Assembly: GCF_033568475.1 (NCBI RefSeq) | Contig: NW_027331831.1 | Coordinates: 1,674,001 to 1,738,000, forward strand | Length of the DNA: 64,000 nt | From: Henckelia pumila | Lineage: Eukaryota; Streptophyta; Magnoliopsida; Lamiales; Gesneriaceae | Direction: 5' to 3' | Part shown: positions 1 through 64,000 of the stretch, piece by piece | How positions within the stretch are numbered: the stretch's first letter is position 1 | Layout of the letters: each line of letters begins with the position of its first letter | The notes under the pieces: generated by a model | Told to the model about the DNA's origin: nothing | The model's input: only the letters and a program-made list of their open reading frames with translations | Databases searched by the model: none | Program-made: the position numbers and the translations under genes

Positions 1-2193
1 GAGTACGGAGGAAAGAGGCATATCAGATACAGAGACCTTGCAGGATTTATATACGGTAAGCACAAATAACGAGAATAATGAGTAATGATGATAAAAGGAA
101 GTCGAATGATATCTTGTATGAAATGATTCCAGTCCCTTACGTCGCAGGGTAGAACATTCTAAAGTTTGCTTTTATAGGTAAAAAGGCATATTCTCTGACA
201 TGGGCACTGCAGTATGTGAATCTCTTCATGATCAATGTTGGGTATATCATTTTAGCTGGTCAGGCTTTTAAGGTACTTAATTACTTTTGTTGTCCCATGT
301 TTGAGTTTGGAGGATAGTCTTTCAGTTCCTCCGTCTTTAACTTTTCTCTCTGCATTTATACTAGTGACATTCTAACATCAAAATCTTGAAGGATGATCCA
401 ATCTGTGCGATGAATTGTTGAGATACTGGGATTTTCTGATAAAGATCTCGAGGCTTTAGTTGATTTTCTTAATTCTTATGGTTCACAGGCTTTTTATGTT
501 CTTTTTAATGGTGATAATCCCATTAAACTTCCATATGCCATTACAATAGCGGGGCTCGCCTGTGCTGTCTTTGCCATGGCCATACCCCACTTGTCCGCAC
601 TGCGTATATGGTTGGCATTTTCGACTTTCTTTAGTCTGGTATACATCATCATAGGATTTGTACTGGCACTTAAAGATGGTATACTATCCTCATTTTCTTG
701 TTTACATTTCTTAAGCTAAGATGTGCCAAATCCAGTTTCCCCGAGTAAATTCATTTTAATTTTGTGACGAGAAAACCATTCATTTGCTAGGCACTGAAGC
801 TCCTCCCAGGGATTATGAAATTCCGGGATCAGTCACAGACAGGATTTTTACGACCATTGGTGCTTGTGCAAATCTTGTTTTTGCCTTCAATACTGGAATG
901 CTTCCAGAAATACAGGTAAGAACAGAATTAATGAGGAACTTTCCGTGTGAATAGCATGTATAATTAACATTAGGTCTTTTAGGAGACTTTACCTGTAACT
1001 TTGTGGTGTCTAAATTTCTCTCAATTCGCCATAAAATCTGTTTACAGATTATAGATTCTGTTTTTTATCAACTCATGTTTATTCATCTTTTCAACAGGCT
1101 ACAGTCAGAAAACCAGTTGTCGAGAACATGATGAAGGCTTTGTATTTTCAGTTCACACTTGGAGTTCTGCCAATGTATGCAGTGACCTTTATGGGATACT
1201 GGGCATATGGTTCCAACACATCAGCCTACTTGCTCAACAATGTTAATGGTCCAATTTGGATCAAGGCTTTTGCTAATATTTCGGCTTTCTTGCAGACAAT
1301 CATTGCTTTGCATGTATTTATCGTCATCCCTTTTCTGCTTTTAGCTCAATTTTCTCATTTTTCATTTCTTGAAAACATTTCAAGGTAAATTACATCGAAA
1401 CCCCCTGAAGTGAAGGCCGGTTAGCAAAGCACCCTTGAATTGCCTTTATATAATCCTTACATTTACACCATTTCAATGCAAAATATACCACTTTCAAGGT
1501 TACAGTTTTGAGGCTTTATAAGAAACAATAGACTTATTTTACATTCTAAATTTATATTATAAATTTATGTTCTAACTTGAAGAAGGAGATCTAATAGACT
1601 ACACCTGGAGAATATGCTTTGTGTAGCATATACTTTTGGATGTATATGTCCCATGTGTATTTAACTATTTTGATTGATGTGCTCAACAGTGTGCAAAAAA
1701 CTGAGAAACTCCTAGACCAATATTAGACCAAAATCAAGAACTTCTACTGCAATTGATCGAAAATCTTTAGGATTTATGTATACTGACTTTGGAATCACCA
1801 TTTTTTTGCTCTCAGATTTTTGCAAGTCCAATGTATGAATACTTGGACACAAAATATGGGATCAAAGGAAGTGCGCTTGCTTTACGCAACTTGTCTTTCA
1901 GGATCTTAGTCAGGGGCGGTTACCTGGGGATGACCTCCTTCGTTGCAGCCTTGCTACCATTCTTGGGCGATTTCATGAGTCTTACGGGAGCTATTAGCAC
2001 ATTCCCTCTCACATTTATTCTTGCAAACCACATGTATCTTGTGGCCAAGAAGAATAAGCTTACATCATTGCAGAAAACTTGGCATTGGCTAAATGTCTTG
2101 TTTTTCGGGTGTATGTCTGTTGCAGCAGCAATTTCTGCAGTGAGGCTTATTGCTGTGGATTCTAGTACTTACCATGTTTTTGCAGATTTATAA
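1..2193 (+). CDS. ProT: Proline/compatible-solute transporter (ProT), 5'-truncated by window edge
   Basis: Secondary transporter of the AAAP amino-acid permease family; ProT members move proline, glycine betaine and GABA with protons across the plasma membrane (family knowledge). The exons seen are 1-55, 178-272, 489-678, 791-915, 1098-1313 and 1816-2193, all with GT-AG borders and matching phases; the start lies outside the window. The first exon reads [19 protein letters not shown], typical of the ProT N-terminal region. Hydrophobic spans follow ([17 protein letters not shown], then an [20 protein letters not shown] stretch). The last exon carries [14 protein letters not shown] and ends ...[10 protein letters not shown] before TAA. 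Intron 5 (1314-1815) is about 500 bp and AT-rich. No break is visible. Subtype (ProT1, 2 or 3) cannot be assigned. Confidence 0.9.
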
Positions 2194-2878
2194 TTTTTTT
2201 TTTCTTTTTTCAATTGATTGAAGGTTGTACCGTTAAATATGCATTGGTTTTAGTCACTTTTTTTAGGGTCTTGTTTGGATTTCAGTGGTTTTTTCCTACA
2301 TAATTTTACAACTTCTGGTTTTAAACGCCAACCTGCCACAACCACAAATTAAAGTACACTCCTGGAAGTTCAATTAGTGCTGAGGGAGCAAGAAATCTAT
2401 CTCAAGTTTATTATTATTTTTAATTGGGGAGATGATTGTTATAATTGAGTATTGAATCCGATATCTGATGGCTGTACATCAAAGTATTTTGGTTGCAAGT
2501 CAACACCATTACCAAGAATGGATCTGATTTGTATCTTATGTTTTCAAGCTTTTTTTTTTTTTTTTTTTTAAATCGTGACTTGACTAGACTATTTCTCTTT
2601 ATACATGATAGATTTGATCCAACAGTACATGCATATAATTTTTTTTTAAAATTTGATTAAAAGAACTTAAGAGATCACACTACACTATAAATCTTTATAC
2701 TCTTGTCCCAAGACAATTATAATCAAATTTATTATTATTATTATATTATTAAATCCAAGACACTTAAACTAACTTATCATGATTTATTTTTTAATAATCC
2801 AAGATATCTTATGACTTTATCTATATTTTGAATATTAAGTAAAAATTATTTTAAAGTTTTAAAACCTCCGGAATTCAA

Positions 2879-2914
<36 letters not shown>

Positions 2915-3000
2915 TTTTTTTATAAATATCAAAAGAGGCATATGAGAGTGGTATAAATAATAATCTGTCAAATATGCTTTGAATGGTAAATGAGGGCAGA
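2194..3000. other. Intergenic spacer with (TAA)n microsatellite
   Basis: This holds the ProT 3' flank and then AT-rich spacer. A poly-T run lies near 2550-2568. An ATT/TAA-type microsatellite spans about 2878-2915. No coding signal was seen on either strand. Confidence 0.6.
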
Positions 3001-3346
3001 TAGAACTGTGAAATGCAGCAACCTCCGGCGACTTTCGACGTCTATTTTCGCCTGCCCCGACAGAATTCCAACTACTAATTTTCTGGATCGAGATAAAAAG
3101 GTATGATTTGCATTAAATTATATTATTATGTGTACCATATTAAAGAGGATATGGGATAATTAGCAGCGAGTGATCCCCAACCTGTCTCCTGATTTATTTC
3201 TTGTTTCATCCGATGTTACTGTTTGGAATGATTCTTTTTCTGCTTCTTAGTTGTTTGGGTAGATTAAGAAATCTCTCCGCAATATTTTTCCGTTGTATTT
3301 TTGCAGAATTTCGATCACTTCTTTCTCGCAATTCGGATTTGAAACC

Positions 3347-6300
3347 ATGGCTAAAGTAGTTAGGGTTAGAGATAGGACCGAAGATTTCAAAGATGCTGTC
3401 CACCGAGCGGCGGTCAATTCTGGATATACCGAGGTTCCTTCTTTTTTTGTCCATGTTTTTTCATTTTATATGTTTTTTTTTTGGAACAATCGTTCTCCCT
3501 TGATCGACATTGATAGTTGCTCTAAAACCTTAATTTGGCAGTCCAAAACGGCGGCAATGATGGCGAGTTTTATAATGCGCAAAAATTCAGAGAGAGGACC
3601 ATTCACTAAAGCTGCACTAACTACGGTATGCATTTAATTTTGAGGGCAATCTTCGATCTTTGCATCGTTAACATATCTCTCTCGACTTATGTCTGACTGT
3701 TATTTGATGCTATTTTGACCCTTTATCCACTAGCTTGAAAGTATCAGAACTTTGGAGGAGTTTTTGATGAAGCATAAGAAGGATTATGTGGATCCACACC
3801 GTACCACAGAACAAGAGAGAGATAGCATTGAACATGAGGTAATACATTTCGTGCGAAAGCATTTTTTCAATGTCTAAGGATATATTATGCGTCCTCAGTT
3901 GTCATGCACGCAAGTCACAAACACATACTTTTCTTTGTGAATGCTGCTATTCACATATTTGCCACATTGTTTTTTGTTGGGACCCTTTTGTTTCTCATGC
4001 TCGATATTGTTCTGGATGCCTATTATCTCTTCCTGAGGTGTTTCATATGTGTATCACTTAAAAGTTTTATGAGTTTTCCTGTCGCATTTCTTTAACTACA
4101 ATGCCCTAAAATCCAACTTTTTGGGCATAATTCAGCTGAAAAAAAATGAGAGTGTATTAAAGTATTGACAATCAATAATGAAAAGCAAATTTATGCTTTT
4201 GAATCTGTGAAATCATTTTTGTGCCACATTCAGTTCCATCTTAGTGAATCATATATATTAATCATGCCACTTACTGTTTCATTTTATTTGATTGTGTAAC
4301 ATCAGTCAAGAACTCCCATGACTTCAACTTCATCTTTAGAGTACCCTGCTAAATATGATCCTCAATTTTCAACTAACAGTCTCCTCCCTCAAACCAAAAC
4401 ATGTGTTTCTGTATAGCTCAATTGTCTAATGTCATTTCATGTTGTTTATCTTCTTTACATAACTTTTCATGTTTTGTCTCAAGAATTGGTCTATGAACTG
4501 GTTCCATTTGTGTTCACAATGCCACATGCATTTTCACATAGAGAACTCGATTTTGCATTCTTTTGTATTCTTCAAAGTTTAGATGCATTATGCGTGCCAT
4601 GCCTTTTCGCTTTTCTCCAAGCATCCATCAACTCATCTCCCCAGCTCTTTGAACCAAAGATTCTAAATTTTGAGTGGTTTTCAGTTGTAATTGAGGATAA
4701 CTGAGGATGTGTAGCACATTTTCCTGCATCAAAATGAGAGGAGATCAATAGCTTGTGATATATTTCTAACATGTATCAGTTTTTTAGCTGATTTAATGAC
4801 ATTGTTTGAGCTATGGTGATATCCAGACGTTTTTTATATTCTCTTTAGCTAGTGTGTGGTTCCAAATGCTGACTGATAGAATCTTTCTTGGTGGTATTAT
4901 TTGTCTTCATGTTTTTTACCGACTCTATGCTTTCAGGTGACTATTTTCGTTAAAACGTGTAAAGAGAGAATAGATGTTCTCAAAAATAGCATAAACGAGG
5001 AGGAAGCAAATGCAAAGGGATGGCTCAGCATCAGAAGTGATAATTCAAATACTGATACTATAGCACACAAACACGGAGTGGTACGAGTTTTTCCTTGAGT
5101 TTTTTTTACCCCCCATGTAGTTTGACTGAAACCTATCACACACAATGACACAGACACGGAGTGGTACGAGTTTTTCCTTTAGTTTTTTTTTTGCCTCCCA
5201 TGTAGTTTGATTCAAACATAGGGTTCATGTTTTGGGTAAAGACCACCCCAACGTTGGTGTTCTTGGTTGATCAGTTAATATTAATTAGTTGAAATCAAGA
5301 AACATGCTAGTTCATTACTGTCTGGCAGCCTTTTTTATGTGACTCAGGATCTTTATATTAATAATCTTACAGGAAACAAACTTTTCTTTATTTCCGTTTT
5401 GCCCGAGGAGTTTGTGATTGCAGCCTTGAGTTACTTATCATATTGTTATTCTTACATTTCTTTCTAAACCTGGCATTAAATTAGCTACTCTGGAATTTGG
5501 TTATATACTAAGTCAGATAGAGTGCCATGGTGCAAGGTGCTGTGGTACCGAATACCTTTTCCTTCCATTTTGATTTCAATATTCTGAACAAATTGTTTGT
5601 TTTTTTTGTTTTTGGATTTTGGAAAATGAAAGATATCATTAAACATTGAGGGGAGAACTAGGGAACAGAGGAACCGCATTCAAAAAACTAAGTTGCTTCT
5701 AGACTATAAACTTTGTCTAGCCAGTTCGTGTGCTACTTTGCTTGCAAGTTGAGGGCAATGCTTGATTGTAGGGTCTTTTATGTTAAATGCATCATACATA
5801 ATTTCTTTGCAGTTCTCTATAATATCCTTTTCGTTAAGTGCCTCCTGTTTCCTAATGCAGGTTTTAATTTTAAGTGAAAAACTTCATTCAGTGACTTCGC
5901 AGTTTGATAAGCTCCGAGCATTGCGCTTCCAAGAAGCCATCAACCGGGTGACACCAAGAAGAAAACCGAAGGCAGCTGTCCCAGCTGTTGCTACTGAAAA
6001 CTCTAATTCTATGGAACCTAGAGATGGAAGTAATTTAGAAGTAAGGCAGCCTGATGAAGTGCAAACTGAGCCAGTTAGGATGCAGAAACAACTATTGGAT
6101 GATGAGACACGCACCCTCCAGGTAATAGACGACGTGTTTGACTAGTTAAACTTTCCTTGTAAAACGGCATGATCGAGTTGTATGATGATTCACTTTAAAG
6201 CTTCTTTCTGCTTCCGTACCTGTTGCTGCAGGTAGAGTTGGCCAGCATGTTAGATGCTGTTCAAGTAACTGAGACAAAGATGGTGGAAATAAGTGCGCTG

Positions 6301-6649
6301 AACCATCTCATGTCCACTCACGTATTGCAACAGGCACAGCAAATAGAATATCTATATGAGCAGGTCAGTAAATAAAGTTCATTTTCATCCTAAGAGAAAC
6401 CATTTCCCTTCACATGAGATGGATCTAATATCTGATTCGTGCTACTATTGTGTTTTCGATGACGATGCCGTCGAAATTGATGCTTTATTATTTCAAATTT
6501 TACAGGCAATTGAAGCAACAAAAAATGTGGACCTTGGAAACAAAGAGTTATCACAAGCCATTCAACGAAACAGCGGTAGCCGAACTTTTCTTCTGCTTTT
6601 TTTGTTTGTCCTTACCTTTTCAGTCCTGTTTCTTGATTGGTATAATTAA
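3347..6649 (+). CDS. SYP81: SYP81 Qa-SNARE (syntaxin-18/Ufe1 type)
   Basis: Qa-SNARE of the ER; the Ufe1/syntaxin-18/SYP81 family acts in Golgi-to-ER retrograde fusion. There are seven coding exons: 3347-3433, 3542-3625, 3734-3838, 4937-5080, 5861-6121, 6232-6363 and 6506-6649. All junctions are GT-AG and in phase, giving 318 residues, close to the Arabidopsis protein as recalled (about 310). The N-terminus has the conserved RDRTEDFKDAVHRAAVNSGY. Exons 3-4 carry EEFLMKHKKDYVDPHRTTEQ and KGWLSIRSDN. The SNARE region includes ETKMVEISALNHLMSTHVLQ. The C-terminus has a single membrane anchor, FLLLFLFVLTFSVLFLDWYN. A likely 5' UTR intron runs from about 3101 to an acceptor at 3305. The start was chosen because it begins the conserved N-terminus. 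Confidence 0.95.
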
Positions 6650-7360
6650 ATGAAACATCGTTCTTATTGTCTCCTTTTCCATAAATCTTGGCGTGGTCAG
6701 TAATCAAGTGGTGGTTTTCCATCCATGTTTGGCAATGCTACTAATATCCTTCTTTTATCTTTGCATTAGAAGTGAGAACCTAAATTAATCATTTAAACAC
6801 ATCTTAAAGATCACTTATGTATATAAAAATGATTAAAATTCATTTTGATACACGAACTATTGATAAAATGTCAAATTGATTTATCAACTATGAAAATGAT
6901 ATAATTGGTACATGATCAAGTTACAAGTTTACTCAGTACTTAAATTATTTTTAAGTCCAACATTATTGTTAAATCCAAATAGATACACATTTTTTTTGAA
7001 AATTATTTTAAAAATATATCATGCTCATGGTATAAAAACATAATTAAATATTAATTAATACAAACATATATATGTATATATATTAAAAATATTTATAAAT
7101 ATATGATAAAATAATGTTTTTCCATTTCCTTATGTTATAATATTGTCATTTTATTATAAAACTTAAATATAATTTATTATATTTATAAAATACTTTTTTT
7201 AAAAAATATGTAATTAAAATTACAATTTTAAAAAAATCATATACGTTGTCAGAAATGTCTTAATCAAGTACAAAAATTTGATTGTTATAATCGTGTAAAT
7301 CGAGACAATAAACAAGATATACATTATGTTGTGTTGGTGTTTCAATCTCCATAAGTTACC

Positions 7361-7414
<54 letters not shown>

Positions 7415-8440
7415 TATATGCTTTTTCATTCATGATATACAAAATTATGTTGTATATTTTTTTGAATGCATATATAATTTTTTTTTATTTATTATAGACT
7501 TATAGTATATATGAATTTATTTCTACAATTTTAATCGATAAAATAATTTAAAAAACAAAATATGTATCTAACTAAATTTAATGACAATATTGGACTTAAA
7601 CAATTTAAGCAAAGAGCAAAATTAACTTATTTATTTATTAATGTTTATTGAAGAGCTTATATGAAATGAGATTGTTAGAATATGATATGAATATAATATT
7701 TATTCGTATTTGTTTACAAATATATTGCATTCATTCAATACAATTTGGTTAAAAAAATAAAGATTTAATTAAAAATTATGAGAAACTTTTAGACGCTAAC
7801 TCTAATTATGTTAATCAATATATTAATTATTATCATTAATTTTTTTATTCTAATTGTTTTCATCTTTCATCAAAATACGACATATTGTATGTGAATGTTT
7901 TAAGTTATATAGAATACATAGTCTGTTAATAATTAATTTTGAGGTAATAAAGTATACATGTGTTTTGTGAAGCATGCCAGAGTTACATGTCTTCTGGAGA
8001 AGAAAACTTCCTGAGCATCAATACCTGCAGAGTAGTCAAGGTAAAACGTTAGATTAAAATGTATATTTTGTTCCAACTTCCAAGATTTTTCCACATGCAA
8101 GTTAGTAAAATGGTTCTCATAGTTAATGATACTTAGTAAATGAACTAACTTATATTATGCTTTTATGGAGATATAGAGTTCGATAAAAGGAAAAAAATGA
8201 AAAGACGTGAAAAGATTCATTACTCGAGTTGCTAGCTGTCAACATCAATGAACTCATTTGCATCAAGAAGACATCCATCTCAATCATTCAACTCCAACCA
8301 TGAACCATAATGGATCACATAGATACAGGATTTTTTAAGTGAAACTCCTAAAAATTGCAAAAAATGTTGGCAACAGAATAAGAATTCATCATATTTTATA
8401 AGCATATAATTGTATTGAAACCTTTGATATAACAGACCTT
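6650..8440. other. AT-rich convergent intergenic region with (TA)n microsatellite
   Basis: SYP81 (+) and NOL9 (-) converge here. From about 6780 to 7920 the sequence is extremely AT-rich. A perfect (TA)n tract covers about 7364-7407. Open frames across it are low-complexity (runs of I, Y, K) and were not called. The last few hundred bases before 8441 are probably the NOL9 3' UTR and flank. Confidence 0.6.
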
Positions 8441-11400
8441 CTAGCTGATAACATCGGGAGACATGTATGGAGAAACATGGCCAGAAGCCTGAGAAAAGAA
8501 ACAACTCGATTACTCCAATATAAAAGTAGCTAGGAAAACAAATCAACTTGAGAACAAATTTTCAAGCAATGTCAAACACCTGTGATCTCATATTTTCTAG
8601 TGCAATGTCTTCCAAATTTATATTAGGACAGTAAAAAAAGGAGAAATTGAGTAAACAATCACCTCTAATAAACACTGCGGAATCTGGATTAACCCCTGAA
8701 GTAAGAGATCGACATCCACCAGATACCGTTGTGGAACAGGGGTGACAATATACAGCATTCCTTTCTCAGGGTCAACAGATCTAACAAGTCCAAGTCCAAC
8801 ACAGCGAGATAAACGAAAAGAAACCTTGGAGCTAATTGCCAGGCCAACAATAGTAGCATTCAAGCTGCGGTAAATTTCAGTGGCGGCAACCTGGCATGAA
8901 GACAAATATACTCCTTGGTAAGCATGTAAACAATACACAATCATACATAGATATAAACAAAAGCAAAACATTCAAATATATTTCATCGCTGAACAATAAA
9001 TAAACTTTCTCGTATAATTCATTTTTAGGTGCCGTTCTAAAAGGAACCATCTATATTACTGCCACACACAGAGTCATACCTCACAATAAAGATGTTTGAC
9101 TTCAAAAATTGAAATGGGCACTTCATAAGGAGGGTGAGCAATTATTGCACGACAAAGTTCCGTTCTCGAGAGATTCTTATCACTAAGAAAACATTGCCTA
9201 AAATATTCCATAAGCCGTGAAACTCGATGGTCTTTTTGTACATGTACCCTGGAGAGACATTGTTAGATACAAAAGGGAGAACCAACAACTTTTGAAGATA
9301 CGAAGATTCACTGATTAAATTAACGTTGACAGTCATATTGAATGGTGTACATGGTAATGTTTAAGGGAGGAATACAGGTAGTCCACAGATTTTTTAAAAA
9401 AAACTCCAAGAGACAGATCCAGAATATTGACATGGGGAAAGGTCAAATAAAATGGCAAATAGTTATGGTAGAATTAGGAGTCACTCCAACTCCTTTCTCG
9501 AATTGTCTCTTAATATGGTATGCCCCAAAGGTTTTTTTTTTTTTATAGGAAACTAAATTATATTACTAGTAAAAATAAAGATAATTACAAAGGGCAGGTG
9601 GACCAGAGGTCAACTCGACAAGGAACTACCAAAAATCTAGAAACTCAAGCCAACTAACAAAAAATTGAAACTCCAATCCCTAGAAGGGATTTCTCATTCC
9701 TCACTCCTGATTAACACTCCTAAGCATGAAGAAATAGACCTAATGATTGTTGAGCCTTAAAGCAGAATAATTAAATTTATAATCCGTACTACCAAGTCCA
9801 GACCATACCAGAGGGAAATAAGGTTCAATGATTTCATTTTATTTATATATTGAGTTCATTTATAAGTTCGTTTTCACTACAAAGTAAAATAATTTATGTC
9901 AATCAATCATTGGTTAAGGACTTTCCAAATAGAATCGGATTGTCAGAATGCGACACAATTTAGATTCATAAACCAAGAGTTAACATAAAGATGAGAATAT
10001 TATTTCATACGATCTATAGAGAAGATCCTCCGCAACAGCTTTCATCTCAATGAGATGACTAGTATCCATTATCCCCTCACTCATCCAAAATGCACCAGCT
10101 GGTAAGTTCTTTGCTTTACTTGAAATCTGAATCTTAACAACATGTGTAGGAGACATATACTTTATCATGTCCTCTAGTACTTCATAACCAACACCTATAT
10201 TGTAGAACATTAAAGATACTTGAGATAGTCATACAGATATGAAAGAAAAAACGATAATGTACAAACCTTTGACCCAACCATGGGTATTTATCACAAGTGG
10301 CAAACCAGCATCACGACAGTTTGTGTCGTTTTTCATACGATGTTCTTTCAGGTAGTGATCAAACAGGTTGAATATACAAGACAAATACATTTCTGGGTCG
10401 TTTTTAGGAGATATGTCACCATAGAAAAAGCATCTGAAATCAGATATTCAAAAGTAAGAGTGGACCACAGTTTAATAACATAGATTTAACTGGAAAAACA
10501 TATATAAACAGCCAAAACTTTGCAACTCATAGAACTCAAGTCATAACCAATTAATTGTAGTATATAATTTTGGGAGAGAATTGAAAAAATGAATTTACAT
10601 ATGTAGGTAGGAACTTGGCAAATGAACTAATATGAGTAGAATAACATTATTGAGCCAATTTGAAATTAATAAATGTGCACAACAGAGCAAATACTGAGCA
10701 CAATTAATCGAGCTGTGTGGGTTGAAGACATGGAAACACAAACACAAAAACAAAAAAGTTGACTAGTAATATAGCTCTTTGGACTTTAGGTCATATTTGA
10801 ATGGGACTAAATAATAGCCTATATATCCAGCTTAACCAGTTTGTATTTGTAATATATGATATTCGCCTAAACTTAAAATGTGGAACATGCCACAAATAAC
10901 GGATTTCTATATCAACGACAATCAATAGTACATAAAAGGCAAAAAAACATAGTGTTTGAATATCTTGTACCTTTAACTTAAATAATAATTAATAATACTC
11001 TGCATATATGTGTGTGTGTGTACACAACTACACAGGAAGGACAGAAAAAGCAATGGTAAAAGTGTATAACATTGCATATTGAGAATTAATAATTGAAATA
11101 CGTGCTACAATACTTAATATACAATTTTGGCAAATGCTCCAAAACTTTCATAGTAAACAAGCCAGGAGCAAAGCTCAACATCGGCTCTTTATTTGAGCCT
11201 CAATACTTTCATACAAACAAATAAATACAATGGAGTGGAGATTTGGAGTTTGAAGCAACAAAATATATTGAGCAATGCAAGGGCTCCATCTTAATTTCGA
11301 GCCAAACAATCAATCAAAATAGATTCCAACAGAAACGTGTATATATGATGATACAATGAGTCCACCGGAAAAAAAAAAAAAAAAAAAAAAAGTCGGACAT

Positions 11401-11958
11401 TTCAACACCAACACAAAATAATCAAAGATCATTAGACAACTCATACCTTTCAGGAGTTTTCAATGATGGAGATTTCAGATCTAAATGACAAAAAAGAAGA
11501 GAATATTGAACCGATCATCATTCGGACCACACAACCACCAAATAAAAATAAACAATATAATTGCAGAAACCATAATGAGATTGTACCTGGAATACTTCTG
11601 TCTATCACAGTAAGCGATAGGAAACCGGGAGGAGTAAATACTGTCTGGCCAGCATCGGTATCAAGATAAGCCACTTTGTTGTGGCTGCAAAAGACAACAA
11701 AAAAAAATTCGATAAAGTCCTCGTATTCTATACCCAAAAAAAAAAAAAAAAAAAAAAAAACCAACTTCAGAACTCAAAATTTAACAAAAACCAGAAACAG
11801 TACCTTTGGAGTAAAAAATTAACGAGATGGAGCGAGAAAGTTGTTTTGCCGCAGCTATTAGGACCACAGATAAAGGCAATCGGAGGATCCGAGGAATCGG
11901 AATTGTTGGCTATACACTCGGTCGCCTCCGACCATTGCTGTGGTATATGAACCGACAT
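8441..11958 (-). CDS. NOL9: Polynucleotide 5'-hydroxyl-kinase NOL9/GRC3, intact
   Basis: RNA 5'-kinase of the Clp1/Grc3 family. In yeast and human, Grc3/NOL9 pairs with Las1 to phosphorylate cleaved ITS2 in the nucleolus. The exons, in gene order, are 11958-11804, 11684-11587, 11480-11447, 10433-10267, 10194-10011, 9248-9080, 8890-8663 and 8488-8441. All are GT-AG and phase-compatible, giving 360 residues, about the length of plant homologues. Exon 1 encodes the P-loop GPNSCGKTTF (residues about 32-41). Exon 2 has a Walker-B-like YLDTDAGQ and the family signature TPPGFLSLTVID. Exon 4 contains CFFYGDISPKNDPEMY and PLVINTHGWVKG. Exon 6 has EYFRQCF and HPPYEVPIS; exon 7 has RCVGLGLVRSVDPEKGMLYI. 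The protein ends ASGHVSPYMSPDVIS. The start gives the usual short lead to the P-loop. Decayed tandem copies lie upstream, and LAS1 lies beyond them on the same strand. Confidence 0.92.
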
Positions 11959-12117
11959 TGTTATACGATATTTTCAGGAAACAGGTTTAGGGGTTTAAGG
12001 TTTTCTACTTCACTTCATATACTGATATACACACACACAGCATAAAAGACAGAGAGAAGTAGCCGCCAATCTGAATGGGCTTCGAACACCGAACATAATA
12101 CTGTTTCTCAAAGTTAC

Positions 12118-12425
12118 TGTCAGGGTCTCCGTATAACTTGTTATTCAATCGTATGTTCAAACTTATCTTATTCAATGCGTTATTAATTATTAAAATTATT
12201 ATATTAATTTTTATAAATAATATTATTCATATTTTATTTATTATTAAAAAAACAAAATAATAATTTATCATTTTTATAAAAAATTTAATTAATCAAATCA
12301 AATAAACTATTATCTATCAATTAATCAAATATTAAATTAACTATCATTTTTATTTATTTTTATTTACATTACATTACTTATCTATATATTATCTATCATA
12401 TCACTCAAATCAAACTGAGAGTCTT
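12118..12425. repeat. AT-rich MITE, copy A of a three-copy family
   Basis: This stretch aligns by eye with 19867-20263 and, inverted, with 34104-34420. Shared landmarks are TTTATAAATAATATTATTCA, a run of AATCAAATCAAATAAACTA-type sequence, ACATTACATTACTTATC and a terminus CACTCAAATCAAAC. The left terminal repeat is degenerate here. It has no coding capacity. It lies about 160 bp upstream of the NOL9 start, so it could affect that promoter (inference). Confidence 0.65.
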
Positions 12426-13290
12426 ATTTCAATATTATATCCTAAATCAAATTTATCAATTTTTTGGGTCAAATCAGCGCAGATTTCAGAATATTTTGAA
12501 ACTTTCTTTTGGACCCCAATTAAACTTTAATTTTGTTTTTAATTATTGAAAATACTATTTGATAGCTCTACGTTCCCCTTTTTTCTTCTTGTTTTTTTTT
12601 TTTCTAAAAAACAATTTTATGTTCCTATATATTGAACAATATATGAATATTTACATATATTTTATTAATTAACGCATTATATTAAAGAATGAGTGATATA
12701 CGATTTTTTAAAATTTAAAATAATATTATTTTCAACTGTAAAATTATTTTTTTTTAAAATTTAAATGTTTAATTTATGTTTAGAACGAAAAGAAAAATGG
12801 GATTTGAAGTAATTTGGAATTAGAAATCGCGGACATTTTGAGCTCGTTTGCTTTCCACATTTTTTTTAAAAAAATAAGCACTTTTTTAAGCTCTAATTTT
12901 GGGTTTTTTAAAAAAAATTTTTAAGTTAAATAAGTGCTTTTTAAGCACTAAACAGCCAATCCAAACACATTACAAATTAAAAAAAAATAAAAAAATTTTA
13001 AAAAAGTAATTTTTTTATTTGACTTTTGATATTAAACGAGGCCTTTGTAACTGCAATCTATCCACGAAAAACTACTACATGTTATTTCAAGCTTGGAGTA
13101 AAAAAAAAAAAAAAAAAAGCAAAATGTCAAAAGTAGGAAATGTACAAAAATCGTTACTTTTGACCCCAAAAAACATCAATTATTCCATTAAATGGTCCAA
13201 AATTGGTTGGCCAAACCAAACACTAAATGGATCCATTATTATTACTAGCAACCGATGTACACGCTTTGCGTGTATGTAATTAATATCTAG
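12426..13290. other. AT-rich spacer with a MITE-like segment
   Basis: No gene was seen. About 12845-13030 has the look of a small hAT-type MITE: AAGCACTTTTTTAAGCTC and AAGTGCTTTTTAAGCACT blocks flanked by poly-A/T runs. Its ends were not resolved. A short segment near 13255-13275 (GTACACGCTTTGCGTGTA) is a near-palindrome immediately left of the NOL9-derived fold-back. Confidence 0.4.
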
Positions 13291-13292
13291 GA

Positions 13293-13754
13293 GATCAGTT
13301 CTGATGTTTCGAAACTACTGTCTCCATGTGTGGAACAAGGAGTTGTGAGCGACGATGAGATACGTTCTGGTGTTTCAGAACGATTATCTCGATGTATGGG
13401 ACTAGGACTTCTCCACGTGTGGAACAAGGAGTTGTGAGCGACGATGAGATACGTTCTGTTGTTTCAAAACGATTCTCTCGATGTGTGGGACTAGGACTTC
13501 TGAGAGGCGTCGACCCGCAAAATGGTATGTTATACATCATTACTCCAGTTCCACATGATACAAGTCACGGCCCAGTCTCCTGGGGAACTGGAGTAATGAT
13601 GTATAACATACCATTCTGTGGGTCGACGCCTCTCAGAAGTACTAGTCCCACACATCGAGATAATCATTCCGAAACACCAGAACGTATCTCATCGTCGCTC
13701 ACTGCTCCTTGTCCCACACATGGAGACAATAGTTCCGAAACATCAGAACTGATC
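13293..13754. repeat. Fold-back (inverted repeat) built from NOL9 exon 7
   Basis: The left arm is 13293-13552 and the right arm 13584-13754, with a 31-nt loop between. Once an internal 89-bp tandem duplication in the left arm (13322-13410 and 13411-13499) is discounted, both arms are 171 nt. They pair with about 11 mismatches and no other gaps, counted by eye. The arms carry NOL9 exon 7 sequence: the left arm, read on +, encodes SRCVGLGLLRGVDPQNGMLY, matching RCVGLGLVRSVDPEKGMLYI of the intact gene. The right arm sits in the exon-7 position and orientation of pseudogene copy 2, so the left arm is the inverted copy. A direct repeat (AAGTCACGGCCCAGTC at 13562, AAGTCACAGCCTAGTC at 13771) brackets the right arm. 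A transcript from either strand would form a long hairpin. Confidence 0.9.
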
Positions 13755-16700
13755 ACCAGACCAACGATTTAAGTCACAGCCTAGTCAATTTCAATAATGG
13801 GAATGGGAAGCTGGCAAGAAGACAAATATCCTCCTTGGTAAGCATGTTAGCGATCGTAAATAAGAAAGTCTAAAGGGAAGAAAAACATTCAAAATCGTTT
13901 TCTAACAGAAAAATAAATAAATCGTTTTGCATAATTCGGTTGACACACACAACCATACCTCCCAATAAAAAGGTCTGATCTTGCAACGAGAAGATAGAAG
14001 CTCATAAGGAGGGTGTCCAATGAGTTTTAGACCAAATTCTTTGTCAGTGAGTTTCCTATCGCACGGAAAGCATTGTTCAATGTATTCTTGTATGCGTGAA
14101 TTTTGGAGATGATAAGCATGTTGTGGCCTAGAAAGGCTGTTGTGGCTTGGAGAGGCAAGAGGTAACTAGAAACTTTTGGAGATATGGAGATTGATTGATT
14201 CAGTTCATGTTGGCAGTCATACTGAAAGGTGTACATAGTAATATTCAAGGGAGGGATACATGTTACCCATGGAAAAGACAAGCGAACATCAAGGCAATGA
14301 GACGAATCGGGTAAAATAACATATTATCAAACCTCTGGGTACAACCACACTCGCCTAGAACTCTCAACTATAACGGTACATCCGGTTCTAGAATATCTCC
14401 TAGAACCCCCCGCTATAACGGTACATCCGACTCTAGACTAAATATAGGTATATCAAAAGAATAGGCTCAACATGTATGCGCACATGACATATGAATATGG
14501 AAAGCAGTAAACCATACATCATGCCACATAATAATGTCATAGAAATGCAACATATAAACATGTACTCGCTGGCAATCTCATTCAATGTGTACGTACCTCT
14601 AAGCTAGTTCGAGTTTAGTAGGACCTAGGTTCCAAGCCTATAATCAAAAGTTCACCGTATCACTACACAAGTTCTATAAGCCTTAACTAAACTAATAGAT
14701 ACTCCTAAAACTTAATAAGATTCCCGGACCATACTTTCGTCTGTAGTAAGCCCTTTCGATTCGCTCGTTCTGGAGGACTATAACAACACATTTGTTATTC
14801 CAGAACATATCTATTAACGGATAAGGCCCTCAAGTGTATAACTCACACTATATATAACTGAAGAAGGAAACTCGAAATTCGATGGTCAAGGTTCGGCCAT
14901 GTTCGGAGCCTCCGTTTCGGGATCAGAGCGTTCGAACTCTGAATGCATGACACGTGAAGATCGGAGCATCCGAACTCGAGATCGGACCATCCGATCTGCT
15001 GACTCTTGGACACATGTCAAAACTCGTGGCTTAGTCATCGTGCATTGTTGGCTGAGGGAGTTCGATCGGACCGTCTGATGATCAGGGTTCGAAGCCTCCG
15101 ATCCTGCCTTCCTTACGAAGTAAAATACTATACTTTGTTGCCTCCGAAGTGATGGGTTCGGAGCCTTCGAGCTGGCCCATGCACAAAAGTCCAACTTTTG
15201 CTTCTGAAGTCCAGTGAAGCCCTCGAGTTGGTTAAATACTCACCGTTAATCATGTTTATCATATTATTATCTTAAAATGGGTTCTGGGTTACTACAGATA
15301 TATTGTATCATGCGCATCAGCAATTCAATATGACGATCTGCACATAAAACAAAACAGATATCATGTCTTGAACCCTCGGCACAAAGCACCACAAGACATT
15401 GAATTTACCCAAAGTATAGCAATAACAAAAAATACAATGATTGGTTATGAACCCTAGTCGCAGGATACTGTATTTATCACGAGCAAGAAACGAGCGTCCT
15501 TCATATAGTGCTCAAACATGCAAAACACTTGTTTTTCGAAACACTTGTTACGAACATAAATATTATTATGGATTTTACTATAGCGGGCCTAGAGCCCTAG
15601 ACCAATGCAATTTATGTGATGTAAGCCCACAATCCCTTGGAAGGATCTAGATATGGGAAAGGGTATAAAACGTGGGTAATTAAGAATCATTCGGTTATTT
15701 TGTTGTGAAGGAAAATACTAGCTTAGTCTAGCTAGGGGAGAGGAGTAAATGTAACAATTTGACTGGGAGAACATAAGTAAACAACTAAGAAGATTTTCTA
15801 TACTTGTAGAATCCAATCCCCAGCCAGAGATAACATTTGAAACCTCTGTCGAGTTACACACAAACATACAAAATTGACGAGACAGTGAATTATACGAACT
15901 CGGGGACAAATTTGAATAGGACCAAATAAGACTCTAATGCACGTAGCTAGGTTCGCAGTTTTTAAGGCTACTTCCGAGCTTCATGGTAAGAGCAGTGGGG
16001 TATTGAGAGTAAAAAATTGAAATACTCACTCTAACACTTGATATACTTTGTTTGGACTCCTAAATTTAATTGCATAAGAAAGAAGGCAGGAACAACCAGA
16101 GGATTTTTTCTCAAGACTTCTATAGAACCAAAGGAAAATCAAATGAAAGAAACGTTCCAACAGAAACATGTACCATATTTGTTCACTAAACAACACCAAC
16201 AAAAAATAATCAAAGTGAATCAGAGAAATCATACCATTCAGGAGTTTTAAAGGATTGAGATGTCAGATCTAAATGACAAAAAGAAGAGAATATATAACCG
16301 ATCAGCATACTAACCACACAACGAACAAAACAAAAAATAACACACATCCAGATATTGTACCTTGAATAATTCCGTCAATCACAATAGGCAATGAGAGATA
16401 AGGAGGCGTAAATACTGCCCGATCAACATCAGTATCAAGATAACACACTTTGATATCAAAGTATTGTTTTGGGAGAGATTATAAGAAGCATTTGTGACTG
16501 CAAACAAGAGAGCATCCACATTTTTTAGAAAATTTTAAAAATAAAAAAATAGCATTCTACTGTGTTGTTTATGCACGGTTTAAAGCCATTCTACTATGCT
16601 TTACACATGAAATTGGGAGACGTAAAAAAAAATAGCAACAATAAACAAGTGAAAAACGTACCTCCGGAGTAAAGCATTGATAAGATGGAGCGAGAAAACG

Positions 16701-16804
16701 GTTTTGCCGTAATTTTGAGGACCCAAAACCAAGATAATCGGAGCGGTGGAAGAAACGATGGACTCAGTCGCATCGGACCAATCTCGCGTTACAAAAACCT
16801 CCAT
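13584..16804 (-). pseudogene. NOL9 tandem copy 2, degenerate and interrupted
   Basis: Collinear with intact NOL9. Exon 1 is 16804-16662 and reads MEVFVTRDWSDATESIVSST, then a P-loop GPQNYGKTVF. Exon 2 is about 16497-16361 and contains an in-frame stop soon after its expected acceptor, though YLDTDVDRAVFTPP is still readable. Exon 3 lies near 16269-16237. Exon 4 is cut short (about 15560-15450), because roughly 100 bp present in copy 3 are absent. Exon 5 survives only as a stub (about 15345-15297), ending where an LTR element begins. An exon 6 relic (about 14110-13958) still reads EYIEQCFPCDRKLTDKEFG and HPPYELLSS. Exon 7 is the right arm of the fold-back. No full frame remains, so it cannot make an NOL9 protein. 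Confidence 0.85.
14295..15296 (-). mobile_element. LTR-retrotransposon remnant, probably a Ty3/Gypsy (Tekay-like) LTR
   Basis: On the minus strand the segment begins TGTAGTAACCCAGAACCC at 15296, a typical start for plant Ty3/Gypsy LTRs. It is rich in short GTTCGGAGC/TCCGA-type repeats, as in the LTRs of that group. It abuts the exon 5 stub of NOL9 copy 2. The left limit is approximate and no matching target duplication was found, so the copy looks incomplete and old. The family assignment rests on terminal sequence only. Confidence 0.5.
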
Positions 16805-17209
16805 TGTTCTGCAGCGGTTTCTTATTTGGCGTCTCTACTTTCTTTGGAATCTTGTTTTTTTTGGAGGGTGAGAAAATTAATTTAGTAGTGAAATGGGTTT
16901 TGCTTGGGTGGAATGAAAGCCCAGATTCCATTTACAACAATTTCTCCGCATCTTTGTTTTTCCAGAGTTTTTTATTTTTATTTTTGTAAAAATCATAATT
17001 AGATCACACTGGATGAATTTCGGGTAAATTGTGATAAAATGCCCAAACTCAAGTTTGGGGACAATCCCCCGTGTCAGGGGAAATGAGTTTGCACTACCTT
17101 ACTCATTAGTTTGTTATTTTAAACTCCCTAAATACATTACACACTTAAATTATACTTTTAAAATATATTTTGACATTTAATACCAAACATAAAGAAATTG
17201 ACCTTTAGA
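16805..17209. other. 5' flank of NOL9 copy 2 and spacer to copy 3
   Basis: About 16805-16990 is homologous to 19250-19440 upstream of copy 3 (shared CTGCAGCGGTTTCTT and TTTGGCGTCTCTACT). This shows that the tandem unit included the 5' flank and probably the promoter. The remainder to 17209 holds no recognisable gene. Confidence 0.6.
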
Positions 17210-19249
17210 ATTTATATCTATAAGCAATAAAGCAGAATAATTGAATTTACAATCCCGAGACATTCCTCAATCCTGACCATACCAATAGGGGAATAAGGGA
17301 CCAAATATTTCATTTTAATTATATATATTGAATCCATTACAAATTCATCTCTCCCATATAAAAATAAAATCAATCATCGACTATGGCCTTTTCAAATAGA
17401 ATTGTATTATCAAAATGTAACACTGTTCTGATTCACAAATCAAGTGCTTAACATAAAGATCGGAAATATTAGTTCTTACGATATGTCCCAAAGATCATGC
17501 GTAGGAGCCTTTAACTCTATGAGACAAGCAGTATTACTATTATCCTCAGTCTCCTCATCACCTATCCAAAATATGCCTTCAGGTAAGTTCTTTCTCTCGA
17601 GTGAAACCCGGATATTCACAACATGGGTTGGAACCGTTGGGTAGATATATTGTATCATGCGCATCAGCAATTCAAGACGACGATCTGCACATAAAACAAA
17701 ACAGATAGCATGTCTTGAACCCTCGGCACAAAACACCATAAGACATTGAATTTACCCAAAGTATACCCGATAACAAAGAAAACAACAACGATTGGGTACA
17801 AACCATAGTCGCGGGATACTGTATTTATCACGAGCGGGAAACGAGCGTCCTTCATATAGTGCTCAAACAGGCAAAACACTTGTTTTCGAAACGTTGTTTC
17901 ATCCCCATCAGAGGTTTCGGTAGTATAGAAAAAGTACCTGAAACTGACATATTAAAAAAATACCATAGATTTGTGTTACGAACATAAACATTATTATGGA
18001 TTTTACTATAGCGGGCCTAGAGCCCTAGACCAATGCAGTTTATGTGATGCAAGCCCAATCCCTTGGAAGGATCTAGATATGGGAAATGGTATAAAACGTG
18101 GGTAATTAGGAATCATTTGGTTATTTTGTTGTGAAAGAAAATACTAGCTTAGGCTAGCTAGGGGATAAGAGTAAATGTTACAATTTGACTCGGAGAACAT
18201 TTATGTAAACAACTAAGAAGATTTGCTATACTTGTAGAATCCAATCCATAGTCAGAGATAACATTTGAAACCACTGTTGAGTTGGACACACAAACATACA
18301 AAATTGACGAGACAGTGAATTATACGAACTCGGGGACAAATTTGAATAGGACCAAATAAGACTTTAATGCACATAGCTAGGGTCGCAGTTTTTAAGGCTA
18401 CTTCCAAGCTTCATGGTAAGATCAGTGGGGTATTGAGATTTGAGAGTGAAAAATTGAAATACTCACTATAACACTTGATATACTTTGTTTGGACTCCTAA
18501 ATTTAATTGCATAAGAAAGAAGACAGGAACAACCAAAGGATTTTTTCCACAAGACTTCTATAGAACCAAAGGAAAATCAATTGAAAGAAACATTCCAACA
18601 AAAACGTGTACCATATTTGTTCACTAAACAACACCAACACAAAATAATCAAAGTGAATCAGAGAAATCATACCGTTTAGGAGTTTTAAAGGATTGAGATG
18701 TCAGATCTAAATGACAAAAAAGAAGAGAATATATAACCGACCAGCATACTAACCACACAACGAACAAAACGAAAAATAAACACCCATCAAGATATTGTAC
18801 CTGGAATAATTCCGTCAATCACAATAGGCGATGGGAGATAGGAAGGTGTAACTACTGCCTGATCAACATCAGTATCAAGATAACACACTTTGATATCAAA
18901 ATGTTGTTTTGAGAGATCTTCTAGGAAGCATTTGTGACTACAAACAAGAGAGCATCCACATCTTTTAGAAAATTTTAAAAATGAAAAATAGCATTCTACA
19001 TTTCTACTGTGTTGTTTATGCACGGTTTAAATCCATTCTACTGTGCTTTACACATGAAATTGGGAGACGTAAAAAAAATAGCAACAATAAATAGGTGTAA
19101 AACGTATCTCTGGAGTAAAGCATTGACGAGATGGAGCGAGAAAATGGTTTTGCCGTAGTTTTCAGGACCCAAACCAAGACAATCGGAGCGGTGGAAGAAA
19201 CGATGGAATCAGTTGCATCGGACCAATCTCGCGGTACAAGAACCTCCAT
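17210..19249 (-). pseudogene. NOL9 tandem copy 3, 3'-truncated
   Basis: Exons correspond to 19249-about 19107, 18937-18801, 18706-18673, 17937-17804 and 17684-17480; part of intron 5 follows, to about 17210. Exons 6-8 are missing, because the 5' flank of copy 2 starts there. Exon 1 has lost one T relative to copy 2 just before the P-loop and so shifts frame (VLVWVLKTTAKPFS instead of a GPxNYGKT loop). Its donor reads AT instead of GT. Exons 2-5 are still open and similar to NOL9: SHKCFLEDLSKQHFDIKVCY, LFEHYMKDARFPLVINTVSR and THVVNIRVSLERKNLPEG. Exon 2 carries about 15 extra residues relative to intact NOL9. Copies 2 and 3 are far closer to each other than to the intact gene. With no usable P-loop or C-terminus, it is not a working kinase. 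Confidence 0.85.
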
Positions 19250-19747
19250 TGTTCTGCAGCGGTTTCTTCTTTGGCGTCTCTACTCTCTTAGCTGAGAAAT
19301 GGAATCTTGTTTTTTCGGAGGGTGAGAATTGTAATTTAGGTGAAATGGGTTTTGCTTTGGCGGAAAGAAAGCTCGGATTCCATTTACAACAATTTCTCCA
19401 CATCTTTGTTTTTCCAGAGTTTTTTATTTTTCTTTTTGTAAAAATCACAATTTCTCCGCATCTTGGGTTTTGGATATTTTATCACAATTTACCGACGAAT
19501 TTCAGAGGTTTTTTTTTTCGTTTTGTGTTTGGACTTTCCATATTTGTATATAGCCATAGGTATTTAAGAAAAATTGTGAAGAAAATTACAACACGGTGCA
19601 TACTAACTCCACCGTAGGATTTGGAACATTAAAATTTGACGCATCAGATATTATTGAGTCTTGTGCTAATGGTTGAATTTCGAATAACTGAATCACGGAC
19701 CGTGTGAAATTATTATTATTATTGAACTAGACGAACCGTGAGCGCGC

Positions 19748-21121
19748 GCTATGTTTGGTACAGGGGATAATAATGTGATAAGATAATAATCCCATAATTA
19801 TCCAATGTTTGTCTCGTTTTTCGTTTTATTTGTTGGCACGTGATAATAGAAAAAAGCTCACAATGTTCGGCTCTGTTTGATTGAGTTATTATTAATCTAT
19901 GTATAACTTATCTTATTTAATCACATATTTTTCTCGGCATATTACTTATCCATCTATTAATTATTTATTTTACATCAATCAAATCATTAATTATTTATTT
20001 TATATCAATCAAATCATTGAAATTAAATTACTATCTTACCCCTTATAAATAATATTATTCATATTTTATTTATTGTTAAAACGAAAAAATGAGTCTGACA
20101 ATTTATCATTTTCTTATAAAATTCAATCAATCAAATCAAATAAACTATAATTTATCAATTAAATTAAATATTATATTAACTATCATTTTTTATTTATGTT
20201 TTATTACATTACATTACTTATCCATATACTATTTATCATATCACTCAAATCAAACGGAGCCGAATTCTATAATATAATTTACATGACAAATTAACCTCAA
20301 AACAGGTGTGATAAATTGTCTTAACTTTTGATTACAATATATATTTACTAGAATATCCCTGGGAAAAACTAAAGAGAAGAACTAATCATCTCTAACGTCG
20401 AAAGCAGGAAACCACTCTCATCGTTTTTGTTGCAGTAGTAAGTTCAAGAAAATAGATCTAAAAAAGAAATAGCAGAAGTGAAAGAAGATTGTGGTCAGAA
20501 GGAATATGCGTTTATGGTGCAACGTACTGAAGGTAAAAATATTGTAGACCAAAATTTTTTAAATTTTATTTGACGGATAGTATTCTAAAATTGAGAGATA
20601 AAAACCTTAGAAATCAAAAGGGGATGCTTGGTCGGTGGATGAATATATGGTGGGGGTTGCGAGAATGATGGAATGACATAATTGGAAATCTAAAGATGTA
20701 GTTCTGTGTATGGTTTCGGAAAGAAAGAGTGCAGGAGATGAAAGTTTTGCAGCAAATTTTTTAAAAAAATTAATAATGTATTTTGTAAACAACATTTAAT
20801 ATGTATTTTAAATAATTTGATTCGTTTTTAGAAGAAAATTGTTGGTATTTCGAATTTTTTTTAACAAAATATCGTCGGTACGTATATTAGATTTGAAGAA
20901 GTTTTTAAAAATATTATTATATTATTTAAGAATAAGAAATAGGAAAGAAAATTGGTAGAGAGGGTACTTTGGTCATTCCAAGAAAATATATAAAATTAAT
21001 CCATCATTTTAAAAACACACCAAACATTATATAATATATCACATTATATTATTTATCACCATCTTTCGATTTCTTATCAATCTTATTATTTATTTTATCA
21101 CATCCCACGAACCAAACGGTG
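19748..21121. mobile_element. Putative non-autonomous TIR transposon, about 1.4 kb
   Basis: The left end reads GTTTGGTACAGGGGATAATA. The right end, reverse-complemented, reads GTTTGGTTCGTGGGATGTGA, followed on both sides by GATAA/AATAATAAG-type blocks. No transposase frame was seen, and a second MITE (19867-20263) is inserted inside. No clear target duplication was found, so the superfamily is unassigned and the ends are provisional. Confidence 0.4.
19867..20263. repeat. MITE, copy B of the three-copy family, with clear TIRs
   Basis: The termini are inverted repeats: TTCGGCTCTGTTTGATTGAG at the left, and TTCGGCTCCGTTTGATTTGA as the reverse complement of the right. The interior is very AT-rich and aligns with copies A (12118-12425) and C (34104-34420). 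It has no coding capacity. Target duplications were not resolved. It sits inside a larger TIR element. Confidence 0.7.
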
Positions 21122-22428
21122 ATAGATTGTGAGCTTGATAAGTTATTCGGATATAATTTGGACAAAAAATTGTCATATATCTCGACCCTGATCAGGGTGT
21201 ATCAAATGCTTTACAATTGTCCATTTATATAAGGTTCATTGATTTTTTAGCGAGCGACACATCTATTATTAAATATTCATCCTTGAAAAGTAGTATGAAA
21301 TTTTTTGCTGGGATCATGTGAAGTAAATCTGCAAGATCGCTATATTTTTTAGAAGAATCTAATGAAGAATACTAGCCGATTTCGACATAATTCTTGGAGT
21401 TTCCAATAAACATACCGCTAAAAAATAGGCTTGCTGGTCGAAAATTTTGGAAGAATATTTGCACCATATTTCTCTTGACGACAAGGTTCAGCGCAAGAGG
21501 AGAAGACGCAGCTGATACTGCTTTGAATTTGAACGGCACTATAGCCCAAACTATTGATTTTTGTTTATATATTTGGATTGGTTTATGCTTTGATTCATTT
21601 AAAGTTATTGAAATATTGATCGATATTCATTATTGAAAAGCATCGACCGAACATAGTGAATAAATCCAAAAAGTTTAACACGCTGACGTTGTCCTATGAT
21701 GTTGGTAACATCAATCAAAGCTTAATATGTTTGAATTAAAACAGTTAAGCACATATAATTAAGAATAATTAAGCAGCGGACAGTAAAATAATAAATAATC
21801 AACACAAGGATTATCATGCACAAATACAAGTACTCGTGCGTTACCTCATTGCAAAAAACGATTACTAGAATAATGTAATATCGAATTACAAACTCAATAC
21901 CAGTAATTTAAAATTTCTAGATTAAATAAAATAAAATATATAGTAGTAATTAGATAATAATCCCTGTGACAAAATGACTTGAGTTCAATCTAACCGTTCT
22001 GGTTAGAATTCACAACCGAAAATGCCAGTAGATGTGGCGGTGCTAAGGTAAGGGTCCAAGATGCGCAAATGAAAAGTAATTCATGGAAATATTTAAAACC
22101 AAGGTCAGTCAAGTTTGAGAGAATAGAACAAAATCATTTTCTTACTATTCCATTCAACTAAGTAGATCAGAAGACCTTTTCATATTTTAGAAACCAAAAT
22201 ACGGTAGATTTCCATGAAATTTTAAGAGTAATCAACACATACGTCACCGAAAGAAATATAATACATGAAAATTGTCTCTAATATATCAAAACATATCATT
22301 TTGAAACCAATAATTGAAAAAATGTAATATAATAATAATAATCAAACTAATTTTAAGTTAACAAGGAACAAAAAACTCCAAAACAGAGAACTCCAATGCT
22401 AAAGAGAGACTTCAGATGAATATGATAA

Positions 22429-24554
22429 TCAAACTAATAACCTTACTACAGATGCAATAGCAAGAACATCCTCCTCTCCAACTTTTTTCCATACCCCATC
22501 AATCATCAGATGCCCTTTAACCCCTTCTAAACTAATATCGCCCCTATTGTGTGATTCGCAATCCGGCTTAGTCTCCTTTATCTTCTTAATCAAACTGTTA
22601 TCCAGTTCTTGGATGGAACTCTCGTCTTTTCTTTTGTTGCATTGCTTCAGTCCGCTACACTCTTTATTGTCTGATAATTTTACTACTATTGTGCTTTCAT
22701 GGGTGCAGAGAGGTATTGGAAGACGGCTCGAAAAACCTGTGGTACAAGGAAGCCTGCCTATGGGACACCAGTGCGCTAGGTCGACCTTCCATCCCGTCTT
22801 TATATCCTTGCCTTTGATTCGACACTGTTTGATCAACTCAAATTTCTCTTCAGCACGACGGAGAGAATCTTCTTGTTGAGCAAGAGGGATGACATCACCA
22901 GGGGGATTAGAATTTGACACAAAATCTAATGGTCTCAGTGAAGAAAGTTTCTTGAGTTTATGTAGTAAAGAGAGGTCTCCTATTAGATGCGCGATAAACA
23001 AGGCGGATCCCATTAATTGCTTGTTTTCAGGAGTGGATATCAAAAGACATCTACGGAGAAGTACAGCTAAAAGCACCTTACGTGTCTCCGGTAGAAAATC
23101 TTGGTATTCTGAAGATTCTTTGCGCCTAACAGTAGTTAGCATCTTCAAATGTGGAACAAGCCACTCAAACAAACACAAAAGTAACTCCAATCCATGAGAT
23201 TTGAGTGGATTCTCTAGAGGCTGATGCTCCCCTGATGAAGATTCACAATATTCATTAAATCGTGGTCGAAAATACAATATGGAGACTTCAAAGTAACTGT
23301 ACAAAAGCAGCGAGCGAGATTGCGTGCATAATAGAACTCTTAATGGTTAAATAAAGAGCCATAGATGAATTCCAACATATCATGCCGTATAGAAGTATGA
23401 AATAAGGTGGAAAAACAATTGATAGTTACCTGATTCATAATTCATAGCTTCTTGAGCTTCCATCTTTTCAAGAATTTTGTCGGCGAGCATTGCTAGTAAT
23501 TCTGGTTCTCTTTTAGATAATTTCAAGACAATAGATTTCCAGTCATCACATGCAGTTTGCTCAACTTTGGTACTGTGTTCGATTTTTGAATCGTCCGAGT
23601 GCTCTTTAAAATCGGAAGAATATAATGCACTGAGCAAGAATTCCAACAGCCCATGTGCCACTTGGAGAGAAAATGAAGAATATAAGCAGATAACTTTCTT
23701 TAATAACTTGGTAAGCCGGCTTTTAAAACCTGAAATGTTGGGGCATTACCCAGGCAAATGTAAGACAATGTAAAGCTTCACGGAAATACATATGTAGGGG
23801 AAATTACCATAAACTCGGCATAGAGATATAGTACATGTAACATATCCAGTATGTTAAACTTGGTCTTTCACATATTCAAAGAAAATTCTAACAATCAATA
23901 CAGTTAAAAAAATGATTGCATTCCAGCAGAAAGAAAGATGTATTTTCTGGTTGAAGTATAAAGTATACCATGTAAAACAAACACAATGTAGAATAACCAT
24001 TTTATTATTCACTAAAACATGGGCTCGATATGAATTTCATGTAAAACTCATATACAATAGGTAATCCAACAGCCTACACTACACCGAGTGTGTTTGTTTA
24101 ACACATCCAATCATGTAAATGTTCAACACAAACAGGTGTAAGAATATCTGAACTAAATTATCCATACCACCTCACTCATCCTAATATATTCAGATACTAT
24201 TAGCTATGGACGGCACGAGACTGGTTCATTACTTTGCATTGAATTTGACAATCATCCATTGTTTAAAGGGGAAAGAAGAACTAAACCTTTATCCCACTAG
24301 GTGGGGTTGGCTATATGGATCCTCCTACGTCATTGTGCTCTAACCCCTCCTATTTCATCATTTTTTTATATGAATTTTATCTTGCTTTATCGTTGCTAAC
24401 AAAGTTTTCTTTGGTCTCCCCCTTCCATGGTTAATTTGCATAATTATCATGGTCTCACATCGCCATACTTGAGCTTTTATTCGCCTCCTAAATGCATGTC
24501 CATACCATCTTAATCGCGTCTCTCGAAGTTTTTCCCCAATAAGCACAACCCGAA

Positions 24555-24586
<32 letters not shown>

Positions 24587-27500
24587 TGTTCTCATTTCTT
24601 ATATTGTCCATCCTCATATGTCCGCACATCCACCTAACATCCTATTCTCTGCAACTCTCTCATCTTCTACTCGTGCACTTAGTTCATAACGCAACACTCC
24701 GGTCCATAAAACATAGCAGGTCTAACAGCCGTTTTGTGAAACTTCCCCTTAAGTTGAGGTACCTTACATACAATGTCATACATCTGTATCAACCCCTTCA
24801 TCATTTTATGAAAATGATCCTGGATACTTAAAGCTCTCACTTACTGGTAACTCATTATCCTCTATCTTTAACTATTACCTCACTACGTTTAGTACTACTA
24901 ACCTTAATTTCCATATATTTGTCTTTAATTTACTAAGCCTAAAACCTTTTACTTCCAAAGTTTCCCGCCAAGTCAGGCCTGGCATTTACTCCTTCACGTG
25001 TCTCATATACCAAGACAATGTCATCTCCAAACAGTATGCACCATGGTAATGTGTCTTGGATATGTCTAGTAAGTTCATCCATGACTAGTGTAAAAAGATA
25101 GGAACATAAGACGGATCCTTGATGTAACCGTATCTTTATAGGGAACTCTTTGGTTAATCCGTCTGGAGTTTTTACATTGGTCATTGCATCCCAGTACATA
25201 TCCTTAATTGCTTCAATCTTTGCCACTACATTTCTTTTTTAGAATTCTCTTCATCATTTCCCTCGGGACTCTGTCATAGGTTGTTTTTAATTCGATGAAT
25301 GCCATATGTAAGTGTTGAATATCTAAATACTAGATAATGATGTATTTGAATTATTAGTTAGATAAGTGCTTATCTTTCATATTGTTCTGCTATACAAAAC
25401 AATAGCAAGTCTAGCTTATTTTCCTGATGGCTGATACTTTTCAATTAGCTGTCTAAGAAGATGCAGAGCTTCTATCGTCCGCCTTTCAGGCATGATACAA
25501 ACAGATTTTCAGCCACCTAGGTCTTATTCCTTTGTCTTTTTTTTATTACTCTCTCCCTTAGTTTCATGGCATGAATTATATGCTCAATGCCCCTGTAATT
25601 GTACAACTTTATACATCTCCTTTGTTTTTACACTGAATAACTAGAATACTTACCCTACACTAATCAAGCATTTTCTTTGTTTTCAATATCAGGTCGAATA
25701 ACTTCGTGAGTCACAATTCCTTGCTTCCCTAGGCCCTTCCAAACCTCTATTGGGATATCGTCTAGTCCTACCGCTATTCTATTCCCTTTTAAAGCCTGCT
25801 TTAATTCTGAAGTTTGAATTCTTTAATAATAGTTTTAATTTCTATATCTCTTTCCAGTCTCTCTTCTATTTCATCATCATCTACTAATACCCTGTTGGAT
25901 TAATCTTCAATGCATCTTATTTGTGTAAGATATCTCGTTTCCCTCTCTCTCGCTTAAGCTATTCTATAAGATGTTCCTTTTTGCCTTCTTTTGTATCAAG
26001 CTGCTGATAGAAACTTTTGAAAGCTTCATTCTTCGCTGCTTCACATCTCTCACCACTTTCTTAGCTTCCCTCTTAGCTGCTACATACTTTTTAATGCTTT
26101 CTTCGCCCGTACAAGTGTACAATAACTTAAAAGGTGTTTGTTTTTCCTTCACCTTATCATGTACTTCCTCATTCAACTACAACGATTCTTGGTGGTGTAC
26201 GTTCTTTTGACTCACCGGTTATGCTTTGGCGATCATTTTCAATTTTAAAGCCATCTTATCCCATGTCGTATTTGAGTCGCCATGTATTTCTCCTAATACT
26301 TGAGCTCCTATCTCTTGTTAAAGATAATTTGCTTCCAATCCTTTAACTTCCACAAGTGAATCCTGGAGGTGGGGGTCGGATCAGGTTTGGGCAGGTTCGC
26401 ATACGGGTTCGGGTTCGTCGGGTCAGGTACCTGACAAGTGACATGTCATGACTACTGCAACCCAACCAGAAATTTTCGGTTATTTCTGGTACCCAATATA
26501 CACTTACCAAAATTCTAAGCTACTTGGGTTGCAACCTAAAAATTTGAACTCAAAAAGTTTATATTTTGAGACCACTCACATTTGTCCGATAATAGCCACA
26601 TAAATTGAAGGAATTTTATTTGACCCCTTTTCCGGCACCTACAAATCAACACATCTACAATCTAAATAATTTCCCTTATCAGCCAATTTCCTATTTCCAG
26701 CTCTGGGAAAAAGAAAGCAACAAGAAAATAAGATTAGTAAAGTGATGGCCTAGGATGACATAAACTCAACAATGCTTCTAATCGCAGAAATACTGTGAAT
26801 GCCGGTGGTGGTGGGAAATGTACCAGAGACCATTGAATGATAAGATGATTGTTTCAAGGGTTGTGTTATGTGTTGGGGAGTTGTGAGTTGTGTAGAAATC
26901 TAAATGTGAAAGTTGGAAAGGAAGATGGTGAATTCATGTGGTGAAAGTAAAATTATTTTTTTCTTAAATTCTTCGTTAAATAAAAAAAGAATCCATGAGG
27001 TGTATAAAACACCAATATGTAGAGCTCTCAACATGAAACCCTAGCCCACAATGAAAAAGAGACTTGTATGAGATGTGTATTATTTGTTGGACATAGATTT
27101 GGTCATTTGGTCAATGAGAAAGTCAAGTATTATAAAAGGAAAAAAGAAATCGTGTACCAAAGAAAACCTGACACCAACCCTAACATATAATTCCGGGTTC
27201 AGGTTAATCTTTTTTTTAAAAAACCCAACCAAATTAGGTCGGGTACCCGATATCTGCGGGGTAAAAAACACCCACCAATACTTAATCCTAGGAGTCATGC
27301 ACATTTTACTTCAATGGATACCAATTACCATGCTTGAGGCGCATATCTAAAGCCACTAACCTATGTTGGGTGGTTAAGTTTTCTCCAAGGATGACCTTGC
27401 AATCTTTACAAAATTTTCTATCCCCTTCTTGGCTGGCCAGAAGAAAGTCAATTTGCGACTTACTTTACCTACTTTTGAACATGACCAGGTGTTATTCACT

Positions 27501-30500
27501 CTTTTCGAAAAACATGTTAGCTAATATAATTTCATGTGCTATTTCAAAATCCAATATGCCTTTTCCTTCTTCATTTCTTGTTCCAAGACCATGACCCCCA
27601 CAGGACCCTATAATATGACTCATTTCTTACTCCTCCGTGCCAATTTAGAACTCCTCCTATTAAATCATCTAATTTGGTGAATTCTTTGTACTACCTCATC
27701 TAGGTCTTCCCTAAATCTACGTTCGGTATCTACATCTAATCCTACTTGAGGTACACACACACACACACACACCAAGTACATGAATAGTATCTTTTGCTAC
27801 CACTATCTTGAGAGCTATAATCCTATCTCGTTTCCTAACTACTCCGACTACTTCACCCTTTAATGAACTATGTAAAATAATAGCTACTCCATTTCTAGTT
27901 TTACTCTTCCCTTGTATATCCATAACATAAAAAACCTGAGTTCTCTATCATCATTTCAAAACTTTAGGCTACGTTAGGCAATATATACATTTCATTTCTT
28001 GTTATGATACTTTGTATCGACTTTGAAGTTTGAATAAAATCCTATGCTATCAAAATTCTTAGAAATTCCTAAAATCCATACACAACCTAAGTGAATCTTG
28101 AGAGGCTGCATAATTTGATGTTCATACTCCGTACGCAGAGAGATGTGATAAAAACAAATAACTAAATACACTCCATTCATAAAAGAAGCTATTATGACGC
28201 AAATGCATCTGTACTCAACCAAATAAAGATAAATAGTCAAACTCACATTTTCCCTTGCCATTCCGATAACTAACTTTTGCAGTTGTTTTTGCTCTAAGAC
28301 AGAGCACAACTTTCTGTAGTCTGTGATTAATTATTTTCTCGATATTTTCCTTTCGAATGTTTGGATTAGGAATGGCATTTTCTTGATGTTCCCAATAATA
28401 TGATTTCAACCAATCTATTGCCTGCATGTTAAATCACAGATCAGAAAGCATCAGTATCTCAAAACATACTGCTATTTCCACTTGAAAGGTACATGGATAG
28501 CATAAAACTCAAAGAGCACATTACAAGGTGGCATGGAAACTTCAATACACAAGCACATAGATAGATGTACAACTGTTTTTTAGGGAAAAGATAAATGGTG
28601 AGATTAAAAAGTGTGTCCCAAAAGTTATTTCTGTAACCATTCCAAGCTAACATGTCCACTCCACTGGCAACTATGCAGATCAAGATTCTGGGGACAAGGA
28701 ATAAGGTCTGTTTGAGACATGAAAAGCAGGTAGCTGGAGAGTCATAAATGCAATATAGATTAGAATGACATTTACAACATATAGAATGCTCCTAGTTATT
28801 TCGGAAGCTAAATAGATTACACTTTTCATCGACGAAATTTGAAATCATGTCATAAATTATTTCCGGACAAAATTTTTGGCCGCCCTTTTTCCACTTCTTA
28901 AAAAAATATTAATTCCTTGTTTCCCTGAAAAATATATTTTCCCTTCTTCCAACATCGATTTAATTTTTCATCCCTCCAAATAATTATATGATATTAAATA
29001 TATAGTTCATTTTAAAATTTTTAAAAACTTGACTCACCAGTAAAGTAGATATGACAACACCAGCTTACAATACTCTTACATAACATCATCTCTTCAAGAA
29101 AACTAACTAAAATTATATCACACTCTCCAAAAATTTTCGATGAATTATTTTCTTAAAATAAATTTCCAGAAAATACAATAACAAGTCCGAACATTGCCCA
29201 GGGTTTCAAGGAACAAACAAGATAATAAGAAGTTTATGGGAAAGAAAAAAAAACAGAAGTGACATAAAGTGAAATTTGAAAATATAATATATTAATATCC
29301 GATAACAAACAAGTAACCATTGTTAGAACAGAAACTGACTTTTCCTGAGGCACGTCGGACAAGTTGAAGAGAAGGGAGATCACGGTGAGAACCCTCTACA
29401 AATATCCCAGCATCAAAATTAAAATACAGATAAGAGAACAAACACAAAGAAGTGACATATAGAAACACTATTAAGAAGATTTATGAGCAGACAATAATTA
29501 AAGTTCAACCGAAAAAATATTCAGGGTTACTAACCATGACGAATATCGATCAACGACCGTGGAATGCCAATGGCATCAGCTGCCTCACCAATTGAAATTT
29601 CATTCTTCTTCCGTGTTTTCTCAATTACGCCATTGACAAGCCTTTAGAAAACAGGAAAAAAACAAAACAAAACAAAAACAAGGGAAATAATATCAAATAT
29701 AATTTCAACCTTAAAAGTAAATTATTGATAACAGAAGAAAGAATAGCTACCTCATAATTGCCATGCAATATTGCATGGCCAGTGAAACTTGTGACTGCAG
29801 AGCGCTTGCACTCAAATTATCTCTACATTTACAACACAGAAATAAAAACTATTGAGAGAAAAGTAGAAGGTAATGTACAATATCAGATTAAGTAGGGTAA
29901 TCTTGTACATGTTAAACTTATCGACATTTGTGTAGCTTCATCTGAAATAAATGACAGGTTGAAAAAACGGACACATATTTTTCCTTTTGGATGTAAATGA
30001 ACTATAAATATAAAGGAAATATTCTGTTGCTGAAATTCTACAAGGCATTATTAGATCAAATCAAAAGAATCATCTTTATTGAAGTTCGATATTAAAATTT
30101 GTGATTGTAGAGAGACTGAGAGAGTGTCCCTCGACTCAAGGATCAATGTATTGGATCACAAAAGACGGGTCAACAGTAGTTAGTTGGAGGCTTGGAGCAT
30201 ATCACTGGTTTACAAGAAGGCTGCAATTACTGGACTTGAGTTCAGGTCACTCACACACACACACACATGACTGGATGAAGCTGGAAAAGAGGAAGAGATA
30301 TAGAGAGTCATCAATACATCTCAAGTGATAGATCCAAAAACTTTGGTACATCAATCCCCAACAGCATTAGAGTTAAAAAAATTCAAGAGTGTTTCCCGTG
30401 TATTGAGATTAGAAACAATATTGAACTATAAATTGCATTGCATTGTATTATACATTGATTGTTCAATAATAATATAATATCGTCTCCATGCATACGTCGT

Positions 30501-33500
30501 TGTTGTGCCATTCTTTCATTTTATTCTCTGTTCATGTTATCAATTCTTGATTTAAGTTCCTGAGAAAGCAATAGATCGAAGTCCAGGGAATCTTGAGTAA
30601 ATCAATCGAAACTAAGTCCAGTTCAGATCATTACAGTAACACATACAAAAGCCGAAAAAAACTAGTAGTAAATTTAGGGTCCGTTTGGACAACCATTTTA
30701 AAAACATTTTTTGTGTTTTTTAAGTTCAAAAATTTTAAAAATATGTTTGGACAAGATTTGATACAACATTTTTGAATTTTTTTTTAAAAATGTGTTCTTA
30801 AAATACAATTTTTGAAAAACAAGTAAGACATGTTTTTTGGTGTTTTTTTTAAAAACACGCGGATCTCATTCCGGATCAAAAGGGTCATGGACCGGGTCTC
30901 TTGGAAAATGGGTCATTTCACTCACAGATCACCTTTCTCTAACCCTAATAGTTTTTCTTCTTCTCTAGCTCGTTTGCGGCGCGTCAGATCTGGGAGCTTT
31001 GGAAATAATCTCGGCTCATTTTCTTTTGGATTTTGATTTAGTTCTACTCGATTAGGCAGAGCAAGATGATATAGGTAACATCTTATCAATCTTTTTCCGT
31101 TTGATTTATAAGTGTTCCGTTTCATAGTATTTTGATTCGATTTGGGGGTTTCAGAGTCAAATCTTGGAAGATTATAATTGAATTTTGTTACCACCTAAAC
31201 AAAACAAAGGAGCTTGTTTTAGTGATGCTGCGGGACGCATTCAAGAAACTGGTGATGATTTTATTTATATTTTATGTAATTTAACTAGATACATAACTTT
31301 CTACATTTTTTTACCCCATAAATGGCGATTCAAACTCGGAGCTCTTATTTGGAATTTGATTAAAGAATCATTTTCCTCAAGTTCTTCACCAAAGTGGATG
31401 CTCAGTACTCTTTAGTCAGAAAATATTTTTTTTTGAATTGATAGTTAAGTTGTCTGCTTATTATGGATGTCATGAAGACTTTGCATTTTGATGTGTTATT
31501 TTTGCAGTGCTTGATGCATCCACAAAAGGAAATCGTTACATAAATTCTTGCCTGAGGTCAGTGTTTGCACTTAACTCCTTGTATGTATGATACTTGGAGA
31601 AGATGAATCTCTCTCATCAATTTCATATGCAGATTCTTGTACAAATTTGCGATCCTGGTCGATATATTCATCACAGCAAACTTCAGATTCAATCCCTCCA
31701 AGACAAGGTTAGTTTCCTGCAAGATTTTTTATGTGTGTCTGCTGTAGTTGTGGGTTTTTTACCTTTGACTTGAGTTGTTGGTGTTTTTATTGAATTTGTT
31801 TAGATTCTATGAACCCTTTATCTTTTTGATGGATGACACTGATCAGACATGGTACCAATATGTTACGTTCATAAATACATGATGTTTTTATCAATTAAAA
31901 TTTAGATGGCCGAAGAAGGTGAACAAACAAGTAGCAAGCATGGTTCTTCTCGAGCATATTGGAGTACGAAGGATGTTAAGCTATTTATGGATATATTACT
32001 AGAATATAAAAAGAAAGGTGATATGAGAAATAATAATTTTGGCAAGTCATGGACCAACATATGCAAGGAATTAAATTCCAAGGCTGAATTTAGACAAACT
32101 CAAGAGAAAATGAGTCAAAAATTTAATCGCTTCAGGGCAGATTGGCGTGCATTCAAAGATTTATGTGAGAATTATACTGGACTAGGGTGGGACTCTGTAA
32201 ATGAGACTGTTACTGCTTCAGAGGAACAATGGGCAGATTTGATCAAGTTATTACATAAATATACATAAAGATTAAACTTAACATTTATGTTAGTGTTTTG
32301 AAGTTCTTTCATCTTGTTGTGCAGAAAAATAAGGAGTTCCAAAAGTTCAAATCCAGAGGTCTTGATTTTAACAAAGAACTGACAGAAATATTTTAAAAAA
32401 GTTAGCTCAACTGGCAACTTTGCATTTGCACCAGGACAAAGTCAAGTAAATGAGGCTCATGAGGTTAATACAAATACCTCTTTAGGTTTTGATGATGATG
32501 AGGAAATGCACTTGAATACAAATTCTTCTACTAAGAGGCCTATTTTAGATACATCTAGTAGCACAAAGCAAGAAGGATCGAGAGGTAAAAAAGCAAGAAA
32601 GGTTTCATATAAAGAAGATCTTTATCTAGAAGCTGCTACTCAAGCTTGTATTGCTAAGGTTAACAAATATAATGCCCAGATAACCGCAGTAGTTGATGAG
32701 TACTCTCCTGAAAGATGCATGGATGCATTATATGAGTTGAAAGATGATGTTGGTGATGAAAACTTGTTTGTGAAAGCAACTAAGGCATTACTTGATTGTA
32801 CTTGGCGACCGTTCTTTATGAAGATGGCTCGAAAACATAAATTGGCTTGGATTAGAAGTCTTTAGATTTTATTGTAGTTTATGAAGTTATGATATTTTTT
32901 TATATTGACAGAGATGGATATATGTGGTTACTCTTTGCTGAAATTTTATTTAAATTAAATTTGGACACATGATATATTAATTCTAATTTGTTGCGTTTTT
33001 AGTAGAATTTGATTATTTTTGTTATGAGAGTTGATATATGGTTATATGAATTTCTTGTTTGTCAACGTTAATTATTGTGAACTAATTGTGTAGGTAAAAT
33101 ATATGGCGGATACTTCACACATAAAATGTAAACGTTTAATGCACTTATAAATTATGTTTTTTTTCCTACTTATGTTATACTAAATTTCGTATATTTTAAA
33201 ATGTATCTATTTAATCGTGTACTAAATGAGAAAAATAAACAATTGAAGGTGGAAAAAAGGATCAGTTTCAACGGGTCCAGGAAAGCCTAACAAGCATGGA
33301 GAAGAAGTCATGTACACGATCACAAATTAATCACATCCAAATCGAAACATGCTTCTTTTATAATATATAAGAAAAACAAAAATTACCTAAAGAAAGGATC
33401 TTTCTGCTGAGTTTCAATAATTGCAGCTGTAATTTCAATCTCCACGGGAACGTATCCTCTGCCCCGCCACATCGATATCTAAAAACCCGCAAAAAAAAAA

Positions 33501-33746
33501 AAAAACACACACACACACACAATAGAAAGAATATGGAAATAATAAACGATTAATTTTATTATTGCTGAAAGCACTTACTCTTTGAAGGGCAGAGGCAACT
33601 AAATCTGGAGAAGAAGAGAAAAGGGAATCTCTGACGAACCTCCACTCTTCCCAGTCTATCGAAGGCATCAATTTGTTGACAAAAGATATGTCTTTCAAGA
33701 CTTCGTCCATTGGGCCTTCCTTATAGGGTAATAGTGTATCATCCAT
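22429..33746 (-). CDS. LAS1: LAS1-like ITS2 pre-rRNA endoribonuclease
   Basis: Las1 is the HEPN endonuclease that cleaves ITS2 and, with Grc3/NOL9, forms RNase PNK in 60S biogenesis. The exons are 33746-33579, 33478-33387, 29822-29751, 29641-29535, 29395-29340, 28421-28247, 23729-23430 and 23336-22429. They are GT-AG and in phase, giving about 625 residues. The acceptor of the last exon is the least certain; 23336 keeps the frame open. N-terminal Las1 signatures are DWEEWRFVRDSLFSSSPD and WRGRGYVPVEIEITAAIIET. The HEPN catalytic motif is intact as IDIRHEGSHRDLPS (RHxxxH). AIDWLKSYYWEHQ follows. The C-terminal part is divergent, with charged segments and KTGWKVDLAHWCPIGRLPC. Introns 2 (3.6 kb) and 6 (4.5 kb) are swollen by transposons. 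The gene lies on the same strand as NOL9. Confidence 0.87.
24554..24581. repeat. (CT)n microsatellite inside the LINE
   Basis: A near-perfect CT dinucleotide run of about 28 bp within the degenerate LINE 3' region. Confidence 0.9.
26366..27290. mobile_element. Unclassified insertion nested in the LINE
   Basis: LINE similarity stops near 26350 and resumes near 27300. The segment between begins GGAGGTGGGGGTCGGATCAG, with several GGGTTCGGGTTC-like motifs, and ends near CGGGGTAAAAAACACCCACC. The two ends are loosely inverted (GGTGGG against CCCACC). Short similar words flank it (AATCCTGG, AATCCTAG), which may be an imperfect target duplication. No transposase frame was seen. A small hAT-like DNA element is possible. 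Confidence 0.4.
30677..32870 (+). mobile_element. PIF/Harbinger-type relic with Myb/SANT-like ORF1, in LAS1 intron 2
   Basis: The left end reads GGGTCCGTTTGGACAACC, preceded by TTA, the Harbinger target trinucleotide. A leader-like region follows. Then 31906-32268 encodes a Myb/SANT-like domain (YWSTKDVKLFMDILLEYKKK, FGKSWTNICKELNSKAEFRQ, FRADWRAFKDLCENYTGLGW), as in the DNA-binding ORF1 of plant Harbinger elements and their domesticated relatives. A C-terminal part at 32506-32865 reads SPERCMDALYELKDDVGDEN and ends AWIRSL. Between them the family continuation (KNKEFQKFKSRGLDFNKELT) is readable near 32325-32390 but is followed by a stop and frame change, and the expected donor is poor. No transposase and no right terminus were found. 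It is probably non-functional, and is antisense to LAS1. Confidence 0.65.
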
Positions 33747-34103
33747 AGCTTATAACTCTTCCTTTTCTATCAAAGGAAGCGAAGCGGAAGAGAATCAAGA
33801 AAATCCTAATACCGGCCACGAGTAAACTGACTTTCGGTGACGGCGCTCGACGGACTATTCTATTTATATATTACAAGAGAGGAAAATTAGACAACCCGTA
33901 TTTTTGTTCAATTTAAGAAAAACTCCCCTCAAAAATAATTTTTTTTTTTTTTTAAAAAAAGTCAATCCAGCCAAAAGTTAACATTAAATTTTTTTTGAAA
34001 AAATTAGAATCATCCGTGATAAAAATATTAATAATAATTAGACTCAGACTCAAATCAATGATGATAAATGGACCAAAACTCAGTTTAAGAATTCTTATAT
34101 GTT

Positions 34104-34420
34104 ATGGTACCAAACAGATGATAAATAATACATGGATAAGTAATATAAAATAAATAAAAAATTATAGTTTATATAATATTTGATTTGATTGATAGATTAT
34201 TATTTATTTGATTTGACTGATTAAATTTTATATAAAAATGATAAATTATTATTTTGTTTTTTTAAAAATAAATAAAATATGAATAATATTATTTATAAGG
34301 GTAATATAGTAATTTAAATTCAATGATTTGATTGATGTAAGATAAATTATTAATTATTTGATTGATATAAAATAAATAATAAATAATTAATAGATGTATA
34401 AATAGTATGACGAGAAGAAC
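34104..34420. repeat. MITE, copy C of the three-copy family (inverted)
   Basis: Reverse complement of the 12118-12425 and 19867-20263 elements. The shared words here are GATAAGTAATATAAAATAAA-like and TTTGATTTGATTGATAG sequence, and ATATGAATAATATTATTTAT. It has no coding capacity. It lies about 360 bp upstream of the LAS1 start codon. Confidence 0.6.
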
Positions 34421-35584
34421 GCGATTGGATAGGATAATATATGAGTTCGATGATATCTTAAAAAGTTAGGATGAAATTTTTTGGAGCAATATATTAGAGG
34501 AAAATTAAATTTGAAAATTGAAAATTGAAAATCAATATCATAGAGAAAGTTTCATACACTGAAATTACATGTAATTTAAAATTTATTGATGATTATCTTT
34601 GTAACACCCAAAAAATTTCGAGTTGTTCATTTAAAATTTAATTAATGGAATATAATATAATAATATTGATGATGATAAACTACTACGATAAATAAATAAA
34701 ATAAGGCCAAATTAATGGATTGTAACATAAAAATAGAGTAAAGGGGTGGTTAATCAACAGAAACTCGACTAAAAAACTGCATAGTATACAAAATACATCA
34801 ATATACATGCTCATATAAGATATTAAGATCACATAAATAAAAATCGTATATATAAAAATAAGATATTAACCAAACTAGACACCGGGCCATAAATATTGAT
34901 GTATTTTGTATACTATGCAGTTTTTTAGATGTAGGGAAAGGTGTATCAAAATCATTGAACAAATTATCGGAAACGAAGTTGTGAAGAAAATCTGGAAACT
35001 TTACACAAAACTCCATTCTGGGTAGTAGCTATAGCCTATATTTCACTTCTAATTTTTCATTTTTCGTGAACGAATTTCACTTGGGTCATACTATAAAATT
35101 GGTTCAAAACGTCTTTTTGTGAACATAAATTCCGGCCGTTTGTCCTCACAATATCCAGAATTAATGTTTTCAGACGATCAGAGTAAGCTTGAACATCATA
35201 TTAGCATTGCAAAATTTGGTATTTATACATAAAAAATCTCGAAAAATGTTAAACATATATAAAACATATATATCATCGCACGCAGATACATGCATCATCC
35301 CAGAAAAAATACAGTCACAGTCACGCGTGTCTCCATGCACACGCTTTGGCTAGATGCCAGTTTTCGTGATATTCGATCACTTCTAGTCTTTACATTATTT
35401 TCAAGCATTCTTAGAAAGATTGGTAACTTTTTGACTTAAGTGTGATGGTTAAAATTTTAACAAAAAATACCTAGTACAAGTTTTTTAAATGAATTTCAAA
35501 AAGTTCAAACAACTTTGTATTGCCCACCAACATAAAACGCCTGAAATTATATTTATAGAAAATTATCTTACTTGACTCATCAAC

Positions 35585-36110
35585 TAAAGATGTTTGACAA
35601 AACTTATTAAAAATAATTTATAAGCAGTTTTAAAAGCTTATAAGTTGTCAAAGTGTTTGGATGAACTTATTTTAAACAACTTAAAGATATTGATGTGTTT
35701 GATATTATAAGATCTTTTTATCGTCAAAATTGCCAAAAAAATATAATGCATGAAGGTAATGTAAATAGATATAGATATATACACATACAAAAATAGTTTT
35801 AGGATTTTTTCATAAATGTTAAACATATATTGAAAAATAAAATATTTTAATTTAGAAAAAAATTATAAATTGTGTAAAAAAATGCGCGGAAGAATATGGT
35901 AGGTATTTAAAAAAAATACATAAGGATAATATGGATAAGTGAAATATTAAAAACAATATATTTTCTAAAAGATTTGGGGTACCACTAATTTTTTTAAAAT
36001 CAACTTATAAGTTGTCAAACATCTTATTTTGATATCTTATAAGATGTTTGAAAAAAAATTGTCAACCAAATTTAAAGAGTCTATAAGATATGTCAAACAC
36101 TCTCTAAGAC
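35585..36110. repeat. Probable AT-rich MITE with GTTTGACA-type inverted termini
   Basis: Left-side words (GATGTTTGACAAAACTTATT, GCTTATAAGTTGTCAAAGTG) recur inverted at the right (CAACTTATAAGTTGTCAAAC, AAGATATGTCAAACACTCTC). No coding capacity was seen and the ends are approximate. A related stretch occurs in the translocator intron near 42290-42480. Confidence 0.45.
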
Positions 36111-37071
36111 GGAATATTAAATTATTGAGGTGAGTATTACTACTAGTTTTCTTCAGTTGTAGCTATTTTGGTATTTTTTTGGAATTTACAATAAACTTTC
36201 TATAAATTACCGATTTATTCATATATATGTATACTGTGTCATATGTATTATGCATTTTACATTTTATTGATCATATTATTTTGCATATTAGATTTTTAGG
36301 AATGTTATTGGTATCGAACTGATTACTAATCAGCTACTGATTGATCTGACGAATAAAATTTCAAATTGGATAAAGTCACGTATGCTCTGTCGGGCTTTCA
36401 TTAGCGAAAGAAATTAGCCAATGATGAGATTTCTCTAGGTAAATGGCCTGTGGTGAGGGTAACCATGAGCATGGTAGAAGCAAGTCTTGAAAGAGATTGA
36501 GAAACAATATAATCTGGTATGAACCGCGAAAGAATAAGGAAATCAAGTTAGAATATCAATATTTTAATCGCCTTCGTTTGTTTTAAACATGGATTATGAG
36601 AAAATGCTTTGGTGTAAATGTGCATTTAGTTTGAACATGATACTCTATAAAAAAAAGTTTGAACATGATAGTTTAACATCTTCCGCAATTTTGCATCGTT
36701 TCCATGATATAATAATATTAACATAATTAGGATTAAAAAAATATTAACATAATTAGTATCAGACAATATTTATATATTTTTGTGTGTGTATTGACTATTG
36801 TATAAATTTTGCTTCCCTATCCTCATGAAATATAATAATATATGATGGGTTAGTGGGATGTTAGGCGTTGCACCAAGAGTTTAACTATTCAAGATATCCA
36901 AAGACGATTATTTTAGGGTGCAGATTCCTTATTAAATGATGATGAATATACATAATATAGATATATATTGCCTTCAAAGAAAATATCCTAAGTTTGAGGT
37001 TGACATTATTTTTTATATATACCATTTATAATATTTTTTTAAAAAAATAAAACCTATATTGTACTTGCAAC

Positions 37072-38186
37072 TAGGGATGATGATGGATCGGGTCTAGATC
37101 CGACTTTGCATTAAACCCACTCCGACAGAGTGGATCTAGACCGAGCTAAGCGGGTCCGAGACGGGCCCTGACTTTGGCTAAACTCGTCCCATACCTACTC
37201 CACCACAATATATATATATATATATATATAAAGAGTTTATTGTAACAAATCCTCCTGTGAAATTTGAAAATACACATTTTTCTTTTGTAAAATTTTAGCA
37301 CCCTAGCCATTAACCTTTTGTAGTAGTCGCACTTCAACCTTTGTCATGACGAGTTATTGAACACGCGTTATTACAACGTCTAAGCAACTATTGTTTTGAC
37401 AATATCAGATATATAGTACAATATCATATCTATAGTACGAAAATGTCTTTTTATTGTAGCATTTTTCATATTCACTCAAATAAATCGTGTGTATTTGTGA
37501 ATAAAAATTGTGTATTATGATGTAAGTGATGTATTTGAGTATATATGAAAATTATTACAATAATAGAAGGTCATTTTCGCATCATAATCATCATAATCAT
37601 AATATTATAAAAAAATGGTTATTTTGGCGCAAACTCGTCATGACAAGGGTTAAACGTGCAACTAATACAAAAAATCAAGGGCTAAGATGACTATTAAAAT
37701 TTCACTGGAGAAAAGTGTTCATTTTCGATGTTTCACAGGGGATTGGAGCAAAAAACTCTATATATATAATAAATATAAAATATATATGTAATATCATAAT
37801 ATATGATTATATTTTTATACTAAATAATTAATAATTTATCCCTAATTTAAGCTTATAGTATTTTTAGATTGAAATGAATTTATTTCATTATGATATGTTT
37901 AATATGAAAATATATAATTATTTTGTTAATAATTATTAATTAAATACAAGTTGATAAATTTTAAAATATTTTTTTCCTAAATGTTATCAATATAAATTAG
38001 AAAATTAAATCTAATGATTTTTGTTACTTTTTAAACTTTTAAAAAAATTATTTAATAAATTTAAAATTATATAAATTCTGACGAATCCAATAAATCTAAC
38101 ACCGTCAAGTTCGCAAGGTGGAACTAATACAAAAGAAAACGAGACAGATCTTTTGTTTGGCCAAACTTGTCCTATTACCATCCCTG
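37072..38186. mobile_element. Non-autonomous hAT element with perfect 8-bp target duplication
   Basis: Both sides carry the identical 8-mer CTTGCAAC (37064-37071 and 38187-38194). The left terminus is TAGGGATGATGATGGATCGG. The right terminus, reverse-complemented, is CAGGGATGGTAATAGGACAA, matching the YAGGGATGG ends common in plant hAT MITEs. The element is 1115 bp, AT-rich inside with a short (TA)n tract at about 37208-37231, and shows no transposase frame. The unmutated duplication suggests a fairly recent insertion. Confidence 0.85.
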
Positions 38187-38916
38187 CTTGCAACATGCTC
38201 GTGCAAGTAGATGAAATCATACATTAGACTAATTTATCACCTTTGCTTCAAACTCAAGGTAGGTTAGACTTAGTTTGTTTAGTTGTCAAATCGTGAAATA
38301 TAATGATGCGATTGCTTCTGATCTGATTCTAACTATAATAATAGTACTTCAATATGATTTCAATTTTCTTAAATACATTTTATTCACACATAAATGTCAT
38401 TGACTATACCTTCGAACAATAAAACCCAAGGCCGGCACTTTCAGCGGCTTTAATTTTTTTTAAAAATCAATAGTTCATCATCTTTAGTTATTTCATCTAG
38501 TTGAACGCAAGAAGTTTTGAGTTCGTGACTCAATAATAACAAACTCGTATTTCAACAAAAAGGATAAAATTTGACGAGAAAAACAAACAAGTCCTGATTG
38601 CATGCTTGCTGAATGCAAGTCATCAATATTAGCTAGTTTTTGAAATGCATATTGTGTTTCCCAGAATTATGGGCATCTCTAAAACACACTACAAATATCT
38701 ACTCGATTTATGTAGTTTTTTTGATCTTATTATATTTAGAAAACTAATATGCATTAATCGTTTCATCCAAGTATTTTGTTTTTAAATAAATGTAGATAAA
38801 ATAACATATCGTTTAATGGAATCAATTGTTTCTCTTAAAAAAAAGTTTTAAATACATTTGTTAAGTCAAACCCCCTTCCATCCCCTTTGCTTCAACCCGA
38901 CAATTGCTTGCACAAG

Positions 38917-39169
38917 CCCACAGGGGCATAGGCGAGTTGGTAAGGTCCGAGGTGACGTGAAAAGAAATTCCCCAGCATTGCGGGTTCGATCCTCGTGTGG
39001 AGCATATTCCTCATTGAAATATTTGGGGGTATGCTCTGGGGGTTGGACCATGTTGTTCCCTCCCTCAGGTCTCTGCCTACTCGTTCACATCCCTCGATTT
39101 AACCCCGCATGAGCCAATAAGCCTCTAACTCATGTGGAATGGGGTCCCCTTCGGGGTCAACCCTTTTTT
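38917..39169 (+). mobile_element. tRNA-derived SINE with 17-bp target duplication
   Basis: The direct repeat ACAATTGCTTGCACAAG flanks the element exactly (38900-38916 and 39170-39186). The head resembles pol III promoter boxes: GGCGAGTTGGTAAGG (box A-like) and GGGTTCGATCCTC (box B). The body ends GGGGTCAACCCTTTTTT, a short T tail. The 253-bp size fits plant SINEs. The perfect 17-bp duplication implies a young insertion by LINE machinery. The open frame at 38858-39112 is incidental. Confidence 0.9.
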
Positions 39170-39722
39170 ACAATTGCTTGCACAAGTCTGCAGTGCACTT
39201 TCTTCCCCTCAAATAATTCAATCATGCATAAACATTTTAAATCATATTATTAATTATAGAATCGATATTTTAATTTTACTAAAATAACAGTGAAATTTAA
39301 TTTTTAAAATAGAATAAAGTATAATGTATAATCCATTACCTTAGTCGAAAATTTGTTACCAAAAGTAACACGAACACCAAAAAGTGCATTAGATTTAAAG
39401 ATACAAACAAAAAAAGGAATAGTAACAATTATTATTAAACAATAAGGTATATATATAATATTTTCAAATAATAAGAAGTAATTAATTAATTTATATACAG
39501 ATACTATCATTCTACACTTGTGTTCATTATTTCCACTCAAATTCTGATTTCATTTACAAATGCATCTCAGATCCCTCAACTTCATCTTCTTCCCTCAACC
39601 CTTTTTCCAGCCCTAATTTATACATTTAGAAATCTCCATTAGCCATATCGTGGAAAGATTGCGTTTTTCGCTTGTTTGTAATTTGATTAATTATAGTTAA
39701 TTTGATTTGGAAGATGTCTGCG

Positions 39723-42700
39723 ATGAAATCCTCGGGCCGACTTTTCACAATCGGATTGGTGTCGGCATGGTATTCCTCCAACATTGGGGTTTTATTATTG
39801 AACAAGTATTTGTTGAGCAATTACGGATTCAGGTACCCGATTTTCTTGACGATGTGCCACATGACTGCCTGTTCATTGCTTAGCTACATCGCGATCGTGT
39901 GGATGAAGATGGTGCCGATGCAGACGATAAGATCTAGGGTTCAGTTTATGAAGATTTCGGCTCTTAGCTTGATTTTCTGCGCGTCGGTGGTTAGTGGGAA
40001 TGTTTCGCTTAAGTACTTGCCTGTTAGCTTTAATCAGGCGATTGGGGCAACCACGCCTTTCTTCACGGCGGTGTTTGCGTATTTTATGACGCTGAAACGA
40101 GAGGCATGGTTAACTTACTTGGCGTTGATTCCAGTTGTTACAGGAGTGGTCATTGCTAGCGGGGTATGTGTTCTTTTTTGTTCTGATCAAGATGTTGATC
40201 GATATATGGGGCTGATTTAGCTGGATGAATAGCATATGAGAAAATTCGAACATTTTGGTTAGTTTTTTGATAAGGCCAAAATATCTCGGCATTCGTCTAC
40301 TACATTCCCGAGTCTGAACCCGATTAATATGGCTTTTAATGGGTGCATTGTAGCGTTGCTATTAACGTTTCTTGATCAAGCACCATTTTTTCCATGTATC
40401 CTCAGCGGTTTGATGGGGATTGAGTTGCTGAGGTTCTGGAACAGCTGTTGTACGATGATCTACTTATTAGAGTTAGCGATGCTGTTTTTTGTATGTATAC
40501 TAGAATATGAATATGAGCTTGAGGATGGTGTCTGAATAGAGTGGGAAGAATCTTCATAGATAATAGAATGCATAGCTCAATGGTACTGATCAACTTTGAC
40601 AATATGCAATTTTAGTTAAGATAAGTATGGCAAAATAAATATGAAAGCATGTATCACTAATTTTTCTACTTCTCGTAACAGCTGAATTTATTCTTTTTGG
40701 ATTTTTGGGAAAATTAATTTTACATTCTCTCCATCTTTTGTTGGTATAGGGCGAGCCGAGTTTCCATTTGTTTGGATTTATTATGTGCGTTGGTGCAACA
40801 GCTGCAAGGGCACTTAAATCAGTGGTTCAGGGAATTTTGCTTTCATCTGAAGGGTAATTTATTTGGTTCCTGTTGTATCTTTTATTCTGTTGGACGTGTT
40901 GCTCAAATTTTATGTTTTTCTTTCTGTAAAATAATTGATAGAAGCTCTAAAATTTTATTTTATTCTTCTGTAGGGAAAAGCTTAACTCTATGAATCTGCT
41001 TCTGTACATGGCTCCAATTGCTGTAGTACTTCTACTTCCTGCAACACTGGCTATGGAAGAAAATGTAGTGGGCATAACAGTGGCACTCGCAAGAGAGGAT
41101 CTGAGAATTATTTGGTTGCTGCTATTCAATTCTGCCCTTGCATATTTTGTAAATTTGACCAATTTTTTGGTCACAAAGCACACCAGTGCACTTACTCTTC
41201 AGGTAATTCTTACTTCTTTTTCCAAGGTATTCCTGTTCATTGTATTGATTTTTTGCAATTGAATCTTGTGTATGCATCAGCGAGTCAGAACTGTAACCAG
41301 AGTCAATCATAGGTTTTACATCATGAAACAATGATGCGGGATACTGGGTCTTTAGCTAATGAAACAAAATAGCAAGATATTGTATATATATTTTAAACAC
41401 CATAGGGCACAAAAAATTATAGATTCAAGTATTGAACTCGCGTGACAGTGGTACCAACTTTTTTCAGCCTATTCAGACTTAGGAACTTGTATTCCCTATT
41501 CACTCTTCTTCAAGAAGGCGTGGTCCATGGCTTCAGATGCCATGAACTAGGGCTTGTTTGTTTGTTTGTTTGTTTTGGAAGAACTTTTGGCAAATGAAAA
41601 TGAATTAGAGTGTTTGTCTCCGATTTGGGAAGGGAAATCTTCCTGGAAAAAAAATGAACCTGACCTTATTGTCTGAATTTTGTTCCATTTTCTTGCCTTC
41701 ATAGTGCCAATTACATTCTGCACTACTTATTAAAGGAAAATGATTATAAGCAATTCAAACAAACGAATTGAGAAAGGATCCTCATGCCTCAGAAAAAACG
41801 TGTTGGCTTCACTGGTGGTGATTTCAGTATTAGCTGGATACCTTCTTCGAGATGTCTGAATTATAAGTTATATATCTCATGGTTTTTAGTACTAGAGTTC
41901 TTTTCTAACCTTTGTTTTTAGCTCTTTTAGAAACTGAGTCAAACTTATGCAAAAAGCTGCTGCCTTTTGCTCCCATCCATAGTGAGGTAGGGTGGGGAGA
42001 TTCTAATTGCTGCACCCTGAGAAACACTCTCGGTGTTTTTTAATGAGATGTTCGAGCGAACATCTCGCTTGAAACCAAAAAAGCATTGATGGATCCCACA
42101 TGTTTGTTTTCAAACGAGATGATTGCTCAAACATCTCGTGCAAAAAATGCAGTTTTCCTTTCGGTGTAGCATACGACACCTGGTAGGGTGGTCAACAGGG
42201 TAGCAAACAAGAGGTCATGAGTCTGACTACCTTGTATTATGTTGAAGGAACATGGAAAGAAAAGGAAATATACCGAGGGCGTGATCGCAACTTATAAATT
42301 ATTTATAATATTTTGTAAGATATAGGAGCTTGTAAATTGTCTAGAAGCTTATAAAACCTGTACCAGTATTTGTCAAAAAAAATTAATCAGTAAAATCTTT
42401 TTAAAAAATAAGATAAGATAATGCCAACTTATTTTTGAAAATCATGCAAACTTCATTTAAAATATAACTAAGATAACCACAATTCTTATTCTCGTGTCAC
42501 CAGTTATCCTCAAATTATTTTTTGCTTTCACTATTTTTTCTATTCTTCTATTGAATGATATGTTATTTTCTTACTCAATTAATTTCTTGCTCCGATGTTA
42601 TCCAATTTTTTTAGTTAATTTTAAAATATGATGCAAGTGATTGTGAGTTACTTACCTAATAAGCTCTAAAAGCTTGTAAGATGATGAAGACAAACTTAGC

Positions 42701-42888
42701 CAGACAAGCTAAAGATAACATGTTACGGTTTATTCTTTTAGGTCCTTGGAAACGCTAAAGGGGCAGTAGCAGTTGTAATCTCCATCTTGATATTTAGGAA
42801 TCCCGTCTCTGTTACTGGAATGCTCGGGTACTCTCTGACAGTGATGGGTGTCATCTTCTATAGTGAAGCCAAGAAACGAAGCAAATGA
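39723..42888 (+). CDS. Golgi nucleotide-sugar/triose-phosphate translocator family (At3g11320/At5g05820-like)
   Basis: Member of the plant NST/TPT superfamily, antiporters of about ten membrane spans, mostly in the Golgi. Its Arabidopsis relatives include the UDP-uronic-acid transporter UUAT1, but substrate cannot be read from sequence. The exons are 39723-40163, 40750-40853, 40974-41202 and 42742-42888, all GT-AG, giving 306 residues. An in-frame ATG at 39714 would add MSA; the later ATG ([19 protein letters not shown]) matches the usual start. Diagnostic stretches are [75 protein letters not shown] and the C-terminal EAKKRSK, a lysine-rich tail that may serve ER/Golgi retrieval. Intron 3 (1.5 kb) contains a fold-back and a MITE-like stretch. 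Confidence 0.93.
42010..42165. repeat. Small fold-back in translocator intron 3
   Basis: The left half contains the near-perfect palindrome GAGATGTTCGAGCGAACATCTC minus its last two bases (the full 22 nt span 42045-42066). The right half, about 42105-42150, repeats it inverted and diverged (AAACGAGATGATTGCTCAAA, then CATCTCG). The outer ends are CTCGGTGTTTTTTAATG and AATGCAGTTTTCC...CGGTG. It looks like a MITE with subterminal repeats, and is antisense-symmetric, so it could fold in the intron RNA. Confidence 0.5.
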
Positions 42889-43453
42889 AAGAAAATCTGA
42901 GTAGACGTTGAAGCAACTTAGCTAATGGCTGTCGTCTGTGCAGCTGGTGTATGAATTTTAACCAACAACCTATCGTTCCATCAGAATTCAGGAAGAGGGT
43001 TGACATGTTCCAGCAAAGGATCACCCGGTTTACAGAGTAGAAGTTTAATAAATGACTTAAACGTCGCCTTGATTCTTTCCAGCCGAAATTTCTGTTCTTT
43101 GCCTTGCATTCTTTCAAGAATCTATTCAAACCCACCCTATACAGCATAGTATTACTTTTTATTATTACTCAATCGATCTATTGTTTAAAGGCAGACATTT
43201 TCTTGTAGTTTCCATCTCCTTCTGTCGAACCCAGTACGCGAAAGGTGATAATGTATAATCAGATTCTTAATCAGATTTCTTGTGCCCTTCGTCTATGTTT
43301 TATAAGTAAAATGTTTTTTTATTACAATATAAGTAATTGTTTTTTGCTTGCAGTATCTCAATAATACTTTTTGTGGATAAATTTTGTTTATGAGTATGCA
43401 ACAGTTGTACATGATGTGGTCTGAACTACATATGTGTAATCCATATAATTATT

Positions 43454-43484
<31 letters not shown>

Positions 43485-43919
43485 ACGGTTAAGGGGTGTT
43501 ATTTTAAGAAATAAGAATAGAAACTTGTAATTTATGTGCGAAGATAATAAATGGAGAGATTATAACATTAATATGGTGTAAGCTCAGGTATTTTAGAAAA
43601 TGAAATATGAAACACCATGAACAAGAGAAAATTTAATTTGTAATATTTTGCTTTCCATTTTCCATTTGTTATTACCGCACAACATTGGCATGATATGAAC
43701 TGAAATTCAAGAAGTTGAAAAGTAAAATTAGCTTCATAAATCAAGTTTGCAATCTGACCACAGATTTCAGACCAAATTCTATTCTTGTTCCATATTAACA
43801 TCATTCTACCCGCACCACAACAAAATGCACCCTAATCCCATTAAACAAAAAATCAACTCTCTACTAGTCAGAATCTGAATCTCATCACCATATAACAAAA
43901 ACAAACAAGGCCACCCAAA
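42889..43919. other. Convergent spacer between the translocator and PCNA
   Basis: Holds the two 3' flanks. There is a long poly-T run at about 43461-43484. No gene or clear transposon was seen. Confidence 0.6.
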
Positions 43920-45447
<1,528 letters not shown>

Positions 45448-45541
45448 TCAAGTTTTTCGTCTGGGTTTCTTGATTATTTGCAGTGTTTATTCTTGGGTGG
45501 TGGGTTTTGTTGGGATCGATTGGAGAGACGAAGTGGTGCAA

Positions 45542-45549
45542 ATTGGCGG
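45542..45549 (+). promoter_or_regulatory. Candidate E2F site in the PCNA promoter
   Basis: ATTGGCGG fits the E2F consensus WTTSSCSS. It lies about 105 bp upstream of the PCNA start codon. PCNA promoters in plants are classic E2F targets, so position and family support the call, but a match this short can be chance. AAGCCCACG, with a TGGGCT-like core (site II type), lies near 45695-45705. Confidence 0.4.
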
Positions 45550-45877
45550 GAGGAACAACGTAACCCCGCCCAAAAGCTAGCAGTTGCGGAACGCCGTCGT
45601 TTTTAGTTTTTTTGTTTTTAATATTTTTAGATAAAAGGTTTTCAGAAGGCTTAGACCCACAATTGATATTTAGCCCATTAAAGACCCATAAAATCTTAAG
45701 CCCACGAAACATCTATGAACAGAGCAATTCTCACATGTTTAAGGGGTTATATCATTTTTTGCATTTAAGTTTCCTTCTTCTTCTCTGCTGATTTGCTCTG
45801 AAAGCTTTTACTTATTTATTTGGATTAGGACAGCATTGACTTGTGCCTCAGAGATTTTCGTTGGACACTCTCGGGGG

Positions 45878-46011
45878 AAAGTCTATGCCACCCCAAGGGC
45901 ACTGCCCTTGGCGTGGCGTGGTAGAAATAAGTGGGCCTCCACGTGAAGCCCACTAATTTTAACCAATCATACTCTGTCACGCCACCCGCCCTTGGGGTAG
46001 CATAGACTTTC
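45878..46011. repeat. Short GC-rich MITE with long terminal inverted repeats, upstream of PCNA
   Basis: The left end is GGAAAGTCTATGCCACCCCA and the right end, reverse-complemented, is GGAAAGTCTATGCTACCCCA. The match continues as AGGG, then degrades. The 134-bp unit would fold on itself. It is GC-rich, unlike its AT-rich surroundings. Target duplication is unclear (CTCG occurs near both sides). It sits about 440 bp upstream of the PCNA start. Confidence 0.7.
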
Positions 46012-46517
46012 CGCTCGAATGCCTCTAACACTTGGTTCGTGACAAATGTGATGATGATCTACTTCTTCATCTTTTAAGGTTCGCAGGAGCAACATTTGAT
46101 GGTACAGGACCAACAATGACGCACTCCCCCGAATTTCCTTTATTCAGGTAACTACTCTACTAGTCTACATCAAATCTTTGAAATCAATATTCATTGGGAT
46201 TGATTTGTATCTTCAAAGACATTATATAATGGAGTACGTGACAGAATGCGTACATTAAATGTTTTTTTATTTCCGAAATTAGAATGTATAAATCATTTAA
46301 ATATAAAAACAATGACTTGAAAGCATTTCCAAGAATTGCCATGTAACATGAAATTGTAAGAAGAATGTGAAAATGATCTCTGGAAGAAAAACCAATCCGT
46401 CAATTAACAGACGTTTTCCCAAATCGAACAACAGGTTGCCTCTGAGTTTTACAAATGGAAAACACACTGGAACAAACAAGCCCAAGTAGATGAATTAGTA
46501 TTGTAGCAAGAATGAGC

Positions 46518-48806
46518 TCAAGAATCGGGAGCAACGGCCGTCGGGCGTTTCATTGACGCGGACTTGATCAAATGGTTGTAGCTTCCTTTCTCTTTGAAAA
46601 GCTGAGAAAAATGAGGTTTACAGTATAAATTTCCGTCCAGTGCCGCATAGTTTGATGGAGAAAGAGAGCATCCTCCATGGCAACACTTGAAACAAGACTT
46701 GTGGTAACTTTGGTTCTCCACTGTGACCTGATAACATGCCAAAGAGAATAAAATGACTTGCATCTCTAGGACCATGATCTCATCTTATAATCTTATAACA
46801 ATGTATAGAGCCTTACAATCTTTCAAGGGGTCTAATATTAATCTGGAAGAAAATAGTAAATCAATCGATCAGATGTGTCCTAGCATGCAAAATGTGTGCG
46901 CTCTAAAACATCAAGCTAAAATATGTATATGTAATAATAAATGTCTCTCTTTTCAATCACAATGCCCCTACATTAAACTACTCCAACTCCAAAAGATTGA
47001 CAAAACCGATCTCATTGCTGTTGGAATCAAATTGATAAATACTCAATCTTTCAATCAGGTCAACAGATGCATTATATATAACCATAAACAAGGATAGCTA
47101 TGATACATCATACTCCTGTTAATATCAAATTTGATTCATGTTATATGCTTTGATTTATGACATTTAGAATCAAATTTGATATTATCAAGGCAATGATCCA
47201 TTATTTTATATGATTCTGACTTCTAATACTCTGTTGTAAAGCACTTCGATTTTCTACCCCAAATCGTAGAGCTACTATTTCCAAGATCGTCAAATTTGTG
47301 CCACGTGACCCACAAGTTAGCCCACAACCTCCTTTAACAAGTAGATTAGTTCACACGAGTGGTGTTCAAAATATATGGATAAATCATTAGATAAAGTATT
47401 AAATAAATCGCAATCACATTTTCATTTCCCAACGTTAAATCGATTATTTCAATTCCTCTATGACACAATCGTAAAAAAAATAAAAGCTGAGAACCACTAC
47501 TTGGTTGCATATGCTACGAGGCAATGGTGGTATGATGACAGGCAAAAAAAGTCTCCATCACAAGTAAATCTCACGGGATGATCATATTTGGTAATGTTAT
47601 GGAGTACAAAGGCATGATTAGACAAAAGGATTGTTCATTATATACACTATCCAGTTGGGACTAGTAAATGTTACCAAGAGCAGCCATCAAAATGAGGAAT
47701 GTGGAATCAAGGAGGCAGAAACTAGAAATTTGCATTGACTTTTTGAATTTGTCACATTAAGTCACCATGAGACTTGTACCTTCTCCAGTGGATAAGCTGT
47801 TTTACCACAAGTAGCACATTTATCCTGCGTCCCAGAAAACATGCCAGCAGCTTTGCTCGGTGACTTTGTCTAAATCACACAAAAAATTATGAGAATGACA
47901 AACATAGATAGTGGCATACAGGCAATATGTGGATACATTTACTTCAGAAACTTTACCAGTTCTGGGGTTGACTTCTCAGCTGATTTAACAGCTGCAGGGA
48001 AAAAACACAGCGTCACTGACTAAAAAAATCATGAGAAGCTCATTCGAGAGTCATGTTTTACTGATAAGCGCATACGTGAAACAAAGCTTTTGCTGTAGTT
48101 TCCGGTCTGCTTGAAGAGCTGTTCAAAATGAGGCTTGCAGTACAGCACACCTTCCATCGATGAGAAATTGCTCAACTGCCCAAGAAAAGGGGGCACCCAA
48201 GACCAAGAGTATAAATGAACATCCTTGCCATTTACTACACAAATACAATGAAACACTATCCAATCCAAACATAAACTTTAAGACACCTATCACTGTCAAG
48301 CTGCATAACCAAATCATATATTTTGATGCACGATCTTTTTTACCTACTGTAGTTTTGAATTTTGATCTGTAGCATGTTCTCAACCAGCTTGGGAAATTTG
48401 AACTTGAATAACACAACTACAAGAGAACACCCACAAGGCCAAAGCTACAAAAAAAAATCAAATTCACCCTTCGATTTTTCGAAGACTGCAATTATCGTCC
48501 ACCCTAAATCCATTAAATTAATATGGCAATGCTCATAAAATAAACTACCAAACGGATAAGATCAGCAAAAAAAGTCAAAATCTCCCCCAAGATAAACACA
48601 TAAAAAAACTCGGTACCCAAATCAAAATTCTTACAAAAGAAAGCTTCAATCTACACTACAATTCGGGATACCTTAAGTGTCCCTTTGCAATGGGAGCATT
48701 TGAAGCAAGATTTGTGATAGCTAACTCCATCAGCAGACAAAAGCTCCACGGGATACACAGTCTTCTCACAAGCCTTGCATTTCTGTTGTGTCCCAGTAAA
48801 AGACAT
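46518..48806 (-). CDS. WLIM2b: LIM-domain actin-bundling protein, WLIM2 type
   Basis: Plant two-LIM protein of the CRP-like group; WLIM proteins bind and bundle actin filaments and also enter the nucleus. The exons are 48806-48672, 48175-48076, 47991-47957, 47869-47780 and 46727-46518, GT-AG and in phase, giving 189 residues. LIM1 runs through exons 1-2: [36 protein letters not shown], then [12 protein letters not shown] linker ([20 protein letters not shown]) joins to LIM2: [34 protein letters not shown] and [20 protein letters not shown]. The cysteine/histidine zinc ligands of both domains are present. The short tail [14 protein letters not shown] resembles Arabidopsis WLIM2b more than the long-tailed pollen PLIM2 proteins. 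The exact orthologue (WLIM2a or b) is inferred. Confidence 0.92.
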
Positions 48807-48899
48807 TGCGAACGGAACAGATCTGAGCTTTTTGGTGCACTTTGCTTTACGTTACTTCAACTTCTTGGAAGCTTGTGTTCTCAACTCTGAAAAATGGAA

Positions 48900-50370
48900 C
48901 AAAAAGAGAAATAGTCATTGGATTAATATCAGAAATGGACCATTTGCCAAGAATCTTGAAAACAACTATCGATCTGTGGATTGCAGCACTAGTTTCAGAA
49001 TAAAGTTGGAGTCTTTTGATTAATCCCATTTGGTCAAACGCGAAATGTACCTTTGAAGATGAAACCTGATCAGGAGTTCCTGTACAAAGTCAAGTTTGAG
49101 CAGCAATGATATATGTTTATGTACAAGGAAAAATGGTTGAAAATGGTGGGTTGTGGATTCCACAATATCTCCAGGTAAAATTTCAATTTTATCCTTCCAT
49201 TTTTATGCAGCTTCTAATTGGTCCCTGATTTTATTTAGACTTTCAATTTCATCTCAACAATAAATAATATCCAAAGCTATTCAAAGGATAATGCAATAAT
49301 TTTATGATTCTATCCATATAATTATCATGTTAATTAAAATAAATATCCAGAAATAAAAGTGAAAAAAAGGAACAATGGGATAATTGGATGAAGTTTTTTT
49401 TCTTGAAATTTTTTTAAAAATGACTAGTCATTATAACCTTGTTTTGATTAATAAACAATGAAAATGAATTATTAACTAAAATTTTGATTGGTGTTGTACT
49501 GATATAAATATTCGTTTTTTACCCATTTTTTCACTATGTTTAATAATTATAAAATGTGCCAAATATATGTTGATTAGTAATAAAATCACTTCATCTATAA
49601 AATAGAGGATGTGATTGATTTTTTACTAAAATAATAATTTCGCAAAAATATATTAAAAAGAATGATGAAAATATAGGGGGTTAGATTAAAGCTTGAATAA
49701 AAATGAGGGATCAAACTGAATATTAGACCAACAACATATTTTATGTGTATGTGCGGAGAGAGAATGAATGGGGATGATGAAAGGACATAGCTGGAAACGC
49801 ATATCGAATAAAAAAATTGAACATTCTCTCCCTTTTTGAATGGTTTTCAGGTAAAAGTGAATACAGACAATACCATAGTATGTTATTATTATATCTTCAA
49901 AACGAAGGATTTGTTACATATTATTATTAGGTTGCTTTGAAAAATGTGAAAACATATTTTTTTAAAACTTATAGTAATGTTGCCTTAGATAGAGAGAGCA
50001 AGCCATTTCGGTCTGTAACAAATCGCAATTCAATGATTAATGGTTAGGATAAAACTTTTAAGATAAGTTGATCTCTATCTGACAAAAAATACCAGGCCAA
50101 CATTTTTATGTACTTTGACAGGTCATTGCCCCACCATTCCAGGCGGACGAGACCTAGCTTGAGTGTTTTTCGATATTTTAGGATCATCATTGCGATTGAC
50201 TCACCATACTATGGTTGTCTTATTGAGACAGATCCCAACAAAATAAAAAGATAAAAAAGACCTGTCTTCTAAGAGAGCGCAAGTGGGATTTCGAATGTAA
50301 AACAGAAGAAAATTAAGAGCCGTTATCATGTAAACAAGGAAGATGATACATACAAACCTATCGATAGGCA
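48900..50370. other. AT-rich spacer between WLIM2 and COI1
   Basis: Holds the 5' flank of WLIM2 and the 3' flank of COI1. The middle (about 49160-50000) is AT-rich without recognisable coding or repeat structure. Confidence 0.55.
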
Positions 50371-53300
50371 CTAACTAGCATTCGGACGCAAAGGCGCAAC
50401 CGAATCCGGAAAATCCGTTCTTTGCCCAGCAAGAGAATAGTAAGCCAGGATATGAGCAGGATGCTCCACGAGTACTTGTTCCCCATTCGGGTCCGCGACG
50501 TAGTCATATTTCGCAGGTATCAACTCAATATTCCAATACGGCCTAACCATAGTTAACAAATCTCGACCATGCCCAGATGTCCGAAAACCTTGGACCCATA
50601 AGTACCTCAGAGATCGCAGTCGCAGGGCAGTCATAGCCAGCGCTCGTTCGCTGAAACAACAGCCTCTCATTTCCAACTTTTGAAGGCTAGGACACCCATT
50701 GGAAAACTCCAAAAGACCGTCATCCGACTCCCCAACATAGCCAAGAAGCATCCATCGAACATTTGGGCTGTGCTGTCCAATGTAACGCAGGCCTACGTCA
50801 GTTAATCCTCCGGGACGGAGATATAGAGCAAATCTTCTGAGTTTATGGCAACCTATCAGTAGAGATCGAACGCCACTGTCCAGAGGCAAATCGGTAATAA
50901 CTTCCTCTCTATCAAGTAAGACTAGTCGAAAGTCACACAGGTTTTTCGAGTGTCTACCGAGACATTCAAGAGCTGAATTCGTAATATCAGACACATAAAC
51001 GGCTAAATACTCTAGCTCAAGGCATCCTCGAGCTAGAGCTATCAATCCTCTCTGCGTCACCATGCCTTCAACATCTTCCATATCTTGTTCATCGGCTCCC
51101 CGCTCTATTCTAAGCCTTTTCAATCTTTTACAAAAATTGGAGAGAATTTCCAATCCTCTATCTCCAAGCACGTTTCTAGTCTGTTGTAAAGAGATCGATA
51201 AATTAATATAGATAAGTCTATGATTAAAATTTACTGAATCCGTTACATATTGAGAATAATAAAATCATACAATGACAACGATATGCAACATTTTTTATAT
51301 TGTTCACTCAAAAGTCATACCTGGTACCAAACATGTCCCTTGAAAAACACATGGAACGAGAACGTCCGAACAAAGTTCATACGATTCCATTATTCAATAC
51401 AACGGAACTTTTGTTCACATCAAAACAAACTGCAATAATTGCCAAACCCTACAACGGAACTTTTGTTCACATCAAAACAAACTGCAATAATTGCCAAACC
51501 CTACTCCCCAAGTTTGGAATGAAAAGAATAAGACACGAGTAAAGAGGAGCCAACATCATGGACCGAGAACACACACCGTTCCTTCTCCTTTCGAATTATG
51601 CCCCATAAAATTGAGTAGAAGGGGCATCCCGTGAAAAAAAAAAGAAGAAGAAAATGAAGCAGCCACATAGTTTCTTGATCCTTGGTTTATGAATCTAAGA
51701 CTAGATAGTTTGTAGCCTTCGCTTCAAAAGAACTAGTCATGTTTGGAGTATTTTTATATAAGCTTCACAAATAATGTGACTCATGTTGTGCCATCCTAAC
51801 ATCATGGGATTCATGAGTCATTCATCCAATATGCATATTCCATTGTAAATATTATTAGGAAAAGAAGGTACCAGTTTATTTAAATGGTAGCTCATGAGCT
51901 CAATGTGAGGTCCATCTTCATTCATAAACAAAAAACAGTATACGTTGTTTGACATGAAGTCACTTATCCCACAGAGAAAAAATGGGCTGATTTCTACCGA
52001 AAAGTGTCATAAAAAAAGACTCTTAACCGACAGAGCAATAGCATATTAACCAAACCATTGTTCTTTATATTCCAGTTAACCAAAAAAATGCCAAAAGTCA
52101 TTTGTTTCCAAACAAAAAAACTAATTATGGATATTAAAACAAAAAAGAAAAAAAGGACCAAATGCCAGTCACAAGGGAACAGGCATGCATGTGCTTAAAG
52201 GGTTGAGCAATGATTTTGAAGTTTTACCTCAAGAAATTCCAAGTTTGGACATCTTTGCAGTAAGATACAATGGCCTTCAGTGTCGAGCAGTGCATACAAA
52301 AGATCCAATTTTTTCAACCTAGAAGCAACCGGATAGATGATGGGCATTTCTTTATTACCCAAGTAAGTAAGACCAAGGCGGCACAGATTTGGTGGGAATG
52401 CAACAGCAGCATATCTTTCAAATTGCTCGTTAAGGCCTTCATCAACCTGCTCAGGAGGCTCACTAAACGAGCCCCCAGCAAACTCTTCCAGAGAAGTAGC
52501 AGCTTGGAAAAAACCAATGAGCTCCAAAAGATCGCATTCACAAATTTTCACTGAGGACAAAGATTTGCAATTTCTCGCTATCAGTTCAAGGTCTACGATC
52601 CTTATATTTAGGAGATCAGCCATGTAAAAATTCAAGTTCTCAAGAACTGTGTTGTTCATAGCAAGCTCATGCAGCCATTCCCCGTCATTCTCACTCATGG
52701 AGCTTTCTTCCAGAACAAAAGTTTTCAAATTCCTGAAAAGGGTTAAAGATTACGAAACAGAGAGACTTCTTGCATCCTTAGTTGCAGGTTTAAAAAATCA
52801 AATGGTGACTGGAAAGGATGAGAATTCCATGTAAGAAAGAGGGAGAACCAATTGGACCAAGCAATGGAAGGGATGATTTTTAAGTGAAAAAGATGGAAAT
52901 GTTACCATATCGATTGGGCATCTCTTTCTCCAGGGTAGAATAGAATTATTGGTTCATCGTTCATATTCAGTAGAAACTCATGAAGAAACTTCACACGAAA
53001 GTGCAGTGCAGCGTGCCAATCCAACGTGTAACAAAATTATATAGAAAATCTGGAAACAAAAGGGTTCAAATGCGGAAAAACTTTTGACAAGTTCTGAACT
53101 TAAATTAAACAAGTGCCCTTAAAAATCCAGAAGCCACAATCCAATCTTAAAATGCTAGACAATGTTCTCTCATTTACATTTTTTGTTAACCAACAGTACA
53201 CAATTTAAACAAAATAAAGACCGCATATGGGGACTACAAATAAATCATTTCATAGGATCAGCTGATACAAATTTCACATTCAGATATGCTGAGCATTCTT

Positions 53301-54094
53301 AATGTTTTAATTGGTCAATACTGGTCAACACATAATCCCAATTGTACATGACCATCGCAAAGCTCAACCCACACCAACATAATATAGAAAAACTCATACA
53401 AAACATGCCTATCTTCCCATTTAAAATCTTCAGATCTTCTAAGCAATTATTCTTAAATACAAATAGCATCCATTACACTCAGTGCCCTTGTCGAAGAATA
53501 GTAAATTTCCACAACAGTTACAGAAGAGCACAACACCTAAAACAGAGACAATAAATTTATGAACTAAATTAAACTCCCAAACAGTAAAAGATGGATCGCA
53601 TTGCAGTACCTGCACAATCGTCCCACAATCCGAAGCCCATGGGTGGAAAACCCACAACACTTATCCAATTTCAAGACTTCCAGAACCTTCCCCGCGTCGG
53701 AAGTGGCGAGCAGCTCGAGATCCGAATCCTTCACAATCATCCTCCTGAAATGCAGCGCTTTCATTCTCCCAAAAGACCTCACGATTTCCTCCGCCCACGA
53801 GGTGACATAGCCACCCCAATCCTCCGGAATCAAATTAAACATGGCCGCGCGCGGCTTTCCCTTGAGCTTGAGCGACTCGAGGTGGGGGAACCGCCGCGAG
53901 AGCCGCTGCGGCGTGGTGGTGTAACAAAGCGCGATTGTCACGTGCTTGCGCGTGATGGCGTCAATCTCGTACCAGCGCTTGCACACAAGTGATAGCGCGT
54001 CGCGGTCACGCGGGTCCTGCACGAACGGGATCGCGCACTCCCATACAGTGTCATAGTCCCCACTACTTGCCTTGATCGATTTATTCTCCTCCAT
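50371..54094 (-). CDS. COI1: COI1, jasmonate receptor F-box/LRR protein
   Basis: F-box subunit of SCF-COI1; it binds JA-Ile with JAZ repressors and sends them for degradation. The three exons are 54094-53610, 52732-52228 and 51180-50371, GT-AG and in phase, the usual COI1 gene plan, giving 599 residues (Arabidopsis about 592). The F-box region is near residues 12-60 (VWECAIPFVQDPRDRDALSL, VCKRWYEID). LRRs follow: HLESLKLKGKPRAAMFNLIP, LELLATSDAGKVLEVLKLDK, KKLDLLYALLDTEGHC, RIERGADEQDMED, DFRLVLLDREE, PNVRWMLLGYVGESDDGLLE and KLEMRGCCFSERAL. The C-terminal capping motif EHPAHILAYYSLAGQRTDFP is conserved. The start was chosen as the first in-frame ATG before the F-box. No break is visible. Intron 2 contains a 52-bp tandem duplication. 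Confidence 0.96.
51398..51501. repeat. 52-bp tandem duplication in COI1 intron 2
   Basis: The unit beginning ACAACGGAACTTTTGTTCAC and including AACTGCAATAATTGCCAAAC occurs twice head to tail, identical by eye, with period 52. Confidence 0.85.
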
Positions 54095-54124
54095 TCTCCA
54101 CCAATTCCAAGGGTTTCCACAGCT

Positions 54125-55086
54125 ACTATGGAGTTGGGTGGGCGGCGAAGGAGCCGGAGGAGCTTAATCGGACGGCAATGGATGGGAATCCATGGCTACT
54201 GTGTGTCGCTGTGGCCTGTGAGTCGGTTCAGTCTCAGATTGAGGGCAAAAGGACAAATGTGGCATTTGACAGTAGATAACGAAGGTTACTAACTTTAATT
54301 CCCTACCACTATTTACACATTATTACATTCTTTATTTTTAATTTTTAATTTATCAGCAACCGTCCCATTTGATTTTCAAACAATTTAAAAATATCGAGAA
54401 GATGTAAGTTTTGAGATAAAGTAAAGAGAAATTGAACATACAATGTAATAAGAATTGATAAATGATGATATTTGAAAAAAAAAAAATGATAGAGTGAAAA
54501 TGATAGATATGTTATAGAAAAATTAAGATACATTTAAAATTTAATTTAAAGAGAGTGTGAGTTTAATTTAGAAATAAAAAATAAATATATTTTGATATGA
54601 TTTTGCACGCCAAAACAGTTGGTTTAAAGGGTGTCATTATTATATATTTGACATTTGTATTTTTACTATTTTAATGACATTATTAATTTTATTCCTGCTA
54701 AATTTGTGTTACCTTATTCGAGCATGGATAAATGTCTGTCAAGTATACCGTTGCCTCTGGATTATTATATGTTAAATTTGAAGTATTTTTCTTTCTATGA
54801 CGTGGTCAAATGTCAATCATTGAATAATCAACATATGTATTAATTTCATAAAAATATAAAAATTTCACGTTATCTAATGATATTGAAATAGGAGAAAAAA
54901 TACGTTCAATGTAACATATTATGATAATGGTATTGAAATAGGAGGAAAAATACGCTCAATGTAACATAGCATAATATGTTGCATCCACATTGAGGTAAAT
55001 TTTGAAATCATTGTTCAACGCTTTAAGCACATGCATTTGATTCCACTGTTAATTTAATTGTTGGTATTGGAAGCAGCTGATGACTT
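54125..55086. other. COI1 5' flank and AT-rich spacer
   Basis: About 54125-54300 is the COI1 upstream region. A GAAATAGGAGRAAAAATACG-type sequence near 54888 and 54935 is a diverged short direct repeat with CTCAATGTAACATA/TTCAATGTAACATA. No gene was seen. Confidence 0.5.
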
Positions 55087-55878
55087 TTAGGCTGTGCTTG
55101 GATTAGTGGATTTGGGCTGATTTGGATTTCAAATCCTCATCCCAAATCAACTACATCTGTTTGGCAAGCCCATGGATTTGGGATTTCAAATCTGTCTGAT
55201 TTAGCCCGTTGATTTATGCTCTAAAATTTAACGGATTTAAATCTTTTCTTACATCGGCTCATTTGAAATCTTTTCCCCTTGCTCTTTCGTTTCTTCTTTC
55301 GGCTGCGTCTCTCACCTCATCTTCTTCACGGTGGCGATGAGATTCACAGCGGCACCTCTCACCTCATCTTCTTCACGGCTGCGCCTCTCACCTCAGATGC
55401 AGGTACGAAAGGAGATTTAGGCACTGGTTTTGAGTGAGAACACGTCCAAGAAGAAGAGAAGGAGTTGATTCTCAAAAAATCGCGTCCAGTTAAGTTTTTG
55501 TTTATCTTAAAAACTGTGAAATTTGTGAGTATTTGAGTAAAAGGGGCCAAGGGACGATCAAACCCTCGACGAGGTCTTACCAAATATGTAGCCAGTGGAA
55601 CATTTATGTCGTCTAAACATGTGATTGTGACAAGGGTCATAATTGTATGATTTCTTCATTCTTTGGATCTTTGCCTAAGAAGTTTAGCACTTGGTGTTTG
55701 CTTTGTTTAGGATGGTGAAGTCACACTTCTTCCCAGGGATGACGATTATGTCAGTTCGCAAGGAACATAAGACAGTAAAAATGGCTCCCCTGTCATATGG
55801 TATTATATCTCCACAAGCTAAATTTCACGGTTTCCATTTGTATTTTTTGTTGATAAGTGTGCACTTTTTTATGTTGTT

Positions 55879-56311
55879 TGATGGGTTATTACCCATTTTG
55901 ACTTTTTCCCGGGCCCAAGCCCAATGACTCAATTCATATGGGTCTCATATTTCTCCGATATTTATTTGGACACTTTATCAAGGCTCATAAATTCCTAAAA
56001 GCCCATAAGAGCCTCAAGCCCATGAAACTCTCCGACTATCTATAAATAGCTCAAGTCCTCTCATTATTAAGGTACGCTCTCTATAGTCATATGCTCTAGT
56101 TCTCTAGAACTTTTATTGGGCAAATACTGACTTGAGCGTCGGAGTGTCTTCGCCGGGCAACCCCCGGCGCCACTCACTTTGCTTTGTGATGTAGGTGACA
56201 ACCCACGAAGTTTGTTCTCCAGAACCGTTCGAGTATTAATCCGGCTACCCGAATCTCCACAGATTACCCAAATTTTTTCAAATCGGGTAATATCAATTTT
56301 TTGCTACATCA
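55879..56311 (+). mobile_element. Solo LTR nested in the Harbinger-type element
   Basis: A 433-bp unit beginning TGATGGGTTATTACCC and ending GCTACATCA, flanked by the 5-bp direct repeat TTGTT (55874-55878 and 56312-56316). It contains a TATAAATAG promoter box (about 56041), followed by an ACTGACTTGAGCGTCGGAGT motif common in plant Ty3/Gypsy LTRs. No internal region is present, so it is a solo LTR left by recombination. The intact duplication suggests moderate or young age. It is younger than its host element. Confidence 0.8.
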
Positions 56312-56422
56312 TTGTTGTTCTGAGGTGGTCCGTGGTCTTAATTGTAAGGGCATCTAATTATGACATTCATTACTATTTTATGTGATTAGTTGGACGTGGT
56401 AATATCAAACCTATGCTATTTT

Positions 56423-56504
56423 GCCAAATTGAGTCTTGATGGATCTGTTTTGTGATGGTTTTTGCCAAATTGAGTCTTGAGGGATCTGTTTTGTGATGGT
56501 TTTA
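56423..56504. repeat. 41-bp tandem duplication
   Basis: GCCAAATTGAGTCTTGATGG... at 56423 recurs as GCCAAATTGAGTCTTGAGGG... at 56464. The two copies differ by about one base. Confidence 0.8.
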
Positions 56505-58794
56505 TGTGTGGCACCATGATAATATTGATGTTGCACATCAAAATGTTAATTGATGTTCTTGAAACAATGTTGGATTTATTCTGTACTTTTGGGTTTATGC
56601 GTGGACTCATTGGTTTTTTCGTTGTATGTTTGTATAAATGCTTGGTATGGGGCAACTATGGTGTTTTTGGCATGCTTTCTGGTATTATTATGGTATCTTT
56701 TGCTGTATCTATAAAGAGCGAAAGTCTAATCAAGTTGTTAAGTGCCCGTCAAGGAACAAAATTTCATAATGCTATGTAGGTTGCCTAATAGTTTAAAGTT
56801 GCAATTTTAGATATGTCTTTGCAGTCTTTAAACTATCTGTTATTTATAAAATATTGATTGGAGGATGAGATACTTGCATATCTAATGCATATATAAAGAC
56901 ATGATCCTGTTAATATAATCCAATAAAGTGAGTTTCAACTGGAGATTTGAATAATTTTTGCTTGGATTGTTATGTTTTCAATTTCCATAAGGCAACACCA
57001 AGATACTTGTTATGATGAATACCAAGAATCACATTTTTTTTCCCTCAATATGAATAAGTAATGTATTGTCTCCTGCATCGCTCTGCTGTGTAGTTGCCAA
57101 AGTTCATCATTCATTCTATTTTTGGAACATTTGGTTAGTTGGTGTAAGAACCGAGCCTTTTGCTGAAAATCATCATGTCTTTGCTCTTAATAACAACTAT
57201 AAATGTGAGTTCTTAAACTTTTTTAGGCAAAAAAAAAGAGTACTCTTTTCACTTTGCTCTATGAAATCCCATTTCTTCTTTGCTGTAATGTTTTTTTTTT
57301 CAATTTTATGACAGTTCGAACAAGGAAATGGACAACGTTTCGAGAAATTTTGGTTATGCAATTTGTATGAAGAATATCGAACTCGTCGAAGAATTTAATT
57401 GTTGGAATTTTCACGTGTTTCCGTTCCTAAAACTATTGTTTAAAATTTGTATTATGAAAGTCTTTTGAATTATTATTTTTATTGTTCTAACATATTTTAA
57501 TGATATTTTTTTTATTAATGTAAGTTATTAAATTTTGATTTTATTATAGAGGTATTGCTCGAAAAATATTTTTTTATGTTATTAGTATGATGAAAAAGAA
57601 ATTGAAGTTTAAAAATTATAATAAGTTATATATTTGTTTTTTAAGAAAGCATAAATATTTTTTTTAAATTTTATTTATGTAACTTTATTATTTAATCCAA
57701 TTAAAATAAATAAAATTAAAATATATATTATTTTAAATTGAATATGATTATTTTGTGTAATCATAATAATAATTTAATTTCAAAATATATATAGAATAAA
57801 GAATAATATATTAGAATTTTCAATTATTTGAAATTTTTAAAAATTTTAGCCAAGCAATAAATCAATGGATTTAAAATTTCACATTGAAATTCTATGTTAT
57901 TCCAAGCAAGTGATTTAATAAAAAAAAAATTCAAATCAATGAATTTTCAAATCCATTAATTTGAAATCCACCTTCAAATCTAAATGCCATCTAAATGCCT
58001 CCATCCAAGCACAACCTTAGCGTTTTTTTGTTTTTTTCTTTTTGGAATTTGGGACAACAACGATTTTCTTAAACAAATAAATCCATGTGACTGTTATCCT
58101 AATTAAAATAATTTTTGAGGTTATAGATGTGGGAGCTATTTTGTGTTTATTGCGAAAAATGTAACTCGAATACACGGATTACTTTATAGTAGAATAATTT
58201 TACTTCTAAAATAAATAATAATATTTCGAATAATGTTAATAATTATCATTTGAGAATTGAGCTTGTTTTGCAGACGGGATTTATCATGCCCGCCTTTTAG
58301 CCATCTACACAAGTGAATTCCTAAAATCATGTCCGAATTGGCGAATTGGTAAGTTGAAAGTTTGATCTCATGAGTGCAGCACAGATGTTAAAATCCTAAA
58401 CCAATACATACCACAAAAAACAAACTAGAAAAGAAAATGAAGAAAATCGAAAGAGAAACAGAAATTAAACTGAATCAGCAAATATCCCATCAGTAAAGTT
58501 CATCGGGCACCATTTCCTGAAGCAAGTGTAGTATCTAATTTAGAAAGCTACTGTATATTCAGGTACAAAGTTGTGTCATATATGAATACAAGTTCCAAAT
58601 CCCATGACCTCAAGATCTACAAAGTCGATGCATATTATCAAGGCCAGAATCAAGAAACATGAAGACTTGAGTGAAACCACCCGTGACCATATTTGGTCAA
58701 TAGCGTTGCTGAAACGTAAATTTGAATCCTGGAACTCGCATTTTGCTGCAAGATTGTAACCACACAAACAAAATCTTGCACATGAATTTGATAC

Positions 58795-61700
58795 TCAGCT
58801 ACCTGCAGCAGCAGGAACAGCGACTGGCTTTGAATCTTCTGCCTTTTCGTGTTCTTTGTTAAGCATCTGCAATCAGTTTTTCAATTTATACAATTAGCAG
58901 ACAGCAATCTTGATAGGCAGCAATTTGGTCAAATATTTGAAGTTAAGTCCCAAAAGAAGTTCAATATTACAACCACGATACACAAACCAGGTCCCGATAG
59001 AAGTAGAACAGATTAATTAGGTATGGCAAATACAAGTTTTTTTGTTGCTTATGTTCAACAGCAGCTTACAAAAGTGCACTTATTTCGCTGTATTGTTGAA
59101 GATTTTGCTTGTGACATAATTACACACTAATCCAGAGCAAGTTAAAACAATCAGTGTTAGATGGCTATGCAAGAAGCAACATCAGAATTCAGAGATGGTA
59201 AAATGAGGTGCAAACTGAACCAAGTTATTTATTGCAATCCACAGTCTCAGAATCAAATTACAAGAAGCATGTGTTGGAAGAGTGGCTGGTGTAAACGCGT
59301 GAAGAGAGACAGGGGTGGGTTCAAAAAGTATAAATAGAGAGAAGTTTGTAAGCAAGAGCAATGAGCATACTGTTTTTGAATTAAAACTCAAGCGTGTTCT
59401 AGCTTGAAGTTAGCAGGCAAGTGAGAAATCATTCTCTCCTGATAAGGTTAATATTTTTGAGTTGAAACTCAAGCGTTTTCTAGCTTGAAGTTAGCATGCA
59501 AGTGAGAAATCATTCTCTCTTGATAAGGTTCTTCCATGGGGCCATTATCACCGCATGGAAGCTTTCTACATAGATCAGTATTTCTTTAATGTTCAATAAC
59601 ATAAATGCGCAAGGGATTTATTTCCTTCTCTGTTTGAGTTCATTTTATTGTACACTTTTCTTCAGTGGTAACACCATCAACCTGCTTTTTAAACTATGCT
59701 CCTGAAGGAGACCTACGAAGATCAAAATCTTTGTCATTACTTTATTTTAATTTAATTTCGCATATAACTTGCAGTTTTGTATGATTACTCAGTTCCATAT
59801 GGCAGTAGTCGTATTCTAATTTAAACAATTAGTCGAGTAACTATCTAAACAACGGAAAAGCCACAACCACAAAGTTCAAATCTGTCTGAGGCTTCATGAA
59901 GTCAGCACCTAATCAGAAGCCCAGACTAGAAGTCTGTGGAAGAACACCCCAATGCCAGGATCAATGTAGTTTAATGGATCTTAAAAGTCTCTGTTCTAAC
60001 AAAAAGGGAATAAAAAATAAAGCAGAACCTCTCACCTTATTGTTGATCAAATTATGAAGAGCAATCACACTTCTGATGAGGGACGAAAGATATATGACCA
60101 ACATCATATCATTTGTTTTCACTGAAGAGAAGAAGCATATCAATTATTTCACTAAAGATAAGCTTAATTAATTACTAGTTGAATAAGATTTTCAAAAAAT
60201 CTAACTGCCTTTACCTGCAAAAGCTTTAATTAATTCGGACACATTTAGATTAGGAAGTAGGTTGAAAACATCCTGCAGAAGTTTAGTAACATGTCACAAT
60301 GTGATGCAAAATCATTTCTACTTGGAAGAGAAGCAAGACACAACATTCTCTGAGTCAGACAACTTGAAAGTTATATGATGGGCCAAAACAACACCAACAC
60401 ACCACTTATTCAATCATTATGAAATAAGGTAACAAGAAGAAATAAACAAAGACCATAACTAACTAAACATTCATCAACAATAACACCAAAAGGAAACACC
60501 CAGTAAATTAACAGTAATGACAAAATAAAAAGTGATACCTGGAGATGGTAAAGAATTTCGTGGTTTAATGGGAGTTTCCCTTCAATAACAAGGTCCAGAT
60601 AGTCACGGATCTCTTTTAATCGTGCGTCCAAACCCTTCAAAGCAGAAAGTTTTCCAGTGACCTGCACAAGACAATGATTTCTAAGACTCTTACCTCCTTC
60701 AGTTATCCAACAGAATGTCATCAATTAAAATTTCTCCAGTAAATAAAAAGGAACAAGATTGTAATAGAATCCATTTTAAAATTTAAAAAACTTAGGTGCA
60801 CTAAATGAGGGAAGGGTGCTAACACAACCTCTGTAGCAAGGGTGCTGATAGTTGTGTCCTTCACATCCCTTAACAAATGCTCAACTCCTATCATAAGCAG
60901 GATGAGTGGGATTAGAAAACAGTTTACATGGAGACAAAAACCTAACTTTACTCGGTTCAAAACCCGGGGAGGGGGATACCAAAGACATCAAGCCCATTGT
61001 TAAGTGTGGAAAAAAAGAACAAAAGAAAGAACTTAAATTAAATTAATAACTTTCATGACACAATCATACCAATTTCTTCCACTTCATGAGCGGCAATTTC
61101 TGAAGGAACATGCACAAACACCTTCTGGCTTTTTTGTGTAGCGTTCTGCATGTGATGAATAAAAATCTTAAGAAAACTGTTTTTTCCCCAATATTGTTGC
61201 TCCCTTTGGAAAGTGGAAAAACATAGAAACATGTCAAATATATCATCAACATACCTCTTTAACCTCCTCAACCGCATAATAGGCTTTAGTGGGTATCCCA
61301 AGCTCTTTCGGCTGGACATCGATAATGACTAACACAGGAGTTGGCACGTAGCTGCGTAACAAGAAGAAAAATCAAATATTACGAAATATAGACGGCAATC
61401 ATTGTATTACAAAAGAGAATACCATGATATACAGTGACTCATAAAACAAAAAGGAGCATTGAAAAATACAGGTGTGGTAAAAGAAAACAATTGGTTTTGA
61501 TAAGTAAGGGAAAGATGATGCACATGCAAAAAGTTTGAATTAGCTACTGTTCAAGATCAGATCATAGGTGAAAGTAGAACAAAGTCAAAAGCATCTGAAT
61601 AATATATTGTTGGAAGGACATCGAAATAAAACTTAGAAAAAGTAAGGAAAATTGGGAGTATATTGTTATCCAAACACACTGCAACAAGTCAGTCGTGACA

Positions 61701-63866
61701 CCAATCAGAAACACAACGGAAATTCCAGAGCTACCCAGAGTAATCTATTTCTTATATTGGACTGTTAGCTCCAAAAGATGAATCAATTTATAAAAATATG
61801 TTGAGGTTAATCACATGAGCAAACAATGAGAAAGCATCCTTGGCAAGATTATAACATTTTGGGAGAAAGCAACCACTGTAATTGACGATGCTTCAGAAAA
61901 ATCTTAATGAATTGTCAGTAGAGTATCCAAGCATAACTGTATTTCGGAGATGTCACGTCAGCTTTTCATGAATTATTATACAAAGTTTTTGTATTGCGAT
62001 CACCCAAAACCTCTTCAAAACTTGAAAGATTAATACTAGTTTCAGGTAGGACCACAGAATACATTAGGCTGAGAAAATATTTTACACAGAGACAGCGCCT
62101 CACGTAGAAAAAAGCCTCCAAGGGACCAAGAGAGAGTTATTGCCACGGTATCCTAAAAATAGAAGAACAGACTCTGGAGAAAAGAGAAATTTAACGAATG
62201 ATGCATAATAAACCGAGTTACCAAAGAAACTGTGAGAATATATGACAAAGTGAAAAACTAAACGCCAAACTACTGATGCTTGAGTTTTACATAAGTATTC
62301 TCTAGTCCCTAGGTCAGATCAAGTAGTTTGACAAAGCAAGGTATAGGCCATGTTTGCATATCACATTCTGGCGGCACTCTAATGTATTCTAAAAACAAGC
62401 TTTAGAACATTCTTAGATAGACAAAGCTTCTTCTACAGTATGCCCACACGAAATTGTTTTAACTCCATGTCCGTTTTGTGTCACGCATGAAAAAAAACAT
62501 CAAGAAACTGGCAAAAATAAAGATATGTTCGTCAAACACTTACTAATTAAAGATTAAAAAAAAGAATAAACCTATGTTGAAGCCAGAAATCTTACTCATT
62601 AAATAGCCCATGAACAGATAAGTCATTCTCTCTGAGCTTGGGACCAGTGCTATACCAGCCAACCACATGCTCTTTTGCTGATATGTTTATAAATTATCAA
62701 ATTAAAATTAAAATTAGGACTCACAAAATTGGTAATAAGAATTTGGGATAATGGCATATCAAATACCATTAATTCTTCTGAACATGGAAAACATTGATTC
62801 ATGGTAGTTATGATCAAGAAACCAAATGCTTGGGTCCCGATCTTCTTCTTCAAAGGGAACTGCATATATCAGCCAAATGGAAATTGATTAGGAAAGCAAG
62901 GCAAAATGGAACTCGGGACAAAATTTACCCTACTAGAGTTGGAAGATCATTTAGGACTGAAAAATTTAGAAATCCCAGCAAATCAAACATTTGTAACTCA
63001 ACATTGCAAAATTACTATTACAAAAGTCTAAAAGTATACTAACATGCATTTAGCAAAGTTGGATCAAAGAGAGAGAGAAGAAAATATGCAGACAAGAAGG
63101 AACTATTATTTAGTGAGTAACCCAATCGTTGCTGAATGAAATTGAACCCTAATCTTAAAATTTGGACAAAATAACGAAATTGACAATTGCCAAAATGGGT
63201 CATATGATCGTTCCTAATTCCAGTTTCAGACTTTCAAGTTCAAGGAACCATCTGTTTTTCCCCACTAACTATCAAATGATATTATGGAAGCTAATCCTAT
63301 AAAGCACAATACTCTTCAGAGTCCTAGCTGCAGCAATTCATCCGATCATTCTTATAGCACAATACTCTTCAGAGTCCTAACTGCAGCAATTCATCCTATC
63401 ATTCTATTATCTCCCCCACCACCCCCCACCCCCCACCCCAAAAAAAAATGAACACAGCCCAAAACATAAACCCTACGCAGCACTCAGTGGGTGCAACTAT
63501 CATCAACCGAATTCAACCCATGCAAAATTCAATAAACAAATCTTCCAACAAATGACAATTCATAACTCAAAACCTAAGCTCCTAAATACACATAACACGT
63601 CAAAAAAGGTCAAATAATTACAAAAATGAAAAATAGCAGTCTATAGTGAGAAAAAAAAGGTCAGATCTGAAACACCCACCGGCGTAGCTGTTGGTTACAT
63701 CAACCGTGCCCTTAAAGGAAGAACCAAGAAGAACTCCGACGACACGCTTCCTGGTATCACGTGCCACGCGATTGTAGTGGTCGACGATGCTCAGCAGCAC
63801 CAGTGGGTGCACCACCACCTTCTCAATCGGCCGCGACGAAATTTGCTGAGATTTTATCACGTCCAT
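58795..63866 (-). CDS. RPN8: 26S proteasome lid subunit RPN8 (PSMD7)
   Basis: Non-catalytic MPN subunit that pairs with the deubiquitinase RPN11 in the proteasome lid. The ten exons are 63866-63680, 62859-62767, 62677-62596, 61351-61255, 61145-61070, 60887-60829, 60661-60539, 60272-60215, 60121-60036 and 58866-58795. All are GT-AG and in phase, giving 310 residues (Arabidopsis RPN8a about 308). The MPN domain is complete: [80 protein letters not shown] and [20 protein letters not shown]. The JAMM zinc ligands are not present, as expected for RPN8. The C-terminal helices read [20 protein letters not shown] and [20 protein letters not shown]. The last exon encodes a short tail ending VPAAAGS. 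Intron 9 holds an LTR-like segment, and intron 1 a 53-bp duplication. Confidence 0.95.
59272..59672 (+). mobile_element. Possible Ty1/Copia-like LTR fragment in RPN8 intron 9
   Basis: Starts TGTTGGAAGAGTGG, has a TATAAATAGAGAG box near 59329, contains a tandemly doubled stretch (units starting near 59376 and 59456, sharing AACTCAAGCGT and TAGCTTGAAGTTAGCA), and reaches GTGGTAACA near 59672. TG...CA ends and a TATA box fit a solo LTR, but no target duplication was found. Incomplete or old. Confidence 0.35.
63303..63408. repeat. 53-bp tandem duplication in RPN8 intron 1
   Basis: The unit starting AGCACAATACTCTTCAGAGT and including CTGCAGCAATTCATC occurs at 63303 and again at 63356 with a few differences. 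A C-rich tract (about 63413-63440) follows. Confidence 0.8.
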
Positions 63867-64000
63867 TTCTCGCGATTCTCTGCTCTCTTGTTCTTCTCTA
63901 TTTTCTAGGGCTTTTAGGGGGAATCTGGTTTCAATTTCTTAGGCGGAAAGCTATGTTGATGCTTATGGTTGAACGAATATGGGCGCCGATTCAATTGACC

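What the first reader, a model, noticed from the sequence alone, without database searches (positions are those of the whole stretch)
13293..13754. Long hairpin made from an inverted duplicate of NOL9 exon 7
Two 171-nt arms (left arm expanded by an 89-bp duplication) pair at about 94% identity around a 31-nt loop. The arms encode a recognisable NOL9 exon 7 segment. This is the structure expected of a young hairpin-RNA or proto-MIRNA locus born by inverted gene duplication. Identity of the arms to the intact NOL9 exon 7 is only about 70% by eye, so any small RNAs may act on another paralogue or on nothing at all.
Basis: partly seen in the sequence, partly recalled or inferred. Interest (0 to 1): 0.78.

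Follow-up and report, generated by a model that had tools for sequence, protein, structure and literature searches.

The report
Inverted scrap of a broken NOL9
A plant's broken spare copy of the RNA-processing gene NOL9 ends in a piece of itself copied backwards, which could fold into a long RNA hairpin but looks like a decaying rearrangement scar rather than a working gene regulator.

Summary
13293-13754 is an inverted duplication: two 180-nt arms, 92% alike once the left arm's extra 89-bp unit is set aside, around a 13-nt spacer. It folds 33-38 standard deviations below shuffles.

The arms do not come from the intact-looking NOL9 at 8.4-12.0 kb. The right arm is the native exon 7 of a second, broken NOL9 copy ("P", minus strand, 13.6-19.2 kb), in place behind its own intron 6 and exon 6. 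The left arm is the inverted copy. It joins a 46-bp Helitron-like 3' end, truncated at the junction. The rest of P's exon 7 was not found.

The arms differ (K 0.083) about as much as an unrelated duplication inside P (0.064-0.077), so nothing shows that pairing is maintained. Two arm segments searched genome-wide with up to 3 mismatches hit only the hairpin. Arm 21-mers score no better on whole NOL9 genes, introns included, than random stretches do; on exon 7 alone they score slightly better, as homology predicts.

Best reading: a foldback-type rearrangement scar at the 3' end of a tandem pseudogene. It may yield hairpin siRNAs if transcribed, with no trans target shown. Expression was not testable.

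The parts
13293..13561 (+). left arm: inverted copy of P exon 7 (NOL9 sense on + strand), enlarged by an 89-bp tandem duplication
   Evidence: NOL9_C match of a peptide from it
13321..13409 (+). 89-bp unit 1 of the left arm
   Evidence: 94.4% to unit 2
13410..13498 (+). 89-bp unit 2 of the left arm
13562..13574 (.). 13-nt spacer (loop)
13575..13754 (-). right arm: native exon 7 of the broken NOL9 copy P, with an in-frame TGA
13755..13810 (-). start of P exon 7, outside the hairpin, behind an intron acceptor aligned with that of copy A (read by eye)
   Evidence: aligned with copy A and C4 copy
13811..14263 (-). P intron 6 and exon 6 (exon 6 peptide about 13956-14108, 49% to C4 copy)
15296..19201 (-). 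upstream part of P with an internal tandem duplication (15296-17000 and 17643-19452)
13245..13290 (-). 3'-terminal 46 bp of a non-autonomous Helitron-like element (ends CTAG|T), truncated where it meets the left arm
8423..11973 (-). intact-looking NOL9 copy A (matched exons open; no full gene model built); exon 7 at 8660-8890

Best explanation
P is a tandem NOL9 paralogue that was probably protein-coding for most of its history. Its exon 7, already carrying an in-frame 66-nt tandem duplication, broke about two thirds of the way through. The broken end was copied back on itself (foldback or template-switch repair), giving a 180-nt inverted copy 13 nt away. That new end was joined to a truncated Helitron-like 3' end lying upstream of copy A, and the rest of P's 3' end was lost. 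A later 89-bp tandem duplication enlarged the left arm. Since then both arms have drifted as a pseudogene does. Shown: native right arm, inverted left arm, junctions, relative order of duplications, lack of excess arm conservation. Inferred: the repair mechanism and the loss in the same event. If P is still transcribed from its own strand, its 3' end would be a near-perfect hairpin open to Dicer-like enzymes; the siRNAs would match only the hairpin itself closely and act in cis or not at all. This last step is untested.
For: Right arm collinear with P intron 6 and exon 6 and with the two other NOL9 genes. Inverted left arm abuts a repeat of which the 7 fetched copies (of 39 other hits) all continue past the junction point while the window copy does not. 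Hairpin found at one place in 884.7 Mb. NOL9 exon 7 found only in copy A, C4 and the two arms. No trace of the missing part of exon 7 or of the last exon between copy A and the hairpin. Arm K 0.083 +/- 0.023 (0.102 with unit 2) against P's internal duplication 0.064 +/- 0.007 and 0.077 +/- 0.019; ts/tv 9/5 against 55/34 and 10/8. Earlier coding constraint: dN/dS 0.04-0.23 for the arms against copy A and C4, over 28 codons only.
Against: No expression, small-RNA or methylation data are held, so an active hairpin locus is not excluded. 7 of 9 arm transitions keep a G-U pair in the P-sense transcript (2 of 9 in the other), and that strand folds better (-349 against -327); by hand P is about 0.18 two-sided, and P's internal duplication leans the same way (A/G 37, C/T 28). 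Between the arms 3 of 5 coding differences are synonymous (dN/dS 0.22-0.23), more than the roughly 1.3 expected by hand from site numbers under neutrality, though 5 changes prove nothing. The 3 mismatches next to the loop fit a simple foldback less well. No related species could be compared.
Confidence: 0.8

Rival explanations
1. Active hairpin-RNA locus: P-sense transcripts fold and are diced into 21-24-nt siRNAs that silence the P locus in cis, possibly spreading to the upstream region of copy A (first recognised exon about 1.3 kb away).
For: Near-perfect stem in the P-sense strand; hairpin lies between the broken P and the 5' side of copy A; precedent of inverted rice pseudogenes giving hairpin small RNAs (PMC2708354, passages).
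Against: Arms drift like the neighbouring duplication; no expression data; no clear excess of transitions over the rest of P, as heavy cytosine methylation might leave.
Confidence: 0.15
2. Proto-MIRNA acting in trans on NOL9 (copy A or the C4 copy).
For: Arms are homologous to NOL9 exon 7; best target scores 5.0 (copy A) and 4.0 (C4). Taken on the two exon 7s alone, the hairpin's better score, 4.0, lies below all 40 random stretches (lowest 4.5, median 7.0).
Against: Over whole genes, introns included, random stretches do as well: 31 of 40 reach 5 or less on copy A and 14 of 40 reach 4 or less on C4. No site other than the hairpin within 3 mismatches for two arm segments. No Rfam match at gathering scores.
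Confidence: 0.04
3. Helitron gene capture: the inverted NOL9 piece is cargo of a Helitron whose 3' end is at 13245.
For: Left arm joins 46 bp of a family 3' end ending CTAG|T; an A|TC occurs next to the spacer on the minus strand (seen by eye).
Against: No family 5' end in the window above shuffle level (best score 29; five shuffles reach 26-29); hairpin found at one place only; 7 of 7 fetched copies carry an ordinary body of about 300 bp instead; sequence to the left of 13245 showed no match to the missing part of exon 7.
Confidence: 0.07
4. Assembly or fold-back read artefact.
For: Adjacent inverted arms are a common artefact class (recalled).
Against: Arms differ at 14-17 of 180 positions and the left arm has its own 89-bp duplication; an artefact would be near identical.
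Confidence: 0.01

Closest known systems
Inverted duplicate pseudogene pairs able to form RNA hairpins (rice; PMC2708354, passages read)
   Same: adjacent inverted fragments of one parent gene; stem over 100 bp, loop under 2 kb
   Different: the rice pairs were chosen for small-RNA density; none is measurable here. Here one arm is the native exon of the pseudogene
Inverted-duplication origin of plant MIRNA genes (Allen 2004, seen only as cited in PMC3237417; PMC3237417 passages read)
   Same: gene-derived inverted duplication giving a long foldback; pseudogene-derived cases are reported
   Different: donor is a broken paralogue; arms only 72-77% like the other NOL9 genes; no target shown
Foldback inversions / inverted duplications by DNA repair (PMC7467729 and PMC3907307, search listing only)
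   Same: inverted copy of a broken end with unrelated sequence beyond (the anatomy I take from recall and from the start of the abstracts)
   Different: a 180-bp case inside one plant exon; mechanism inferred from anatomy only

Membership tests
Plant MIRNA gene (inverted duplication type) | foldback arms with extended similarity to a gene | tested here: met
Plant MIRNA gene (inverted duplication type) | near-complementary target in another transcript, better than chance | tested here: inconclusive
   best scores 5.0 and 4.0, within the random range over whole genes with introns, but 4.0 below all 40 random stretches on the two exon 7s alone; two arm segments, no other site within 3 mismatches
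Plant MIRNA gene (inverted duplication type) | precise miRNA/miRNA* processing | not testable with these tools
   no small-RNA data
Hairpin-forming inverted pseudogene pair (criteria of PMC2708354) | stem over 100 bp and loop under 2 kb | tested here: met
   criteria seen
Hairpin-forming inverted pseudogene pair (criteria of PMC2708354) | small-RNA density on the hairpin | not testable with these tools
   no small-RNA data
Foldback inverted duplication | native arm in place, inverted copy next to it, short spacer, unrelated sequence beyond | tested here: met
   the list of features is recalled
Helitron cargo | family 3' end CTAG|T with a hairpin | tested here: met
   7 of 7 fetched copies and the window, read by eye; features of Helitrons recalled
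Helitron cargo | family 5' end on the far side of the cargo | tested here: not met
   none in the window above shuffle level

The most novel reading that the evidence does not exclude
The broken tandem NOL9 copy is still transcribed, and its self-made hairpin yields siRNAs that direct DNA methylation over the P locus and the upstream region of the intact-looking NOL9 copy A about 1.3 kb away: a pseudogene that sets its live neighbour's expression in cis.
Probability: 0.04. Interest if true: 0.45.

Novelty: new member of a known kind. Interest (0 to 1): 0.18.

Why it matters
It shows the raw material of hairpin-RNA evolution caught with its donor still in place: native arm, inverted copy, junctions and a datable neighbouring duplication are all legible, so drift can be told from maintained pairing. 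Here the answer looks like drift, a caution against calling every gene-derived hairpin a proto-miRNA.

Tried and rejected
Rfam at gathering scores, whole window: 0 matches. tRNA scan: 0. Helitron cargo: not the leading reading, because no 5' end and a single place. The flanking repeat was first taken as ending at 13290; the fetched copies showed that the element ends at 13245 and runs into the hairpin side. An open frame of 137 aa across the hairpin (13359-13772) spans both arms and is not taken as a gene. Literature: Helitron, inverted duplication and gene capture together gave 0 papers; inverted repeat, hairpin RNA, pseudogene, siRNA, plant and tandem duplication gave 1, on a fruit fly genome; NOL9 and plant gave 27 papers, 15 listed, and no plant NOL9 hairpin appears in the titles or abstract starts shown. 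Searches (38 papers, 15 listed; 12; 4; 23, 8 listed) were used for background.

Not done: genome-wide target search for every arm 21-mer (two segments answered; a third did not complete); target control on spliced transcripts only; search with the repeat-containing P peptide (not answered, not repeated); species identity; relatives, since the collections I know of here hold no plants. L010 was fetched and not examined, and the upstream copies L019-L024 were not read.

Full report
What is there. The inverted repeat is real and at the stated place. Arms 13410-13561 / 13575-13726 and 13290-13412 / 13635-13757 were found mechanically. The left arm carries an 89-bp tandem duplication. With one unit set aside, each arm is 180 nt with 14 (unit 1 kept) or 17 (unit 2 kept) differences. 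Both strands fold far below shuffles: + strand -327 kcal/mol, z -32.8; - strand -349.4, z -37.5; 0 of 100 shuffles as low in each. A search of the 64-kb window for inverted repeats of at least 60 nt with arms within 2 kb (exact 12-nt seeds, no gaps) returned only these two pairs.

Where it lies. The window is part of an 884.7-Mb genome in 133 contigs, on contig C77; by its gene content it is a plant (inference). A search with the copy A exon 7 peptide found four places in that genome: copy A in the window, a copy on contig C4 with 72% protein identity, and the two hairpin arms. Pfam NOL9_C matches the copy A exon (E 2.9e-22) and a peptide from each arm (1.5e-8 and 6.2e-8).

The donor. Blast of the window against itself and against the C4 locus shows a second, degenerate NOL9 copy, P, on the minus strand. 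It runs from the right arm through intron 6 and exon 6 (13805-14322) to about 19.2 kb, with an internal tandem duplication (15296-17000 and 17643-19452). The right arm is P's own exon 7: a splice acceptor and about 55 nt of exon precede it in line with copy A and C4. So the right arm is native and the left arm is the inverted copy. This is why the arms match the other NOL9 genes by only 72-77%. In one well-conserved exon piece P is about as far from copy A and C4 (74-78%) as these are from each other (78%).

Order of events. An in-frame 66-nt tandem duplication lies inside both arms (76% between its units; absent from copy A and C4), so it predates the inversion. The arms differ by K 0.083 +/- 0.023 (unit 1) or 0.102 +/- 0.025 (unit 2). 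The 89-bp units differ by 0.059 +/- 0.027. P's internal duplication differs by 0.064 +/- 0.007 and 0.077 +/- 0.019. The errors overlap, so the order of the last three is the likeliest, not proven. With a recalled rate of about 7e-9 per site per generation the inversion would be some 6 million generations old; this is rough. Over 28 codons the arms against C4 show dN/dS 0.16-0.23 and against copy A 0.04-0.05, where dS is near saturation; copy A against C4 gives 0.18. P was therefore probably coding for most of its life. The right arm now has an in-frame TGA.

The outer junction. The left arm abuts a 46-bp stretch, 13245-13290, with 39 other scored matches in the genome, a lower bound. The seven fetched copies are about 340-bp elements that end, in minus orientation, with a small hairpin and CTAG followed by T (7 of 7, and the window), and begin clearly with A|TC in 4 of 7 by eye. 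These are recalled features of Helitrons. All seven continue where the window changes to the hairpin arm, so the element is truncated at the junction. No 5' end of the family was found in the window above shuffle level.

How it works, if at all. The best reading is a scar: break in P exon 7, foldback or template-switch copying, joining to the truncated element, loss of P's 3' end. The repair path is inferred. Foldback inversions through single-stranded hairpins are described in yeast (PMC7467729, search listing only). Nothing shows that the pairing is kept. The arms have diverged about as much as the neighbouring duplication, with a similar ts/tv. By eye against the C4 and A sequences, changes have hit both arms. 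Two results lean the other way without being significant. Seven of nine transitions leave a G-U pair in the P-sense strand (P about 0.18 two-sided, by hand), though P's internal duplication leans the same way (A/G 37, C/T 28). Three of five coding differences between the arms are synonymous.

Targets. The best 21-mer scores (mismatch 1, G-U 0.5, doubled at positions 2-13) are 5.0 on copy A and 4.0 on C4. Of 40 random 462-bp stretches of the window, 31 reach 5 or less on copy A and 14 reach 4 or less on C4, so such scores mean little over a whole gene; these genes were taken with introns, which probably makes chance hits easier. Restricted to the two exon 7s, the hairpin's better score (4.0) is below all 40 random stretches (lowest 4.5, median 7.0), as homology predicts. 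The target test is therefore inconclusive, with four mismatches at best on the C4 gene. Two arm segments searched through the whole genome with up to 3 mismatches hit only the hairpin (2 and 3 sites; the second pattern read backwards gave 1 chance match).

Comparison. Inverted pseudogene fragments that form hairpins with small RNAs are reported in rice, in the example given without small RNAs from the parent (PMC2708354, passages). TE- and pseudogene-derived MIRNA births by inverted duplication are reported in rice and Arabidopsis (PMC3237417, passages). This locus meets the structural criteria of the former. For a MIRNA gene, the target test is inconclusive and processing cannot be tested. 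It is a clear but ordinary member of a known kind.

Noticed in passing
15296-17000 and 17643-19452: The broken NOL9 copy P carries an internal tandem duplication of about 1.7 kb, 92.7-93.8% identical outside gaps, including a second Walker-A-like exon.
   Followed up: partly
12193-12419, 20025-20259, 34118-34437: A repeat occurs three times in the window at 82-85% identity; two of them lie on the 5' side of NOL9 copies A and P.
   Followed up: no
12835-13051: A roughly 200-bp repeat with at least 39 other copies at 71-84% identity lies between copy A and the hairpin.
   Followed up: no
13245-13290: Truncated 3' end of a roughly 340-bp non-autonomous Helitron-like family.
   Followed up: yes
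13627-13688 and 13693-13754 (right arm), with counterparts in the left arm: An in-frame tandem duplication of period 66 nt inside the exon of P, older than the inversion and absent from the two other NOL9 genes.
   Followed up: partly
53567-54163 (-), probably with 50374-52749 (-): F-box and TIR1-like domains (Pfam F-box_5, Transp_inhibit); resembles the jasmonate receptor COI1 by recall.
   Followed up: no
43923-44555 (-): A PCNA C-terminal domain (Pfam PCNA_C) followed in the same frame by a long charged, repetitive tail, unusual for PCNA as I recall it.
   Followed up: no
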